DNA of 64,000 nucleotides from Streptomyces sp. NBC_01465 (GTDB lineage: Bacteria > Actinomycetota > Actinomycetes > Streptomycetales > Streptomycetaceae): NCBI RefSeq assembly GCF_036227325.1, contig NZ_CP109467.1, positions 4,092,001 to 4,156,000 of the forward strand. The letters run 5' to 3'. Both the position numbers and the translations under genes were made by a program. Below the pieces are notes generated by a model. That model did no database searches. It had not been told where the DNA came from and worked only from the letters and a program-made list of their open reading frames with translations. Of this stretch, positions 1 to 64,000 are shown piece by piece; the first letter of the stretch is position 1, and every line of letters begins with the position of its first letter.

Positions 1-188
1 ACGACACCCGGCTCGTGCCCGTCGTGCACCACGGCGACGAGGCCGTGCCGCTGCACTTCAACGGGCCCGCGATGCTCCGCGGGATCGCCGCCGCCGACGG
101 ACTCGCCGTCGTCCCGCCGGGCGGTGCCCTGGCCGGTCAGGAGCTGGACGTCATCGATCTGCCGTGGGCCGGGGAGTGTTTCACGTGA
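1..188 (+). CDS. moeA: Molybdopterin molybdenumtransferase MoeA, C-terminal fragment
   Basis: Only the last 61 codons are in the window, read from base 3. The fragment has the look of the MoeA C-terminal domain: a histidine-rich turn, then an N-G-P-A-M-L-R segment, a hydrophobic strand ending V-V-P-P, a glycine-containing turn and a final strand of the type D-V-I-D-L-P. MoeA inserts molybdate into molybdopterin during cofactor synthesis. The stop codon (186-188) lies inside a parS site and overlaps the GTG start of the next gene as GTGA. The catalytic part is outside the window, so the assignment rests on the tail only. Confidence 0.72.
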   Translation, partial: DTRLVPVVHHGDEAVPLHFNGPAMLRGIAAADGLAVVPPGGALAGQELDVIDLPWAGECFT

Positions 189-191
189 AAC
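178..191. other. parS site 1, at the moeA/channel junction
   Basis: Perfect 14-bp palindrome GTTTCACGTGAAAC, the Streptomyces ParB-binding centromere sequence. It contains both the TGA stop of the upstream gene (186-188) and the GTG start of the channel gene (185-187). It is the most distal site seen, about 51 kb from oriC. Confidence 0.95.
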
Positions 192-1270
192 TTTCCGGCC
201 ATGACGCCCTCGACCGCCCCGTCGGCGAAGCCCTCGCCACCCGGCGCATCAAGCTCCCCCGCCGCGTCGTCGAACGTCCGCTGCGCCAGGTCGGCCGACG
301 CGTACTGATCGCGCTGCTCGTCCTGGTGACCACCGCGATGGTCGTCTGGCTCGACCGCTCCGGCTACCACGACAACGCCGACGGCAAGGTCGACCTGCTC
401 GACGCCTTCTACTACGCCACGGTCACCCTCTCCACCACGGGTTACGGCGACATCGTCCCGTACAGCGACCCCGCCAGGCTGGCGAACATCCTTGTGATCA
501 CGCCCCTGCGCGTGCTCTTCCTGATCATCCTGGTCGGCACCACTCTCGAGGTCCTCACGGAGCGGACCCGGGAGGAGTTCCGGCTGAAACGCTGGAGGAC
601 CCAGTTGCGTGACCACACCGTCGTCGTCGGCTTCGGCACCAAGGGCCGCTCGGCGATCCAGACCCTCTGCGCAACGGGCCTGAAGAAGGACCAGATCGTC
701 ATCGTCGACCCCAGCGCGAAGGTCATCGAGGCGGCCAACGCGGACGGTTTCGTCGGCGTGGTCGGCGATGCCACGCGCAGCGACGTACTGCTGCGGGCCG
801 AACTGCAGCGGGCCCGTCAGGTGGTCATCGCCACCCAGCGCGACGACACCGCCGTCCTGGTCACGCTGACGGCGCGCCAGCTCAACCGGGGCGCCAAGAT
901 CGTGGCCGCGGTCCGCGAGGAGGAGAACGCGCCGCTGCTGAAGCAGTCCGGCGCGGACGCGGTGATCACCAGCGCCAGCGCGGCGGGACGACTGCTCGGT
1001 CTCTCCGTCCTCAGCCCCAGCGCAGGCACCGTGATGGAGGACCTGATCCAGCAGGGCAGCGGCCTCGACCTGATCGAGCGGCCGGTCCGCAAGCCCGAGG
1101 TCGGCAAGAACGTCCGGGACGTCGAGGACCTGGTGGTGACCGTCAAGCGCGGGCACCGGCTGCTGGGTTACGACAGCTCCGAGGCGAGCCCCCTGCAGGC
1201 CATGGACCGGCTGATCGCGATCGTGCGGGTGTCGCCGGGGGCCGCCGAGCCGGCGGGCAGGTCGGAGTAG
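185..1270 (+). CDS. Potassium channel with RCK/TrkA-N domain
   Basis: A two-helix potassium channel of 361 residues with a cytoplasmic regulator of K+ conductance. The first membrane helix is near residues 40-57, the selectivity filter TTGYGD is at 84-89, and the second helix is near 101-121. A Rossmann-type NAD-binding RCK domain begins around residue 145 (motif GFGTKG), followed by a TrkA-C-like tail. Three in-frame GTG codons are possible starts (164, 176, 185). I chose 185 because GGGGAG at 171-176 sits about 8 bases upstream. This start overlaps the moeA stop as GTGA and lies inside a parS site. The next gene starts 10 bp downstream. The class is clear; ion preference and ligand are inferred from the filter and fold. 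Confidence 0.9.
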   Translation: MKLSGHDALDRPVGEALATRRIKLPRRVVERPLRQVGRRVLIALLVLVTTAMVVWLDRSGYHDNADGKVDLLDAFYYATVTLSTTGYGDIVPYSDPARLANILVITPLRVLFLIILVGTTLEVLTERTREEFRLKRWRTQLRDHTVVVGFGTKGRSAIQTLCATGLKKDQIVIVDPSAKVIEAANADGFVGVVGDATRSDVLLRAELQRARQVVIATQRDDTAVLVTLTARQLNRGAKIVAAVREEENAPLLKQSGADAVITSASAAGRLLGLSVLSPSAGTVMEDLIQQGSGLDLIERPVRKPEVGKNVRDVEDLVVTVKRGHRLLGYDSSEASPLQAMDRLIAIVRVSPGAAEPAGRSE

Positions 1271-1280
1271 CCTCGCGGGC

Positions 1281-2258
1281 ATGCATGCGATCACGATCCC
1301 CGAGCCCGGCGGTCCCGAGGCGCTTGTCTGGGCCGAAGTCCCCGATGCCGTACCCGGCGAGGGCGAAGTCCTCGTCGAGGTGGTGGCCGCCGCCGTCAAC
1401 CGCGCCGACGTACTGCAGCGGCAGGGCTTCTACGAGCCGCCGCCCGGCGCCTCCCCCTACCCCGGCCTGGAATGCTCCGGGCGCATCACGGCGCTCGGTG
1501 CGGGCGTCTCGGGATGGGCGGTCGGCGACGAGGTGTGCGCGCTGCTGAGCGGCGGCGGGTACGCCCAGCAGGTGGCCGTCCCCGTGGGGCAGCTGCTGCC
1601 CGTACCGGACGGCATCGACCTGGCGACGGCGGCGGCGCTGCCGGAGGTCGTCTGCACGGTGTGGTCGAACGTCTTCATGGTGGCCCATCTGCGGCCCGGC
1701 GAGACCCTGTTGGTGCACGGCGGCGCGAGCGGCATCGGCACCATGGCGATCCAGCTGGCGAAGGCGGTGGGGGCGCGGGTCGCCGTCACCGCGGGCGGTC
1801 CCGACAAGCTCGCCCGGTGCGCGGAGCTCGGGGCGGACATCCTGATCGACTACCGCGAACAGGATTTCGTCGAGGAGATCCGCAAGGCGACCGACGGGGC
1901 CGGTGCGGACGTCATCCTCGACATCGTCGGGGCGAAGTACCTGGACCGGAACGTGCAGGCCCTCGCGCTGAGCGGGCGCCTCGCGGTGATCGGGATGCAG
2001 GGCGGTGTGAAGGGCGAGTTGAACCTCGCCGCGCTGATGGCGAAGCGCGCGGCCGTGACGGCCACCTCGCTGCGGGCGCGGCCGCTGGGGGAGAAGGCGG
2101 CCATCGTCGCCGCCGTACGGGAACACGTCTGGCCCCTGATCTCGGCGGGCCGCATCCGGCCGGTCGTCGACCAGGAACTCCCGCTGTCGGAGGCGGCCGA
2201 GGCGCACCGGGCGCTGGACGCGGGCACGCACGTGGGCAAGATCCTGCTCCAGGCCTAG
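1281..2258 (+). CDS. NADPH:quinone oxidoreductase, zinc-independent MDR family
   Basis: A 325-residue medium-chain dehydrogenase/reductase of the quinone oxidoreductase (PIG3-like) type. The N-terminal GroES-like domain carries the family segment around N-R-A-D-V-L-Q-R-Q-G (residues 38-50). A Rossmann domain starts near residue 145 with H-G-G-A-S-G-I-G. The cysteines that bind structural zinc in alcohol dehydrogenases are absent, which fits the quinone reductase branch. It starts 10 bp after the channel gene, so the two may be cotranscribed. The gene is followed by a strong hairpin shared with the convergent bkd operon. The physiological quinone or enone substrate cannot be told from sequence. 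Confidence 0.88.
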   Translation: MHAITIPEPGGPEALVWAEVPDAVPGEGEVLVEVVAAAVNRADVLQRQGFYEPPPGASPYPGLECSGRITALGAGVSGWAVGDEVCALLSGGGYAQQVAVPVGQLLPVPDGIDLATAAALPEVVCTVWSNVFMVAHLRPGETLLVHGGASGIGTMAIQLAKAVGARVAVTAGGPDKLARCAELGADILIDYREQDFVEEIRKATDGAGADVILDIVGAKYLDRNVQALALSGRLAVIGMQGGVKGELNLAALMAKRAAVTATSLRARPLGEKAAIVAAVREHVWPLISAGRIRPVVDQELPLSEAAEAHRALDAGTHVGKILLQA

Positions 2259-2278
2259 GAGCCCGGTTCTGTGGTTGC

Positions 2279-2304
2279 GGGTCCCGCTGCGTGCAGCGGG
2301 ACCC
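2279..2304. terminator. Hairpin between convergent genes
   Basis: Perfect 12-bp inverted repeat (2279-2290 and 2293-2304, core GGTCCCGCTGC) with a very short loop. It lies between the plus-strand oxidoreductase and the minus-strand bkd operon and can serve both directions. No strong U-tract follows, as is common in Streptomyces. Confidence 0.7.
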
Positions 2305-2309
2305 GGTCC

Positions 2310-3554
2310 CTACAGCCCCCTCAGCAACACCGCCGGCTGCTCGACGCAGTCGGCCACGTGGCGCAGGAAGCCGCCGGCCGTTCCTCCGTCGCAGACCCGG
2401 TGGTCGAAGGTCAGCGAGAGCTGGACGACCTGCCGGACGGCGAGTTCACCGCCGTGCACCCATGGCTTGGGCACGATGCGGCCGACTCCGAGCATCGCGG
2501 CCTCGGGGTGGTTGATGATCGGCGTGGAGCCGTCCACACCGAACACCCCGTAGTTGTTCAGGGTGAAGGTGCCGCCGGTGAGATCGGCGGGGGTGAGCGA
2601 TCCGTCCCTGGCCGCCGACGTCAGCCGTCCGAACTCCTCGTTCAGCGACTCCGTCGTACGGCTCCCCGCGTCCCTGACCACCGGCACGACCAGCCCGCGC
2701 TCGGTCTGGGCCGCGAAGCCCAGATGGACGGCGGGCAGCCTGACGATCTCTCTGGCTGCCGTGTCCACCGTGGAGTTGAGCTCCGGGTAGCGGGCGAGCG
2801 CGGCCGTGCAGATACGGGCGAGCAGGGCCAGGACCGAGATCTTGGGGGAGCCGGCCGCGTTCATCGCCGCCCGCACCGCCATCAGCTCGGTCGCGTCCGC
2901 GTCCACCCAGCAGGTCGCGTCCGGTATCTCGCGACGGCTGCGGGAGAGCTTGTCGGCGACGGCACCGCGCACGCCCTTCAGGGGGACACGGGACGGGTCG
3001 GGGCGCCGTATCGCCTGCTCGACGTCGGAGCGCAGGATCAGCCCGTCGGGGCCGGAGCCCGTCAACTCCCGCAGATCGAGGGCGTTCTCGCGGGCCAGAC
3101 GGCGTACGAGCGGCGAGATGACCGGCACCGGGCCCGCAGCGGGGACGGGCTCCACCGGAGCCGTCGGCACCACTGGAGCTGTCGCCACCACCGCGGCGGC
3201 CGGCCTGATGCGGCGCCGGCGCGATGCGGGAGCCCCCGTGCCGTACCCCACCAGGACGTTCCCCGACGAGTCCTCGCCGGAGAGCACCTCGGCCGCGGTC
3301 TCCTCCTGCGGTCCGACAGCAACCGTCAACAGGGGGGATCCGACCGGCAGTTCCGCCCCCTCCTCGCCGAAGCGGGCCGTCACCACACCCCCGTAGGGGC
3401 ACGGCACCTCGACCATCGCCTTCGCCGTCTCGACCTCGACCACCGGCTGGTCGACGGCGACGACATCGCCCACCGCCACGAGCCAGCGCACGATCTCCGC
3501 CTCGGTCAGCCCCTCACCGAGGTCCGGCAGCCTGAACTCCAGTACCTGTGGCAT
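2310..3554 (-). CDS. bkdC: Branched-chain 2-oxoacid dehydrogenase E2 (dihydrolipoyl acyltransferase)
   Basis: The 414-residue transacylase core of a 2-oxoacid dehydrogenase complex. Domains in order: a lipoyl domain (residues 1-80, lipoyl lysine in VETAKAMVEVP near residue 44), an alanine/proline-rich linker, a peripheral-subunit-binding domain (starting at S-P-L-V-R-R-L-A) and a C-terminal acyltransferase domain. The catalytic DHRVCDGG motif (HxxxDG type) is near the end. The ATG overlaps the stop of the E1beta gene by one base (TGATG), so translation is coupled. Gene order E1alpha-E1beta-E2 with an adjacent Lrp regulator points to the bkd complex, which makes branched acyl-CoA starters for fatty acids and polyketides. 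No E3 gene is present here. A pyruvate dehydrogenase is less likely but not excluded. Confidence 0.9.
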   Translation of the reverse strand: MPQVLEFRLPDLGEGLTEAEIVRWLVAVGDVVAVDQPVVEVETAKAMVEVPCPYGGVVTARFGEEGAELPVGSPLLTVAVGPQEETAAEVLSGEDSSGNVLVGYGTGAPASRRRRIRPAAAVVATAPVVPTAPVEPVPAAGPVPVISPLVRRLARENALDLRELTGSGPDGLILRSDVEQAIRRPDPSRVPLKGVRGAVADKLSRSRREIPDATCWVDADATELMAVRAAMNAAGSPKISVLALLARICTAALARYPELNSTVDTAAREIVRLPAVHLGFAAQTERGLVVPVVRDAGSRTTESLNEEFGRLTSAARDGSLTPADLTGGTFTLNNYGVFGVDGSTPIINHPEAAMLGVGRIVPKPWVHGGELAVRQVVQLSLTFDHRVCDGGTAGGFLRHVADCVEQPAVLLRGL

Positions 3555-4543
3555 CACACCTCCCACTGCAGCCGCGCCACCGCGTCGAGAACCCGGTCCA
3601 CACCCGGCAGATGGTGCCGCTCCAGCATCGGCGGCGGATAGGGGATGTCGAATCCGGCGACCCGGAGCACCGGCGCCTCCAGATGGTGGAAGCACCGCTC
3701 GGTCACCCGGGCGGCGATCTCCCCTCCGGGACCGCCGAAGCCGGCCGACTCGTGCACGACGACCGCGCGGCCCGTGCGCCGTACCGAGGCGCAGACCGTC
3801 TCGTCGTCGAAGGGCACCAGGGACCGCAGGTCGACGACCTCCAGGTCCCAGCCCTCCTCCTTGGCGGCCTCGGCCGCCTCCAGGCAGACCGGCACGGAGG
3901 GCCCGTACGTGATGAGCGTGGCGCTGCGCCCGGTGCGCCGTACGACCGCCCGGCCGATGGGCTCGACGGGGTGCGGCGACCAGTCGGCCTTCGACCAGTA
4001 GAGCCGCTTGGGCTCCAGGAAGACCACCGGGTCGTCGGAGGCGATGGCCTCCCGCAGCAGCCCGTACGCATCGGCGACCGTGGCCGGTGCGACGACCTGG
4101 AGTCCCGGGGTCGCCATGTAGTACGCCTCGGAGGAGTCGCTGTGGTGCTCGACCCCGCCGATCCCGCCGCCGTACGGCACCCGCACCACGATCGGCAGCG
4201 GCATGGCGCCGCGCGTGCGGTTGCGCGTCTTCGCCACATGGCTGATGAGCTGCTCGAAGGCGGGGTACGCGAAGGCGTCGAACTGCATCTCGACGACCGG
4301 CCGCAGCCCGTACATCGCCATGCCCACGGCCGTCCCCAGGATCCCCGCCTCGGCGAGCGGGGTGTCCGTGCACCGGTCCTCGCCGAACTCCTTGGCGAGC
4401 CCGTCGGTGACCCGGAAGACACCGCCGAGCGTGCCGACGTCCTCCCCGAGGACATGCACCCGCGGGTCCTCGGCCATCGCGTCGCGCATCGCGCGCTGCA
4501 GCGCCTGCGCCATGGTGGCGGGCTTCGCGGCCACTGTCGTCAT
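3554..4543 (-). CDS. bkdB: Branched-chain 2-oxoacid dehydrogenase E1 beta subunit
   Basis: A 329-residue transketolase-like beta subunit that forms the thiamine-diphosphate site with E1alpha. The N-terminal region carries the family segment G-E-D-V-G-T-L-G-G-V-F-R (about residues 33-44), followed by a pyrimidine-binding domain and the transketolase C-terminal domain. It shares an ATGA overlap (4540-4543) with the E1alpha gene upstream and a TGATG junction with E2 downstream, so the three subunits are likely made in step. Length is normal for the family. Confidence 0.92.
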   Translation of the reverse strand: MTTVAAKPATMAQALQRAMRDAMAEDPRVHVLGEDVGTLGGVFRVTDGLAKEFGEDRCTDTPLAEAGILGTAVGMAMYGLRPVVEMQFDAFAYPAFEQLISHVAKTRNRTRGAMPLPIVVRVPYGGGIGGVEHHSDSSEAYYMATPGLQVVAPATVADAYGLLREAIASDDPVVFLEPKRLYWSKADWSPHPVEPIGRAVVRRTGRSATLITYGPSVPVCLEAAEAAKEEGWDLEVVDLRSLVPFDDETVCASVRRTGRAVVVHESAGFGGPGGEIAARVTERCFHHLEAPVLRVAGFDIPYPPPMLERHHLPGVDRVLDAVARLQWEV

Positions 4544-5661
4544 CGTTCGTCCTCGGCATCGAGTTCGGTACGGAGCATCGCGGCCTGCTCCCGCAGCTGC
4601 GAGGTCTGCTCGGCGTAGACCTGCGCGAAGAGGTCCATGGGGTCGAGCACCGGGTCGGCGTTCATCCGCGTCCGCAGGTCGGCCGCCATGGTCTCGGCGC
4701 CCTCGCGCACGGCCCGTATCGCCGTCTCGTCGAGCATCCCGCGCCCCGTCAGCTCCCGCTCGAGGAGGTCGACGGGGTCGTGTGCACGCCAGGCCTCGAC
4801 CTCGGCGTCGCCGCGGTAGCGGGTCGCGTCGTCGGCGTTCGTATGGGCTTCCATGCGGTACGTCACCGCCTCGACCAGCGTCGGACCGCCGCCGGACCGT
4901 GCCCGGAGCATGGCCTCGCTCAGCACCTCGTGGACCGCCGCCGCGTCGTTCCCGTCGACCAGCCGGCCCGGCATCCCGTACCCGACGGCCTTGTGGGCCA
5001 GGGACGGGGCCGCGGTCTGCTTGGCCAGCGGTACGGAGATCGCGAAGCCGTTGTTCTGGACGAGGAAGACGACCGGGGCCTGCCAGACGGCGGCGAAGTT
5101 CATCGCCTCGTGGAAGTCGCCCTCGCTCGTCCCGCCGTCGCCGACCATCGCGAGCGCCACCACGTCGTCCCCGGCCAGCCGGGCGGCGTGCGCCAGGCCC
5201 ACGGCGTGGGGGAGCTGGGTGGCGAGCGGGGTGCAGAGGGGGGCTATCCGGTGGACCCGCGGGTCGTACCCGGTGTGCCAGTCGCCCCGCAGCAGCGTCA
5301 GGGCCTCCACGGGGTCCAGGCCGCGCGCCACGGCCGCCAGGGTGTCGCGGTAGCTCGGGAAGAGCCAGTCCTGCTTCTCGAGGACCAGCGCGGCCGCGAC
5401 CTCGCAGGCCTCCTGGCCGGTCGAGGAGGGGTAGACGGCGAGCCTGCCCTGCTTGGTGAGGGCCGTGGCCTGCGCGTTGTACCGGCGGCCTCGCACCAGG
5501 CCCTCGTACAGCCGGCGCATCAGTTCGGGGTCGAGCGGGGAATCAGTACCGAGACCGAGGACCCGGTACGGCTCGGGGTCCGGGAGCAGCGGCGCGGGAT
5601 CGGTGCGCAGTGTGAATGCCGGGTAGGCAGCGGCTGCACCGGGCAGCTCTTGGACCGTCAT
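4540..5661 (-). CDS. bkdA: Branched-chain 2-oxoacid dehydrogenase E1 alpha subunit
   Basis: The 373-residue thiamine-diphosphate-dependent decarboxylase subunit. The cofactor motif is clear: GDGGTSEGDF about midway, with the paired N-N of the motif some 25 residues later. The start was set at ATG 5661 because GAGGAG lies 9 bases upstream; a GTG at 5670 would sit directly on that ribosome-binding site. This is the first gene of the bkd operon, transcribed away from the Lrp-type regulator. Its promoter region contains an operator-like ACCG...CGGT palindrome and a perfect DnaA box. Confidence 0.92.
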   Translation of the reverse strand: MTVQELPGAAAAYPAFTLRTDPAPLLPDPEPYRVLGLGTDSPLDPELMRRLYEGLVRGRRYNAQATALTKQGRLAVYPSSTGQEACEVAAALVLEKQDWLFPSYRDTLAAVARGLDPVEALTLLRGDWHTGYDPRVHRIAPLCTPLATQLPHAVGLAHAARLAGDDVVALAMVGDGGTSEGDFHEAMNFAAVWQAPVVFLVQNNGFAISVPLAKQTAAPSLAHKAVGYGMPGRLVDGNDAAAVHEVLSEAMLRARSGGGPTLVEAVTYRMEAHTNADDATRYRGDAEVEAWRAHDPVDLLERELTGRGMLDETAIRAVREGAETMAADLRTRMNADPVLDPMDLFAQVYAEQTSQLREQAAMLRTELDAEDER

Positions 5662-5718
5662 GTCGGACACCTCCTCGTGGGAGCGGGAAGGCGCAGCGAA
5701 ATGTGATGCGCCTCACCT

Positions 5719-5732
5719 ACCGATTGTTCGGT
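5719..5732. promoter_or_regulatory. Operator-like palindrome in the bkd promoter region
   Basis: ACCGATTGTTCGGT. It differs by one base from the element ACCGATCGTTCGGT at 9277 and from the reverse complement of the element at 13799. The pattern resembles ACCGNNCGNNCGGT, the core I recall for PaaR (TetR family) operators in Corynebacterium. It is flanked by CTCAC and GTGAG half-sites, which may instead belong to the Lrp-type regulator. Confidence 0.5.
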
Positions 5733-5766
5733 CGTGAGCGCATTTTGGCTACAGGCACCTCCAGCC

Positions 5767-5775
5767 TGTGGACAA
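5767..5775 (-). promoter_or_regulatory. Perfect DnaA box between bkdA and the Lrp-type gene
   Basis: TGTGGACAA, the reverse complement of the Streptomyces consensus TTGTCCACA. A weaker copy (TTCTCCACA) is at 5780-5788. It lies in the divergent promoter region rather than at oriC. Confidence 0.6.
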
Positions 5776-5833
5776 ACGGTTCTCCACAGCCTGGGATAGA
5801 GGCAGGTCGTCCATGGTAGGGAGGCGGGAAGAC

Positions 5834-6349
5834 ATGGCAGATGAACAAATGGCCGATGCGGCGGAGGTCCCTCCGGCGCGCCCGCTCGACGCCATCGACC
5901 GTTCCATCCTGCGGATGCTCCAGATCGACGGCCGCGCCTCGATACGCTCCGTGGCCGAGGCCGTCCATGTCTCGCGCGCCAACGCCTACGCCCGGATCAA
6001 CCGGCTCATCGACGACGGAGTGATCCGGGGCTTCAGCGCCCGGGTCAACCATGAACGGGCAGGCCAGGGCGCCTCCGCGTACATCACGCTGAAAATCGTG
6101 CAGAACTCCTGGCGCACGGTCCGCCGGCAGCTCCAGGAGCTGCCGGGCGCCGCTCATATCGCCCTGGTCAGCGGCGACTTCGACGTACTCCTGCTGGTGC
6201 ACAGCCAGGACAACAGGGCGCTGCGCGAGCTCGTACTGACCAAGCTGCAGTCGATTCCGGAGGTGCTGTCGACGCGCACCCTGCTGGTCTTCGAGGAGAC
6301 GGACCTGGACCCGACGGGGCCTGCGGACCCTACGAGCCGTACTTCTTGA
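5834..6349 (+). CDS. bkdR: Lrp/AsnC-family regulator, probable BkdR
   Basis: A 171-residue feast/famine regulator. An N-terminal winged helix-turn-helix spans about residues 20-70 (L-D-A-I-D-R-S-I-L-R-M-L, then S-R-A-N-A-Y-A-R-I). It is followed by the alpha/beta ligand-binding (RAM) domain with G-D-F-D-V-L-L near residue 120. The start is ATG 5834, preceded by a GGGAGGCGGGAAG stretch; codons further upstream run into the promoter. Divergent placement from bkdA suggests it controls that operon, as reported for bkdR in Streptomyces. Its 3' end overlaps the convergent lipoprotein gene by 20 bp. Confidence 0.87.
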   Translation: MADEQMADAAEVPPARPLDAIDRSILRMLQIDGRASIRSVAEAVHVSRANAYARINRLIDDGVIRGFSARVNHERAGQGASAYITLKIVQNSWRTVRRQLQELPGAAHIALVSGDFDVLLLVHSQDNRALRELVLTKLQSIPEVLSTRTLLVFEETDLDPTGPADPTSRTS

Positions 6350-7076
6350 GGAAGGCCTGCACGGTCGCCCAGTTCTTCGGGTCGTCGAGCAGCGAAACCC
6401 CGTGCTGCGACACGCCCTTGAGGTAATAGAGCTTGCTCTCTGGGGCCTTCTTGCTGGCCTTGTGCAGGTCCTGTGCCGCCTGCGCGAACTCGGTGTCGTT
6501 CTCCCCCGCCATGTAGAGCACCGGCGAGGTCAGCTTGGGTGCGGCCGCCGCTGCGTCCATGGAGCCGTAGGTGGAAGGCCCGGAGAGCGAGACGACCGCG
6601 TCCGGCTTCGGGTTGAGCACGGAGGCCGTCTGGATGACGGCCGTGCCGCCCTTGGAGGCGCCCATCAGGAGCAGCTTGGTGACGCCCTTCTTCCGCAAAT
6701 AGGCCGCCGCGCCGACCAGTTCGGGCACTTCGTTGCCGGTTGAGTTCACGGCGAGAACGCGGTAGCCGCTCTTGCCCAGCTCCCTGGCCTTGGCCACCCA
6801 CTGGCAGACGTCGCCGTCGGCCTGATGGGCGAGGAGGATCCCGGTGGTGCCGCTGCCGGTCAGGAAGCCGGCCGTGTCCGTGGACTCGGCGCTCTTGAAC
6901 GTGACCGAACCCGTCTTCGCCTCGGCGGTGTCGAGACAGCCGAAGTCGTCCGCCTCGGAGGCGGAGGCACTCGGTTTCGAGGAAGCCTCGTCATCGCCTC
7001 CGCAGGCGGTCAGCGAGGCGCCCGCGAGCAGCACTCCGGCACAGATCAGGGCGTGAAGACGTACGAAAGCGACCAT
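6330..7076 (-). CDS. Secreted lipoprotein with alpha/beta-hydrolase fold
   Basis: A 248-residue predicted lipoprotein. A type II signal peptide ends in the lipobox L-T-A-C (cysteine about residue 24), followed by a serine/alanine-rich linker. The mature part looks like an alpha/beta hydrolase of the dienelactone-hydrolase type: nucleophile elbow G-A-S-K-G-G near residue 145, an acid in the A-G-E-N-D-T-E segment, and a late histidine in S-Q-H-G-V-S. The elbow GxSxG plus Asp plus His gives a complete candidate triad. It lies 34 bp downstream of the TetR gene on the same strand, so it may be at the end of that operon. Substrate unknown. Confidence 0.78.
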   Translation of the reverse strand: MVAFVRLHALICAGVLLAGASLTACGGDDEASSKPSASASEADDFGCLDTAEAKTGSVTFKSAESTDTAGFLTGSGTTGILLAHQADGDVCQWVAKARELGKSGYRVLAVNSTGNEVPELVGAAAYLRKKGVTKLLLMGASKGGTAVIQTASVLNPKPDAVVSLSGPSTYGSMDAAAAAPKLTSPVLYMAGENDTEFAQAAQDLHKASKKAPESKLYYLKGVSQHGVSLLDDPKNWATVQAFLKKYGS

Positions 7077-7110
7077 GACGCGAGATGGTGGTCTGGACCA
7101 GTGCGAGCGG

Positions 7111-7713
7111 TCAACGGTTCGGCGCGGTGCGCAGCCCCTCAAAAGCCAAACGCACGACGGTGTCGGCGAGTTCCTCCGCCTCCACACCGCCGTCCGGCTG
7201 CGGCCGGTACCACTCCACCAGCGAGTTCACCATCCCGAACAGCAGCCGCGTCGCGAGACGAATGTCCACGTCAGCGCGGAGATCACCGTCCGCGGCCGCC
7301 GCCTTCAGCAGATCCGAGACGCGCTGGTCGAACTCCCGGCGGCGCTCCATCGCCCAGCGCTCGGTCCTCGTATTGCCGCGTACGCGCAGCAGCAGCGTGA
7401 CGTACGGCAGTTCCGCCATCAGTACCTCGACCGTACGGCGCGTGACGTACTCCATGCGCTCGATCGCGCGCCCCTGGGCCGCCCCCTCCTCGTCCAGCAC
7501 CCCGAAGAGCCCGTCGATGGCACGGCTCACCGCGCGCCGCAGCAGCTCCTCCTTGCCCGCGACATGGTGGTAGATCGAGGACTTGGAGATACCGGCGGCC
7601 TTGGAGAGGTGCTCCATCGACGTGCCGTCGTAGCCGCGCTCGTTGAAGACGCCGACCGCGACGGTGAGGAGGGTCTCGGGGGTGTACGTGTCGCGCTTGG
7701 GGGCGGTGGTCAT
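7111..7713 (-). CDS. paaR: TetR-family regulator, probable PaaR
   Basis: A 200-residue TetR regulator. The N-terminal helix-turn-helix (about residues 15-55) includes G-Y-D-G-T-S-M, then A-G-I-S-K-S-S-I-Y-H-H. The C-terminal ligand domain is typical of acyl-CoA-responsive members. The ATG overlaps the stop of the 3-hydroxyacyl-CoA dehydrogenase gene (ATGA at 7710-7713), so the two are translationally coupled. Cotranscription with a paa-type dehydrogenase and the presence of matched ACCG...CGGT palindromes upstream of that operon and of paaA suggest it represses phenylacetate genes and responds to phenylacetyl-CoA or a related thioester. This role is inferred. Confidence 0.8.
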   Translation of the reverse strand: MTTAPKRDTYTPETLLTVAVGVFNERGYDGTSMEHLSKAAGISKSSIYHHVAGKEELLRRAVSRAIDGLFGVLDEEGAAQGRAIERMEYVTRRTVEVLMAELPYVTLLLRVRGNTRTERWAMERRREFDQRVSDLLKAAAADGDLRADVDIRLATRLLFGMVNSLVEWYRPQPDGGVEAEELADTVVRLAFEGLRTAPNR

Positions 7714-9221
7714 GAGGCGGCCTCTTCGTCGGCTCCGTAGCCCTGCCGGAAGAGGGCGAGGGAGGGGGCGTAGCGCCCGGTCGGGCAGCGCTCGTCCATC
7801 AGGTGCAGCAGGTCGTACGCCCAGTCCTTGCCGAGCCTGCGGTTCCATTCGACCGGTCCGAGCGGGTAGTTGACGCCCAGGCGCATCGCGGTGTCGATGT
7901 CCTCGGGTGTCGCGACGCCCTTGGCTACGGCGTCGGCGGTGAGGTCGATCAGCATGGCGACGGTGCGGGCGACGATCATGCCGGGCACGTCACCGATGAC
8001 GCTGACGTCCTTGCCGAGCTTCTGGAAGAGGCCGACGGCTTCGAAGAGTGCCTCTTCGGAGGTGTCCTCGGAAGCGGAGAGGGCGATGCGGGTCGCGCCC
8101 CTGTAGTCGAGCGCGAGGTCGAAGTAGACGACGTCGGTGTACTCGACGGAGGTGCGGCCGTCGACGGGCACGAGCTGTCCGTCGGAGGGGAGTTCGATGT
8201 ACGGGCCGCCGGTCTCGACGGTCTTCACCTCGATGCCGGCCTCCTCCATCAGCGCGGTGAGTTCGGCTGCGGGTCCGAGGTCGCCGACGACGGTGACGGC
8301 CGCGGGGGCCGGGGCGGGCGGGGCGGTGTGGGGCGCGGGCTTTACGGCGTCGTCCTCGTACGAGAACCAGCCGTGCCCGGACTTCCGGCCGAGCCTGCCC
8401 GACTCGACGAGGCGACGCTGGGCGAGCGAGGGGCGGAACGTGGGGTCCTGGAAGAAGGCGTCCCAGACGGAGCGGGTGACGGCCTCGTTGACGTCCTGGC
8501 CGATCAGGTCCGTGAGCTCGAAGGGGCCCATTTTGAAGCCGCCGCTCTCGCGCAGGACGGCGTCGATCGTGGCGGGGTCGGCGGCCCGCTCCTCGTAGAC
8601 GGCGAAGGCCTCGGCGTAGAAGGGGCGCGCGATGCGGTTGACGATGAAACCGGGGGTGTCGCTGCAGCGCACGGGGGTCTTGCCCCAGGCCTTCGCGGTC
8701 TCGTACGCGGCCGACGCGGCCTCTTCGGAGGTCGCGAAGCCGGAGACGACCTCGACGAGGGGGAGGAGCGGGGCCGGGTTGAAGAAGTGCAGGCCGACGA
8801 AGCGGGCGGGGGTGCGGAGGGCGCCCGCGACGGCGGTGACGGAGAGGGAGGAGGTGTTGGTGGCCAGCAGACAGCTCTCGTCGACGATCTCTTCGAGTGC
8901 GGTGAACAGCTCCTGCTTGACGGGGAGTTGTTCGAGGACCGCTTCGACGACGAGCGCGGCGTCGGCGAGCTCCGCGAGCTCGGCCGCGGGCAGCAGGCGG
9001 GCGCGGGCTGCGTCCCGGCCTGCCGCGTCCAGGCGCCCCTTCTCGACCAGCCGGTCGAGCCGCGCCACGATGGCGGCCGCGGCCTCTTCGGCGCGGCCGG
9101 GCAGGGCGTCGTAGAGGCGCACGGGGTGCCCGGCGACGAGGGCGACCTGGGCGATGCCCTGGCCCATGGTGCCGGTGCCGACTACGGCGACGGTGCGGCT
9201 CTGATCGATGGCGATGGTCAT
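7710..9221 (-). CDS. paaH: 3-Hydroxyacyl-CoA dehydrogenase (PaaH type)
   Basis: A 503-residue NAD-dependent dehydrogenase. The Rossmann motif G-T-G-T-M-G-Q-G-I-A lies near residues 17-26. A first helical C-terminal domain follows, with the catalytic region G-L-H-F-F-N-P-A-P and the active-site N/P stretch G-F-I-V-N-R. An alanine/proline linker near residue 300 leads to a second 3HCDH domain. This two-domain length matches the 3-hydroxyadipyl-CoA dehydrogenases of phenylacetate degradation rather than the ~285-residue butyryl type. The ATG is preceded by GGGGAGGA. Divergent from paaN and coupled to the TetR gene downstream. Confidence 0.87.
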   Translation of the reverse strand: MTIAIDQSRTVAVVGTGTMGQGIAQVALVAGHPVRLYDALPGRAEEAAAAIVARLDRLVEKGRLDAAGRDAARARLLPAAELAELADAALVVEAVLEQLPVKQELFTALEEIVDESCLLATNTSSLSVTAVAGALRTPARFVGLHFFNPAPLLPLVEVVSGFATSEEAASAAYETAKAWGKTPVRCSDTPGFIVNRIARPFYAEAFAVYEERAADPATIDAVLRESGGFKMGPFELTDLIGQDVNEAVTRSVWDAFFQDPTFRPSLAQRRLVESGRLGRKSGHGWFSYEDDAVKPAPHTAPPAPAPAAVTVVGDLGPAAELTALMEEAGIEVKTVETGGPYIELPSDGQLVPVDGRTSVEYTDVVYFDLALDYRGATRIALSASEDTSEEALFEAVGLFQKLGKDVSVIGDVPGMIVARTVAMLIDLTADAVAKGVATPEDIDTAMRLGVNYPLGPVEWNRRLGKDWAYDLLHLMDERCPTGRYAPSLALFRQGYGADEEAAS

Positions 9222-9243
9222 ACGGAGATCCTCCCCTACCGAG

Positions 9244-9252
9244 TTGTCCACA
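9244..9252 (+). promoter_or_regulatory. Perfect DnaA box in the paaH-paaN promoter region
   Basis: TTGTCCACA, exactly the Streptomyces DnaA-box consensus, 24 bp from the TetR-type operator at 9277. Confidence 0.6.
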
Positions 9253-9276
9253 GGTTTGGCGGACCCTCTTGTCCCG

Positions 9277-9290
9277 ACCGATCGTTCGGT
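9277..9290. promoter_or_regulatory. TetR (PaaR-type) operator between paaH and paaN
   Basis: ACCGATCGTTCGGT fits ACCGNNCGNNCGGT exactly and is identical to the reverse complement of the element at 13799 upstream of paaA. It is followed directly by TACTCT, a plausible -10 for paaN. It is well placed to block both divergent promoters. Confidence 0.7.
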
Positions 9291-9344
9291 TACTCTAACT
9301 CTGTCCGCGACTTTCCACCCAGCTCGACGAGGAGTTGGTCCGCA

Positions 9345-11003
9345 ATGCAGCTGACCGAGCTGACCGCCACCCACCGGCCCACGCTCGACCAGGCCCTCGA
9401 CGCGATCCGTCACCGTGCGTACTGGTCGCCGCACCCCGAGCACCCCAAGGCGTACGAGGGCGACGGCAAGGCGGCCTTCGACGCCCTGCTCGGCGGCCGG
9501 ATCGACCTGGGACAGCCGGGGACGGACGACTGGGTGGGCGGTGAAGTCTCGCCGTACGGGCCCGAGTTGGGGGTCACGTATCCGCACCCCGACCTGGACG
9601 TCCTGCTCCCGGCGATGCGGGCGGGCATGGGCGCGTGGCGGGATGCCGGGCCCGAGGCCAGGGCCGTGGTCTGTCTGGAGATCCTGGCCCGGATCAGTGC
9701 CCGTACGCCGGAGATCGCGCACGCGGTCATGCACACCAGCGGCCAGGCCTTCATGATGGCGTTCCAGGCGGGCGGGCCCCATGCGCAGGACCGCGGTCTG
9801 GAGGCGGTGGCGTACGCCTATGCCGAGCAGACCAGGACCCCGCTGACGGCCGACTGGTCGAAGCCGCAGGGCAAACGGGACCCTCTCGAACTCAGCAAGT
9901 CCTTCACCGCGGCCGGACGCGGCATCTCCCTGATGATCGGCTGCAACACCTTCCCCACCTGGAACGGCTACCCGGGACTCTTCGCCTCCCTCGCCACCGG
10001 CAACCCGGTCCTGGTCAAGCCCCACCCGCGCGCGGTACTGCCGCTGGCGCTCACCGTTCAGGTGGCCAGGGACGTCCTCGCGGAGGCGGGCTTCGACCCG
10101 AACCTGGTCGCGCTCGCCGCCGAACGGCCGGGCGAGGGCATCGCCAAGACGCTCGCCCTGCGCCCCGAGATCCGGATCATCGACTACACGGGCTCGACTG
10201 GCTTCGGCAACTGGCTGGAGGCCAACGCCCGCCAGGCGCAGGTCTATACGGAGAAGGCCGGCGTCAACACCGTCGTCATCGACTCCACCGACAACTACAA
10301 GGGGATGCTCTCCAACCTCTCCTTCTCGCTGTCGCTCTACAGCGGCCAGATGTGCACCACCCCGCAGAACTTCCTGATCCCCCGGGACGGCATCACGACG
10401 GACGCGGGACCCAAGTCGTACGACGAGGTCGTCGCCGACCTCGCGGGCGCGGTGGGCGGGCTGCTCGGGGACGACGCCCGGGCGAACGCGCTGCTGGGCG
10501 CGCTGGTCAACCCGGATGTGAAGGCCCGCCTGGAGGCGGCATCCGGACTGGGTGAAGTGGCCCTTCCTTCACGGGAGATCACCAACCCGGAGTTCCCGGA
10601 CGCGGTCGTGCGTACGCCGGTCGTCGTCAAATTGGACGGGGCCAAGCCCGATGCCGAGGCGGTCTACTTCTCCGAGTGCTTCGGCCCGGTCTCCTTCGCG
10701 GTGGCGGTCGACTCCACGGAGAGCGCCCTTGAGCTGCTGCGTCGTACGGTGCGCGAGAAGGGCGCGATGACGGTCGGCGCGTACACGACCTCGGCGGAGG
10801 TGGAGCGCGCGGTCGAGGAGGTCTGCCTCGACGAGTCGGCCCAGCTCTCCCTGAATCTGACGGGCGGGGTGTACGTGAACCAGACCGCGGCCTTCTCCGA
10901 CTTCCACGGATCGGGCGGCAACCCGGCGGCGAACGCGGCGCTGTGCGACGGAGCGTTCGTGGCCAACCGGTTCCGGGTGGTCGAGGTGCGCAGGCAGGCG
11001 TGA
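9345..11003 (+). CDS. paaN: Phenylacetic acid degradation protein PaaN (aldehyde dehydrogenase fold)
   Basis: A 552-residue aldehyde-dehydrogenase-superfamily protein of the PaaN_2 type. It is recognised by the N-terminal segment H-R-A-Y-W-S-P-H-P-E-H-P-K and the central C-N-T-F-P-T-W-N-G-Y-P-G-L-F-A-S-L-A. The likely catalytic cysteine is in S-G-Q-M-C-T-T-P. Unlike PaaZ it has no C-terminal MaoC hydratase domain, so ring opening would need a separate hydrolase or hydratase not found here. The ATG is preceded by GAGGAG about 12 bases upstream. Divergent from paaH across a TetR-type operator. Its 3' end stops 19 bp before the convergent methyltransferase gene. Confidence 0.88.
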   Translation: MQLTELTATHRPTLDQALDAIRHRAYWSPHPEHPKAYEGDGKAAFDALLGGRIDLGQPGTDDWVGGEVSPYGPELGVTYPHPDLDVLLPAMRAGMGAWRDAGPEARAVVCLEILARISARTPEIAHAVMHTSGQAFMMAFQAGGPHAQDRGLEAVAYAYAEQTRTPLTADWSKPQGKRDPLELSKSFTAAGRGISLMIGCNTFPTWNGYPGLFASLATGNPVLVKPHPRAVLPLALTVQVARDVLAEAGFDPNLVALAAERPGEGIAKTLALRPEIRIIDYTGSTGFGNWLEANARQAQVYTEKAGVNTVVIDSTDNYKGMLSNLSFSLSLYSGQMCTTPQNFLIPRDGITTDAGPKSYDEVVADLAGAVGGLLGDDARANALLGALVNPDVKARLEAASGLGEVALPSREITNPEFPDAVVRTPVVVKLDGAKPDAEAVYFSECFGPVSFAVAVDSTESALELLRRTVREKGAMTVGAYTTSAEVERAVEEVCLDESAQLSLNLTGGVYVNQTAAFSDFHGSGGNPAANAALCDGAFVANRFRVVEVRRQA

Positions 11004-11022
11004 CGGAGGCGGTGCCGTGGCC

Positions 11023-11808
11023 TCAGACCCGCCCGGGGCCACGGCGCCCACCGGTCGACGACCAGTGGAAGAGCGTCATGCCCACGCTCGTCGCCAGGTT
11101 GTAGCTGGAGACCTGCGCGCGCATCGGCAGGGACACCAACCGGTCGGTGCGCGCCCGCAGTTCGGCCGAGAGGCCCGAGCGCTCCGATCCGAAGGCGAGC
11201 ACCGCGTCGTCGGGCAGCACGATGTCCCGGATGTCGTCCCCCTCCGCATCCAGCGCGTAGAGGGGACCGGGCGGCAGCTCCGCGACCTCCATCCGTTCCA
11301 CGGCCGTGGCGAAGTGCAGACCGGCGCCGCCGCGCACCACGGTCGGATGCCAGGGGTCGAGATCACCCGTGGTCACCACCCCGGTCGCACCGAACCCGGC
11401 CGCGAGCCGGATCACCGCGCCCGCGTTGCCCAGGTTCCGCGGCTGGTCCAGTACGACGACGGGCGCACTCCGCGCCGGCCGGGCGAGCTCCGTCAGCTGG
11501 GCCGCACGGTCGGGACGTACTGCAAGCGCCGCCACCCCCGTCGGGTGCAGCCGGGGCACAAGACCGCGCAGCGCCGCCTCGTCGGTCTCGATCACCAGCG
11601 TGTCGAGCGTGCCCCACACATCGGGCGCGAGCTGATCGGCGAGCTCCAGTACGGCCTTCTTGTCGGCGGCCAGCGCCAGGGGCAGCTCCGCCCCGAACCG
11701 CACCGCGTGCTTGACGGCGTGGAAGCCGTCGAGCAGGACAGCCCCCTGCCCGGCCCGCGCCCGCCACTCCCGTACCGCTGCTGCCGCCGCCGCTTCATCC
11801 GCACTCAC
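11023..11808 (-). CDS. SpoU/TrmH-family RNA 2'-O-methyltransferase
   Basis: A 261-residue SPOUT methyltransferase. The three family motifs are visible: N-L-G-N-A-G-A-V-I-R (about residue 140), F-G-S-E-R-S-G-L-S (about 205) and S-S-Y-N-L-A-T-S-V-G-M (about 240), which form the knotted AdoMet site. The N-terminal part resembles the L30e-like RNA-binding domain of these enzymes. It uses a GTG start and follows the HTTM gene by only 4 bp, so it is likely the last gene of the DUF5819-HTTM operon. The RNA target (tRNA or 23S rRNA) cannot be told from sequence. Confidence 0.87.
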   Translation of the reverse strand: MSADEAAAAAAVREWRARAGQGAVLLDGFHAVKHAVRFGAELPLALAADKKAVLELADQLAPDVWGTLDTLVIETDEAALRGLVPRLHPTGVAALAVRPDRAAQLTELARPARSAPVVVLDQPRNLGNAGAVIRLAAGFGATGVVTTGDLDPWHPTVVRGGAGLHFATAVERMEVAELPPGPLYALDAEGDDIRDIVLPDDAVLAFGSERSGLSAELRARTDRLVSLPMRAQVSSYNLATSVGMTLFHWSSTGGRRGPGRV

Positions 11809-11812
11809 GGAC

Positions 11813-12991
11813 TCAGCCTACGTGCGTGATCTCGGCCGATTCCTCGGCGTCGACGGGCTCCCGGGGACCCGGTACCACCGCCTCCGGACGGGAGACCGCC
11901 TGCCGCGCCCGGTCCCCCAGCCAGACCAGGAACACCGTCGGCAGGAAGACCGCGTCCGCCGCGATCATCGCCATCGAGAAGAACGGCAGCCCCAGCAGCA
12001 GCGCGATACCCGCGTGCTCCATGATCATCACGACCAGCAGGACGTTCTTGACGCGCCGGTTGAAGAGCGTGAAGGGGAAGGCGACCTGCACGATCACGGT
12101 GCCGTACGTCAGCAGCATCACGATCACGCCACTGGTCGCGAGCAGCGAGGACAGCCCCGGCCAGGGCGAGAAGTAGTCGAGATGCAGCGGGTAGTAGAGC
12201 GCTGTGCCGTCCTGCCAGCGCGAGCCCTGGATCTTGTACCAGCCGGCCGAGGAGTAGATGAGACAGACCTCGGCCATGATCACGACCATCGTGGCGTTGT
12301 GCACCAGATTGGCGATGACGTCCGCGAGGGTGCGCGGCTCACCCGGCTCGTACCGGCAGAGCGCCCACCACACGCCCTGCACGATCCACAGCCCCCAGAA
12401 CAGCACCCAGAGCCACCACTGCGAGCCCAGCTCGCCGACCACGCTCGCCGAGATCAGGACCACTCCGAAGACAGCCCACAGCACGGGTCCCACCCGGTCG
12501 GGAGCGCCGGGGGCCCGCCGGGCCGCCCTTCGCGCGTCCAGCGACCACACCTGGGCGCAGCGGGTGAGGACCAGGTAGATCGCCATCAGATGGATGACGT
12601 TGTCCCCGCCGTCCCCCATGAAGACGGACCGATTCTGCAGGGACAGCACGCCGACCATGAAGAGCACCGACATGGCACGGGTCCGCCAGCCGAGCAGCAG
12701 CAGAAGGCTGGAGACCACGGCGACGGCGTACACGACCTCGAACCACGCCGTGGAGTCCGACCACATCAGCACGGTGAAGGCGTGATTTCCGGTGAGGAGC
12801 TCCTGGGCCATGCCCCAGTCCCAGGGGCCGTCGGGGCCGTACATCTCCCGGCGGTGGGGGAATTCACGCAGCAGGAAGAACAGCCAGGTCGCGGAGAAAC
12901 CGATCCGGATGACGGCGCTCTGGTACGGCCCGAGGGCGGCCGCGGTGATCTTCTGGAGGACGCGCGCGGCACGGGTGTCTGGGGCGCTCAT
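11813..12991 (-). CDS. HTTM-domain membrane protein (gamma-carboxylase-like)
   Basis: A 392-residue polytopic membrane protein of the HTTM (horizontally transferred transmembrane) family, related to the membrane part of vitamin K-dependent gamma-carboxylases. I see roughly eight to ten hydrophobic segments. Family features include F-P-H-R-R near residue 45, a G-D-G-G-D-N-V segment, and the conserved Y-S-S-A-G-W-Y-K-I and Q-D-G-T-A-L-Y-Y-P stretch. The start overlaps the DUF5819 stop by one base (TGATG), a strong sign that the two proteins work together. No soluble carboxylase domain is attached. Function unknown. Confidence 0.85.
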   Translation of the reverse strand: MSAPDTRAARVLQKITAAALGPYQSAVIRIGFSATWLFFLLREFPHRREMYGPDGPWDWGMAQELLTGNHAFTVLMWSDSTAWFEVVYAVAVVSSLLLLLGWRTRAMSVLFMVGVLSLQNRSVFMGDGGDNVIHLMAIYLVLTRCAQVWSLDARRAARRAPGAPDRVGPVLWAVFGVVLISASVVGELGSQWWLWVLFWGLWIVQGVWWALCRYEPGEPRTLADVIANLVHNATMVVIMAEVCLIYSSAGWYKIQGSRWQDGTALYYPLHLDYFSPWPGLSSLLATSGVIVMLLTYGTVIVQVAFPFTLFNRRVKNVLLVVMIMEHAGIALLLGLPFFSMAMIAADAVFLPTVFLVWLGDRARQAVSRPEAVVPGPREPVDAEESAEITHVG

Positions 12992-13707
12992 CAGCTGGTC
13001 TCCGTACGGTCCGCGGGAACGACAGTCCACCAGGGCAGGACCCGGTAGTAGGTCTTGGTGTCGACCTTCTCCGCACTCCACGGCGGGGCGGCGATCGTGG
13101 TCGTCGCCGACCGTACCTGGATGCGTTCTATGGTTCCGCCGGACTTGGTCTCGCCCAGGTGCAGCAGCACGATGCGGCGGATGTAGCGCTCGGAGAGCCG
13201 GCCGCGATCGCCGATGGCCTGGTTGTTCGCGTCATGGGAGTTGACGAAGAAGTCCCATCCGCGGCGCAGCTCGTTCTGGTCGACGTGGCTGGGGAAGGCG
13301 TTGCCGCGGATCGCGGCGCCGTCCTTGGCGGAGAGGTCGACCCATCCGCTGGTGGTCCGGCTGCTGCCGTCCTTTGCCTGGATCTCCGCGCGCGCCTGGA
13401 CCGCCACGTTCTGCTGGAGCGGATTGGGGGCGAAGAGCTTCCAGTTGCGCTCGAACTCGGGCAGAACGTAGTCGTCGATCTGTGTGCCGTACTCCTTGGA
13501 GACGGTGTTGGAGGGCGCGACGGCCAGGAAGACCATCGCCAGATGGACCGCGGTGAGGACACCGATGCAGGCGAGCACGAGGGCCGCGACCACCTGATAC
13601 GGCCGTGAGAGCCCGGCTATCCCGTGCCTCTCAACGCCTTCCGGGCCCACCGGGCCGTCCTCGACGGGGCCCCCGGCCCCCTCGATCCTGTCGTCCTGCG
13701 CTTCCAT
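12991..13707 (-). CDS. DUF5819-family single-pass membrane protein
   Basis: A 238-residue protein with an acidic N-terminal tail, one membrane helix near residues 38-62, and an external-looking domain containing E-R-N-W-K-L-F-A-P-N-P-L-Q-Q-N, the hallmark of this family. It is translationally coupled to the HTTM gene, which suggests a two-protein membrane unit. The start is ATG 13707; the promoter region (13708-13827) is shared with the divergent paaA gene. Biochemical role unknown. Confidence 0.82.
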   Translation of the reverse strand: MEAQDDRIEGAGGPVEDGPVGPEGVERHGIAGLSRPYQVVAALVLACIGVLTAVHLAMVFLAVAPSNTVSKEYGTQIDDYVLPEFERNWKLFAPNPLQQNVAVQARAEIQAKDGSSRTTSGWVDLSAKDGAAIRGNAFPSHVDQNELRRGWDFFVNSHDANNQAIGDRGRLSERYIRRIVLLHLGETKSGGTIERIQVRSATTTIAAPPWSAEKVDTKTYYRVLPWWTVVPADRTETS

Positions 13708-13743
13708 CCCTGCCCCGCCCCGATCCGGTCCGCCACTCGGTCA

Positions 13744-13752
13744 GTCATCCAC
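13744..13752 (+). promoter_or_regulatory. Near-consensus DnaA box upstream of paaA
   Basis: TCATCCACA, one base from TTATCCACA. It is weaker than the boxes at 5767 and 9244, and it lies 46 bp from the operator at 13799. A TTGACA hexamer follows at 13757-13762. Confidence 0.35.
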
Positions 13753-13798
13753 AGGGTTGACACCTTATGGGCCGCCGCCCCACCATTGAAGTCAATGA

Positions 13799-13812
13799 AC
13801 CGAACGATCGGT
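13799..13812. promoter_or_regulatory. TetR (PaaR-type) operator of paaABCDE
   Basis: ACCGAACGATCGGT, fitting ACCGNNCGNNCGGT and equal to the reverse complement of the 9277 element. It ends 15 bases before the paaA ATG, where a repressor would cover the start region. A further CGGT follows at 13813-13816. Confidence 0.7.
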
Positions 13813-13827
13813 CGGTAGGGGGCCGCA

Positions 13828-14772
13828 ATGGCAACAGTGGCATACGGGACTGACAGGACGGACGAGGCGGACCGGCAGGCGGCCTTCGACACCGCGGTGG
13901 CCGCCGAGACACGCATCGAGCCGCGCGACTGGATGCCCGACGCCTACCGCGCCACCCTGGTCCGGCAGATGGCGCAGCACGCCCACTCCGAGATCATCGG
14001 CATGCAGCCCGAGGCGAACTGGATCACCCGCGCCCCCTCGCTCCGCCGCAAGGCGATCCTGATGGCCAAGGTCCAGGACGAGGCGGGGCACGGCCTTTAC
14101 CTCTACAGCGCCGCAGAGACGCTGGGCACCAGCCGCGAGGAGCTCCTCGACAAGCTCCACGCCGGCCGCCAGCGGTACTCGTCGATCTTCAACTACCCCA
14201 CCCTGACCTGGGCGGACGTCGGCGCGATCGGCTGGCTGGTCGACGGCGCCGCGATCACCAACCAGGTCCCCCTGTGCCGCTGCTCGTACGGCCCCTACGC
14301 CCGCGCCATGGTCCGTATCTGCAAGGAGGAGTCCTTCCACCAGCGCCAGGGGTACGAACTGCTGCTGGCCCTCAGCCGGGGAACAGCCGCCCAGCACGCC
14401 ATGGCGCAGGACGCGGTCGACCGCTGGTGGTGGCCCTCGCTCATGATGTTCGGCCCGCCCGACGAGGAATCGGGGCACTCCGAGCAGTCCATGGCCTGGA
14501 AGATCAAGCGCCACTCCAACGACGAGCTGCGCCGCCGCTTCGTCGAGATCTGCGGCCCCCAGGCCGAGGCCCTGGGGCTGACGCTGCCCACGGGCGAGAT
14601 CGACTGGAACGAGTTCAAGGAAGTCCTCAAGGGCAACGGGCCCTGCAACGAACAGCGCATCACCCAGCGGCGCCGCGCTCACGAAGAAGGCGCCTGGGTG
14701 CGCGACGCAGCAGCCGCGTACGCCGCCAAGCACGCAGAGCACGCAGAGCACGCAGAGACGGAGCCGTCATGA
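13828..14772 (+). CDS. paaA: Phenylacetyl-CoA epoxidase subunit PaaA
   Basis: The 314-residue catalytic subunit of the multicomponent 1,2-phenylacetyl-CoA epoxidase. This ferritin-like four-helix protein carries the diiron site; ligands fall in S-E-I-I-G-M-Q-P-E and [10 protein letters not shown] in the N-terminal half, and in [12 protein letters not shown] later. The C-terminus has three 9-bp repeats encoding H-A-E three times. ATGA overlap with paaB. First gene of paaABCDE, which activates the aromatic ring of phenylacetyl-CoA with O2. Confidence 0.96.
14731..14757 (+). repeat. Three tandem 9-bp repeats at the paaA 3' end
   Basis: CACGCAGAG three times, encoding a repeated His-Ala-Glu in the disordered tail of PaaA. 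Likely a slippage product with little effect on the enzyme core. Confidence 0.85.
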
Positions 14773-15056
14773 CCGCGACCGACTGGCCGCTGTGGGAAGT
14801 GTTCGTACGGTCCCGGCGCGGCCTCTCCCACACCCACGCCGGATCCCTGCACGCCCCGGACGCGGAGATGGCCCTGCGCAACGCACGGGACCTCTACACG
14901 CGCCGCAGCGAAGGCGTCTCGATCTGGGTGGTGCCGTCCACCGCCGTCACCGCCTCCTCGCCCGACGAGAAGGACTCCTTCTTCGAGCCCGCGGGCGACA
15001 AGCCGTACCGCCACCCCACCTTCTACGAGATCCCGGAAGGGGTGCAGCACCTGTGA
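14769..15056 (+). CDS. paaB: Phenylacetyl-CoA epoxidase subunit PaaB
   Basis: A 95-residue subunit. The opening [14 protein letters not shown] is diagnostic. PaaB bridges the PaaAC heterodimers in the epoxidase and helps transfer electrons. ATGA overlap with paaA and GTGA overlap with paaC indicate tight coupling. Normal length. Confidence 0.96.
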
Positions 15057-15757
15057 GCGCAGCTCTGGCACTCGGCGACGACGCCCTGGTGCTCTCGCAC
15101 CGGCTGGGGGAGTGGGCGGGTCACGCTCCCGTACTGGAAGAGGAAGTCGCCCTCGCCAACATCGCCCTGGACCTTCTCGGCCAGGCGCGCATCCTGCTCT
15201 CGCTCGTCGGCGACGAGGACGAGCTGGCCTATCTGCGCGAGGAGCGCGCCTTCCGCAACCTCCAGCTGGTCGAGCAGGAGAACGGCGACTTCGCGCACAC
15301 CATCGCCCGCCAGCTCTACTTCTCCACCTACCAGCACCTGCTCTACGGACAACTGGCAGCGGGGGACGGGGAGTTCGCCCCACTGGCGGCAAAAGCCGTG
15401 AAGGAGGTCGCCTACCACCGCGACCACGCCGAACAGTGGACGCTGCGGCTGGGCGACGGCACGGCGGAGAGCCACGAGCGGATGCAGCGGGGACTGGACG
15501 CGCTGTGGCGGTTCACCGGCGAGATGTTCGAGCCGGTCGAGGGCCTCGACGCAGTGGACACGCACGCCCTGCAGTCCGGTTGGCACGCCTCCGTCTCCTC
15601 CGTACTGCGGCGGGCGACGCTCACCCTCCCCGAAGGACCGCAGTCCGGGGCCTGGACGGCAGGGGCGGGCCGCCAGGGCCTGCACACGGAGTCGTTCGGG
15701 CGGATGCTCGCCGAGATGCAGCATCTGCACCGCAGCCACCCGGGGGCGACATGGTGA
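15053..15757 (+). CDS. paaC: Phenylacetyl-CoA epoxidase subunit PaaC
   Basis: The 234-residue structural partner of PaaA, also ferritin-like but without catalytic iron. It is recognised by A-L-G-D-D-A-L-V-L-S-H-R at the N-terminus, E-E-E-V-A-L-A-N-I-A-L-D-L-L-G-Q-A-R, and E-V-A-Y-H-R-D-H-A in the middle. The GTG start overlaps the paaB stop; its own stop overlaps the start of paaD. It keeps PaaA folded and completes the substrate cavity. Confidence 0.95.
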   Translation: MSAALALGDDALVLSHRLGEWAGHAPVLEEEVALANIALDLLGQARILLSLVGDEDELAYLREERAFRNLQLVEQENGDFAHTIARQLYFSTYQHLLYGQLAAGDGEFAPLAAKAVKEVAYHRDHAEQWTLRLGDGTAESHERMQRGLDALWRFTGEMFEPVEGLDAVDTHALQSGWHASVSSVLRRATLTLPEGPQSGAWTAGAGRQGLHTESFGRMLAEMQHLHRSHPGATW

Positions 15758-16248
15758 CGACGACCCCGCTCGAACAGGAACTGCTCCAACTGGCCGGCTC
15801 CGTACCGGACCCGGAGCTTCCCGTGCTGACGCTGCAGGAGCTGGGCGTACTGCGCTCCGTCGAAGTCCTGGGCCCCGGCAGGGTCCAGGTCGAACTGACC
15901 CCGACGTACACCGGCTGCCCGGCCGTCGAGACGATGACCGCCGACATCGAGCGCGTCCTGAACGACCACGGCATACCGGACGTCTCGGTGCGCACGGTCC
16001 TCGCCCCCGCCTGGTCGACGGACGACATCAGCGCGGAGGGCCGCCGCAAACTCGAGGAGTTCGGCATCGCTCCCCCGCGCCCGTCCGGGCCCTCGGGCGG
16101 TCCGGTCGCCCTCTCGCTCGCCATCCGGTGCCCGCACTGCGGATCGACCGACACCGAGCTGCTGAGCCGCTTCTCCTCCACGGCCTGCAAGGCGCTGCGC
16201 CGCTGCGCCTCCTGCCGTGAACCCTTCGACCACTTCAAGGAGTTGTAG
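15751..16248 (+). CDS. paaD: PaaD, iron-sulfur assembly factor for the epoxidase
   Basis: A 165-residue protein with an N-terminal MIP18/DUF59 domain (D-P-E-L-P-V-L-T-L near residue 20 and the cysteine of T-G-C-P-A near 56). The C-terminal zinc-ribbon-like segment contains C-P-H-C-G and C-A-S-C, which is typical of PaaD. PaaD is thought to mature iron-containing parts of the epoxidase. The start is ATG 15751, overlapping the paaC stop by 7 bases; GTG 15754 is a possible alternative. Confidence 0.94.
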   Translation: MVTTTPLEQELLQLAGSVPDPELPVLTLQELGVLRSVEVLGPGRVQVELTPTYTGCPAVETMTADIERVLNDHGIPDVSVRTVLAPAWSTDDISAEGRRKLEEFGIAPPRPSGPSGGPVALSLAIRCPHCGSTDTELLSRFSSTACKALRRCASCREPFDHFKEL

Positions 16249-17298
16249 ATGTTCCATCCGCTCCGGGTCAGCGCGGTAGAGCGGCTGACGGACGACGCGG
16301 TGGCCGTCACCTTCGCCGTGGAGCCCGAACTGCGCGAGACCTTCCGCCACATGCCGGGCCAGCACATCGCGCTGCGCCGCATCGTGAACGGCGAGGAGAT
16401 CCGTCGTACGTACTCGATCTGCGCCCCCGCCACCGACGACCCCGAACTGCGCGTGGGCATCCGGCTGGTGGAGGGCGGCGAGTTCTCGACGTACGCGCTC
16501 AAGGAACTGGCCGTGGGCGACACCGTCGACGTCATGGAGCCCACGGGACGCTTCGTCCTCGCCCCGCGCGCCGGACACTTCGCGGCGATCGTCGGCGGCA
16601 GCGGCATCACCCCGGTCCTGTCGATCGCGGCCACCCTGCTCGCCCGCGAACCGCGGTCGGGTTTCACCCTGATCCGGAGCGACCGGACCGCCGCGTCGAC
16701 GATGTTCCTGGACGAGGTCGCCGACCTGAAGGACCGCTGGCCCGACCGCTTCCAGCTCATCACCGCGCTCTCCCGCGAGGAGCAGCAGTCGGGGCTGCCG
16801 TCCGGCCGGCTCGACCAGGACCGCCTGACCGGACTGCTGCCCGCGCTGCTCCCGGTGGCGGACATCGACGGCTGGTTCCTGTGCGGCCCCTTCGGGCTGG
16901 TCCAGGGTGCCGAGCGCGCCCTGCGCGAGCTGGGAGTCGCCCGGGCCCGTATCCACCAGGAGATCTTCCATGTGGACGACGGCACCGCCCCCGCCACGAC
17001 AACACAGACATCGGCCCCGGCGCACTCCACACTGACCGCGACGCTCGACGGCCGTTCCGGCAACTGGCCGGTCAGGGAAGGCGATTCACTCCTGGAGACG
17101 GTGCTGCGCGCCCGCGCGGACGCCCCGTACGCCTGCAAGGGCGGAGTCTGCGGCACCTGCCGCGCCTTCCTGGTCTCGGGCGAGGTCCGGATGGACCGCA
17201 ACTACGCGCTGGAACCGGAGGAGACCGAGGAGGGGTACGTCCTGGCCTGCCAGTCGCATCCCCTCACTCCAGAGGTGGAGCTGGACTTCGACCGCTGA
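16249..17298 (+). CDS. paaE: PaaE, NADPH-dependent reductase of the epoxidase
   Basis: A 349-residue flavin reductase. An FAD-binding domain (R-R-T-Y-S-I-C, about residues 45-51) and an NAD(P) domain (G-G-S-G-I-T-P-V-L near 120) are followed by a plant-type [2Fe-2S] ferredoxin domain. The cluster cysteines are in C-K-G-G-V-C-G-T-C and the later L-A-C-Q-S. It passes electrons from NADPH to the PaaABC oxygenase. The ATG follows the paaD stop directly (TAGATG). Confidence 0.95.
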   Translation: MFHPLRVSAVERLTDDAVAVTFAVEPELRETFRHMPGQHIALRRIVNGEEIRRTYSICAPATDDPELRVGIRLVEGGEFSTYALKELAVGDTVDVMEPTGRFVLAPRAGHFAAIVGGSGITPVLSIAATLLAREPRSGFTLIRSDRTAASTMFLDEVADLKDRWPDRFQLITALSREEQQSGLPSGRLDQDRLTGLLPALLPVADIDGWFLCGPFGLVQGAERALRELGVARARIHQEIFHVDDGTAPATTTQTSAPAHSTLTATLDGRSGNWPVREGDSLLETVLRARADAPYACKGGVCGTCRAFLVSGEVRMDRNYALEPEETEEGYVLACQSHPLTPEVELDFDR

Positions 17299-17346
17299 CC
17301 CTGTTCCACACGCCGTACCTGTTCCACATCCCGGCCGCTTCCCCTA

Positions 17347-17365
17347 ATCTGACGCCTCATCAGAT
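17347..17365. promoter_or_regulatory. Inverted repeat upstream of the acyl-CoA dehydrogenase
   Basis: ATCTGA, seven bases, TCAGAT, with GACGCCTCATC in the centre. It sits 26 bp before the start codon in an otherwise plain 93-bp gap and looks like an operator for a dimeric regulator, possibly of the TetR type. It differs in sequence from the ACCG...CGGT elements. Confidence 0.4.
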
Positions 17366-17391
17366 ATTGACCGTCGCGGGAGGACTGGGCT

Positions 17392-18525
17392 GTGGACTTC
17401 ACCTTCACCGAGGAACAGCAGGCGGCCGTGGAGGCGGCGAAGGCGGTCTTCTCGGGCGTCGCGCCCGACCAGGTCCCCAGCCCCGCGCTCACCCCGGGCG
17501 CGGTGGCCGACGACTTCGACCGGCCGCTGTGGGGCAAGCTCGCCGACGCCGACCTGCTGAGCCTGGTCCTCGCCCCCGAACACGGCGGCGCGGGTCTCGA
17601 CCCGATCGCCCTCTGTCTGGTGCTGCGCGAGTCCGCCAAGGTCCTGGCCCGTGTACCGCTCCTGGAGACGAGCGCGGTCGCCATGGCCGTACAGCGGTAC
17701 GCCACACCCGAGTTGAGCGCGGCGACGCTGCCCGCGGTCGGCCGTGGCGAGCTCGTCCTCACCGTCGGCGCCAACGGACGCACCGGCCACGACCCGGCCG
17801 AACTGGCCGTCACCGCCCGCCGCGAGGACACCGCCTGGATCCTCGACGGCGTCCAGACCGGAGTCCCCTGGGCCCAGACCGCGGACCTCATCGCCGTCCC
17901 CGCCCACACCGCCGAAGGACGCACCGTCCTCGCCCTGGTCCCCCGGGTGCACGACGGCCTCACCCTCGACGACCAGGTCTCCACCAGCGGCGAACGCTTC
18001 GCCGAGGTCCACCTCGACTCCGTACGCGTGGATGCCCGCCACCTCATCGAGGCCGAGGGCGCCTGGGAGTACCTGCGCAATCTCCTCGCCACCGGCACCT
18101 GCGCGCTCGCGCTCGGCCTGGGCGAAAGCGTCCTCGGCATGACCAGCGAATACACCGGCAAGCGCGAGCAGTTCGGCTTCCCGGTCGCCACGTTCCAGGC
18201 CGTGGCCGTCCAGGCCGCCGACCGCTACATCGACCTGCGCGCCATGGAGGTCACCCTCTGGCAGGCGGCCTGGCGCATCTCGACCGGTGCCTCGGGCGCG
18301 CTCCCCGCGGCCGGTGACATCGCGGTCGCCAAGATCTGGGCCTCCGACGGCGTACGCCGCACCGTCCAGACCGCCCAGCATCTGCACGGCGGCTTCGGCG
18401 CGGACACCGACTACCCGCTGCACCGCTACCACGCCTGGGCCAAGCAGCTGGAGCTCTCGCTCGGCCCGGCGGCAGCCCACGAGGAGTCCCTGGGCGACCT
18501 GCTGGCCGCCCACCCCCTCGGCTGA
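17392..18525 (+). CDS. Acyl-CoA dehydrogenase
   Basis: A 377-residue FAD-dependent acyl-CoA dehydrogenase. The N-terminal helical domain (F-T-E-E-Q-Q-A-A-V), middle beta domain and C-terminal helical domain (Q-F-G-F-P-V-A-T-F-Q-A-V, then H-G-G-F-G-A-D-T-D-Y-P-L-H-R) are all present. It uses a GTG start with GGGAGGA about 8 bases upstream. It lies 93 bp downstream of paaE behind its own inverted repeat, so it may be separately regulated. The sequence resembles the divergent second subunit of heteromeric acyl-CoA dehydrogenases, but no partner subunit is adjacent. Substrate unknown. Confidence 0.85.
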   Translation: MDFTFTEEQQAAVEAAKAVFSGVAPDQVPSPALTPGAVADDFDRPLWGKLADADLLSLVLAPEHGGAGLDPIALCLVLRESAKVLARVPLLETSAVAMAVQRYATPELSAATLPAVGRGELVLTVGANGRTGHDPAELAVTARREDTAWILDGVQTGVPWAQTADLIAVPAHTAEGRTVLALVPRVHDGLTLDDQVSTSGERFAEVHLDSVRVDARHLIEAEGAWEYLRNLLATGTCALALGLGESVLGMTSEYTGKREQFGFPVATFQAVAVQAADRYIDLRAMEVTLWQAAWRISTGASGALPAAGDIAVAKIWASDGVRRTVQTAQHLHGGFGADTDYPLHRYHAWAKQLELSLGPAAAHEESLGDLLAAHPLG

Positions 18526-18529
18526 CAAC

Positions 18530-18874
18530 TCAGAGGACGAAAGCCGGGCTTCCGCTCTCCGTCACCATCGGACGCCCGGCACCGTCCCAGGCCAGCATGC
18601 CGCCGTCGATGTTCACCGCGTCGATGCCCTGCTGCACCAGGTACTGCGTCACCTGGGCGGACCGCCCGCCGACCCGGCACATCACAAAGGCCTGCCGCCC
18701 GTCGGCCACCGCCTCGGTGACCTCACCGAATCGCGCCACGAAGTCGCTCATCGGGATGTGCAGCGCACCCTCGACGTGCCCGGCCGCCCACTCGTCGTCC
18801 TCCCGGACATCAAGCACCAGGCCGTCGGCCGGTACGGCAGCGACATCCACCTGGGGCAGCGCGGCGAAATTCAT
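18530..18874 (-). CDS. Rhodanese-like sulfurtransferase domain protein
   Basis: A 114-residue single-domain rhodanese. Family motifs are L-D-V-R-E-D-D-E-W-A-A-G-H (about residues 21-33) and the active loop C-R-V-G-G-R-S with catalytic Cys66, so it is likely active and not a degenerate copy. It can carry a persulfide. It lies 46 bp after the J-domain gene on the same strand, at the end of a probable DUF2252-J-domain-rhodanese operon. Partner proteins are unknown. Confidence 0.88.
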   Translation of the reverse strand: MNFAALPQVDVAAVPADGLVLDVREDDEWAAGHVEGALHIPMSDFVARFGEVTEAVADGRQAFVMCRVGGRSAQVTQYLVQQGIDAVNIDGGMLAWDGAGRPMVTESGSPAFVL

Positions 18875-18920
18875 GGGGTGAGCCTTCTCTCGTACGAACC
18901 CGACACGGTCACCGGGAACG

Positions 18921-19811
18921 CTACTGCACCAGTCCCGCCAGCTCCGCCTCGCGCTCGGAGACCTGACCGAGCAGCTGCTCGGCGATCTCCTCGAGGAGCC
19001 GGTCCGGATCATCCGGCGCCATCCGCAGCATCGCGCCGATCGCGCTCTCCTCCAGGTCATGAGCGGCCAGCGTCAGCAACTCCTTGCGGCGCGAGAGCCA
19101 CTCCAGGCGCGCGTACAGCTCCTCGCTCTCACTGGGCTGCGACTCCACCGGAACAGGCCCCGCGGCCCACTCCTCGGCGAGCTCCCGCAGCAGCCCCTCG
19201 TCCCCGCGCCCGTATGCGGCGTTCACGCGCGTGATGAACTCCTCCCGCCGCTCCCGCTCCGCCTCCTCCTGCGCCAGGTCGGGGTGCGCCTTGCGGGCCA
19301 GCTCGCGGTAGAGCTTGCGCGCCTCCTCGCTGGGCCGCACCCGCTTGGGCGGCTGGACCGGCTGCTCATTGAGCATCGCCTCCGCCTCGGGCGACAGCCC
19401 TTCGGAGTCGAGCCAGTCGTGGAACAGCTCCTCGACCCCGGGCATCGGCATCACCATGGCCCGCGCCTCGTACGCCTTGCGCAGGTCCTCGGGGTCCCCG
19501 CTGCGAGCGGCCCTGGCCTCGGCGATCAGCGCATCGAGCTCGTCGAGCCGGGTGTACATCGGGCCGAGTCTCTGGTGGTGCAGCCGGGAGAAGTTCTCCA
19601 CCTCCACCCGGAAGGTCTCCACCGCGATCTCGAACTCGATCAGCGCCTGCTCGGCCGCGCGCACCGCCTTCTCCAGCCGCGCCTCGGGCCGCTGCTCGTC
19701 GGCCTGCGCGGCCTGCGCGTCCTGCCCAGCGGCCTGCGCGCCCGCCTGCTCGGCCTGCTGCCCGTCCGTCTCGTTCCGGGTCGTCGTTCCCCCGGTGGCA
19801 TCCTCCGTCAC
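18921..19811 (-). CDS. Acidic coiled-coil protein with a J-domain-like motif
   Basis: A 296-residue soluble protein. An alanine/glutamine-rich N-terminus (1-40) leads to a long predicted coiled coil (about 45-115). A segment around residues 164-205 contains L-Y-R-E-L-A-R-K-A-H-P-D-L; the HPD tripeptide (176-178) on a basic helix is the hallmark of DnaK-stimulating J domains. A second helical acidic region follows. Starts with GTG. This is either a J-domain co-chaperone with a non-standard layout or a protein that has kept only the central helices. It lies 46 bp upstream of the rhodanese gene and 32 bp after the DUF2252 gene. Confidence 0.75.
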   Translation of the reverse strand: MTEDATGGTTTRNETDGQQAEQAGAQAAGQDAQAAQADEQRPEARLEKAVRAAEQALIEFEIAVETFRVEVENFSRLHHQRLGPMYTRLDELDALIAEARAARSGDPEDLRKAYEARAMVMPMPGVEELFHDWLDSEGLSPEAEAMLNEQPVQPPKRVRPSEEARKLYRELARKAHPDLAQEEAERERREEFITRVNAAYGRGDEGLLRELAEEWAAGPVPVESQPSESEELYARLEWLSRRKELLTLAAHDLEESAIGAMLRMAPDDPDRLLEEIAEQLLGQVSEREAELAGLVQ

Positions 19812-19843
19812 CCGCCCAGCCTAAGGGCGCCCGCCACCCCCGG

Positions 19844-21253
19844 TCACACCCCCAGCTCGGCCTCGATCCGCCCCTCCCTCACCGCCGCCACCAGATCGGC
19901 GTGATCGGCTTCCGTACGGTCCGCGTACGTCACCGCGAAAGCGGCCACCGCCTCGTCCAGCTCCTCGCTCTTGCCGCAGTACCCGGCGATCAGCCGCGGA
20001 TCCGCACTGTGCGCATGGGCCCGGGCGAGCAGCGCCCCGGTCATCCGCGCATAGTCGTCCACCTGGTCGGCCGCGAGCGCCGCCGGGTCCACGCTCCCCT
20101 TTCGGTTCCTGAACTGCCGCACCTGGAAAGGCAGCCCGGACACAGTCGTCCAGCCCAGCAGCATGTCGCTGACCACCTGCATCCGCTTCTGCCCGAGCAC
20201 CACCCGCCGGCCCTCGTGCTCCTCGGGAGGCGTACGGAACCCGGCCGCCGGCAGATACGGCACCAATGCCGAAGGACGCGCCTCCTTCACCTGCAGCACC
20301 AGCGGCTCCCCCCGGTGATCGATCAGCAGCACCACATACGACCGAGTCCCCACACTCCCGGTGCCGACCACCCGGAACGCCACATCGTGGATCGCATACC
20401 GGGCCAGCAGCGGCAGCCGGTCGTGCGACAGCGTGGACAGATACTCCTCCAGCGCACCGGCCACCGCCGCGGCCTCCGCATCGGGCACCCGCCGCAGCAC
20501 CGGCACCGCGTCCACGAAGCGCCGCCCGCCGTCCCCGCTCTCCTCGGTCGCCTTGGCGGCGAAGCGCGCGCTGGTGTTCTTACGGGCCTTCTCCGAGACC
20601 CGCTCCAGCGTCCCCAGCAGATCCGTCGCGTCCGCGTGCGAGACGAGCTCCTCGTCGGCTATCGCGTTCCACGCGTCCAACGCCGGAAGCTTCGCCAGCA
20701 GCCGCATGGTCCGCCGGTACGCACCGACCGCATGGAACGCCCCGGCCCTGCAGGTGTCCTCGTCCGCCCCCGCCTCCCGCCCGGCAAGCACCAGCGATGC
20801 CGCCAGCCGCTTGACGTCCCACTCCCAGGGGCCGACCACCGTCTCGTCGAAGTCGTTCAGATCGATGACGAGCCGGCCGCGCGCATCGCCGTACAGCCCG
20901 AAGTTCGCCGCGTGCGCATCGCCGCATATCTGCGCGCCCACCCCGGTCACGGGCGTACCCACCAGGTCGTGGGCCATCAGCCCGGCCGCACCGCGCAGAA
21001 AGGCGAAGGGCGTGGCGGCCATCCGTCCCACCCGTATCGGTGTGAGCCCCGGCACCCGGCCCCGGTTGGACTCGACGACGGCCTGCACCGCATCGGGCCG
21101 CCCCTGCGCCGGCACCAGCGAATCGTGCGAGGCCCGGGGCACCCGCGACCTGAGCTCCCGGCCCTCGTCCTTGGGCGACCCCTTCGGCCCGTCGGCCTCG
21201 GTGACCCGCTGAGCAAACCCCGCCACCACCGGCACTCGCATGCGCTCGCTCAT
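19844..21253 (-). CDS. DUF2252 family protein, kinase-like fold
   Basis: A 469-residue DUF2252 protein. The central motif C-G-D-A-H-A-A-N-F-G (about residues 110-120) and the following D-L-N-D-F-D-E resemble the catalytic HGDxHxxN and metal-binding D-x-D stretches of aminoglycoside phosphotransferase and protein-kinase-like enzymes. This suggests an ATP-dependent phosphotransferase on a small molecule, although no member's substrate is known to me. First gene of the leftward operon and divergent from the MarR gene; the shared region has two perfect DnaA boxes and several inverted repeats. Confidence 0.82.
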   Translation of the reverse strand: MSERMRVPVVAGFAQRVTEADGPKGSPKDEGRELRSRVPRASHDSLVPAQGRPDAVQAVVESNRGRVPGLTPIRVGRMAATPFAFLRGAAGLMAHDLVGTPVTGVGAQICGDAHAANFGLYGDARGRLVIDLNDFDETVVGPWEWDVKRLAASLVLAGREAGADEDTCRAGAFHAVGAYRRTMRLLAKLPALDAWNAIADEELVSHADATDLLGTLERVSEKARKNTSARFAAKATEESGDGGRRFVDAVPVLRRVPDAEAAAVAGALEEYLSTLSHDRLPLLARYAIHDVAFRVVGTGSVGTRSYVVLLIDHRGEPLVLQVKEARPSALVPYLPAAGFRTPPEEHEGRRVVLGQKRMQVVSDMLLGWTTVSGLPFQVRQFRNRKGSVDPAALAADQVDDYARMTGALLARAHAHSADPRLIAGYCGKSEELDEAVAAFAVTYADRTEADHADLVAAVREGRIEAELGV

Positions 21254-21333
21254 GAAGTCCCCGCCCTCGAAAAGCCCCGACCAACATCAACTGCCCACGA
21301 CCGTACCGCCGCTCGCCGAGACCCGTCGCCCCC

Positions 21334-21360
21334 TGTGGACAACCCTCCGGATGTGGACAA
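21334..21360 (-). promoter_or_regulatory. Two perfect DnaA boxes in the DUF2252-MarR promoter region
   Basis: TGTGGACAA occurs at 21334-21342 and again at 21352-21360, same orientation, 18 bp start to start. Both match the Streptomyces consensus exactly. Confidence 0.65.
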
Positions 21361-21397
21361 GTGGGCAACCCCCGTACGGCATCCGGAGGTTGCCCAC
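21344..21397. promoter_or_regulatory. Interleaved inverted repeats upstream of marR
   Basis: Two perfect 10-bp inverted pairs interleave: CCTCCGGATG (21344) with CATCCGGAGG (21380), and GTGGGCAACC (21361) with GGTTGCCCAC (21388). They overlap the second DnaA box region and the probable -35 of the MarR gene. They may be operator sites; the interleaving also permits a pseudoknot in RNA. Confidence 0.45.
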
Positions 21398-21406
21398 CAC
21401 ACCCGA

Positions 21407-21421
21407 GTTGTACTATGCAAC
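21407..21421. promoter_or_regulatory. Possible MarR operator over a -10 element
   Basis: GTTG, seven bases, CAAC. The spacer contains TACTAT (21411-21416), a good -10 hexamer, with TTGCCC about 15 bases upstream. The position suggests autorepression by the MarR protein that starts at 21444. Confidence 0.45.
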
Positions 21422-21443
21422 CAATAGCGAGAGGGGCAACTCA

Positions 21444-21884
21444 ATGGCCGCCGGCGACCCCCGGGCACGCGACTCATCCGTCGACACCATCCAGCGCGAA
21501 CTCACCGCGTTCGCCCGCCGCGCCCGCGCGACGGCCGCCCGCCTCCACCCGGAACTGCCCCTGGTCTCGTACACCCTGCTCGCCCACATCGACGACCAGC
21601 AGGGCTGCCGCGCGACCGACCTCGCGGCGCACTACATGCTGGACAAGTCCACGGTGAGCCGACAGATCGCGAACCTGGAGAAGCTGGGCCTGGTCGAGCG
21701 CCGCCCGGACCCCGACGACCACCGCGTCCAGGTCCTGCACCCCACGGACGCCGGCACCAGCACCCTCGCGGCCACCCAGGGCAGCCGCCGCGCAGCCGTC
21801 CACGACCGCCTGGCGGACTGGAGCGCGGAGGACCTCGGCCGCTTCGCCGCCTACCTGTTGCGGTACAACACCGCGCACCAGTAA
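21444..21884 (+). CDS. MarR-family transcriptional regulator
   Basis: A 146-residue winged-helix regulator. The DNA-binding part includes C-R-A-T-D-L-A-A-H-Y, the recognition helix D-K-S-T-V-S-R-Q-I-A-N-L-E, and the wing E-R-R-P-D-P-D-D-H-R. ATG 21444 follows GAGAGGGGCAAC. Longer readings into the promoter are not credible. Its likely targets are its own promoter and the divergent DUF2252 operon. The inducer is unknown. Confidence 0.9.
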   Translation: MAAGDPRARDSSVDTIQRELTAFARRARATAARLHPELPLVSYTLLAHIDDQQGCRATDLAAHYMLDKSTVSRQIANLEKLGLVERRPDPDDHRVQVLHPTDAGTSTLAATQGSRRAAVHDRLADWSAEDLGRFAAYLLRYNTAHQ

Positions 21885-21922
21885 GCGGCGAGACCCAACG
21901 GACCCCCGTCGGCCGCGCGGGG

Positions 21923-21936
21923 GTTTCACGTGAAAC
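21923..21936. other. parS site 2, downstream of marR
   Basis: Perfect GTTTCACGTGAAAC, intergenic, about 30 kb from oriC. Confidence 0.95.
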
Positions 21937-21966
21937 ACGTCTCAGCAACAAACAAGCAAACGAAGA

Positions 21967-22008
21967 ACGGGCCCCTGTCAGCGACTTTCGTCACTGACGG
22001 AGACCCGT
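21967..22008 (-). terminator. Hairpin downstream of tRNA-Leu
   Basis: Imperfect 19-bp inverted repeat (21967-21985 and 21990-22008) with loop TTTC, eight bases past the tRNA 3' end. It may also stop transcription arriving from marR. Confidence 0.65.
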
Positions 22009-22015
22009 CCGTTTG

Positions 22016-22098
22016 TGCGCGAGGGGGGATTTGAACCCCCACGTCCCTAAGGACACTGGCACCTGAAGCCAGCGCGTCTGCCGTTCCGCCACTCGCGC
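22016..22098 (-). tRNA. tRNA-Leu (CAG)
   Basis: On the minus strand, acceptor arms GCGCGAG and CTCGCGC pair. The anticodon stem CTGGC/GCCAG encloses loop TTCAGGT, giving anticodon CAG. A long variable arm (GTCCTTAGGGAC) marks a class II tRNA, and the T-arm GGTTCAAATCC is standard. CCA is not encoded. It reads CUG, the commonest leucine codon in this genome type. Confidence 0.96.
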
Positions 22099-22403
22099 AA
22101 GAATGGTGTCCTGGGCTCTCTCACTGGCTGTGTGATTGCCTGGCGACGAACGAAAGATTAGCACGCTGGACAGGGTGGATTCACATCCGTTGTTTCGGTG
22201 ACCCGGCCCAGGGAACGAGCTCCTCCCGCCCCCACTCCTCCTAGGTGCGCCGCTTGTGCGGGACACTGACAGGAGCCGCCTCTACGATCCGTGTGAGGGG
22301 TGACACTCATCCACTGGGCAGACAAGGGGAACCAGCCGATTTCCCGACGCGTGGATACGATCAGTAAGCAGTACGAGGACGACAACGCCGGAGGAGGTGC
22401 CTC
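22099..22403. promoter_or_regulatory. Intergenic region upstream of fhaA
   Basis: About 305 bp without a convincing gene between tRNA-Leu and the wall/signalling operon. It must hold the tRNA-Leu promoter (leftward) and the fhaA promoter (rightward). TACGAT hexamers occur near 22284 and 22356, but matching -35 elements are not clear. A strong GGAGGAGG ribosome-binding site precedes fhaA. Confidence 0.5.
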
Positions 22404-23246
22404 ATGGGAGTCCTGAAGAAGTTCGAGCAACGCCTCGAAGGTCTGGTCAACGGCACCTTCGCGAAGGTGTTCAAGTCCGAGGTCCAGCCCGTCGAGATCG
22501 CGGGCGCTCTCCAGCGCGAGTGCGACAACAACGCCACGATCTGGAACCGCGAGCGGACCGTCGTGCCCAACGACTTCATCGTCGAGCTCTCCACCCCCGA
22601 CTTCGAACGGCTCAGCCCGTACTCGGGTCAGCTGGGCGACGAGCTCTCCGGGCTGGTACGCGACTACGCCAAGCAGCAGCGGTACACGTTCATGGGCCCC
22701 ATCAAGGTCCACCTCGAAAAGGCCGACGACCTCGACACCGGCCTCTACCGCGTCCGCAGCCGCACCCTCGCCTCCAGCACCAACCAGCAGAGCGCGCCCG
22801 CGAGCCCGCCGCCCTCGGCCTCCCGGCGTCCCGCCGCGAGCGGCTACGGCTATCCGCCCACCGCGGCCCCGCCGATGCCCGCCGCGCCTCCGCCGGTCGC
22901 GCCCGCGCCCCACCGGCCCGCACCCGCGAGCCGTCCTGCCGCCCCGGGCCCCATGCCCGGCGCCCAGACCCGGCGCTGGATCGAGATCAACGGCAACCGC
23001 CACCAGATCTCGCGCCCCACTCTCGTACTCGGCCGTTCCACCGAGGCCGACGTGCGGATCGACGACCCCGGCGTATCGCGCCGGCACTGCGAAATCCGGA
23101 CCGGAACGCCCTCGACGATCCAGGATCTCGGATCCACCAACGGCATCGTGGTAGACGGGCAGCACACCACCCGCGCTACGCTCCGCGACGGCTCACGGAT
23201 TGTCGTGGGCAACACCACCATCGTTTACAGGCAAGCCGAAGGGTGA
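22404..23246 (+). CDS. fhaA: FhaA, DUF3662 and FHA-domain protein
   Basis: A 280-residue two-domain protein. The N-terminal DUF3662 domain (1-125) opens G-V-L-K-K-F-E-Q-R-L-E. A proline/alanine-rich linker (about 130-185) follows, then a C-terminal FHA domain with L-G-R-S, S-R-R-H and G-S-T-N-G, the phosphothreonine-binding residues. In actinobacteria FhaA is a target of the PASTA kinase and binds phosphorylated MviN. First gene of the six-gene operon; start supported by GGAGGAGG seven bases upstream. Confidence 0.93.
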   Translation: MGVLKKFEQRLEGLVNGTFAKVFKSEVQPVEIAGALQRECDNNATIWNRERTVVPNDFIVELSTPDFERLSPYSGQLGDELSGLVRDYAKQQRYTFMGPIKVHLEKADDLDTGLYRVRSRTLASSTNQQSAPASPPPSASRRPAASGYGYPPTAAPPMPAAPPPVAPAPHRPAPASRPAAPGPMPGAQTRRWIEINGNRHQISRPTLVLGRSTEADVRIDDPGVSRRHCEIRTGTPSTIQDLGSTNGIVVDGQHTTRATLRDGSRIVVGNTTIVYRQAEG

Positions 23247-23256
23247 AGCGGGGGCA

Positions 23257-23784
23257 ATGTCAGAGCTGACCCTGACGGTCATGCGGCTAGGTTTCCTGGC
23301 CGTCCTGTGGCTGTTCGTCATCGTGGCCGTCCAGGTCATTCGCAGCGACCTGTTCGGTACGCGCGTCACCCAGCGGGGCTCCCGCCGCGGCAACGACGCA
23401 CGTCCCCAGCAGACCGCGCGGCAGGCAACGACGCCGCCGCAGCAGCAGCGCCAGCAGCCGGCCGGGGGCGGTGGCCGGCAGCGCCGGGGCGCCCCCACCA
23501 AGCTGGTCGTATCCGAAGGCACCCTCACCGGTACCACCGTCGCCCTCCAGGGCCAGACCATCACCCTGGGCCGGGCGCACGATTCAACGATCGTGCTGGA
23601 CGACGACTACGCGTCCAGCAGGCATGCCAGGATCTACCCCGATCGTGACGGCCAGTGGATCGTCGAGGATCTCGGGTCCACCAACGGTACGTATCTCGAC
23701 CGGACCCGCCTGACGACCCCGACACCCATTCCGCTGGGCGCACCGATCCGCATCGGCAAGACCGTCATCGAGCTGCGGAAGTAG
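23257..23784 (+). CDS. fhaB: FhaB, membrane-anchored FHA-domain protein
   Basis: A 175-residue protein. One N-terminal membrane helix (about residues 8-27) is followed by a glutamine/arginine-rich linker and a C-terminal FHA domain with L-G-R-A, S-S-R-H and G-S-T-N-G-T. The phosphothreonine-contact residues are intact. In mycobacteria the equivalent (FipA-interacting FhaB) links kinase signalling to septation and wall synthesis. It starts 10 bp after fhaA. Confidence 0.92.
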   Translation: MSELTLTVMRLGFLAVLWLFVIVAVQVIRSDLFGTRVTQRGSRRGNDARPQQTARQATTPPQQQRQQPAGGGGRQRRGAPTKLVVSEGTLTGTTVALQGQTITLGRAHDSTIVLDDDYASSRHARIYPDRDGQWIVEDLGSTNGTYLDRTRLTTPTPIPLGAPIRIGKTVIELRK

Positions 23785-23919
23785 TAGGACAATGACAGCG
23801 CGCGAGCGGAGCGAGCGAGCCGCGGCAATCCCGCAGAGGGGCCGAAGCGTGCTCCCGACCGGAGGGTGGGCAGTGTGGCTCGAGACCGGCTGTACCCAGA
23901 GCCGACGGGCGAGGTGCGC

Positions 23920-25434
23920 ATGAGTCTGTCCCTGCGTTTCGCCGCCGGATCGCACAAAGGCATGATCCGTGAGGGGAACGAGGACTCCGGCTACGCCGGC
24001 CCCCGTCTCCTGGCCATCGCCGACGGCATGGGCGGCCAGGCAGCCGGCGAGGTCGCCAGCTCCGAGGTCATCTCCACGCTCGTCACCCTCGACGACGACG
24101 TCCCCGGCTCGGACATCCTCACCTCCCTCTCCACCGCGGTGCAGCGGGCCAACGACCAGCTGCGCATGATGGTCGAGGAGGACCCCCAGCTCGAGGGCAT
24201 GGGCACCACGCTCACCGCCCTCCTGTGGACGGGTCAGCGCCTGGGTCTCGTCCACGTCGGCGACTCCCGCGCCTACCTGCTGCGCGACGGCGTACTGACG
24301 CAGATCACCCAGGACCACACCTGGGTCCAGCGCCTCGTCGACGAGGGCCGGATCACCGAAGAGGAAGCCACCACCCACCCGCAGCGCTCCCTGCTGATGC
24401 GCGCGCTGGGCAGCGGCGACCACGTCGAACCCGACCTCTCCATCCGCGAGGTCAGGGCCGGCGACCGCTACCTCATCTGCTCCGACGGGCTCTCCGGCGT
24501 CGTCTCCCACCAGACGATGGAAGAGACGCTCGCCAGCTACCAGGGCCCGCAGGAGACCGTCCAGGCGCTCATCCAGCTCGCCCTGCGCGGCGGCGGCCCC
24601 GACAACATCACCTGCATCGTCGCCGACGTCCTCGACGGCGACGCGGGCGACACCCTCGCCGGCCAGGTCAACGACATCCCCGTCATCGTCGGCGCGGTCG
24701 CCGAGAACCAGGCCGCCCAGCTCCACGACGACGGCTCCATGCAGACCCCCGCGGGCCGCGCATCCAGCCTCGGCCGCCCCGTCCCCCCGCAGGCCGGCGG
24801 CTTCGGCCCGCCCGGCAGCGGCGGCGAGTACGGCCGGGCCGGAGACGGTGGCGACGGCGGCTACGGCTCGTACAGCGACGACGACTTCATCAAGCCCTCC
24901 CGCGGCCGCAAGTGGCTCAAGAGATCTCTGTACGGCGTCCTCGTGCTCGCCGTCATCGGCGGCGGCCTCTACGGCGGCTACCGCTGGACCCAGACCCAGT
25001 ACTACGTCGGCTCGAACAACGAGAACGTCGCGCTGTACCGGGGCATCAGCCAGGACCTCGCCTGGGTCTCGCTCTCGGAGGTCGAGAAAGACCATCCCGA
25101 GATCGAACTCAAGTACCTCCCGCCGTACCAGCGCAAGCAGGTCGAGGACACGATCACCGAGTCCAGCCTCGGCAAGGCGAACCAGAAGATCACCGAACTC
25201 GCCGCCCAGGCAGACGCCTGCAAGAAGGACGCAGACCGCCGGAAGGCCGCAGCGGACAACGCCAAGAAGGGTCAGGGCCAGGCCGGAGGCACCACCGGCT
25301 CCGCCACCACGACCCAGTCCGCCAAGACCACGAAGACGGCCACGTCCACTCCCAGCCCTACGCCCAAGCCCACACCCAGCACCACCCTCTCCCCGGAGGA
25401 GCAGCAGCTGGTCTCACTGTGCGGCAAGCAGTAG
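23920..25434 (+). CDS. pstP: PP2C-family Ser/Thr protein phosphatase
   Basis: A 504-residue membrane-anchored PP2C phosphatase. The catalytic domain (about 1-240) has the metal-binding residues in N-E-D-S-G, D-G-M-G-G, S-D-G-L-S and G-G-G-P-D-N-I-T. A glycine-rich linker, one membrane helix near residue 335 and an extracellular segment ending in a Thr/Ser/Pro-rich tail follow. It is expected to reverse PknB phosphorylation. Start uncertain: ATG 23920 has GAGG about 6 bases upstream, while GTG 23875 with GGAGGG would add 15 residues. The 135-bp gap before it contains a repetitive GCGAGCGGAGCGAGCGAGC stretch. Confidence 0.92.
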   Translation: MSLSLRFAAGSHKGMIREGNEDSGYAGPRLLAIADGMGGQAAGEVASSEVISTLVTLDDDVPGSDILTSLSTAVQRANDQLRMMVEEDPQLEGMGTTLTALLWTGQRLGLVHVGDSRAYLLRDGVLTQITQDHTWVQRLVDEGRITEEEATTHPQRSLLMRALGSGDHVEPDLSIREVRAGDRYLICSDGLSGVVSHQTMEETLASYQGPQETVQALIQLALRGGGPDNITCIVADVLDGDAGDTLAGQVNDIPVIVGAVAENQAAQLHDDGSMQTPAGRASSLGRPVPPQAGGFGPPGSGGEYGRAGDGGDGGYGSYSDDDFIKPSRGRKWLKRSLYGVLVLAVIGGGLYGGYRWTQTQYYVGSNNENVALYRGISQDLAWVSLSEVEKDHPEIELKYLPPYQRKQVEDTITESSLGKANQKITELAAQADACKKDADRRKAAADNAKKGQGQAGGTTGSATTTQSAKTTKTATSTPSPTPKPTPSTTLSPEEQQLVSLCGKQ

Positions 25435-25465
25435 GCAGCAACAGCCCTTGGGGGGCTTCCACCAC

Positions 25466-26884
25466 ATGAGCGTTGTCACCAACACGACCACCATCGGCGC
25501 GATCGAAGCACCGAGCCGCCGCAACACCGAGCTGATGCTGCTCGTCTTCGCCGTTGCGATCTCCGTCTTCGCGTACGCCAACGTGGGCCTGGCCATGAAC
25601 GGCTCGCTTCCCTCCGGCATGCTCGGATACGGAACGGGCCTCATCCTGCTGGCCGGCGTCGGCCACCTCGTGGTGCGCAAGTTCGCCGCCTACGCGGACC
25701 CCCTGCTGCTGCCACTGGCGACGCTGCTCAATGGGCTCGGTCTGGCGTTCATCTGGCGCCTCGACCAGTCGCCGCGGCTGATCCAGCGGGCCAAGTACCT
25801 CTTCGGTGCCTACAGCCCTGACGCGCCCAAACAGCTTCTGTACTCGGCCCTCGGCGTCGCCCTCTTCGTGGCCGTGCTGGTCTTCCTCAAGGACCACCGC
25901 ATCCTGCAGCGCTACACCTACATCTCCATGGTGGTCGCGCTGGTCCTGCTCATCATGCCGATGTTCTTCCCCGCGGTGAACGGCGCCAAGATCTGGATCA
26001 AGGTGGGTTCCTTCACCATCCAGCCGGGCGAGTTCGCGAAGATCATCATCGCGATCTTCTTCTCCGGCTACCTCATGGTGAAGCGAGATGCACTGGCTCT
26101 GGCCAGTCGGCGCTTCATGGGTATCTACCTGCCGCGCGGCCGCGACCTGGGGCCGATCCTGGTGATCTGGGCGCTCTCCATCCTCATCCTCGTCTTCGAG
26201 ACCGACCTCGGCACCTCGCTCCTGTTCTTCGGCCTCTTCGTCATCATGTTGTACGTGGCGACCGAGCGAACGAGCTGGATCGTCTTCGGGCTCTTGATGT
26301 CAGCGGCGGGCGCAGTCGGCGTCGCGACCTTCGAGCCCCACGTCCAGGACCGTGTCACCGCCTGGCTCGACCCCTTCGCCTGCTACACCACCGACAAGAG
26401 CGGAGCCTGCGAACAGATCGCGAACGCTGTCATGTCGTTCGGTGCCGGCGGCACTCTGGGAACCGGTCTCGGCCAGGGCAATTCCGACCTCATCGGCTTC
26501 GCAGCCAACGCCGACTTCATCCTCTCCACCGTCGGCGAAGAACTCGGCCTCGCGGGCATGATGGCGATCCTGCTGATGTACGGACTGATCATCGAGCGCG
26601 GTGTACGCACCGCCCTCGCCGCTCGCGACCCCTTCGGCAAGCTCCTCGCCATCGGCCTCTCCGGCGCCTTCGCCATCCAGGTCTTCGTCGTCGCCGGTGG
26701 CGTCATGGGTCTCATCCCGCTGACCGGTATGACCATGCCGTTCATGGCGTACGGAGGTTCCTCCGTACTCGCCAACTGGGCCCTGATCGGCATCCTCATC
26801 CGTATCAGCGACACCGCACGCCGGCCCGCTCCGTCCCCCGCACCGTCCGCCGATGCCGAGATGACCCAGGTGGTCCGACCGTGA
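25466..26884 (+). CDS. FtsW/RodA/SpoVE-family peptidoglycan polymerase
   Basis: A 472-residue SEDS protein with about ten to twelve membrane helices. Family motifs include N-G-A-K-I-W-I and Q-P-G-E-F-A-K in the middle and G-L-I-P-L-T-G-M-T-M-P-F near the end. SEDS proteins are glycosyltransferases that work with a class B penicillin-binding protein, here encoded immediately downstream with a 4-base overlap (GTGA). Whether it acts in elongation or sporulation septation cannot be told from sequence; the cluster position matches the RodA-like copy of actinobacteria. Confidence 0.94.
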   Translation: MSVVTNTTTIGAIEAPSRRNTELMLLVFAVAISVFAYANVGLAMNGSLPSGMLGYGTGLILLAGVGHLVVRKFAAYADPLLLPLATLLNGLGLAFIWRLDQSPRLIQRAKYLFGAYSPDAPKQLLYSALGVALFVAVLVFLKDHRILQRYTYISMVVALVLLIMPMFFPAVNGAKIWIKVGSFTIQPGEFAKIIIAIFFSGYLMVKRDALALASRRFMGIYLPRGRDLGPILVIWALSILILVFETDLGTSLLFFGLFVIMLYVATERTSWIVFGLLMSAAGAVGVATFEPHVQDRVTAWLDPFACYTTDKSGACEQIANAVMSFGAGGTLGTGLGQGNSDLIGFAANADFILSTVGEELGLAGMMAILLMYGLIIERGVRTALAARDPFGKLLAIGLSGAFAIQVFVVAGGVMGLIPLTGMTMPFMAYGGSSVLANWALIGILIRISDTARRPAPSPAPSADAEMTQVVRP

Positions 26885-28341
26885 ACAAGCCTCTGCGTCG
26901 CATCGCACTCTTCTGCGGTCTTCTCGTCCTCGCGCTGCTGGTGCGCTCGAACTGGCTCCAGTACGTCAAGGCCGACAGCCTCAACGCCAAGAGCGAGAAC
27001 CGCCGTGTCGGCATCGAGCGCTACTCCCACGAGCGGGGAAACATCATCGTCGATGGCAAGGCCATCACCGGCTCCGCCGTCACCAAGGGCAGCGACTTCA
27101 AGTACAAGACCACCTGGCAGGACGGCGCCATGTGGTCGCCGATCACCGGATACGCCTCGCAGGCATTCGGCGCCTCCCAGATCGAAAGCATCAACGACGA
27201 CATCCTCACGGGAAACTCGGACAGTCTCTTCTTCGACCGCACCCTGTCGATGTTCACCGGTGACAAGAAAAAGGGCGGCAACGTCGTCACCACGCTCAAC
27301 GCCGACGCGCAGAAGGCGGCCTTCAACGGGCTCAAGGGCAAGAAGGGCGCAGTCGTAGCGCTCGACCCGAAGACCGGCAAGATCCTCGCACTCTCGTCGA
27401 GCCCCTCGTACGACCCGTCGGTCTTCGCCGGCAACTCGACGAAGGACTCCGACAACCGCCAGGTCTTGCTGAAGGACAAGGACAAGCCCATGCTCAACCG
27501 GGCTCTCCGCGAGACCTACCCGCCGGGCTCCACCTTCAAGGTCGTCACGGCCGCCGCGGCCCTGGAGAACGGCCTCTACAAGGGCATCGACGAGGCTACG
27601 AACTCACCGGACCCGTACCCGCTGCCCGACTCCACCAAGCCGCTGAACAACGAGGGCACCATCCCCTGCAAGAACGCCACCCTCAAGGTGGCCCTGCAGT
27701 GGTCGTGCAACACCGTCTTCGGCAAGATCAGCAACGACCTCGGCAACAAGGAGATGATCGCGGAGGCCGAGAAGTTCGGCTTCAACAGCGAGATCTTCAC
27801 CCCGGTTCGCGCCGACGCCAGCGTCTACCCCGAGGACAACCGGCCGCAGAACGCCATGGCCGGCATCGGCCAGGCATCCAACCGCGCCACGCCCCTCCAG
27901 ATGGCCATGGTCGCCTCCGCGGTCGCCAACGACGGCAAGCTGATGAAGCCGTACATGGTCGACCAGCTCACTGCCCCCAACCTGGACGTCGTATCCAAAA
28001 CCAAGCCCGAGAAGATGAGCGAGCCGCTGTCGGCGGCCAACGCGCAGAACCTCCAGGCGATGATGGAGAACGTCGTCACCAACGGCACCGGTAAGAGCGC
28101 CCAAATGGGGAACGGCATCACCGTCGGCGGCAAGACCGGCACCGCCCAGCACGGCCTCAACAACAGCGAGAAACCGTACGCCTGGTTCATCTCGTACGCC
28201 AAGGTCAATGGCAGCTCACCAGTCGCCGTCGCCGTTGTCGTCGAGGACGCGTCGGCCAACCGTGACGACATTTCCGGTGGCGGTTTCGCCGCCCCCATCG
28301 CCAAGGCCGTGATGCAGGCAGTCATCAACAGCAAGAACTGA
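26881..28341 (+). CDS. pbpA: Class B penicillin-binding protein (PbpA type)
   Basis: A 486-residue DD-transpeptidase. One N-terminal membrane helix (about 7-24), a pedestal domain, then the transpeptidase domain with all three catalytic motifs: S-T-F-K (about residue 221), S-C-N (about 278) and K-T-G-T (about 418). It cross-links peptidoglycan made by the SEDS polymerase upstream. GTG start overlapping the previous stop. Length is normal for actinobacterial PbpA. Confidence 0.95.
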   Translation: MNKPLRRIALFCGLLVLALLVRSNWLQYVKADSLNAKSENRRVGIERYSHERGNIIVDGKAITGSAVTKGSDFKYKTTWQDGAMWSPITGYASQAFGASQIESINDDILTGNSDSLFFDRTLSMFTGDKKKGGNVVTTLNADAQKAAFNGLKGKKGAVVALDPKTGKILALSSSPSYDPSVFAGNSTKDSDNRQVLLKDKDKPMLNRALRETYPPGSTFKVVTAAAALENGLYKGIDEATNSPDPYPLPDSTKPLNNEGTIPCKNATLKVALQWSCNTVFGKISNDLGNKEMIAEAEKFGFNSEIFTPVRADASVYPEDNRPQNAMAGIGQASNRATPLQMAMVASAVANDGKLMKPYMVDQLTAPNLDVVSKTKPEKMSEPLSAANAQNLQAMMENVVTNGTGKSAQMGNGITVGGKTGTAQHGLNNSEKPYAWFISYAKVNGSSPVAVAVVVEDASANRDDISGGGFAAPIAKAVMQAVINSKN

Positions 28342-28472
28342 CGTACCGGTCCGGTATCGGCTGACGGTCGGTCGGTGATCATCCACCGGTGCCCGGTAGC
28401 GTATGCGCGAACAGCACACCGCCGGACCACCCCAGGGTGCGGTCGGGACAGACGGAGAGGGCTGGAATACCT

Positions 28473-30455
28473 ATGGAAGAGCCGCGTCGCCTCGGCGGCC
28501 GGTACGAGCTGGGCTCGGTGCTCGGCCGTGGTGGCATGGCCGAGGTCTACCTCGCGCACGACACCCGGCTCGGTCGCACCGTCGCCGTGAAGACGCTCCG
28601 GGCGGACCTCGCCCGCGACCCGTCCTTCCAGGCCCGGTTCCGCCGTGAGGCCCAGTCGGCCGCCTCGCTCAACCACCCGGCGATCGTCGCTGTCTACGAC
28701 ACCGGCGAGGACTACGTCGACAACATCTCCATCCCGTACATCGTGATGGAGTACGTCGACGGATCGACCCTGCGGGAACTCCTGCACTCCGGCCGCAAGC
28801 TGCTGCCCGAGCGCACCCTGGAGATGACCATCGGCGTCCTCCAGGCCCTGGAGTACTCCCACCGCAACGGCATCGTCCACCGCGACATCAAGCCGGCGAA
28901 CGTCATGCTGACGCGCACCGGCCAGGTCAAGGTCATGGACTTCGGCATCGCCCGCGCCATGGGCGACTCCGGCATGACGATGACGCAGACCGCCGCGGTC
29001 ATCGGCACCGCCCAGTACCTCTCCCCGGAGCAGGCGAAGGGCGAGCAGGTCGACGCTCGCTCGGACCTCTACTCCACCGGCTGCCTCCTCTACGAGCTGC
29101 TCGCCGTCCGGCCGCCCTTCGTGGGCGACTCCCCGGTGGCGGTCGCGTATCAGCACGTACGGGAAGAGCCGCAGCCGCCCAGCAACTTCGACCCCGAGAT
29201 CACGCCCGAGATGGACGCGATCGTGTTGAAGGCCCTGGTCAAGGACCCCAACTACCGCTACCAGTCGGCGGACGAGATGCGCGCCGACATCGAGGCCTGC
29301 CTCGACGGCCAGCCGGTTGCGGCCACCGCGGCGATGGGTGCGGTCGGGTACGGCGGCTACGAGACCGACCAGCCCACCACCGCCCTGCGCGCCGCGGACC
29401 CGGGCGGGGCCCCGACCTCGATGCTTCCGCCGACCAACCCGGACGACGGCGGCTACGGCTACGACGACCGCCCCGACCGCCGCCGCCAGAAGAAGTCGCA
29501 CACGTCGACGATCCTGCTGGTCGCGGCGGGCATTCTGGTGCTGGTCGGCGCGATCCTGATCGGCAGGTCGGTCTTCAGCGGCAAGGACAACGGCTCGGAG
29601 CAGGTCCCGGCACCGGTGCTGATCGGCCAGACCCTCAAGGGCGCCCAGGATTCGCTCGACAACCTCAGCGCCGATTTGAAGCTGAAGTCGACGGAGGCGC
29701 CCTGCGAGGGGCAGCCCAAGGGCAACATCTGCAGCCAGGACCCGAAGGCCGGCACCAAGATCGACAACGGCTCCACGATCAACGTGACCGTCTCCACCGG
29801 CGCTCCGAAGATCGAAGTCCCCGACGTCACGGACAAGCAGCAGAACAAGGCCACCGAGATCCTCGAGGCCAAGAAGTTCGTCGTCACGACGACTGACGTC
29901 GAGTCCGACAAGGACCCCGGCACCGTCCTCAGCCAGGACCCCGAGGGCGGCAGCCAGGCCGAAAAGGGCTCCACGATCACGCTGAAGATCGCGAAGCAGT
30001 CGAAGGTGACCGTGCCGGTCATCACCCCCGGCACGCCCTACGAAACGGCCAAGAAGCAGCTCGAGGACCTGGGCTTCACCGTCGCCCGGGTCGACCAGGA
30101 GTCCGACCAGGCGCCGGACACCGTCATCAGCCAGAACCCGGCCGGGAACACCCAGCTGAAGAAGGAATCCCAGGTCACCCTGACGGTCGCCAAGGCCAAG
30201 GCACAGGTCGCCGTCCCCGCGATCCTCACGCAGAACGTCGCCGCGGCCAAGGCCGCACTGGCCCAGGCCGGCTTCACGAACATCCAGTTCGCGAACGGCA
30301 GCTCCCAGGACGACAACGCCATCGTCACCGGTGTCAACCCGACCCCGGGAACCATGGTGGACCCGGCGAACACCACGATCGAGCTCATCACGATGGGCGG
30401 CAACGGGAACGGGAACGGCAACAACGGCGGCGGCTTCATCGGGGGCAACGAGTAG
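28473..30455 (+). CDS. pknB: Ser/Thr protein kinase with four PASTA domains (PknB type)
   Basis: A 660-residue transmembrane receptor kinase. The kinase domain (10-280) has G-R-G-G-M-A-E-V, lysine in V-A-V-K, H-R-D-I-K-P-A-N and D-F-G. A juxtamembrane segment, a membrane helix near residue 350 and four extracellular PASTA repeats (about 375-650) follow, ending in an Asn/Gly-rich tail. PASTA domains bind muropeptides or lipid II. ATG 28473 was chosen because the text begins E-E-P-R-R-L-G-G-R-Y-E-L; longer readings cross the intergenic gap. Last gene of the operon, followed by a strong bidirectional terminator. There is no adjacent PknA homologue. Confidence 0.96.
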   Translation: MEEPRRLGGRYELGSVLGRGGMAEVYLAHDTRLGRTVAVKTLRADLARDPSFQARFRREAQSAASLNHPAIVAVYDTGEDYVDNISIPYIVMEYVDGSTLRELLHSGRKLLPERTLEMTIGVLQALEYSHRNGIVHRDIKPANVMLTRTGQVKVMDFGIARAMGDSGMTMTQTAAVIGTAQYLSPEQAKGEQVDARSDLYSTGCLLYELLAVRPPFVGDSPVAVAYQHVREEPQPPSNFDPEITPEMDAIVLKALVKDPNYRYQSADEMRADIEACLDGQPVAATAAMGAVGYGGYETDQPTTALRAADPGGAPTSMLPPTNPDDGGYGYDDRPDRRRQKKSHTSTILLVAAGILVLVGAILIGRSVFSGKDNGSEQVPAPVLIGQTLKGAQDSLDNLSADLKLKSTEAPCEGQPKGNICSQDPKAGTKIDNGSTINVTVSTGAPKIEVPDVTDKQQNKATEILEAKKFVVTTTDVESDKDPGTVLSQDPEGGSQAEKGSTITLKIAKQSKVTVPVITPGTPYETAKKQLEDLGFTVARVDQESDQAPDTVISQNPAGNTQLKKESQVTLTVAKAKAQVAVPAILTQNVAAAKAALAQAGFTNIQFANGSSQDDNAIVTGVNPTPGTMVDPANTTIELITMGGNGNGNGNNGGGFIGGNE

Positions 30456-30480
30456 TCACGCCGCCACCCGTACGCACAAA

Positions 30481-30528
30481 GAGCAGGGCCCGAAGCCGCA
30501 ACTGAATCAGCGGCTTCGGGCCCTGCTC
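30481..30528. terminator. Strong bidirectional terminator
   Basis: Perfect 19-bp stem (30481-30499 with 30510-30528, GAGCAGGGCCCGAAGCCGC) and a 10-base loop, between convergent pknB and the first sortase gene. Confidence 0.92.
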
Positions 30529-30538
30529 GTCTTACGTA

Positions 30539-31273
30539 TCAGCGCAGTTCGGCCGGCGGCGTCCGCTTCGAGTCCACCTTCTCCGTCCGCACCAGCTCGC
30601 CCCACACGATGTACCGGTACTGCGAGGTGTAGACCGGCGTGCACGTCGTCAGCGTGATGTAGCGCCCCGGCTTCTTCTTCCCCGACTCCTTCGGCACCGG
30701 CTGCAGCACGTTCACGTTGTACTTCGAGGTCTGCTTCAGCTCGCTGTAGACCTTGTAGACGTACCAGGTGTCCTTCGTCTCGAAGACGACCGCGTCCCCG
30801 GTCTTCACCTTGTCGATGTTGTGGAACTTCGCCCCGTGCCCGTCCCGGTGCGCGGCCAGCGTGAAGTTCCCCGTCTTGTCCCACGGCATCCCCGACTTGA
30901 TGGGCTCCGTGTAGTACCCCGCGACGCCGTCGTTCAGAACATCGGTGTCGGTGCTCTTCTTGACCAGCACCTCACCGTTCTTCATCGACGGTACGTGCAG
31001 GAAGCCGATGCCGTCCTTGGTGTTCAGCGCCCCCGGTCCCGTGTCCTGGGTCCAGTGATTGCGTACGTTGTCGCCCTGCTTGGACGCCTCGCGGTCCGCG
31101 ATGACGTTCGTCCACCACAGCGAATAGACGACGAAGAGCCCCAGAAGCAGCCCCGCCGTGATCAGCAGCTCCCCGAAGACACTGATCGCCCCCGCGATCC
31201 TGCCCCGCCCCCGCCGCTCCGGAGCGGACGACGGCACGCCCGTCTGCTCGTCCTGCTCGGTCCTCGATGCCAC
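30539..31273 (-). CDS. srtE: Class E sortase A
   Basis: A 244-residue sortase. A cytoplasmic tail and one membrane helix (about 32-55) precede the sortase barrel. The catalytic set is visible: His in L-A-A-H-R-D-G-H-G, Cys in T-L-T-T-C-T-P and the late Arg in Y-R-Y. Class E sortases of Streptomyces attach long chaplins (LAXTG signals) to the wall and are needed for aerial hyphae. GTG start. Lies 33 bp after the second sortase gene, so the two are probably cotranscribed. Confidence 0.93.
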   Translation of the reverse strand: MASRTEQDEQTGVPSSAPERRGRGRIAGAISVFGELLITAGLLLGLFVVYSLWWTNVIADREASKQGDNVRNHWTQDTGPGALNTKDGIGFLHVPSMKNGEVLVKKSTDTDVLNDGVAGYYTEPIKSGMPWDKTGNFTLAAHRDGHGAKFHNIDKVKTGDAVVFETKDTWYVYKVYSELKQTSKYNVNVLQPVPKESGKKKPGRYITLTTCTPVYTSQYRYIVWGELVRTEKVDSKRTPPAELR

Positions 31274-31306
31274 CGCACCCGTCCCTGTCCGTGTCGGTCG
31301 ATCGGC

Positions 31307-32428
31307 TCAACCACCGGGCAACCAGGACGGAACACCCTTGCTGCGCGGCCGTTCGTCGACCATCTTGCCCCACACGATCATTCGGTACGTACTCGTGAAT
31401 TCCGGGGTGCACGTCGTGAGCGAGATGTAACGGCCGGGCTTGGTGAAACCGGACCCGGTCGGGATCGGCATGATCACCGAGGTGTTGCTCGGCGAGGTCT
31501 GCGGGAGGCTGCTGGAAATTTCGTACGTGTAGTAGTCGTCCTGCGTCTCGACGACGACCTTGTCACCCTTCTTCAGGTGATTGATGTAGCGGAACGGCTC
31601 ACCGTGGGTGTTCCGGTGGCCCGCAAGCGCGAAGTTCCCCGTCTTCGCGGAGGGCATGGCCGTCTTCAGGGACCCCGAGTCGTAGTGCCCGACCATCCCC
31701 TTGTCGAGGACCTTCGACTTGCTGACGCCCTCGGCGATCGGGACGACGACGTCGAGTGTCGGGATGTGCAGGATGGCGAATCCCTGGCCGGGTTCGAAGG
31801 CGGCGGCTTTCTTGCCCTTCGACCAGTCGTCCTGGAGGCTGTGCGTCGCCTGGTTGGCCTCCTGGTGGGCCCGGACGTTCGTCCACCACAGCTGGTACGT
31901 CACGAACAGCAGCATCAGCACCCCGAGGGTGATGAAGATTTCCCCGATGGCCCGGCTGGCCACAACTGCCGGGCTGTCCTTGGCCGCACGGGCCGCCCGC
32001 CGCGCCTCCATACGGCTGAGAGGGGCCGTGGAGGGGGCCGGGGCGGCCTCAGGCCGCTTCCCCCGCCCCCGGGCCGCCTTGCGCCGCTCCGCGCGGCCTC
32101 CCGTGGGCGCAGGGGCCTTGGGAGGCTCGGCCTTGCGCAAGGCCACGGTCTCGTCGTCCCGTACGCCGACAGGTGCGGGTACGGGCACGGATATCGGCTC
32201 CGAGACGGGCTCGGGTACCGCCACGAACTCGGGCTCAGGTATCGGTTCGTACCACTGCTCCTGCTGCACAGCAGCGAACTCGGGCTCCGGCTCGGGCTCC
32301 GGCTCCGCCGACGCCATGTTGTTCTCCGCCCGGAACCACGGCGATCCATGGCCGCCCGGCGGCAGAGGATCGGTCAGCGGGTCGTACTCGTGCCCGCCGG
32401 CGTCCTGCTCGGGGCGGAGTGCGGTCAC
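31307..32428 (-). CDS. srtE: Class E sortase B with long acidic Pro/Glu tail
   Basis: A 373-residue sortase with an unusually long cytoplasmic N-terminus (about 1-170). This carries repeated Pro-Glu pairs, valine/proline stretches and a basic R/A/K-rich part just before the membrane helix (about 180-200). The catalytic residues are intact: His in L-A-G-H-R-N-T-H-G, Cys in S-L-T-T-C-T-P and Arg in T-Y-R-M. The GTG start (32428) overlaps the pabA stop as GTGA. It corresponds in position to one of the two chaplin-anchoring sortases of Streptomyces. Confidence 0.92.
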   Translation of the reverse strand: MTALRPEQDAGGHEYDPLTDPLPPGGHGSPWFRAENNMASAEPEPEPEPEFAAVQQEQWYEPIPEPEFVAVPEPVSEPISVPVPAPVGVRDDETVALRKAEPPKAPAPTGGRAERRKAARGRGKRPEAAPAPSTAPLSRMEARRAARAAKDSPAVVASRAIGEIFITLGVLMLLFVTYQLWWTNVRAHQEANQATHSLQDDWSKGKKAAAFEPGQGFAILHIPTLDVVVPIAEGVSKSKVLDKGMVGHYDSGSLKTAMPSAKTGNFALAGHRNTHGEPFRYINHLKKGDKVVVETQDDYYTYEISSSLPQTSPSNTSVIMPIPTGSGFTKPGRYISLTTCTPEFTSTYRMIVWGKMVDERPRSKGVPSWLPGG

Positions 32429-33066
32429 GCCGCGCCCTTGCTGCCCACCACCGGCGCGAGTCCCGCCGACCGCGCGACGGCGCCCGGATCCCCGCACTGC
32501 ACCAGCCAGTTGGCCAGCATCAGATGACCGTGCTCGGTCAGCACCGACTCCGGGTGGAACTGCACGCCCTCGACCGGCAGATCCCGGTGGCGCAGCCCCA
32601 TGATGATTCCGTCGGCCGTACGAGCGGTGACCTCGAGCTCCGCCGGAATCTCCTCGGGCTCGGCGGCCAGCGAGTGGTACCGGGTTGCGGTGAACGGCGA
32701 GGGCAGCCCCGCGAAGACGCCCGCGCCCTCATGGGTCACCAGCGAGGTCTTGCCGTGCAGCAGTTCGGGAGCGCGCCCGACCACACCGCCGTACGCCACC
32801 GCCATCGACTGCATCCCCAGACAGACCCCGAAGACCGGAACGCCGGTTTCCGCACAGTGCCGCACCATGTCGATGCAGACCCCGGCCTGCTCCGGCGCGC
32901 CGGGACCCGGCGAGAGCAGCACCCCGTCGAAGCCGTCCTGCGCATGCGCGAGTTCGACCTCGTCGTTGCGGAGCACCTCGCACTCGGCACCCAGCTGGTA
33001 GAGGTACTGGACGAGGTTGAAGACAAAGCTGTCGTAGTTGTCGACGACCAGGATCCGCGCGCTCAT
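32425..33066 (-). CDS. pabA: Aminodeoxychorismate/anthranilate synthase glutamine amidotransferase
   Basis: A 213-residue class I glutamine amidotransferase. The nucleophile is in G-V-C-L-G-M-Q, the oxyanion loop is S-P-G-P-G-A-P, and the His-Glu pair is in Q-F-H-P-E-S. It supplies ammonia for making aminodeoxychorismate (folate) or anthranilate (tryptophan); a synthase partner is not in the window. It is sandwiched between the 58-residue membrane protein (ATGA overlap) and sortase B (GTGA overlap), an odd but tightly coupled position. Confidence 0.93.
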   Translation of the reverse strand: MSARILVVDNYDSFVFNLVQYLYQLGAECEVLRNDEVELAHAQDGFDGVLLSPGPGAPEQAGVCIDMVRHCAETGVPVFGVCLGMQSMAVAYGGVVGRAPELLHGKTSLVTHEGAGVFAGLPSPFTATRYHSLAAEPEEIPAELEVTARTADGIIMGLRHRDLPVEGVQFHPESVLTEHGHLMLANWLVQCGDPGAVARSAGLAPVVGSKGAA

Positions 33067-33239
33067 CGCAGCGCCTCCATGCCCTGGTCGACCGTCACGT
33101 CATTGAACGGAAGCAGCGGCTCCGCCCACGGGAAGACGTACTGGAACAGCACATAGACGACCGCGAGTGCGAGCACGATCGAGATGAGTGCGCGCAGCCA
33201 TGCGTTGCCCGGCAGATGCCGCCAGATCCAGCCGTACAT
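33063..33239 (-). CDS. 58-residue single-pass membrane protein
   Basis: A short gene with an ATG start at 33239. It begins Y-G-W-I-W-R-H-L-P-G, has one membrane helix (about residues 17-36, rich in Leu/Val/Ala), then a proline-containing tail ending M-E-A-L-R. Its TGA overlaps the pabA ATG (33063-33066), which argues strongly that it is translated. No known domain. Located between two sortase genes and pabA, it could be a small wall-assembly or sorting accessory protein; this is only context. Confidence 0.78.
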   Translation of the reverse strand: MYGWIWRHLPGNAWLRALISIVLALAVVYVLFQYVFPWAEPLLPFNDVTVDQGMEALR

Positions 33240-33299
33240 GCTGTCCCTTCCGTTAGCGGTACGGGTCCAGACTAAAGGGCGACAGCAGGGACTTGTGGG

Positions 33300-34022
33300 T
33301 CACCTGGGCAAAGCGGCCGGCTTGCCCTGCTTGACGGGCTGCGTGGAGTCCAGGTGGCCCCACGCGATCAGCCGGTGACTGCTGCCCCACTCGGGATCGC
33401 AGGTGGTCAGCGTCAGATAGCGCCCCGGCGACCGATACGGCGACTTGACCGGCACGGGGCCGATCACGCCGATGTCCGAAGGCACCGTCAGATAGGGCTT
33501 GTTGTCGATGCGGTACGTGAACCAGGTCGTCCCGTCCTCGATCACCACCGCGTCCCCGGGCCGAAGCTCCGGGAAGTCCTTGAAGGGGTCTCCATAGGTA
33601 CGACGATGACCGGCCACCGCAAAGTTCCCGGTGGCCCCGAGCCGCGCGGTCCCCGCGTAGTGTCCGAGCCCCTTCTGCAGGGTCTTGACCTTGGTGTCCT
33701 GCAGTACGGGCCGGGACCAGTGCTTGCCGAGCCGCGGGATGTACATCACCGCGAAGGCCTTGCCGTCCTTGTACGCGGGCGGGGCGGGCGGCGCGGACTT
33801 CTTCGGGGCCCCCTGGCCGGAGGGGGACGGGGCGGGTGCGGCCGTCGCCCCCTGCGTCCACTGGTGGTGCAGTTGGTTTATCTGGTCCGAGGCCGCGTGG
33901 TCCGCCTTGATACCGGTCCAGAACAGCAGATACACCACGAACAGCACGATCAGGGCGCCCACGGTGATGCAGAGTTCGCTGAAACTTCGGACGACCAGTC
34001 GCACCGAGACCGACACCGACAC
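33300..34022 (-). CDS. Class E sortase C
   Basis: A 240-residue sortase that starts with an M-S-V-S-V-S-V-R membrane-proximal segment and an N-terminal helix (about 15-37). A linker rich in Ala/Pro/Ser follows (about 60-85). The catalytic residues are present: His in V-A-G-H-R-R-T-Y-G, Cys in T-L-T-T-C-D-P and Arg in S-S-H-R-L. It diverges from sortases A and B in the linker and around the active site (C-D-P rather than C-T-P), so it may have a different substrate. It lies 60 bp upstream of the small membrane protein gene. Confidence 0.9.
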   Translation of the reverse strand: MSVSVSVRLVVRSFSELCITVGALIVLFVVYLLFWTGIKADHAASDQINQLHHQWTQGATAAPAPSPSGQGAPKKSAPPAPPAYKDGKAFAVMYIPRLGKHWSRPVLQDTKVKTLQKGLGHYAGTARLGATGNFAVAGHRRTYGDPFKDFPELRPGDAVVIEDGTTWFTYRIDNKPYLTVPSDIGVIGPVPVKSPYRSPGRYLTLTTCDPEWGSSHRLIAWGHLDSTQPVKQGKPAALPR

Positions 34023-34037
34023 GGGCTTCCCCCTGAG

Positions 34038-34805
34038 CTACCCCACAGGCTTCGCGTAGTGGAGATCCACTGTGCCCGAGTAGCCGGGAAGAGTCATCGC
34101 CTGGTGCTCGTCGATTTTCCAGCCGAGCCCGTACGCCTTCACGTACTGCTGGTAGTTCTGGATCGCCGGGGACGCGTTGATCGCGCTGCGCAGCTTCGAC
34201 GGGTCGCCGACCGCCGTCACCTTGTACGGCGGCGAGTAGACGCGGCCCTGCAGGATCAGGGTGTTGCCGACGCAGCGGACCGCGCTGGTGGTGATCAGCC
34301 GCTGGTCCATGACGCGGATGCCCTTGGCGCCGCCCTGCCAGAGCGCGTTCACGACGGCCTGCAGGTCCTGCTGGTGAATGACCAGGTCATTGGGTTGCGG
34401 GTCGGGGTACCCGGGGTTGGCGACGGCGTTGGGCGGGGCGTCGTTGAGCGTGACCGTCAGCGCCTGACCCGACAGTTTCTGGGTCCCGGCCGACTTCTCG
34501 AGCGCCTTGATCGCGGCGTCCTCGGCCTTCGTACTGCCGTCGTCGCGCTGCGCGAGAGCGTCCACGTCGCCGCGCAGGGCGGCCGTGGTCTCGTCGAGCT
34601 CTTTGTTCTTTCCGCTGCGCTCCTGCACCAGATCGGAGAGCTTCAGCATCGAGGCATCGGTACGGATGTCGGTGCCCTTGGCGGTGTTGAAGCTGGTGAC
34701 GAAGATCAGCCCGGCAAGGGCGAAGACGGCACCGGAGAGCAGCGCGACCGGCCGCACGGACCTGCCGCGGGTGGCCCCACCGGGGGAGTCTCCAGAATTG
34801 ATCAA
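34038..34805 (-). CDS. DUF881 family protein
   Basis: A 255-residue DUF881 protein. One membrane helix near residues 22-40, a short coiled-coil segment (about 55-95, E-R-S-G-K-N-K-E-L-D-E-T) and a C-terminal alpha/beta domain with L-V-I-H-Q-Q-D-L-Q and N-A-L-W-Q-G-G-A-K. The best start is a TTG at 34805 preceded by GGAGATAAGGG. DUF881 proteins in firmicutes (YlxW/YlxX) and actinobacteria sit next to division genes; here it is divergent from crgA and upstream of sortase C. Function unknown. Confidence 0.82.
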   Translation of the reverse strand: MINSGDSPGGATRGRSVRPVALLSGAVFALAGLIFVTSFNTAKGTDIRTDASMLKLSDLVQERSGKNKELDETTAALRGDVDALAQRDDGSTKAEDAAIKALEKSAGTQKLSGQALTVTLNDAPPNAVANPGYPDPQPNDLVIHQQDLQAVVNALWQGGAKGIRVMDQRLITTSAVRCVGNTLILQGRVYSPPYKVTAVGDPSKLRSAINASPAIQNYQQYVKAYGLGWKIDEHQAMTLPGYSGTVDLHYAKPVG

Positions 34806-34947
34806 CGTACCCTTATCTCCTTACACGCCGTGGAAGCACTACGCTAACGGACGCCCGGGGGAGGCAGTGGTCCCCGTCGTCACCCCGCCCCGGCTCCAGC
34901 CACAGTTCCCTGCGCGGTAACGCAGCGCATCGACAGGAGAGTCCCTC

Positions 34948-35205
34948 GTGCCGAAGTCACGTATCCGCAAGAAGGCCGATTTCACGCCGCCGCCCGCTTC
35001 GAAGCAGGCGCAGGCCATCAAGCTGACCAATCGCAGCTGGGTGGCACCGGTGATGCTGGCGTTCTTCGTGATCGGTCTCGCCTGGATCGTCATGTTCTAT
35101 GTGACGGAGGGCGATATGCCCATCCAGCCCTTCGGGAACTGGAACATCGTCGTCGGATTCGGCTTCATCGCCGCCGGCTTCGGTGTCTCCACCCAGTGGA
35201 AGTAA
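34948..35205 (+). CDS. crgA: Cell division protein CrgA
   Basis: An 85-residue protein with a basic N-terminus ([11 protein letters not shown]) and two membrane helices (about 33-52 and 65-82), ending in S-T-Q-W-K. CrgA (WhiP) coordinates growth and FtsZ-ring placement in sporulating Streptomyces hyphae. GTG start, with ACAGGAGAG about 7 bases upstream. Confidence 0.96.
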
Positions 35206-35219
35206 GCCCTGCCCAGAAG

Positions 35220-35271
35220 TTATCCACACCGTAATCCACAGCCGGGGAAAACTCAGAAGATCTGTGGATAA
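35220..35271. promoter_or_regulatory. DnaA-box cluster between crgA and the rhomboid gene
   Basis: TTATCCACA (35220-35228, perfect classical consensus), TAATCCACA (35232-35240, one mismatch) and TGTGGATAA (35263-35271, perfect, opposite orientation). The region lies downstream of two convergent genes, so these are not promoter elements. Confidence 0.65.
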
Positions 35272-35410
35272 CTCCTCAGCCGTTGACGCCGGTGTGACTA
35301 CTGGACTCGTACCACAGCAGCTGCCCGCCCCTTGCCCTCCCTGCGGAAACCCAGGTCAGGGACAAGGGGCACAGTTGTTCCCCACGACATGCACAAGATC
35401 CGGCACGCGC

Positions 35411-35419
35411 TGTGGACAA
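35411..35419 (-). promoter_or_regulatory. Perfect Streptomyces-type DnaA box
   Basis: TGTGGACAA, nine bases from the rhomboid stop codon, in the same convergent gap as the 35220-35271 cluster. Confidence 0.6.
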
Positions 35420-35427
35420 CTCGGCTC

Positions 35428-36327
35428 TCAGGTGAGCGCCGCGGTCCTCATCAGCACGATGGCGACGGTCACCGCGAGGACCAGTGCACAGGTCCCGTAC
35501 TGCACCAGGGCGCGGCGCTCGCGCGGGGCGTAGACCATGCCTGCGGCGATGGCGATCCCGGCGACGAAGCCGCCGACGTGGGCTTCCCAGGCGATGCCGC
35601 CGCTGAAGGTGAAGATCAGGTTGACGACCAGGATCCCGATCAGGGGCCGCATGTCGTAGTTCATGCGCTTCATCAGGACCGCGGTGGCACCGAGCAGACC
35701 GAAGATGGCGCCCGAAGCACCGAGCGAGCCCTGTGTCGGGGACGCGATGAGATAGGTGAGCGCGCTGCCGAACAGTCCCGAGATCACATAGAGCGCGATG
35801 TAGCGAGCGCGGCCCAGCGCCGCCTCCAGCGGACCGCCGATCCACCACAGGCTGAGCATGTTGAAGCCGATGTGCCAGAACTCCTGGTGCAGGAACATCG
35901 AGGTGAAGAGGCGGTACCACTCGCCTTCCGCCACACCCTGGGTCGGATCGAAGGGCGCGGGCGGCCACAGACCGATCAGCGCGTAGTCGTCGACCAGCCG
36001 GTCACCGAAGAGCTTGGCGATGACGGCGACGAAGACCGCCACATTGATCCCGAGAAGGATCTTGGTGACCAGGTGCGGGTCGGCGGCAACCGAGCCACCC
36101 GCGATGGTCCGCGGCCGGCTCGCGCTCGGCGCATGCCCCGTACCGGAATCTCCGCGCACACAGGTCGGGCACTGGAACCCGACCGAGGCGCTGACCATGC
36201 ACTCCGGGCAGATCGGGCGGTCGCAGCGATTGCAGCGGATGCCCGTCTCCTTGCCCGGGTGGCGGTAGCAGCTGGGCAGGCCGCTCGCCGCGGGCTGCTG
36301 ATCCGGAGTTCCTGGCACCTGGTCCAT
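35428..36327 (-). CDS. Rhomboid-family intramembrane serine protease with zinc-ribbon N-terminus
   Basis: A 299-residue protein. The N-terminus has C-Y-R-H, C-N-R-C, C-P-E-C and C-P-T-C pairs (about residues 20-60), a B-box-like zinc finger common to actinobacterial rhomboids. Six or seven membrane helices follow, with the catalytic serine in G-A-S-G-A-I-F-G and the histidine in E-A-H-V-G-G. Active-site residues are complete. Substrates unknown. Confidence 0.93.
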   Translation of the reverse strand: MDQVPGTPDQQPAASGLPSCYRHPGKETGIRCNRCDRPICPECMVSASVGFQCPTCVRGDSGTGHAPSASRPRTIAGGSVAADPHLVTKILLGINVAVFVAVIAKLFGDRLVDDYALIGLWPPAPFDPTQGVAEGEWYRLFTSMFLHQEFWHIGFNMLSLWWIGGPLEAALGRARYIALYVISGLFGSALTYLIASPTQGSLGASGAIFGLLGATAVLMKRMNYDMRPLIGILVVNLIFTFSGGIAWEAHVGGFVAGIAIAAGMVYAPRERRALVQYGTCALVLAVTVAIVLMRTAALT

Positions 36328-36434
36328 CGGGTTCCCTTGTCTCGTACGGGCCGCGTACGCACTGCACCGCCCCGCTCGTCATACGGACGAACGGGGCGGG
36401 TTGGTTCCCGTACGGAGACGGAAAAAAGGGGGAC

Positions 36435-36968
36435 TCAGCCCTCGCGGGTCTCCACGACGACCGTCTCGATGACGACATCGTTGACCGGGCGGTCGGTGCG
36501 CGGGTTGGTCGGGGTGGCGATGACCGCGTCCACGACCTTCTGGCTGGCCGCGTCCGTGACCTCGCCGAAGATGGTGTGCTTCCGCGTCAGCCACGCCGTG
36601 GGCGCGACGGTGATGAAGAACTGCGAGCCGTTGGTGCCCGGTCCTGCGTTCGCCATGGCCAGCAGGTACGGCTTGTCGAAGCCCAGGTCGGGGTGGAACT
36701 CGTCCCCGAACTCATAGCCCGGGCCACCGGTGCCGTTGCCCAGCGGGTCGCCACCCTGGATCATGAAACCGCTGATGACGCGGTGGAAGACGGTGCCGTC
36801 GTAGAGGCGGTCAGTGGACTTCTTGCCGGTCGCCGGGTGCGTCCACTCGCGCTCGCCCTGGGCGAGCTCGACGAAGTTCTTGACCGTCTTGGGCGCGTGG
36901 TTCGGCAGGAGCCGGATCTGAATGTCGCCCTGGTTGGTCTTGAGGGTGGCGTAAAGCTGCTCGGCCAC
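36435..36968 (-). CDS. ppiA: Cyclophilin-type peptidyl-prolyl isomerase
   Basis: A 177-residue cytoplasmic cyclophilin. Active-site segments are F-H-R-V-I (catalytic Arg), [22 protein letters not shown] and H-T-I-F-G-E-V. No signal peptide. GTG start at 36968, preceded by GGAAGGC. Confidence 0.95.
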
Positions 36969-37250
36969 GATCTGCCTTCCGTAAGTCTGCTCTGACGTCT
37001 CCCGATCCTCGCACGGACAGCTCGCGTACGGAGAAAAGCAGCCGAGTAGCAGCCGAACAGGGGCGCCGGGGCCCGAACCGTGGCATTGTCGTCCACTAGC
37101 TCCCCTTGCACCGCAATGCCCGATCTTGAACCGATCACGCCTTTCATGCCCCGGATGCCCGCCCGCGCATGCCGCATCTGCCCGGGACAGGCATGATTCG
37201 AAAAAGGGTGGAAAGGCGATATAGCAACCGCCACCGAGGAGGAGGATCCC

Positions 37251-37955
37251 GTGACCCGCATGGACAGCGTGCGCGCCGCGACCGGTACGGCGAAGGACAG
37301 CGTGCTGCACGCCGCGGAAGTGGTGGCGCCCTACGCCGGTACGGCCAAGGACCAGGCCGCGTACTACGCCCACGAGGCGCGTGTACGGCTCGCACCAAAG
37401 GTGTCGTACGCCGCGCATCAGGCCGCCGAGCAGGCCCGCCTTCAGTACGACGCGCATCTGGCGTCGCGCGTGGAGCAGGCCCGCACTCATGTGCCGCCGA
37501 AGGTGGACGCAGCCGCGCACCGTGCTGCCAAGGCCGCCCGACAGGCGCAGCACCAGATCGCTCCACGCGTCGAGCAGGCCGTGGCTGCCGCCCAGCCGGT
37601 ACGCGAAGAGGCTGTGGCCCGCAGCACGGCCGCCGTGGCGGCGCTGCGCGGACAGGTCTCGCCGAAGGAGATCAAGAAGCTGGTCAAGAAGCACGAGCGA
37701 CGGGCGAGGGCGGGCCGGCTGGCCAAGGGCCTCGCGGTCCTCGGCGTACTGGCCGGCGGAGCCTTCGTCGCCTGGAAGTGGTGGGACAAGCAGGCCAACC
37801 CCGACTGGCTGGTCGAGCCGCCCGCACCCACCGAGGTGTCGTCGGACCGGCCGCCGCTGACCTCGGTCGACGGCAGTGGCCAGGCCGTACTCGACCCCGA
37901 GGTCCAGGCCAAGCAGGCCGAGGCCGAGGCCGCCGACTACCGCGACGACCACTAG
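37251..37955 (+). CDS. DUF5324 family alanine-rich membrane protein
   Basis: A 234-residue protein with repeated amphipathic Ala/Gln/His helices (about 1-150), a hydrophobic helix near 160-177 ([11 protein letters not shown]) and a short acidic/proline tail. GTG start preceded by GAGGAGGAGG. The repeated A-A-H-x-A-A and V-E-Q-A pattern resembles apolipoprotein- or late-embryogenesis-type helices. It is followed by a perfect 19-bp terminator. Function unknown; conserved in Streptomyces. Confidence 0.85.
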
Positions 37956-37966
37956 CACCGCACAGC

Positions 37967-38009
37967 GCGAAGGGCCCGGGAGACGGACAGTCTCCCGGGC
38001 CCTTCGCGT
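37967..38009 (+). terminator. Strong hairpin after the DUF5324 gene
   Basis: Perfect 19-bp stem (37967-37985 with 37991-38009) with loop GGACA. It ends eight bases before the 3' end of tRNA-Ala and may terminate both transcripts. Confidence 0.92.
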
Positions 38010-38016
38010 TCTCCTG

Positions 38017-38089
38017 TGGAGCCTAGGAGATTCGAACTCCTGACATCTGCCTTGCAAAGGCAGCGCTCTACCAACTGAGCTAAGGCCCC
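38017..38089 (-). tRNA. tRNA-Ala (TGC)
   Basis: 73-nt tRNA on the minus strand. The acceptor GGGGCCT pairs with AGGCTCC with one wobble. Anticodon stem CTGCC/GGCAG, loop TTTGCAA, anticodon TGC. T-arm GGAGTTCGAATCTCC. CCA is not encoded. Confidence 0.97.
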
Positions 38090-38240
38090 GAAACGAGGTG
38101 ACGCGAGAACAGAGTACCGGGTCACCCCCTGGATCTCACAAAAAGATTAGGGCTCCCCGTGAGCGACCACGCTCCGTAAGATGCACGACGGGGTTCGCGG
38201 CAGCGAAGCCGCTTCAATGGGGTAGCGATGGGGAGACGCA

Positions 38241-38789
38241 ATGGACGCAGCACAGCAGGAAGCGACCGCGAGAGCGCGGGATCTTCAGCGAACCTGGTAC
38301 GGAGAGCCGCTGGGGGCGCTCTTCCGTAAGCTCATCGACGATCTGGGACTCAACCAGGCCCGGCTCGCCGGCGTACTCGGTCTGTCCGCGCCCATGCTGT
38401 CCCAGTTGATGAGCGGCCAGCGCGCCAAGATCGGAAACCCTGCCGTGGTGCAGCGAGTCCAGGCTCTGCAGGAACTCTCCAGCCAGGTGGCGGACGGCAG
38501 CGTCAGCGCGGCCGAGGCCACCGACCGGATGGAGGAGATCAAGAAGTCCCAGGGCGGCTCGGTCCTCTCCAACACCAGCCAGAGCACGACCAGTTCAGGG
38601 GCCCCGACCGTGCGCCGCGTCGTGCGCGAGATCCAGTCCCTGCTGCGCTCCGTGGCAGCCGCGGGCGACATCATCGATGCCGCGGACACCCTCGCCCCGG
38701 CCCACCCCGAACTGGCAGAGTTCCTGCGGGTGTACGGCGCCGGGCGCACCGCGGAGGCGGTCGCCCACTACGAGTCGCACCAGAACTGA
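38241..38789 (+). CDS. Helix-turn-helix DNA-binding protein
   Basis: A 182-residue protein. A helix-turn-helix spans about residues 30-60 (L-N-Q-A-R-L-A-G-V-L, then S-A-P-M-L-S-Q-L-M-S-G-Q-R), followed by a helical region and a Ser/Thr-rich linker (about 105-125). A C-terminal helical domain ends A-V-A-H-Y-E-S-H-Q-N. It lies 49 bp upstream of the kinase gene and may be cotranscribed with it. It looks like a conserved Streptomyces regulator whose targets are unknown. Confidence 0.83.
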   Translation: MDAAQQEATARARDLQRTWYGEPLGALFRKLIDDLGLNQARLAGVLGLSAPMLSQLMSGQRAKIGNPAVVQRVQALQELSSQVADGSVSAAEATDRMEEIKKSQGGSVLSNTSQSTTSSGAPTVRRVVREIQSLLRSVAAAGDIIDAADTLAPAHPELAEFLRVYGAGRTAEAVAHYESHQN

Positions 38790-38838
38790 GCCCGGGCCCG
38801 CGGTCCGGGCCGAATTCGGGAGGGGCGGGCACGGCACC

Positions 38839-40017
38839 ATGGGTGAGGTATTCGCCGGCCGGTACGAACTGGTCGATCCGATCGGCCGCGGGGGCGCCGG
38901 TGCCGTGTGGCGCGCCTGGGACCACCGCAGGCGTCGCTATGTCGCGGCCAAGGTCCTGCAGCAGAGCGACGCGCATGCGCTGCTGCGCTTCGTCCGCGAG
39001 CAGGCCCTTCGGATCGATCACCCCCATGTGCTCGCCCCGGCCAGCTGGGCCGCGGACGACGACAAGGTGCTGTTCACCATGGACCTGGTCGGCGGCGGGT
39101 CGCTCGCCCATGTCATCGGCGACTACGGCCCGCTCCCGCCCCGGTTCGTCTGCACCCTGCTCGACCAGCTGCTGGCGGGACTCGCCGCGGTGCACGCCGA
39201 GGGGGTCGTGCACCGTGACATCAAGCCCGCCAACATCCTGATGGAGGCCACCGGAAGAGGACGGCCGCATCTGCGGCTGTCCGATTTCGGGATCTCGATG
39301 CGCAAGGGCGAGCCCCGGCTCACCGCGACCGACCTCGTGGTCGGCACCCCTGGCTATTTCGCACCCGAGCAGATGATGGGCGCCGAACCCGACTTCACAG
39401 CCGATCTGTTCGCGGTCGGCCTCGTGGCCCTCTATCTCCTGGAAGGCACCAGACCCGACTCCCGGGCCCTCATCGAGCACTTCATCACCTACGGCACCCC
39501 CGGACCGCCGCAAGGCGTCCCCGAGCCCCTCTGGCAGGTCCTCGCAGGCCTCCTCCAGCCGGACCCGCAGGCCCGGTTCCGTACGGCCACCGGAGCGCGC
39601 AGCGCACTCACGGCAGCCGCCGCGCTGCTGCCGGCACCGGGCCCCGACGAGGAAGACCTGGAGATCTTCGACCAGATCGGCCCCCTGCCTCCCGGCTTCA
39701 CCCCCACGGGCCCGGTGCCGCACGCACCACCACCCGTGCATCACCAACCCGTAGAGCACCAACCCGTAGAGCACCAACCCGTACATCAACCACTCGCTCA
39801 CCAACCCCCCGTGCATCAACCGGCCCCGCCTCCCCACCAGACGCCGTACGAACAGCCCTTCACTTATCCGTACACCGCTCAGCCGCCGCAGGTTCCCACT
39901 CGGCCCGCACCGATCGCCCGCAGGCGCCCAGGACCACCCCCGAGGGTGACGGCCGGGGTCCTGCTCATGGCACTCGTCTGTTTCGCGGTGGGCATCTGGG
40001 CGCTGACCCAGGCCTGA
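38839..40017 (+). CDS. Membrane-anchored Ser/Thr protein kinase
   Basis: A 392-residue kinase. The catalytic domain (8-265) has G-R-G-G-A-G-A-V, Lys in A-A-K-V, H-R-D-I-K-P-A-N, D-F-G and A-P-E-Q. A proline/histidine/glutamine-rich linker (about 290-360) with a repeated H-Q-P unit follows, then one membrane helix at the extreme C-terminus (about 372-390). There is no extracellular sensor domain, unlike the PASTA kinase upstream. It may signal together with the helix-turn-helix protein. The stop is one base from the stop of the convergent secreted-protein gene. Confidence 0.92.
   Translation: MGEVFAGRYELVDPIGRGGAGAVWRAWDHRRRRYVAAKVLQQSDAHALLRFVREQALRIDHPHVLAPASWAADDDKVLFTMDLVGGGSLAHVIGDYGPLPPRFVCTLLDQLLAGLAAVHAEGVVHRDIKPANILMEATGRGRPHLRLSDFGISMRKGEPRLTATDLVVGTPGYFAPEQMMGAEPDFTADLFAVGLVALYLLEGTRPDSRALIEHFITYGTPGPPQGVPEPLWQVLAGLLQPDPQARFRTATGARSALTAAAALLPAPGPDEEDLEIFDQIGPLPPGFTPTGPVPHAPPPVHHQPVEHQPVEHQPVHQPLAHQPPVHQPAPPPHQTPYEQPFTYPYTAQPPQVPTRPAPIARRRPGPPPRVTAGVLLMALVCFAVGIWALTQA
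39742..39786 (+). repeat. 15-bp tandem repeats in the kinase linker
   Basis: CACCAACCCGTAGAG occurs twice exactly (39742, 39757) and a third copy diverges in the last three bases (39772). It encodes repeated His-Gln-Pro-Val-Glu and adds to the His/Gln/Pro-rich linker. Confidence 0.85.
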
Positions 40018-40018
40018 A

Positions 40019-41251
40019 CTACCAGCCGGCCGCCGCACGCCGACGGGCCACCACGGTCCACACCCCGAGCCCGAGGACCAGCACGCTCCCCGTGCCGATC
40101 CCGGCCACCCCCACCAGGCGCATCGTCCCGCTCCGCGCCACCCCCGTGCTGCCCGCGGCCCCGAGGTCCGGAGCGGCCCCGACGTACGAAGGCCCTTGCC
40201 GCGCCTGCCCCTTGACGTCCACCCGCAGCGTCAGGCTGTGCACCGTCCCGAAGCTCCCTGCGACCTCCGGGCTCAGCGTGACCGCCAGGTAGTACGAGCC
40301 CGCGACCCGCATCCCCTCGATCTTGTCGCCGATCCCGAAACGGTTCTCGTACGCCACGGGGGGCAGCGGATCCAGCTCGACCGCCTTCTGCTTCCCGTCG
40401 TAAGCCGTGCTCGCACTGTCGACGGAGCCCCGCAGCGGGTTGTACAGCCGCACGACCAGCGCCCCCGGCAGATAGCTCTTCCCGCCCGTGGACCCCGAAC
40501 TGCCCAGCTCCGCCACGGCATACAGCTGCTGCCCCCACGCCACAGGCACCCGGTAGAAAAGGGTCTGCCCAGGAGCGATCCCGCTCTTCCACACCCCCTT
40601 CTCCAGCTCGGGCGCGTCGTTGAAGCTCGTGCCCCCGGCCCGGTCGCTCCCGTCGCCCGTGAGCGGCACGGGCGAGGCGCTGGGCCAGCTCGTGGGCGCC
40701 TTGCTCGCCCCGCCCGCCCGTACGGCAGGCTCCTGCACATGGCGCAGTTCGACGGCCCAGTCGCCCTGCCCCGCAATGTCCTTGGTCTTCCGCTCCACGA
40801 CCACGTAGTACGCACCCGCGGCCTGACACGACGAGCCGCCCTTGCCGATCACCCGGTACGCGTAGGCGGCGATGGGCCGGGCGTACTGCGCGGACTCGAA
40901 CGTCGAGGAGTTGTCGCTGCAGCTGTACCCGTCGCGGTCCTGCACCGTGACCGTGATCCCGTCGCTGTAGTCGACGCTCTCGCCCTTCTCCGGCACCGCG
41001 ACCGCCGACACATAGGCATCGCTCGTGCTGTCCAGATCGAGCCGGTAGACGCGCTTCTCGCCGGGCCCCAGCGTGTCCTTGTACGCCGCCCCGGCCGCCA
41101 GCGCAGGCGCGTCACTGCTGTTCGCCGCACCGCGCACCGTCCGGTCCGCCCGGTCGAAGGCGTACGGAAGAGGCTCACCGGCGGCCAGAGCCCGTCCCGG
41201 CAGCGCCGCCACCGCGCATATCGCTGCCATCACGGCCAGCACCCGTTTCAC
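40019..41251 (-). CDS. Secreted protein with C-terminal membrane anchor
   Basis: A 410-residue protein with an N-terminal signal peptide (cleavage about after A-L-A-A, residue 24), a large extracellular region and a C-terminal membrane helix (about 378-400) followed by arginines. The extracellular part looks like two related beta-rich halves, each opening with a G-A-x-Y-K/S-x-x-L/I-x-P-G motif. Cysteine pairs suggest disulfides. No enzymatic motif and no LPXTG signal. It may be a wall or membrane sensor. Conserved next to the kinase in Streptomyces as far as I recall; function unknown. Confidence 0.75.
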   Translation of the reverse strand: MKRVLAVMAAICAVAALPGRALAAGEPLPYAFDRADRTVRGAANSSDAPALAAGAAYKDTLGPGEKRVYRLDLDSTSDAYVSAVAVPEKGESVDYSDGITVTVQDRDGYSCSDNSSTFESAQYARPIAAYAYRVIGKGGSSCQAAGAYYVVVERKTKDIAGQGDWAVELRHVQEPAVRAGGASKAPTSWPSASPVPLTGDGSDRAGGTSFNDAPELEKGVWKSGIAPGQTLFYRVPVAWGQQLYAVAELGSSGSTGGKSYLPGALVVRLYNPLRGSVDSASTAYDGKQKAVELDPLPPVAYENRFGIGDKIEGMRVAGSYYLAVTLSPEVAGSFGTVHSLTLRVDVKGQARQGPSYVGAAPDLGAAGSTGVARSGTMRLVGVAGIGTGSVLVLGLGVWTVVARRRAAAGW

Positions 41252-41309
41252 CGACTACCCCACCTTTGCTTTCGCAAGCAGAAGATTTACGTAAGTGAAC
41301 AGCACAAAG

Positions 41310-41334
41310 CCCCGGCCGCAATGCGACCGGGGCG
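41310..41334 (-). terminator. Hairpin downstream of the DLW-39 gene
   Basis: 11-bp stem GCCCCGGCCGC/GCGACCGGGGC with one wobble pair and a 3-base loop. Confidence 0.65.
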
Positions 41335-41354
41335 AAGTGATCAGACGCTGGGTC

Positions 41355-41489
41355 TCACACACCCGAACCTGCGGGCACGGAGTCAGTCGCCTCCGTCCAC
41401 AGATCCTGCTCGGCGCGATCCGCCTGGATCTGGCGGTACACGAGGAGCCCGCCGATGGCGGCCAGTGCGACCAGGAGAAGCTTCTTCAC
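41355..41489 (-). CDS. DLW-39 family small membrane protein
   Basis: A 44-residue protein with a GTG start. One membrane helix (about residues 4-18), then Y-R-Q-I-Q-A-D-R-A and the family signature D-L-W-T-E-A-T-D. This family of ~39-44 residue proteins is found only in actinobacteria near gyrA; function unknown. It matches the family from first to last residue, and hairpins flank it on both sides. Confidence 0.88.
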   Translation of the reverse strand: MKKLLLVALAAIGGLLVYRQIQADRAEQDLWTEATDSVPAGSGV

Positions 41490-41615
41490 CGCGCGACCTC
41501 GTCTTTCCTTGACGTAAGGGACTTCTGCCGCCCGACTATACACACCGACCGATACCAATCGGTGACCTGGATCGATCCCAACTCCCGCACCCCGTACAGC
41601 AGTCACACAAAAGCA

Positions 41616-41648
41616 ATCGGCCCGGACGGAGAATCCGTCCGGGCCGAT
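41616..41648 (-). terminator. Hairpin downstream of tRNA-Ile
   Basis: Perfect 15-bp stem (41616-41630 with 41634-41648) with loop GAA, nine bases after the tRNA 3' end. Confidence 0.88.
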
Positions 41649-41656
41649 CATCGCGG

Positions 41657-41730
41657 TGGGGCTAACAGGATTTGAACCTGTGGCCTCATCCTTATCAGGG
41701 ATGCGCTCTAACCAACTGAGCTATAGCCCC
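41657..41730 (-). tRNA. tRNA-Ile (GAT)
   Basis: 74-nt tRNA on the minus strand. Acceptor GGGGCTA/TAGCCCC pairs perfectly. Anticodon stem CATCC/GGATG, loop CTGATAA, anticodon GAT. T-arm AGGTTCAAATCCT. CCA is not encoded. Confidence 0.97.
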
Positions 41731-41789
41731 GCGCTGCCCCTGAAGATTAGCGCACTTCAGGGCCAGTCCCAAAATCGATACCCGCAGCT

Positions 41790-42455
41790 CTACTCGTCCT
41801 CGGCGAGGGTGAGCTCAACGCCGCCCACGAACCCTGCCGACAGGTTGTAGATGAAGGCCCCGAGCGTCGCCAGCGCCGTGGCCAGCACAACGTCGATGAC
41901 AGCGATCACCGACGTGAAGAGCAGCACCCGCGGAAGCGACAGGAACGACTGGAGATCGAACCCGCTGCTCTCGGTGGATCCGGTGGCCTCACTGATCGTG
42001 CCGCCCACCGTGGAGAAGACGCCCATGGCGTCCATGACCATCCACAGCACCGCGGCCGCCACGACCGTGCAGATGCCCAGCGCGATGGAGAGCAGGAAGC
42101 TCACCTTCATCACCGACCACGGATCGGCCTTGGCCACGCGCAGCCGCGCCTTGCGCGTGCGCGGCGTGGTCCGTGCGCCCGTACGCGGCCGGCGCACCGC
42201 ACCGGTCTGCTGATGGGCGCCGCCGGCGCGCTGCTGCCCGCCGTGACCGCCGTGCGTGCCCCCGCCGCCCGCAGGCGCCGGATAGGCCTGCGGAGGCTGG
42301 TACGGAGGCTGCTGCTGCGCCTCGAAACTCTGCGGCTGGGGCTGCGCCCCCCGGGTGTCCGTCACCGTTCCCCCTTGGGAGTCCGCGGCAGGGCCACGGG
42401 CACCATGTGCTCCAGCTCCGGAAGCGGCCGCTCCGGCGCCCGTGGCTCCACTCAC
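41790..42455 (-). CDS. DUF3566 membrane protein
   Basis: A 221-residue protein with a long disordered Gly/Ala/Gln/Pro-rich N-terminus (about 1-105) and a DUF3566 domain with two membrane helices (about 112-138 and 180-210). The GTG start at 42455 has GAGGAG about 5 bases upstream. The stop of gyrA lies 3 bp before it, so the two genes are one transcript. DUF3566 proteins follow gyrA throughout actinobacteria (Rv0007 type); proposed links to division are not proven. A shorter GTG start is possible inside the N-terminal tail. Confidence 0.9.
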   Translation of the reverse strand: MSGATGAGAAASGAGAHGARGPAADSQGGTVTDTRGAQPQPQSFEAQQQPPYQPPQAYPAPAGGGGTHGGHGGQQRAGGAHQQTGAVRRPRTGARTTPRTRKARLRVAKADPWSVMKVSFLLSIALGICTVVAAAVLWMVMDAMGVFSTVGGTISEATGSTESSGFDLQSFLSLPRVLLFTSVIAVIDVVLATALATLGAFIYNLSAGFVGGVELTLAEDE

Positions 42456-42458
42456 GCT

Positions 42459-45068
42459 CTACTCCTCGTGCTCCCCGGCCGAAGGCTCGGTGCCCTCGAC
42501 TTCCACCTCGGCCGCGCCGTCCGTGGCCGTGTCGATCTCGTCCCCTTCGGGACCGTCGACCTCTTCGGCCTCGCGGCCGGCCTCGGCGTTACGAGCGATG
42601 CCGACCACGGCGTCGCGCTTGCCCAGGTTGATCAGTTGGACGCCCATGGTGTCACGGCCCGTCTCCCTGACTTCATTGACTCGCGTACGAATCACACCGC
42701 CGCCGAGCGTGATGGCGAGGATTTCATCCGTCTCCTCGACCACCAGCGCGCCGACGAGCGAACCCCTGTCCTCCACGATCTTGGCGGCCTTGATACCGAG
42801 GCCACCGCGACCCTGGACGCGGTACTCGTCGACGGGGGTGCGCTTCGCGTACCCACCGTCGGTGGCGGTGAACACGAACGTACCCGGCCGGACGACATTC
42901 ATCGAGAGCAGTTCGTCTCCCTCGCGGAAACTCATCCCCTTGACGCCCGAGGTCGCACGCCCCATGGGACGCAGCGCATCGTCCGTTGCGGTGAACCTGA
43001 TCGACTGCGCCTTCTTGCTGACCAGCAGCAGATCGTCCTCGGACGAAACCAGCTCGGCACCGATCAGCTCGTCGTCGCTGCCGTCCGCGGTCTCCCGCAG
43101 ATTGATCGCGATGACACCACCCGAACGGGGCGAGTCGTAGTCCTTCAGGGAGGTCTTCTTCACCAGGCCGCCCTTGGTGGCCAGGATCAGATAGGGCGCG
43201 GCGTTGTAGTCGCGGATCGCGAGGATCTGGGCGATCTGCTCGTCCGGCTGGAAGGCCAGCAGGTTGGCCACGTGCTGCCCGCGCGCGTCGCGCCCGGCGT
43301 CGGGAAGCTCGTACGCCTTCGCGCGGTAGACCCGGCCCTTGTTCGTGAAGAACAGCAGCCAGTGGTGTGTCGTGGAGACGAAGAAGTGGTCGACGATGTC
43401 GTCCTGCTTCAGCTTCGTCCCGCGTACGCCCTTGCCGCCGCGCTTCTGCGAACGGTAGTCCTCGGTCTTGGTGCGCTTGACGTAGCCGCCGTTGGTGATG
43501 GTGACGACGATGTCCTCTTCGGCGATGAGGTCCTCCATGGACATATCACCGTCGAAGGGCACCAGCGCCGAGCGCCGGTCGTCGCCGAACTTGTCGACGA
43601 TCGCGGCCAGTTCCTCGCTGACGATCGCGCGCTGGCGCTCCGGCGAGGCAAGGATCTTGTTGTACTCGTTGATCTTGGCCTGCAGCTCGTCGTGCTCGGC
43701 CGTGATCTTCTGGTGCTCCAGAGCGGCCAGCCTGCGCAGCTGCATCTCCAGGATCGCGTTCGCCTGGATCTCGTCGATCTCCAGCAGGCCCATCAGGCCC
43801 TCGCGCGCGATCTCGACCGTGTTGCTGCGCCGGATCAGCGCGATGACCTCGTCGATCGCGTCCAGCGCCTTGAGCAGACCGCGCAGGATGTGGGCGCGCT
43901 CCTCCGCCTTGCGCAGACGGAACTTCGTACGCCGGACGATGACCTCGATCTGGTGCGTCACCCAGTGGCGGATGAACGCGTCGATCGACAGGGTGCGCGG
44001 CACCCCGTCCACCAGCGCCAGCATGTTGGCGCCGAAGTTCGACTGCAGATCGGTGTGCTTGTAGAGGTTGTTCAGCACGACCTTGGCGACCGCGTCGCGC
44101 TTCAGCACGACGACCAGGCGCTGGCCCGTTCGCGACGAGGTCTCGTCACGGACGTCCGCGATGCCGCCGACCTTGCCGTCCTTCACCAGGTCGGCGATCT
44201 TCTGCGCCAGGTTGTCCGGGTTGGTCTGGTACGGGAGCTCCGTCACCACCAGGCACTGGCGGTTCTGGATCTCCTCGACCGCGACGACCGCGCGCATCGT
44301 GATGGAGCCGCGCCCGGTCCGGTACGCCTCCTCGATGCCCTTGCGGCCCACGACCAGCGCACCGGTCGGGAAGTCCGGGCCCTTGATCCGCTCGAGCAGG
44401 GCGTCCAGGAGCTCCTCGTGCGAGGCCTCCGGGTTCTCCAGGTACCACTGCGCGCCGGCCGCGACCTCGCGGAGGTTGTGCGGCGGGATGTTGGTGGCCA
44501 TACCGACCGCGATACCCGCCGAACCGTTGACCAGCAGGTTCGGGAAGCGCGCCGGCAGGACCGTCGGCTCCTGGTTGCGCCCGTCGTAGTTGTCCTGGAA
44601 GTCGACGGTCTCCTCGTCGATGTCCCGGACCATCTCCATGGACAGCGGCATCATCTTGCACTCGGTGTACCGCATGGCGGCGGCCGGGTCGTTGCCCGGA
44701 GAACCGAAGTTGCCGTTGGAGTCCACCAGCGGCATGCGCATCGACCAGTGCTGCGCCAGGCGGACCAGGGCGTCGTAGATCGAGGAGTCGCCGTGCGGGT
44801 GGTACGTACCCATGACGTCACCGACGACGCGGGCGCACTTGTAGAAGCCCTTCTCGGGCCGGTAGCCACCGTCGTACATCGCGTACAGGACGCGACGGTG
44901 CACGGGCTTCAGCCCGTCCCGTACGTCCGGCAGCGCACGCGACACGATGACGGACATCGCGTAGTCGAGGTAGGAGCGCTGCATCTCCGTCTCGAGCCCG
45001 ACCGGCTCGATGCGCAGGACAGGCTGTTCTTCCGCGTCAGGGGAAGCGGGGGTGTTCTCGTCGGCCAT
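42459..45068 (-). CDS. gyrA: DNA gyrase subunit A
   Basis: An 869-residue gyrase breakage-reunion subunit. The quinolone region [10 protein letters not shown] has Ser and Asp at the resistance positions. The catalytic tyrosine is in A-M-R-Y-T-E. The C-terminal beta-pinwheel carries the gyrase box Q-K-R-G-G-K-G and ends in an acidic tail. ATG 45068, 42 bp downstream of the gyrB stop. Works with GyrB to introduce negative supercoils. Confidence 0.98.
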
Positions 45069-45110
45069 TGCTGGTCAAAATCCTTTCGAAGCGGTCAGCG
45101 ACAGACCGAC

Positions 45111-47423
<2,313 letters not shown>

Positions 47424-47524
47424 TCATCGCCCACCACCGGTTTCACGGCCCGCACACAGGGCAGCGGTACGCACCGGAAGCCCCCGCGTTTCACGCGCCG
47501 CACCGCAGACCGGACGACGCACAT

Positions 47525-47538
47525 GTTTCACGTGAAAC
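47525..47538. other. parS site 3
   Basis: Perfect GTTTCACGTGAAAC, intergenic between gyrB and DUF721, about 4 kb from oriC. Confidence 0.96.
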
Positions 47539-47547
47539 GGAGTCGCT

Positions 47548-47561
47548 GTTTCACGTGAAAC
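47548..47561. other. parS site 4, twin of site 3
   Basis: Perfect GTTTCACGTGAAAC, 23 bp start to start from site 3, which puts the two sites about two helical turns apart on the same DNA face. Confidence 0.96.
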
Positions 47562-47579
47562 AGCGTCGCCGGAGGGTTC

Positions 47580-48128
47580 TCAGCCGTACGTGTCCCCGGG
47601 GCCGGTACTGCCCGGCGCCCGCAGGCGCCCGAAGCGCTGCGGCGGTCCGCCCGGCCCCAGCACCTTGATCAGCCGCACGGTGCCGTGCCCCAGATCCGCA
47701 TTCAGCCGGGCGACCAGCTGCGGAGCCAGCAGCCGGAGCTGCGTCGCCCACGCCGTCGAATCGCACTGCACGGTCAGGACCCGCTCATCGGGTTCCTCGT
47801 CGTAGCGCAGCGGGACACAGTGCTTCGCCAGGTCCTCCCCGACGATCTGCGGCCACCGCCCCATCACTCCGCCCACCGCAGCCGGCGTCTCCCACCCGCG
47901 CTCGGTGATCAACCGGTTGATCGCGGCCCCCAGCGTCAACGGATCCCGTCCGTCGGCACGTGCCCCCGACCGCAGTCCGCCCCGCTTGGCCTGCTTCTTC
48001 TCCTGTGCCGCGGCGCCCCGCGCCTTCGCCTGCTCCTTCGCCGCCCGCAGCGCGACCCGCGCCAGATCGACCCCGGAAGGCTCAGGAACCCTGGGCTGCT
48101 CGGCGGGGGAGGACGGCTGCCCGCTCAC
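47580..48128 (-). CDS. DUF721 family protein
   Basis: A 182-residue protein with a basic N-terminal tail (K/A/R-rich, about 25-55) and a C-terminal DUF721 domain ([12 protein letters not shown], then [12 protein letters not shown]). Found between recF and gyrB in most actinobacteria (Rv0004 type) and related to DciA, which loads the replicative helicase; the role as helicase loader here is inferred from that relation. GTGA overlap with recF. Confidence 0.9.
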
Positions 48129-49255
48129 AGGCGTTCCACCGCGCCGTCCGTCACGCCGTACCGCACTCCGGCCAGCACTCCGGGAACGTCGTCGTCCACC
48201 GCAGCCGTCACCAGCACCTGCTCACCCGGCGCCACGAGCTCGGCCAGCCGCTCCCGTCGCCGCGCGTCCAGTTCGGCGAAGACGTCGTCCAGCACCAGCA
48301 CCGGTTCGTTGCCCTCGGCGCGCAGCAGATCGTACGAAGCCAGCCGGAGCGCCAGCGCATACGACCAGGACTCCCCATGGCTCGCGTACCCCTTGGCAGG
48401 CAGCCGCCCGAGCTTGAGTACGAGATCGTCCCGGTGGGGTCCGACCAGCGTCACACCGCGCTCGATCTCCTGCTTCCGGGCGTCGACCAGCGCCGCGATC
48501 AGCAGCTCGTACAGCTCCTCACGCGTCTGCGCACCCTCGATCCCCTCGCCCAGCGAACTGCGGTACTCGAGCGCCACCGGGCCGCCGCCCGGGGCCAGTT
48601 GCTCGTACGCCTTGTCCGCCATCGGCTGCAGCGTCGCGATCAGATCCAGCCGCTGCGCCAACAGTTCCGCACCCACGCGCCCCAGGTGCTGGTCCCACAC
48701 GTCGAGCGTGGACAGATCCATCGAGCGGCCGCCGTGCCGGCGCGCCATCGCCGCTGATTTCAGCAGGGTGTTGCGCTGCTTCAGCACCCGCTCGTAATCG
48801 GAGCGGACCCCGGCGATCCGCGGCGAGCGGGCAGTGATCAGTTCGTCCAGAAACCGGCGGCGCTCACCCGGATCGCCCTTGACCAGCGCCAAGTCCTCGG
48901 GGGCGAACAGCACTGTCCGTACGATCCCCAGCACATCACGCGGTCTGACCTGCGAGGACCTGTTGATACGCGCCCGGTTCGCCTTCCCGGGGTTGAGCTC
49001 CAGCTCGATCAGCTGCGAGCGCTCGCCCTGCGTGACGGCGGCGCGGATGACGGCCCGGTCGGCACCCATCCGTACCAGCGGCGCGTCGGAGGAGACCCGG
49101 TGGCTCCCTAGCGTCGCCAGATAACCGACCGCCTCGACCAGATTGGTCTTGCCCTGGCCGTTGGCGCCCACGAACGCAGTGACGCCCGGATCGAGAGGGA
49201 CCTCGACCCGGGCGTACGAGCGGAAGTCGGCCAGCGACAGATGCGTGACGTGCAT
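48125..49255 (-). CDS. recF: DNA repair and replication protein RecF
   Basis: A 376-residue SMC-like ATPase. Walker [10 protein letters not shown] at about residues 30-38, the ABC signature in the central region and Walker [12 protein letters not shown] near the C-terminus. It promotes RecA loading at gaps. ATG 49255, 33 bp after gnd; downstream overlap with DUF721. Confidence 0.97.
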
Positions 49256-49288
49256 GAGTGCGGTCCGACCTTCCCCCTGCTTGCTGGC

Positions 49289-50167
49289 TTACTTCTTGTT
49301 CTCGACCGCGTGGCCGCCGAACTGGTTGCGCAGTGCCGCGATCATCTTCATCTGCGGGGAGTCGTCCTGGCGGGACGCGAAGCGGGCGAAGAGCGACGCC
49401 GTGATCGCGGGAAGCGGTACGGAGTTGTCGATCGCTGCCTCGACCGTCCAGCGGCCCTCGCCGGAGTCGGCGGCGAATCCGCGGAGCTTGTCCAGGTGCT
49501 CGTCGTCGTCCAGCGCGTTGACCGCCAGGTCGAGCAGCCAGGAACGGATGACGGTGCCTTCCTGCCAGGAGCGGAAGACCTCGCGCACGTCGGTGACGGA
49601 GTCGACCTTCTCCAGCAGCTCCCAGCCCTCGGCGTACGCCTGCATCATGGCGTACTCGATGCCGTTGTGGACCATCTTGGCGAAGTGGCCGGCGCCGACC
49701 TTGCCCGCGTGGACCGAGCCGAACTCGCCCTCGGGCTTGAGGGCATCGAAGATGGGCTGCACCTTGGCGACGTTCTCGGCGTCACCGCCGTACATCAGCG
49801 CATAGCCGTTCTCCAGGCCCCAGACACCGCCCGAGACACCGCAGTCGACGAAGCCGATGCCCTTGGCCGCGAGCTCCTCGGCGTGCTTCTCGTCGTCCGT
49901 CCAGCGGGAGTTCCCGCCGTCGACGACGATGTCGCCCGGCTCCAGCAGCTCACCGAGTTCGTCAACGGTGGACTGGGTCGCGGCACCTGCCGGGACCATC
50001 ACCCAGACGACCCGCGGGCCCTTGAGCTTGCTGACAAGCTCTCCCAGGCTGTTGACATCCGCGAGGTCCGGATTGCGGTCGTAACCGATGACGGTGTGGC
50101 CTGCGCGGCGGATGCGCTCGCGCATGTTGCCGCCCATCTTGCCGAGGCCGACGAGACCGAGCTCCAT
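49289..50167 (-). CDS. gnd: 6-Phosphogluconate dehydrogenase, short NAD-type (GntZ/YqeC)
   Basis: A 292-residue decarboxylating dehydrogenase. Rossmann motif G-L-G-K-M-G-G-N-M at residues 6-14, substrate motif G-G-N-S-R-W and C-terminal helical domain with K-M-V-H-N-G-I-E-Y. The short length marks the non-pentose-phosphate class. It was placed here by the actinobacterial dnaN-gnd-recF order, so it is a metabolic gene inside the replication cluster. ATG 50167 (E-L-G-L-V-G); codons upstream extend into the gap. Confidence 0.95.
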   Translation of the reverse strand: MELGLVGLGKMGGNMRERIRRAGHTVIGYDRNPDLADVNSLGELVSKLKGPRVVWVMVPAGAATQSTVDELGELLEPGDIVVDGGNSRWTDDEKHAEELAAKGIGFVDCGVSGGVWGLENGYALMYGGDAENVAKVQPIFDALKPEGEFGSVHAGKVGAGHFAKMVHNGIEYAMMQAYAEGWELLEKVDSVTDVREVFRSWQEGTVIRSWLLDLAVNALDDDEHLDKLRGFAADSGEGRWTVEAAIDNSVPLPAITASLFARFASRQDDSPQMKMIAALRNQFGGHAVENKK

Positions 50168-50246
50168 CAGAAGATCCTTAGTGACGTGGTGGCGTTTCGT
50201 ACCCGCGTCCGAGCCTACGCCGGGACGCGGGTACACACCTGCGGGG

Positions 50247-51377
50247 TCAGCCGCTCAGACGTACCGGCATGATCAGGTACTTGTACGCGTCGTCCGCCTC
50301 GGCATCCACGGCAGGCCGCCCGCTGAGGAGCGCCGGCTTCGTCGATGTCGTGAAGGACAGCTGGGCGACCGGGGAGTCGATCGCGCTGAGCCCGTCCAGC
50401 AGGAACGTCGGGTTGAAGGCGATCGAGATGTCGTCGCCCTCGAGCTTGCAGTCGACCCGCTCCACAGCCTGTGCATCGTCGCTGGAACCGGCTTCGAGGA
50501 TCAGCACGCCCTGCTCGAAGCTGAGCCGCACCGGAGTGTTCCGCTCGGCCACCAGGGACACACGCTTGACGGCCTCGACGAACGGAGCGGTCTCGATGAC
50601 GGCGATCGAATTGAACTCCGTCGGGAAGAGCGTCCGGTACTTCGGCAGGTCGCCCTCGAGGAGACGGGTGGTCGTACGCCGCCCGGCACCCTCGAAACCG
50701 ATCAGGCCCTCACCCGCACCGGAGCCCGAGAGCGCAATGGTGACGGTGTCGCCACTGGTCAGCGACTTGGCGGTGTCCAGGAGCGTCTTGGCGGGCACCA
50801 GGGCGACCGCGGAAGCATCCGGGTTCTCCGGCTTCCACAGGAACTCGCGGACCGCGAAGCGGTAGCGGTCGGTGGAGGCCAGGGTGACCGTGTCGCCCTC
50901 GATCTCGATACGCACACCGGTCAGGACCGGCAGTGTGTCGTCGCGGCCGGCGGCGATCGCCACCTGGGCGGCGGCGGACGCGAAGACCTCACCAGGAACA
51001 GTGCCCGTGGCGGTCGGCATCTGCGGCAGCGCCGGGTACTCCTCCACAGGCAGGGTGTGGAGTGTGAATCGCGAGGATCCGCAGACCACGGTCGCCCGTA
51101 CACCGTCTGTGGAAATCTCCACCGGACGGTTCGGAAGTGCACGGCAGATGTCGGCGAGCAGCCGCCCCGAAACCAGGACCGTGCCGTCCTCCTCGATCTC
51201 TGCGTCGACCGATACCCGTGCCGAGACCTCGTAGTCGAAGCCGGAGAGGCTGAGGGAGCCCTCCTCCGCCTTCAGCAGAAGGCCCGCGAGAACGGGCACC
51301 GGCGGACGTGCCGGGAGGCTGCGTGCCGTCCAGGCCACCGCCTCGGCGAGTACATCGCGCTCCACCCGGATCTTCAC
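50247..51377 (-). CDS. dnaN: DNA polymerase III beta clamp
   Basis: A 376-residue sliding clamp with three clamp domains. The first is K-I-R-V-E-R-D-V-L-A-E-A-V-A-W, and the C-terminus ends Y-L-I-M-P-V-R-L, the standard clamp tail. It lies directly leftward of oriC, transcribed away from it. ATG 51377 faces the AT-richer end of oriC, with AAGGCGG-type ribosome-binding bases upstream. Confidence 0.98.
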   Translation of the reverse strand: MKIRVERDVLAEAVAWTARSLPARPPVPVLAGLLLKAEEGSLSLSGFDYEVSARVSVDAEIEEDGTVLVSGRLLADICRALPNRPVEISTDGVRATVVCGSSRFTLHTLPVEEYPALPQMPTATGTVPGEVFASAAAQVAIAAGRDDTLPVLTGVRIEIEGDTVTLASTDRYRFAVREFLWKPENPDASAVALVPAKTLLDTAKSLTSGDTVTIALSGSGAGEGLIGFEGAGRRTTTRLLEGDLPKYRTLFPTEFNSIAVIETAPFVEAVKRVSLVAERNTPVRLSFEQGVLILEAGSSDDAQAVERVDCKLEGDDISIAFNPTFLLDGLSAIDSPVAQLSFTTSTKPALLSGRPAVDAEADDAYKYLIMPVRLSG

Positions 51378-51571
51378 CGGAACCGCCTCCTGCTGTTGCT
51401 CGCTCGCCCTGCTGGCCTCGTCGTCGGCTTGTTGCCGGGGAACAGTCTGACAGCCGCCACCGACACTCGGTGCGAGTCGGGGTCAAGTCGCGACAAGAGG
51501 CCAGGGAGGCTCCGGCGCCGAGTTGTGCACAGGCCCCACTTCGAAGCGAAATTCCAGCTAACTCTAGGGGG

Positions 51572-51583
51572 TAGTAGTAGTAG
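51572..51583 (+). other. Candidate DnaA-trio unwinding element in oriC
   Basis: Four tandem TAG triplets, followed by GGCC and then a DnaA-box-like TGTGGAAAC (51588-51596); one more TAG lies at 51565. This order (TAG repeats, short GC-rich step, TGTGGA box on the same strand) matches the DnaA-trio basal unwinding element described for Bacillus, where 3'-GAT-5' triplets lie beyond a GC-rich step from a DnaA box. The left flank is the least GC-rich part of the origin. Confidence 0.6.
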
Positions 51584-52133
51584 GGCCTGTGGAAACGGTG
51601 GAAAACCTCGTTTTCGCAGGTCAGACCTACTTTTTTGTCCACTGCGCCTGTGGGCGGAGCCGGTGGAAAACCCAGCTGTTCTGTGGACATCGAAAAGTTC
51701 TGCACACCCGATGCACAGGACAGGGGTACTTCTCCCCAGCGCTGTCCCCAGCTTTACCCACGTTCCCCACAGCCCAACCGACCTCCTTGGTGTGACGGCT
51801 TTCACTCGACCCAGTGACCTCGGGCGTTTCGTTGCCGAACAGTGGACAAGGGTGTGGAGAAGTTGGGGACAAGACAGCTCAGCCTGTGGGCCGTCGGTGG
51901 ACAACTCGTCCACGCCCCTGTGGATGAAATTTCTGTCCACAGTCTGTGGAGTTCGGTTGACCACAAATCCACAGGCCTCTGACCAGGTGTGATGAAGTCT
52001 CAGCAACCGCCCCTGTGGACACAATCTGGACAACTCGGTAGTCCCCAGGGTGTGGACGACGTCCAGCCCCAAGATCTGTGGAGAACACTCTCGCGCGTCC
52101 GCGTATTCGAACAGAGGTGGGTCCCGGAACGCC

Positions 52134-52170
52134 GAAGGGCGCCCGGGGAGTTCGTCCCCGGGCGCCCTTC
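52134..52170 (-). terminator. dnaA terminator
   Basis: Perfect 16-bp stem (52134-52149 with 52155-52170, core GGGCGCCCGGGGA), loop GTTCG, 34 bp past the dnaA stop codon. Confidence 0.92.
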
Positions 52171-52203
52171 GAGAGCCCGTACGGCCCCCTGAAAGCTGCT
52201 GTG

Positions 52204-54021
52204 TCAGCCGTTCTTGATGCGGTTGGTGAGCTCGGTGACCTGGTTGTAGATGGACCGGCGCTCGGCCATCAGCGCCCTGATCTTCCGGTCCGCGTGCATC
52301 ACGGTCGTATGGTCGCGACCGCCGAACTGCGCCCCGATCTTGGGCAGTGACAGATCCGTGAGCTCACGGCAGAGGTACATCGCGATCTGCCGGGCCGTCA
52401 CCAGCACGCGGCTGCGCGAGGATCCGCAGAGGTCCTCCACCGTCAGCCCGAAGTAGTCGGCCGTGGCCGCCATGATGGCGCTCGCGGTGATCTCGGGCGC
52501 CGAGTCCTCGCCACCGGGGATCAGGTCCTTCAGCACGATCTCGGTGAGACCGAGATCCACCGGCTGCCGGTTGAGCGACGCGAACGCCGTCACCCGGATC
52601 AGCGCCCCCTCCAGCTCGCGGATGTTGCGCGAGATGCGGGAGGCGATGAACTCCAGTACCTCCGGCGGGGCGTTGAGCTGTTCCTGCACGGCCTTCTTAC
52701 GAAGGATCGCGATCCGCGTCTCCAGCTCCGGCGGCTGTACGTCGGTCGTCAGACCCCACTCGAAGCGGTTGCGCAGCCGGTCCTCCAGCGTCACCAGCTG
52801 CTTGGGCGGCCGGTCGGAGGAGAGCACGATCTGCTTGTTGGCGTTGTGCAGCGTATTGAAGGTGTGGAAGAACTCCTCCTGCGTCGACTCCTTGCTCGCG
52901 AGGAACTGGATGTCGTCGACGAGCAGGATGTCCACGTCGCGGTAGCGCTTGCGGAAGGTGTCGCCCTTGCCGTCGCGGATGGAGTTGATGAACTCGTTGG
53001 TGAACTCCTCGGAGCTCACGTAGCGCACCCGGGTGCCCGGGTAGAGGCTGCGCGCGTAGTGCCCGATGGCATGCAGCAGGTGGGTCTTGCCGAGCCCCGA
53101 CTCCCCGTAGATGAAGAGAGGGTTGTACGCCTTCGCCGGCGCCTCGGCGACGGCCACCGCGGCGGCGTGCGCGAAGCGGTTGGACGCGCCGATGACGAAG
53201 GTGTCGAAGAGGTACTTCGGATTGAGCCTGGCATGCGGCTCGCCGGGTCCCGCGGCGGGCGCGGGCTGCGCTGCCAGCGGACCCGGCCGTCCGCCACCGG
53301 ACGGCATCGGGGAGCCGGGACCGCCGCCGTGGCGCGGGCCCTGATGCTCCTGGTCGTCGCGGTGGTCACGGTGGCTCCCGGGACCGCGGTGCTCCGGCTG
53401 CTGCTGTTCGTACTGCTGTCGCTCTGGCTGCTGCCGGTAGTCGTGCTGGGGCTGCTGCGACGGGTGCTGCCTGGGGGGCGCGTACGGCTCGCGCCACTGT
53501 TCCTGCGAGGGCTCGCGGTCCTGGAACCCGCCGAGGCGCTGCTGCTGCCAGGAGAGATCCTCCTGGGTGCGCGGCCAGGCGCCGGGGTCGGGGCGCTGCT
53601 GCTGGTAGTCCGGGTAGGCGGGCCGTGCCGTCGGCATTCCGTCGTCGGCGGGCCTGCGCCCGTAGTCCTCGTAGGTGTCGATGTGGCGCGGCTCGTCGAG
53701 CTGCGGGGGTGACGGGTAGTGCTGCTGTACGGGCGGAGCGGGGTCGCCGATCGTGTCGTCGACGGTGATCGCGATCCGGGTCGGGCGGCCGCACTCGAGC
53801 GTCAGCATCTCGTTGATGAGCGGGGCGAGCCGGCCCTCGAGAACCTGCTTCCCGTATTCATTCGGGACGGCGAGGAGAGCGGTGTTGTTGATCAGAACAA
53901 GCGGCTGGCACCGTTCGATCCACTGCTTGTCCTTCGGCGCGATGTTTTGCTGGCCCTCGCCGAGGAGATGCTCGAGCACGCGTGGCCACACTGCGGCAAG
54001 ATCGGCAGGTACGTCAGCCAC
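52204..54021 (-). CDS. dnaA: Chromosomal replication initiator DnaA
   Basis: A 605-residue initiator. Domain I (1-90), an expanded disordered domain II (about 95-270) rich in Gln, Pro, His and Arg, domain III AAA+ with Walker [10 protein letters not shown] and Walker [10 protein letters not shown], and domain IV with S-R-S-R-V-L and the DNA-contact signature [11 protein letters not shown] long domain II is typical of Streptomyces. Start set at GTG 54021 ([11 protein letters not shown]); an ATG 75 bases upstream has no homology support. Confidence 0.97.
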
Positions 54022-54368
54022 AGGGCACGCTCTCTCGAAGGTCCCACGAATGTGTGGTTCTCGGGACGGGGTGTGAAGGCAGGCAAGTTCAGCCACGGTA
54101 GTCGCGGCGGCTGATGACGTTCAAGTTGTTGTCCACAGGCTGGGGACAGTGGACCCCGGCGAGGGTCTGGTTTGACCGGATGGCGTAGCCGCGCGTACCG
54201 TAACCAGGTCGAGTTGTCGATGGCTGCTGCCGCCTGCCTCCGATGGGCAAAGATCGCGATCTTGTTGATCGTGTAGCGGTGCACACGGGCGTATACGAGT
54301 TCCTCGTGGGCGCACGGTGACAGCCAGGCGATGTCCCGCCACCACCGATTCATTTCTGGAGCCCCCGA
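54022..54368. promoter_or_regulatory. Divergent dnaA-rpmH promoter region
   Basis: 347 bp without a gene. It carries the dnaA promoter (leftward) and the rpmH promoter (rightward) and one perfect DnaA box at 54130-54138. Individual -10/-35 hexamers are not clear by eye. Confidence 0.7.
54130..54138 (+). promoter_or_regulatory. Perfect DnaA box upstream of dnaA
   Basis: TTGTCCACA, about 110 bp before the dnaA start codon, in the right place for autorepression. A TGGGGACAG stretch follows at 54141. Confidence 0.75.
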
Positions 54369-54506
54369 GTGAGCAAGCGCACCTTCCAGCCGAACAACCG
54401 CCGTCGCGCCAAGACCCACGGCTTCCGCCTGCGGATGCGTACCCGCGCCGGCCGTGCCATCCTGGCCAACCGCCGTGGCAAGGGCCGCAGCAGCCTGTCC
54501 GCCTGA
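54369..54506 (+). CDS. rpmH: 50S ribosomal protein L34
   Basis: A 45-residue, very basic protein. [18 protein letters not shown] and the ending L-S-A are family-standard. GTG start. First gene of the rightward cluster, 18 bp before rnpA. Confidence 0.98.
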
Positions 54507-54524
54507 TCTCGTACAGGTCATGAC

Positions 54525-54893
54525 GTGCTGCCTACCGAGAATCGGCTGAGGCGGCGCGAGGACTTCGCGACCGCGGTACGACGGGGTCGCCGGGCAGGCC
54601 GCCCGCTTCTCGTCGTCCATCTGCGTAGCGCAACGGACCCGCATGTGCCTGGGGAGATCACTCCCCCGACGCGTGCGGGTTTCGTCGTGAGCAAGGCAGT
54701 GGGCGGAGCGGTCGTTCGCAACGCGGTGAAGCGAAAGCTTCGCCATCTGATGCGTGACCGGCTGCCCCAGCTGCCCCCCGGTAGCCTGGTGGTCGTACGG
54801 GCGCTGCCCGGAGCGGGTGACGCCGACCATGCACAGCTGGCCCGAGACCTGGATGCCGCCTTTCAGCGGTTGCTGGGAGGGGGCGCGCGATGA
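54525..54893 (+). CDS. rnpA: Ribonuclease P protein component
   Basis: A 122-residue protein. N-R-L-R-R-R-E-D-F at the start and the RNR-type motif around [12 protein letters not shown] (about residues 64-75) are the family signature. It binds the catalytic P RNA for tRNA 5' processing. Stop overlaps the yidD ATG. Confidence 0.97.
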
Positions 54894-55219
54894 AGTACCC
54901 GCTGCTGGCTCTCATCAAGCTGTACCAGTGGACGATCAGCCCCCTGCTGGGGCCCGTCTGCCGGTACTACCCGTCGTGTTCCCACTATGGATATACGGCT
55001 ATCGACCGGCACGGCGCGGTGAAGGGTACGGCGCTCACCGCCTGGCGCATCCTGCGTTGCAATCCGTGGTCGCCGGGCGGCGTGGACCATGTCCCACCGC
55101 GTAAACGTCCGCGTTGGCACGAAGCGCTGCGCAATGCGTGGCGGACAAGCAAGGGCGGGCGCTCCGGTCAGGAGACCGGCCCGGCCGCAGAGACCTCGCC
55201 CAATGCTCAAGGAGCCTGA
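54890..55219 (+). CDS. yidD: Membrane protein insertion efficiency factor YidD
   Basis: A 109-residue protein. [13 protein letters not shown] and [10 protein letters not shown] (the conserved Cys pair) define the family; [14 protein letters not shown] follows. It assists YidC in membrane insertion. A Gly/Ser/Ala tail is longer than in the E. coli protein. ATGA overlap with rnpA. Confidence 0.97.
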
Positions 55220-55222
55220 TTA

Positions 55223-56521
55223 GTGGACACGATTGCCGGCTGGTTCAGCTTTATCACCTGGCCTGTTTCCTGGGTCATCGTCCAGTTCCATTCGTTCTAC
55301 GGATGGATCTTCGGTCCGGACACCGGATGGGCCTGGGGCCTTTCCATCGTGTCCCTGGTGGTCCTGATCCGGATCTGCCTGATCCCGCTCTTCGTGAAGC
55401 AGATCAAGTCGACCCGTGGCATGCAGGCGCTCCAGCCGAAGATGAAGGTGATCCAGGAGCGCTACAAGAACGACAAGCAGCGTCAGTCCGAAGAGATGAT
55501 GAAGCTGTACAAGGAGACGGGTACCAACCCGCTCTCCTCGTGCCTTCCCATCCTGGCGCAGTCGCCGTTCTTCTTCGCCCTGTACCACGTGCTCTCTGCC
55601 ATCGCGTCTGGCAAGACGATCGGTGTCATCAACCAGCCGCTGCTGGAGAGTGCCCAGAAGGCCCACATCTTCGGTGCCCCGCTGGCTGCGAAGTTCATGG
55701 ACAGCGCGGCCGACGTCGCGAAGATGAACGCCTCTCTGACCGATGTGCGCATCGTCACCGCGATCATGATCGTGATGATGTCGGGGTCGCAGTTCTACAC
55801 GCAGCGCCAGCTGATGACGAAGAACGTCGACATGACGGTCAAGACGCCGTTCATGCAGCAGCAGAAGATGCTGATGTACGTCTTCCCGGTCATGTTCGCC
55901 GTCATGGGTATCAACTTCCCCGTCGGTGTCCTCGTCTACTGGCTGACCACCAACGTGTGGACCATGGGCCAGCAGATGTTCGTGATCCACCGCAACCCGA
56001 CTCCGGGCAGTGCCGCGCAGTCCGGGCTCCTGGAGCGGATGCAGAAGCACCTCGTCACGCACGGCAAGGCGCGTACGCGCCACGAGCGCATCATCGTCAA
56101 GGGCGTCGCCTCCAAGGAGACGAAGGACCGCAACGATGCCGAGCGCAAGTTCATCACGACGCTGAGCAAGGCCGGGCTGGTCGCCCTGGCGGACGGCACG
56201 GTCGAGAAGAGCGACGCAGCGGTTGCTGCGGAGGCCGAGGGCGTCAGCCTCGCGGATGCCGCCCCCAAGCGCCAGCAGCCCAAGCGCCAGTCCAAGTCCC
56301 AGCGTCAGACGGGTGGGACCCAGCCGGGCACTGCCAAGACGTCTGAGGCGGCTGTCGATGCTTCCGACTCCGCGGAGAAGACCTCGCTGGAGAAGAAGGA
56401 CGAGCCGCAGGACGCCAAGCCCACGCAGCAGCAGCGGGCCAAGGCCTCCGGTAACTCACGCCAAGCCAAGCCCGGGCAGCGCAAGGGCCAGCAGCGGCCC
56501 AAGCACCCGTCCAAGAAGTAA
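55223..56521 (+). CDS. yidC: Membrane protein insertase YidC/OxaI
   Basis: A 432-residue insertase with five or six membrane helices. The hallmark helix pair follows [14 protein letters not shown], and the central groove segment is [13 protein letters not shown] long Lys/Gln/Ser-rich cytoplasmic C-tail (about 330-432) is typical of actinobacteria and may bind ribosomes. GTG start, GGAGCC about 8 bases upstream. Confidence 0.97.
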
Positions 56522-56536
56522 GAAGGAGCCCCTCCC

Positions 56537-57052
56537 GTGACGGAAGGCACCACTACCTCCGCCCCCGCCGAAGGCGTCGACACGCTGTCCCGCCTGGAGC
56601 AGGAAGGCGAGATCGCGGCCGACTACCTCGAGGGTCTGCTCGACATCGCAGACCTCGACGGTGACATCGACATGGACGTCGAGGCCGACCGGGCTGCGGT
56701 ATCCATCATCAGCGATGCGAAAAGCCGCGATCTGCAGAAGCTCGTGGGCCGTGACGGTGAGGTGCTGGAGGCTCTTCAGGAGCTCACCCGGCTCGCCGTT
56801 CACCGGGAGACCGGGGACCGTAGCCGTCTGATGCTGGACATCGCAGGCTTCCGGGCCAAGAAGCGCGAGGAGCTTGCCGAGCTGGGGGCCAAGGCCGCTG
56901 ACGAGGTCAAGAACTCCGGCGAGCCGGTGAAGCTCCAGCCGATGACCCCCTTCGAGCGCAAGGTCGTGCACGACGCGGTCGCGGCCGCGGGTCTGCGCAG
57001 CGAGTCGGAGGGCGAGGAGCCCCAGCGCTTCGTCGTCGTCCTGCCGGCCTGA
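56537..57052 (+). CDS. jag: Jag/KhpB-type KH-R3H RNA-binding protein
   Basis: A 171-residue protein. An acidic N-terminus is followed by a KH-II-like domain (about 35-95) and an R3H-type domain (R-L-M-L-D-I-A-G-F-R, then P-F-E-R-K-V-V-H-D-A-V). Unlike firmicute Jag there is no separate N-terminal Jag domain. It lies 15 bp after yidC and is followed by a hairpin. Confidence 0.94.
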   Translation: MTEGTTTSAPAEGVDTLSRLEQEGEIAADYLEGLLDIADLDGDIDMDVEADRAAVSIISDAKSRDLQKLVGRDGEVLEALQELTRLAVHRETGDRSRLMLDIAGFRAKKREELAELGAKAADEVKNSGEPVKLQPMTPFERKVVHDAVAAAGLRSESEGEEPQRFVVVLPA

Positions 57053-57069
57053 CCGGCTCATTCGTTCTG

Positions 57070-57099
57070 TCGGCCCCGTCTGTTCGCAGGCGGGGCCGA
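57070..57099 (+). terminator. Hairpin after jag
   Basis: 13-bp stem TCGGCCCCGTCTG/CAGGCGGGGCCGA with one wobble pair and loop TTCG, followed by TCTTTG. Confidence 0.8.
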
Positions 57100-57166
57100 T
57101 CTTTGTCAGCCTGATAGTCAGCCCCCCCCCCAGTGCGCTAGTGCAGTACGGAAGGACGGTCACCCC

Positions 57167-57883
57167 GTGACGGAGGAAGCAGAGCTCCCCCAGGCGCCCG
57201 AAGAGGCGCACGCGGTATTCGGTGAGTTCTACCCGGAGGCTGTCCGGTACGCCGAGCTCCTGGCCGACGCGGGAGTGAAGCGCGGCCTGATCGGCCCGCG
57301 CGAAGTCCCACGGCTGTGGGAACGGCATCTGCTGAACTGCGCGGTGCTCTCCGAGGTTGTTCCAGAGGGCGTCACGGTCTGCGACGTCGGATCCGGGGCC
57401 GGTCTGCCGGGTATCCCGCTGGCGCTGGTTCGCCGGGATCTCAAGATCACGCTGCTCGAGCCGTTGCTGCGGCGTACCAATTTCCTTCAGGAAGTGGTCG
57501 AGCTGCTGGGGCTGGATCATGTGACAGTGGTTCGCGGCCGGGCCGAGGAAGTGCTGGGCAAGCTGCCGCCGGTGCATGTGGTCACCGCGCGAGCGGTGGC
57601 TCCACTGGACCGGTTGGCTGGATGGGGAGTGCCGCTGCTCCGCCCGTACGGCGAAATGCTGGCCCTCAAGGGTGACACTGCGGAAGAAGAGATTCAGGGG
57701 GCCCGGGCCGCGCTCAGCAAGCTGGGAGTGGTGGAGACCGAGGTGCTGCAGGTCGGCGAGGGAGTGGTCGATCCCATGTCCACCGTCGTGCGCGTCGTGG
57801 TCGGGGAGAGCCCCGGTGGTGTGCGCTTCGCAGCGAAGAGGGCCAAGGCGGCGCGGGTGAGCCGCTCGCGCCGGCGCCGCTGA
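57167..57883 (+). CDS. rsmG: 16S rRNA 7-methylguanosine methyltransferase RsmG
   Basis: A 238-residue AdoMet-dependent enzyme. Class I motif [12 protein letters not shown] about residues 70-81 and the R-N/H-x-L-N-C segment (W-E-R-H-L-L-N-C) are family marks. It methylates a guanine of 16S rRNA (G518 region), and its loss gives low-level streptomycin resistance in Streptomyces. GTG start; it sits behind a terminator and a 10-C homopolymer (57122-57131). Confidence 0.95.
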
Positions 57884-57992
57884 TTGGTCGGTTTCCTGAT
57901 CGGCGTTGTCTACCGACGGTGCTCCATACAAGCTTCCAAACGTACGCATGCCGGAGTGTCGGAGCGGTCTGGGGTGACACCCCAGGCATCGT

Positions 57993-58006
57993 GTTTCACG
58001 TGAAAC
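57993..58006. other. parS site 5, upstream of parA
   Basis: Perfect GTTTCACGTGAAAC, about 6 kb from oriC in the parA leader. Confidence 0.96.
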
Positions 58007-58089
58007 GTCGCTCTCTGCTGCATGGGATCATCAGTCGCGGTCGTGCGGCATCCTCGCCGCGTGACCGGAAGCCCCTGGGGGCCACGGGG

Positions 58090-58098
58090 TTGTCCACA
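58090..58098 (+). promoter_or_regulatory. Perfect DnaA box in the parA leader
   Basis: TTGTCCACA; a one-mismatch TCATCCACA follows at 58108-58116. The pair lies about 55 bp before the chosen parA start. Confidence 0.65.
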
Positions 58099-58152
58099 AA
58101 GGTGGATTCATCCACAGAAGAACATGCCTCGCTGGTTCACAACCCCGAAAGC

Positions 58153-59229
58153 ATGACAGGCTCTGTGCATTGCGAGCCTGAAGTCGAGGAGAGTGAATCC
58201 TTGCGGTCCGACGCCAACATCGCGGGACCGATGACCGATCCGGTCCCCGGTCCCCGTACCGAGTCGGCGGGGGAGGATGTTTCACGTGAAACACCGCCCC
58301 CGATGGACGACACCCCCATTGGTCGTGCTGCCCAACTGGCAGTGGAAGCTCTTGGCCGTGCCGGCGAAGGTCTGCCACGGCCGGAGCAGACACGTGTGAT
58401 GGTGGTCGCGAACCAGAAGGGCGGGGTCGGTAAGACCACGACGACGGTCAACCTTGCCGCTTCGCTTGCGCTGCACGGCGCACGCGTTCTGGTGATTGAC
58501 CTTGATCCACAGGGAAACGCCTCCACGGCGCTGGGGATCGACCATCATTCCGAAGTCCCCTCGATCTACGACGTGCTGGTGGAGAGCAGGCCGCTCTCCG
58601 AGGTCGTACAGCCGGTGCCGGACATCGAAGGTCTCTTCTGTGCGCCGGCCACGATCGATCTGGCCGGTGCCGAGATCGAGCTGGTTTCTCTGGTGGCCCG
58701 AGAGAGCCGCCTACAGAGGGCGATCCAGGCGTACGAGCAGCCGCTGGACTACATCCTGATCGACTGCCCGCCCTCACTGGGCTTGTTGACGGTCAACGCG
58801 ATGGTCGCCGGTGCCGAGGTGCTGATCCCCATCCAGTGCGAGTACTACGCGCTGGAAGGACTGGGTCAGCTGCTGCGGAACGTCGACCTTGTGCGGGGGC
58901 ATCTCAACCCCGATCTGCATGTGTCGACGATCCTGCTCACCATGTACGACGGCAGAACCCGCCTCGCCTCCCAGGTGGCCGACGAAGTGCGCAGCCATTT
59001 CGGCCGTGAGGTGCTCCGGACGAGCATTCCGCGCTCCGTACGTATCTCGGAGGCCCCCAGCTACGGGCAGACGGTGCTCACTTACGATCCGGGTTCCAGC
59101 GGTTCGCTGTCGTACCTTGAAGCGGCCCGTGAGATCGCGTTGCGGGGGGTCGGAGTGCAGTACGACGCCCAGCACGCGCACACCGGCAGTCAGAACAGCC
59201 AGCAGAGCATGTCGGAGGGGATCCAGTGA
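58153..59229 (+). CDS. parA: Chromosome partitioning ATPase ParA
   Basis: A 358-residue (with the chosen start) deviant Walker ATPase. [12 protein letters not shown], the Walker A' lysines, and I-D-C-P-P-S (Walker B) are clear. The first ~90 residues are acidic and low-complexity and vary between species. ATG 58153 is a best guess: TTG 58201 with GAGGAG upstream and ATG 58231 or 58303 are also possible. ATGA-type overlap with parB. ParA positions origins in aerial hyphae during sporulation. Confidence 0.93.
58279..58292. other. parS site 6, inside parA
   Basis: Perfect GTTTCACGTGAAAC read in frame as V-S-R-E-T in the low-complexity N-terminal region of ParA. Confidence 0.96.
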
Positions 59230-60332
59230 GCGAGCGACGTAGAGGGCTGGGACGGGGGCTCGGTGCGCTGATCCCCGCCGCCCCCCAGGAGAAGCCGGGG
59301 TCGTCTGTCGGTGGGGCTTCGGTCTCCCCCGGGGCAGTGCCGGTACTGACCGCCGAGCGTGGTGTGGCCGCCGCGAAGGTGACCACGCTGCCCGCGAGCA
59401 CCGTTTCACGTGAAACAGTGCCCCCGCAGGAACCGTCGCCGGACGCTGTCGCGGAAGCGCCGCAGTCGGCAGGGGCGTACTTCGCCGAGCTGCCGCTGGA
59501 CGCGATCACCCCCAACCCTCGGCAGCCGCGTGAGGTGTTCGACGAGGACGCCCTCGCCGAACTGATCACCTCTATCAAGGAGGTGGGGCTTCTCCAGCCC
59601 GTCGTCGTGCGGCAGCTGGGGAGCGAGCGTTTCGAGCTCATCATGGGCGAGAGGCGCTGGCGCGCCTGCCGTGAGGCGGGTCTGGAGCGGATTCCGGCGA
59701 TTGTCCGGGACACCGACGACGAGAAGCTCCTCCTCGACGCGCTGCTGGAGAACCTTCACCGTGCTCAGCTGAACCCTCTCGAAGAGGCTGCGGCGTACGA
59801 CCAGTTGCTGAAGGACTTCAACTGCACGCACGACCAGCTGGCCGACCGGATCGGCCGCTCGCGGCCGCAGGTCTCCAACACGCTGCGCCTGCTGAGGCTC
59901 TCCGCTCCGGTCCAGCGCAGGGTCGCCGCCGGGGTACTCTCCGCCGGGCATGCGCGGGCGCTGCTCTCGGTGGACGACTCCGAGGAGCAGGACCGCCTGG
60001 CGCACCGCATCGTGGCCGAGGGCCTTTCGGTGCGTGCGGTCGAGGAGATCGTGACGCTGATGGGGTCGCGCCCGCAGAGCTCGGCCAAGGCGAAGGGGCC
60101 GCGTGCCGGTACTCGGCTGTCGCCTGCGCTCTCCGATCTTGCCTCGCGTCTCTCGGATCGTTTCGAGACGAGGGTGAAGGTCGACCTGGGGCAGAAGAAG
60201 GGGAAGATCGTCGTCGAGTTCGCCTCGATGGAGGATCTGGACCGCATTCTCGGCTCTCTGGCTCCGGGTGAGGGCCGCGTCTTCGACAAGGCTCCGGCCG
60301 AGGAGGCTGCTGCGGAGGACGACGAGGGCTGA
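59226..60332 (+). CDS. parB: Chromosome partitioning protein ParB
   Basis: A 368-residue CTPase clamp. An N-terminal G-R-G-L-G-A-L-I-P segment (ParA-interacting), the CTP-binding motifs P-N-P-R-Q-P and [17 protein letters not shown], a central helix-turn-helix ([16 protein letters not shown]) and a C-terminal dimerisation domain. It binds parS and spreads. A parS site lies in its own coding sequence. Confidence 0.97.
59403..59416. other. parS site 7, inside parB
   Basis: Perfect GTTTCACGTGAAAC, in frame as V-S-R-E-T, in the linker after the ParA-interacting N-terminus. Confidence 0.96.
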
Positions 60333-60350
60333 GCCCGCGTACCACTGCAG

Positions 60351-60390
60351 GGGCGGGTCGTGTCCGGTACGTACCGGACACGACCCGCCC
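60351..60390 (+). terminator. parAB terminator
   Basis: Perfect 40-bp palindrome (20-bp arms 60351-60370 and 60371-60390), followed by TTTGCTTTCT. This is among the strongest hairpins in the window. Confidence 0.9.
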
Positions 60391-60487
60391 TTTGCTTTCT
60401 GACGGTATGCGTGCGATGGCGGGATGGATACGATGCGTTGGGTATGGCGCATCCACCTTGATCCACCTCGGAGGGAGGGCGGGGCCC

Positions 60488-60745
60488 ATGCAGTCGGTGA
60501 GCCGCACTCGTCTGGTGACCGCTGGCCTGGGGCTGGGGGCGGTCGGCGGATTCGTCGGCAGTCTGCTCAGGGAGCGGACCGTGCTCACTGCCGCCCGTGG
60601 TGCGGCAGGCGAAGGAAGTGAGGAGCAACCTTCATGGGGCGTCGGCTCGTACCGCTCACACTGGACAACCTTCCGGACCTCCCCAAGCGCTGCCGCTCAT
60701 GCGTTTTCTGGGAGCTTGATCCGGTCAGTGGAGAAGCTGCGGTAA
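60488..60745 (+). CDS. Possible small membrane protein overlapping the GNAT gene
   Basis: An 85-residue reading frame. ATG 60488 has GGAGGGAGGG about 8 bases upstream, and the first ~40 codons have the high third-position GC of real genes and encode a glycine-rich hydrophobic segment (G-L-G-L-G-A-V-G-G-F-V-G). The last 112 bases overlap the GNAT gene in another frame, where codon use is no longer gene-like. Either a short overlapping gene or a gene whose end was lost by a frameshift. Function unknown. Confidence 0.4.
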   Translation: MQSVSRTRLVTAGLGLGAVGGFVGSLLRERTVLTAARGAAGEGSEEQPSWGVGSYRSHWTTFRTSPSAAAHAFSGSLIRSVEKLR

Positions 60746-61251
60746 AGGCCGGCACGCCCGAGCTGGAGAAGGAAGCCTGGATTTCGGCTGTCCTGCTGGA
60801 ATGGGGCTCGTGCGGCAGGGTTGTCTATGTGGACGATGTCCCGGTGGGTTTTGTCCTCTACGCGCCCCCGGCCTATGTGCCGCGCTCCACGGCTTTCCCT
60901 ACCAGCCCTGTCTCACCCGATGCCGTTCAGCTGATGACGGCGTGGATCATGCCGGGTTACCAAGGCCAGGGTCTTGGGAGAGTGATGGTGCAGACGGTGG
61001 CCAAGGATCTGCTGCGACGGAACTTCAAGGCGATCGAAGCGTTCGGAGATGCACGCTGGAAAGAGCCCGGGTGTGTGCTGCCGGCCGATCATCTGCTCTC
61101 CGTGGGGTTCAAGACCGTACGTCCGCACCCTGTTCACCCCCGGCTGAGGCTTGAGCTGCGTACGACGCTCTCGTGGAAAGAGGATGTCGAGCTTGCTCTG
61201 GACCGTCTCCTGGGCGCGGTACAGAAAGAGCCGGTTCTGCGTCCGCTCTGA
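60634..61251 (+). CDS. GNAT-family acetyltransferase
   Basis: A 205-residue N-acetyltransferase. The acetyl-CoA loop is G-Y-Q-G-Q-G-L-G-R (about residues 109-117). The N-terminus has a C-R-S-C pair that could bind metal. ATG 60634 with GAGGAG about 8 bases upstream. Conserved between parB and trxA in Streptomyces; substrate unknown. Confidence 0.85.
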   Translation: MGRRLVPLTLDNLPDLPKRCRSCVFWELDPVSGEAAVKAGTPELEKEAWISAVLLEWGSCGRVVYVDDVPVGFVLYAPPAYVPRSTAFPTSPVSPDAVQLMTAWIMPGYQGQGLGRVMVQTVAKDLLRRNFKAIEAFGDARWKEPGCVLPADHLLSVGFKTVRPHPVHPRLRLELRTTLSWKEDVELALDRLLGAVQKEPVLRPL

Positions 61252-61274
61252 GGATCGCTCTCACAGAAGCCAGA

Positions 61275-61308
61275 AAACAGGGGCCGCCCCGAAGGGCGGC
61301 CCCTGTTT
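61275..61308. terminator. Bidirectional terminator fused to parS
   Basis: Perfect 15-bp stem (61275-61289 with 61294-61308) with loop CGAA between convergent GNAT and trxA genes. The last four bases of its right arm are the first four of parS site 8. Confidence 0.9.
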
Positions 61309-61318
61309 CACGTGAAAC
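61305..61318. other. parS site 8
   Basis: Perfect GTTTCACGTGAAAC, sharing GTTT with the terminator stem to its left and ending 8 bases before the trxA stop codon. Confidence 0.96.
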
Positions 61319-61326
61319 GCGGTGCG

Positions 61327-61671
61327 TCAGGCCTTGGCCTCGTCGCCGATGAAGCCCTCGAGGTCGCGGACGATCGCGGCCTTCGGCTTGGCGCCGACGA
61401 TGGTCTTCGCGACCTCGCCGCCCTGGTAGACGTTGAGCGTCGGGATGGACATCACGCCGTACTTGGCAGCGGTTTCCGGGTTCTCGTCAATGTTGAGCTT
61501 GACGATCTCGATCTGCTCGCCGTACTCGGCCGCGATCGCCTCGAGGGACGGGGCGATCTGGCGGCACGGGCCGCACCAGGCAGCCCAGAAGTCCACCAGT
61601 ACAGGCTTGTCGTTCTTGAGAACGTCCTGCTCGAAGGAGTCGTCAGTCACGTTCTTCAGGGTGCCGGCCAC
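61327..61671 (-). CDS. trxA: Thioredoxin
   Basis: A 114-residue thioredoxin. Active site W-C-G-P-C (Cys about 36 and 39), D-F-W-A-A-W before it and the cis-Pro segment S-I-P-T-L-N-V. GTG start. Reduced by TrxB, encoded 45 bp upstream in the same direction. Confidence 0.97.
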   Translation of the reverse strand: MAGTLKNVTDDSFEQDVLKNDKPVLVDFWAAWCGPCRQIAPSLEAIAAEYGEQIEIVKLNIDENPETAAKYGVMSIPTLNVYQGGEVAKTIVGAKPKAAIVRDLEGFIGDEAKA

Positions 61672-61716
61672 GGCGGCCTCCTCATTCTCGGGGTGTGGGG
61701 GTGAAAGAAGTCTCGG

Positions 61717-62679
61717 TCAGACCGCGGCGGTGGCGGCCTTCTCGCTGTCGGCGAGGGCGGCAAGGAACCGCTCGGCGTCGAGGGCGGCGGAGCAGCCCGT
61801 GCCCGCAGCGGTGATCGCCTGCCGGTAGGTGTGGTCGACGACGTCTCCGGCACCGAAGACACCGGCCAGGTTGGTGCGCGTCGACGGTGCGGCGACCTTC
61901 AGGTAGCCCTCGTCGTCCAGGTCCAACTGGCCGTTGAAGAGCTCGGTGCGAGGGTCGTGGCCGACGGCGATGAAGAGGCCGGTGACCGGCAGCTCGGAGG
62001 TCTCGCCGGTCTTCGTGTTGCGCAGGGTCAGACCGGAGAGCTTCTGCTCGCCGTGGATCTCGGCGACCTCGCTGTCCCACGCGAACTTGATCTTCGGGTC
62101 GGCGATGGCACGTTCCTGCATGGCCTTCGAGGCACGCAGGGTGTCGCGGCGGTGGACGATGGTGACGGACTTGGCGAAGCGCGAGAGGAAGGTTGCTTCT
62201 TCCATCGCGGTGTCGCCACCGCCGATGACGGCGATGTCCTGGTCCTTGAAGAAGAACCCGTCGCAGGTGGCACACCAGGAGACGCCGCGGCCGGAGAGCA
62301 CGTCCTCGTTCGGGAGGCCGAGCTTGCGGTGCTGCGATCCGGTCGTCACGATGACGGCCTTGGCGCGGTGGACGGTGCCCGCGGTGTCGGTGACGGTCTT
62401 GATCTCACCGGTCAGGTCGACTGCGACGATGTCGTCGGGGACGAGCTCGGCGCCGAACCGCTCGGCCTGGGCACGCATGTTGTCCATCAGGTCCGGGCCC
62501 ATGATGCCGTCGCGGAAGCCGGGGAAGTTCTCCACCTCGGTGGTGTTCATCAGCGCACCGCCTGCGGTGACGGCGCCTTCGAACACCAGCGGCTGCAGCG
62601 ATGCACGCGCGGTGTAGAGCGCCGCGGTGTAACCGGCGGGCCCGGAGCCGATGATGATCACGTTACGGACGTCGCTCAC
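61717..62679 (-). CDS. trxB: Thioredoxin reductase
   Basis: A 320-residue FAD/NADPH enzyme. FAD motif [10 protein letters not shown] at residues 12-21, redox pair C-A-T-C near 140 and NADPH motif G-G-G-D-T-A-M-E-E. Low-molecular-weight class. Cotranscribed with trxA; in Streptomyces this pair is part of the disulfide-stress response, but no SigR-type promoter was identified by eye. Confidence 0.97.
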
Positions 62680-62785
62680 GGGTTTCTTCCTCGTCTCTGC
62701 GGGCTGCCTGCTGCCTACTGGTGGCTGGTCCAGTGGACTCTCATCCCACCCAACGGATCCTACGGCGCTCGCATTCCCGAGATGG

Positions 62786-63679
62786 TCAGCGCCGGGCGTA
62801 GGAGCGGGTCAGCAGCACCTTGCCCTTGGCCGGCGTATGGGCATCGACGCAGGTGGCATCGACGACGTACGCCTGGACGAGGCTTGGATCGGTGGGGTGC
62901 GGAAGCACTACGAGGTAGGCCTTCGCGCCGTTGTACGTCCCTTGCTCCGAAGCCAGCGCATTGTCCCGTCCAATTCCTGCCTGGATGCACTGCGGCACGT
63001 TGACGATGGCCAGGTCCTTGGGGGAATTGGACTGGACGCCGAGGGAAGGCGTCGCCGGCTTTTCGTTCGGTGAGCGGTCCGACCCGGAACTGGAACCGGA
63101 ACCCGGGACGAGGAGCGAGTGCACCTTCTGCTCAAGCCCGGCTGCTGCGAAGGAATCGTCGGCCTTCTTCGCTGAAGCCGAACTGTCGCTTGCCGAAGGG
63201 TTCACCGCCGACTGCTGCAGCAGGAACACACCTGCCCCGATCACAGCAGCGCCGAAAGCCGCTCCGAGTACGGCGTTGCGACGGCGGCGCCGGGCCGGAT
63301 GGGAGCGACCCGGCCCGGTGGCCGCACTGGATCGTCCTGCGGGCCGGTCCGCCACCGGGGCGTCCGTCGGCTGAGAAGCGGGCGCTGTTTCACGTGAAAC
63401 ATGCGTTGCCTCAGCAGGAGCTGAGGCGTTCAGGAGTGCTTCGGCGGCCAGCGCGGCATCGATCCGGCCCGCGACGTCGTCCGGCATGCGCTGTGGCCCG
63501 GGCAGAGTGCCCAGCAGGCTGCGGATTTCGTCCAGGGAGACGCGTACCTCGGCGCAGAGCGTGCACTCGTCGAGGTGTCGCCGTACGTCGGCGGTCCGGG
63601 ACGGAGGCAGGAGGCCTTCGGTGAGATCGGAGATCTCCGAGACTTCCGGGTGCTGAGTCGTGTCGGCCGTAGATGTCAC
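62786..63679 (-). CDS. rsmA: Zinc- or iron-sulfur-binding anti-sigma factor (RsmA-like)
   Basis: A 297-residue anti-sigma factor. The ZAS-type motif H-L-D-E-C-T-L-C (His about 35, Cys 39 and 42) lies in the N-terminal domain. A linker with V-S-R-E-T from an embedded parS, one membrane helix (about 138-157) and an extracytoplasmic domain with two cysteines follow. Overlaps the sigma gene start-to-stop (GTGA at 63676-63679), so it is its cognate regulator. In S. coelicolor the SigM partner RsmA binds a [2Fe-2S] cluster; whether this one does is inferred. Confidence 0.88.
63387..63400. other. parS site 9, inside the anti-sigma gene
   Basis: Perfect GTTTCACGTGAAAC, read on the minus strand in frame as V-S-R-E-T in the linker before the membrane helix. 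Confidence 0.96.
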
Positions 63680-64000
63680 GCGCGCCCACCCCCGCCCTTC
63701 GCAGCTGCCGGATCGCTTGGTCCTGCGTCCCGTGGTCCCGATGCCGGTGGTGGGACGGATGTCCCTCGCGTCCGGTTCCTTCCCCCGTCGGTCCCGGGGG
63801 CATCCCCCGCATCTGTACGCAGATGGGTGAGCAGGGGCAGCAGTCTGGCTCTGCCGCGGGCGCAGCGGCTCTTCACGGTGCCTGTCGGTACGTCCAGCAT
63901 GCGAGCTGCCTCCGCCACGGGGTATCCCTGCATGTCGACCAGCACGAGTGCGGCTCTCTGCTCGGCGGGGAGGGTCCCCAGGGCCTCCAGCAACTCTCGA
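63676..64000 (-). CDS. sigM: ECF sigma factor SigM, C-terminal part
   Basis: Only the last 107 codons are in the window. They contain region 4: L-P-A-E-Q-R-A-A-L-V-L-V-D, then the helix-turn-helix A-E-A-A-R-M-L-D-V-P-T-G-T-V-K-S-R and R-G-R-A-R-L. A disordered Pro/Gly-rich tail of about 50 residues follows, longer than usual. The identity as SigM comes from position beside trxAB and the anti-sigma gene. GTGA overlap with rsmA. Confidence 0.85.
   Translation of the reverse strand, partial: RELLEALGTLPAEQRAALVLVDMQGYPVAEAARMLDVPTGTVKSRCARGRARLLPLLTHLRTDAGDAPGTDGGRNRTRGTSVPPPASGPRDAGPSDPAAAKGGGGRA

Follow-up and report, generated by a model that had tools for sequence, protein, structure and literature searches.

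The dnaA-dnaN interval

The window considered here, i.e. the whole 64-kb stretch of DNA that was analyzed, comes from a genome of 9.14 Mb in a single contig, and carries the genes for the sliding clamp and the replication initiator on either side of an 826-bp interval that contains the oriC boxes. The features of this region are the following:

50247-51377, minus strand: dnaN (sliding clamp), an open reading frame with homologues in named Streptomyces records (91-99% identity)
51572-51583, plus strand: DnaA-trio run, TAG x 4, from sequence (trio #1, which adjoins the spacer, at 51581-51583; #2 at 51578-51580; #3 at 51575-51577; #4 at 51572-51574)
51584-51587, plus strand: GC-rich 4-nt spacer, GGCC, from sequence
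51588-51596, plus strand: DnaA box 1, TGTGGAAAC, two mismatches to TGTGGATAA
51597-51605, plus strand: DnaA box 2, GGTGGAAAA, no gap to box 1, same orientation, two mismatches to TGTGGATAA
51841-52085, no strand given: main DnaA-box cluster, in the dnaA-proximal part of oriC, from sequence and boxes
52204-54096, minus strand: dnaA (initiator), an open reading frame whose true start codon may be internal

An earlier note on this DNA had drawn attention to a TAG run, a GGCC step and the box TGTGGAAAC, all of which are indeed present on the plus strand at 51572-51596. Its count of five TAG triplets holds for the four tandem ones; the additional TAG at 51565-51567 is poorly conserved and, since it starts 7 nt before the run, lies out of the 3-nt register, and was rejected as a fifth trio. 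The note listed a single box, which corresponds to box 1, and overlooked the second box that abuts it at 51597-51605. Both boxes of the window differ at two positions from the E. coli-type box, and the genus consensus of box 2 is CGTGGATAA.

The 64-kb window has a single copy of the pattern TAGTAGTAGN4TGTGG, which did not occur in any of 100 dinucleotide shuffles, and the same counts are obtained for four TAG triplets with at most one mismatch, while the exact 25-mer has a single occurrence in the 9.14-Mb genome. A chance origin of the trio-spacer-box pattern is thus excluded.

Conservation in Streptomyces and its family

The pattern TAGTAGTAG-N4-TGTGG has an exact match, at any place in the genome, in 392/392 Streptomyces genomes, and its reversed control in 35 of the 392, as counted from the matches listed. 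An extended pattern of 27 bp, which also takes in box 1 and the core of box 2, is present in 379/392 genomes, at one place in each matching genome and with no control match, as read from the listing. The genus-wide conservation test proposed in the earlier note was performed on 79 usable Streptomyces dnaA-dnaN intervals (the window and 78 of 80 named loci, two having been dropped for lack of dnaA), all of which carry three or four TAG triplets, a 4-nt spacer and a box. The element passes this test, and contains the most conserved 25 bp of the whole interval: the best window of the alignment starts at 51575, with a tie through 51578, and has a mean top-base frequency of 0.96, as compared to 0.77 for the entire interval and 0.93 for the next region, at 51832. 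Another well conserved block of this alignment, GAGTTGTGCACAGGCCCCACTTCGAA, lies at 51521-51546, between the trios and dnaN.

At the level of the family, 124 intervals from 17 genera were compared, including the 79 above, additional Streptomyces intervals, and 35 loci that belong to 16 genera other than Streptomyces (36 genomes of other genera were found, one of which, with a dnaN fragment only, was left out). TA[AG] x 3-N4-TGTGG is present exactly once in each of the 124 intervals, trios #1-3 reading TAG-TAG-TAG in 110 and TAG-TAA-TAG in 14. The TGTGG core of box 1, itself part of the search pattern, is found in all 124; box 2, which lies outside the search pattern, abuts box 1 in 124/124, with one or two mismatches to TGTGGATAA. 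The fourth triplet is more variable, its central base being A in 68 intervals, C in 43, G in 13 and T in none. The spacer measures 4 nt in every one of the 124 intervals and has nine different sequences, always with G as the first base; a length that is kept constant while the sequence drifts is what would be predicted from a constraint on protein spacing.

Relationship to known unwinding systems

In the Basal Unwinding System (BUS), a single DnaA box or two of them are separated by a short GC-rich gap from three or more trios, all of which lie on one strand (PMC8287927; PMC6669920). The rules that define it involve at least three consecutive trios with a central A and the consensus 3'-GAT-5', a spacer of 4 bp on average and at most 16 bp, and one box or a tandem pair, with up to two and up to four mismatches, respectively, in a fixed orientation to the trios (PMC8287927). 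The window element follows these rules for trios, spacer and boxes, and the DnaA encoded in the window carries the base-capture residues and the arginine finger. The Bacillus-like arrangement that had been suggested for this site is borne out: order, orientation, spacer and tandem boxes agree with these rules (PMC8287927), and by its sequence the element is a Basal Unwinding System.

As in the B. subtilis BUS, which involves DnaA-boxes #6/#7, tandem boxes of the same orientation are followed by a GC step and at least three same-strand trios, adjoining dnaA, and the DnaA residues for trio capture are kept. The two systems also differ: the window host is GC-rich and its element is a predicted one; three to four clean trios are present, in contrast to six in the Bacillus structure; and relatives of the window harbor C-centred trios, unlike the B. 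subtilis BUS. In addition, the Streptomyces chromosome is linear, unlike that of Bacillus.

A comparable run of TAG/TAA triplets adjoins DnaA boxes in oriC2 of Clostridioides difficile, where the trio was predicted by hand and P1-nuclease data place unwinding in the same region; this organism differs from the window host in being an AT-rich Firmicute with a bipartite origin (PMC7561715). An actinobacterial parallel is that of Kocuria rhizophila, in whose oriC, also situated between dnaA and dnaN, DnaA-trios have been annotated along with an unwinding element and two arrays of boxes; this is an annotation only, of one strain (PMC12500396). Trios are also predicted routinely by Ori-Finder 2022 (PMC10225481). 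For an origin of the same type as that of the window, a Streptomyces oriC, two putative unwinding elements have been described (Plachetka et al., 2019; mentioned in PMC9099993), and these may include the place of the trios.

No description of a Streptomyces trio or of a natural C-centred trio came up in the literature search, which covered passages of a limited number of papers; since Streptomyces may be listed in the supplementary tables of PMC8287927, the window element is either a new or an already computationally predicted example of a BUS. The class-wide C-centred form of the trio, described below, is considered as new. In either case, the element provides one 34-bp site at which the opening of a GC-rich Streptomyces chromosome becomes testable.

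An A-or-C triplet pattern in other actinomycete families

Outside the family, sites were located by the tandem box pair alone, and the family and genus labels of the compared loci are those of the tool employed, and not taxa. Seven loci without dnaA or dnaN in the DNA examined were left out of the comparisons. In a first set of 62 intervals, TCG and TCA triplets were found at the equivalent place in other families of the class. A second set comprised 60 loci, hand-picked among the matches listed, mostly for new genera, and not a random draw; since it shares families and some genera with the first, the two are separate samples and not independent lineages. With a spacer of 4, 125 of the 180 triplets #1-3 of the second set fit T[AC][AG], versus 0, 1, 0, 2, 0, 4, 0 and 7 of 180 at eight out-of-phase offsets; in-phase shifts gave 87, 110 and 101 of 180, as expected of a repeat.

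When both sets were pooled, a site could be located in 119 of 122 intervals (29 families, 76 genera), the remaining three having no box pair. At spacer 4, 344 of 595 triplets #1-5 fit T-[A/C]-[G/A], versus 4-34 of 595 out of phase, and with one locus per family the figures were 92/145 versus 3-9/145. Control counts were 17/520 for the best minus-strand box pairs and 37/555 for the next-best plus-strand pairs. A strict pattern of three triplets and a box pair was recognized outside the Streptomyces family in 47/122 loci and 11/29 families, and in 0/122 for both the minus strand and reversed triplets. The pattern has faded by the sixth triplet, many arrays outside the family are imperfect, and some of the sites have probably been mislocated where boxes are weak, as in family f4. 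Beyond the trios, a recurrent A+T-rich motif resembling AGATA or GATAA was seen in triplet slots 7-8 upstream of the spacer, for example at L203, L204, L213 and L216; it might be where the melted stretch begins, or else belong to a dnaN promoter.

Three consecutive triplets with a central A, as defined for the BUS, do not extend class-wide outside the family: three NAN triplets at spacer 4 are found in 20/76 genera, and at least three of four triplets reading T[AC][AG] in 52/76, with up to five consecutive TCG at one locus (L210). Taking one locus per genus, the central base of trios #2-5 of the form TN[AG] is C in 96 cases, A in 71, G in 14 and T in 7, while in the remainder of the first 600 nt of these sequences the counts are C 1250, G 1251, T 690 and A 294. 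C outnumbers G in 20 families, is lower in one and ties in five, and A+C exceeds G+T in 25/26; the second set on its own gives A 48, C 56, G 6 and T 2. Fisher tests on the central base are extreme but ignore relatedness. The share of C-centred trios follows interval GC only weakly (r = 0.19, n = 76 loci).

What A and C have in common is an exocyclic amine. In B. subtilis, replacement of the central A by C keeps strand separation, with growth and initiation better than with G or T, and it is through adenine's amine, shared by C, that the engineered base works (PMC10721633). These engineered trios have a natural counterpart in the C-centred trios of many actinomycete families; the same authors considered that DnaA homologues might recognize a variety of sequences (PMC10721633), and trios lacking a middle adenine had been suspected earlier (PMC8287927).

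The protein side of this recognition was also compared. In the B. subtilis structure, Asn187, Ile190, Ile193, Arg202 and Glu228 hold the trio bases, and Lys222 and Glu223 the fork (PMC10721633). The window DnaA aligns without gaps through the trio-capture region to chain 8btg_A, whose residues agree with the numbering of PMC10721633. Nine of ten checked residues, including the arginine finger, are identical to those of this chain, which is presumably B. subtilis DnaA (E183, N187, I190, I193, R202, K222, E223, E228 and R264), residue 196 being Gly in place of Asn196. At every one of the 110 readable loci the equivalent of Asn187 is Asn; 99 of these are from outside the family, in 28 families, and the 110 include all 38 loci whose site has at least two TC[AG] trios. 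Other positions are less uniform: at the equivalent of residue 202, whose contact in Bacillus is the trio guanine, R is found in 48, Q in 48, K in 20 and N in one of the readable loci, and the equivalent of residue 223 is mixed across the class. A coupling of R, Q or K at residue 202 to the identity of the third base of the trio, A or G, was considered and rejected, there being no clean split.

Since the amine of the middle base is what Asn187 contacts, C could be usable in actinomycete origins where Bacillus uses A. On balance it seems fairly likely that actinomycete DnaA reads a general amino-base code, T-[A/C]-[G/A], and that C-centred trios, as opposed to AT-rich DNA, are where many high-GC origins open. 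If so, opening would depend on the capture of nucleobases and on an exact 4-nt register, and not on low duplex stability, and searches based on a central A would miss most of the origins with C-centred trios. For actinomycetes, the central-adenine rule used by published origin-search programs appears to be too narrow. The occurrence of either A or C in natural trios, in turn, offers evolutionary support for the base-capture mechanism derived from the B. subtilis structure, and allows a prediction as to which origins should open without AT-rich DNA.

A potential mechanism for origin opening

The reading that is held here with good, if not complete, confidence is that 51572-51605 is the Basal Unwinding System of this origin, as part of a class-wide set of T-[A/C]-[G/A] elements. 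DnaA-ATP would bind to the two abutting boxes at 51588-51605, from which a DnaA oligomer could load across the 4-nt GC step onto the plus strand. Neighboring DnaA molecules would then capture two bases per triplet, the G followed by the A of 3'-GAT-5', the middle base offering the exocyclic amine contacted by Asn187 in B. subtilis; the captured plus strand would be kept from its partner, and the duplex would open toward dnaN.

Two stretches of the interval are of relevance to the site of melting:

51544-51583, no strand given: candidate first-melting stretch, which includes the trios (weakest 40 bp by nearest-neighbor calculation, third in the superhelical model)
51601-51640, no strand given: rival weak stretch on the box side, which contains TTTTTT (second weakest 40-bp window, superhelical peak at 51632)

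The element could conceivably serve as a conserved DnaA loading or regulatory site, with melting starting elsewhere, at 51601-51640 or around 51930, and the trios acting only to extend or steady the open complex. The superhelical model speaks for this reading, since in the window it gives comparable peaks at 51632 and 51930, both above that at 51560, and in only 29/76 orthologues does the peak fall between -25 and +24 nt relative to the trios; this model is a one-run approximation with assumed constants, and its result is mixed. The two putative unwinding elements described for a Streptomyces oriC also favor it (PMC9099993). By contrast, in nearest-neighbor calculations the weakest windows of the interval are 51544-51583 (40 bp), 51549-51608 (60 bp) and 51537-51636 (100 bp), and the weakest 40-bp window starts within -40 to +19 nt of the trios in 115/124 family intervals; in addition, the published BUS places opening at the trios. 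Both of the Streptomyces unwinding elements reportedly melt in vitro, with only one confirmed in vivo. Since 51601-51640 begins inside box 2, melting there and melting at the trios may overlap, and a start elsewhere is judged to be unlikely, yet it is the most serious of the alternatives. The box-side 60 bp are richer in AT than the trio-side 60 bp in only 5/124 family intervals, and the skew toward the trio side is the geometry expected from Bacillus. The description of this region as the least GC-rich end of oriC thus holds for the nearest-neighbor windows, but the simple superhelical model does not single it out. As the two models disagree, we infer, and do not observe, melting at the trio site, which would make the element the mark of the opening site of this origin.

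A second possibility is that the TAG run belongs to a minus-strand dnaN promoter, or is a site for another regulator, and merely lies beside the DnaA boxes. Its position 167-286 nt upstream of dnaN across the family and a minus-strand TAGAGT-like hexamer at 51562-51567 in the window would agree with this, but the hexamer varies between species, and a scan of 51300-52250 for sigma-70-like sites, the only type covered, found none. Among other regulators, AdpA is known to bind in S. coelicolor to the 5' part of oriC, close to weak DnaA boxes (PMC3411110). A scan of the 79 Streptomyces intervals, S. coelicolor not being among them by name, for TGGCSNGWWY with at most one mismatch gave no grounds for a link between AdpA and the trios: the bins listed, all with eight hits or more, are found between +125 and +174 nt and between +350 and +524 nt from the trios, and none at the trios. 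With triplet register and spacing tied to the boxes class-wide, and a central base that follows the DnaA amine rule, a promoter or regulator site is very improbable. Lastly, tandem identical triplets and the TCG-rich arrays of some families could evoke a microsatellite or a coding by-product, such as a triplet repeat or the terminal part of a reading frame, that plays no role in the origin. This idea is scarcely credible, given that in every family interval the distance between the three trios and the boxes is the same, that the trio frame has stops (TAG and TAA on the plus strand, and TGA on the minus strand where TCA occurs), and that the controls (other strand, other box pairs, reversed triplets) are flat or zero.

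DnaA boxes outside the origin

Further DnaA boxes are present in the window. Four of them, two facing inward and two outward, are located at 35220-35419, between a crgA-like gene and a minus-strand open reading frame, 16 kb from oriC. This stretch, including the gene end, has a match in 41/41 genomes of the genus, some of them partial, and the four-box cluster is found at similar spacing in 7 of 12 anchorable loci, the window included; it may titrate DnaA. Close pairs of DnaA-box-like 9-mers also lie outside oriC at 17302-17328, 21334-21360 and 58090-58116.
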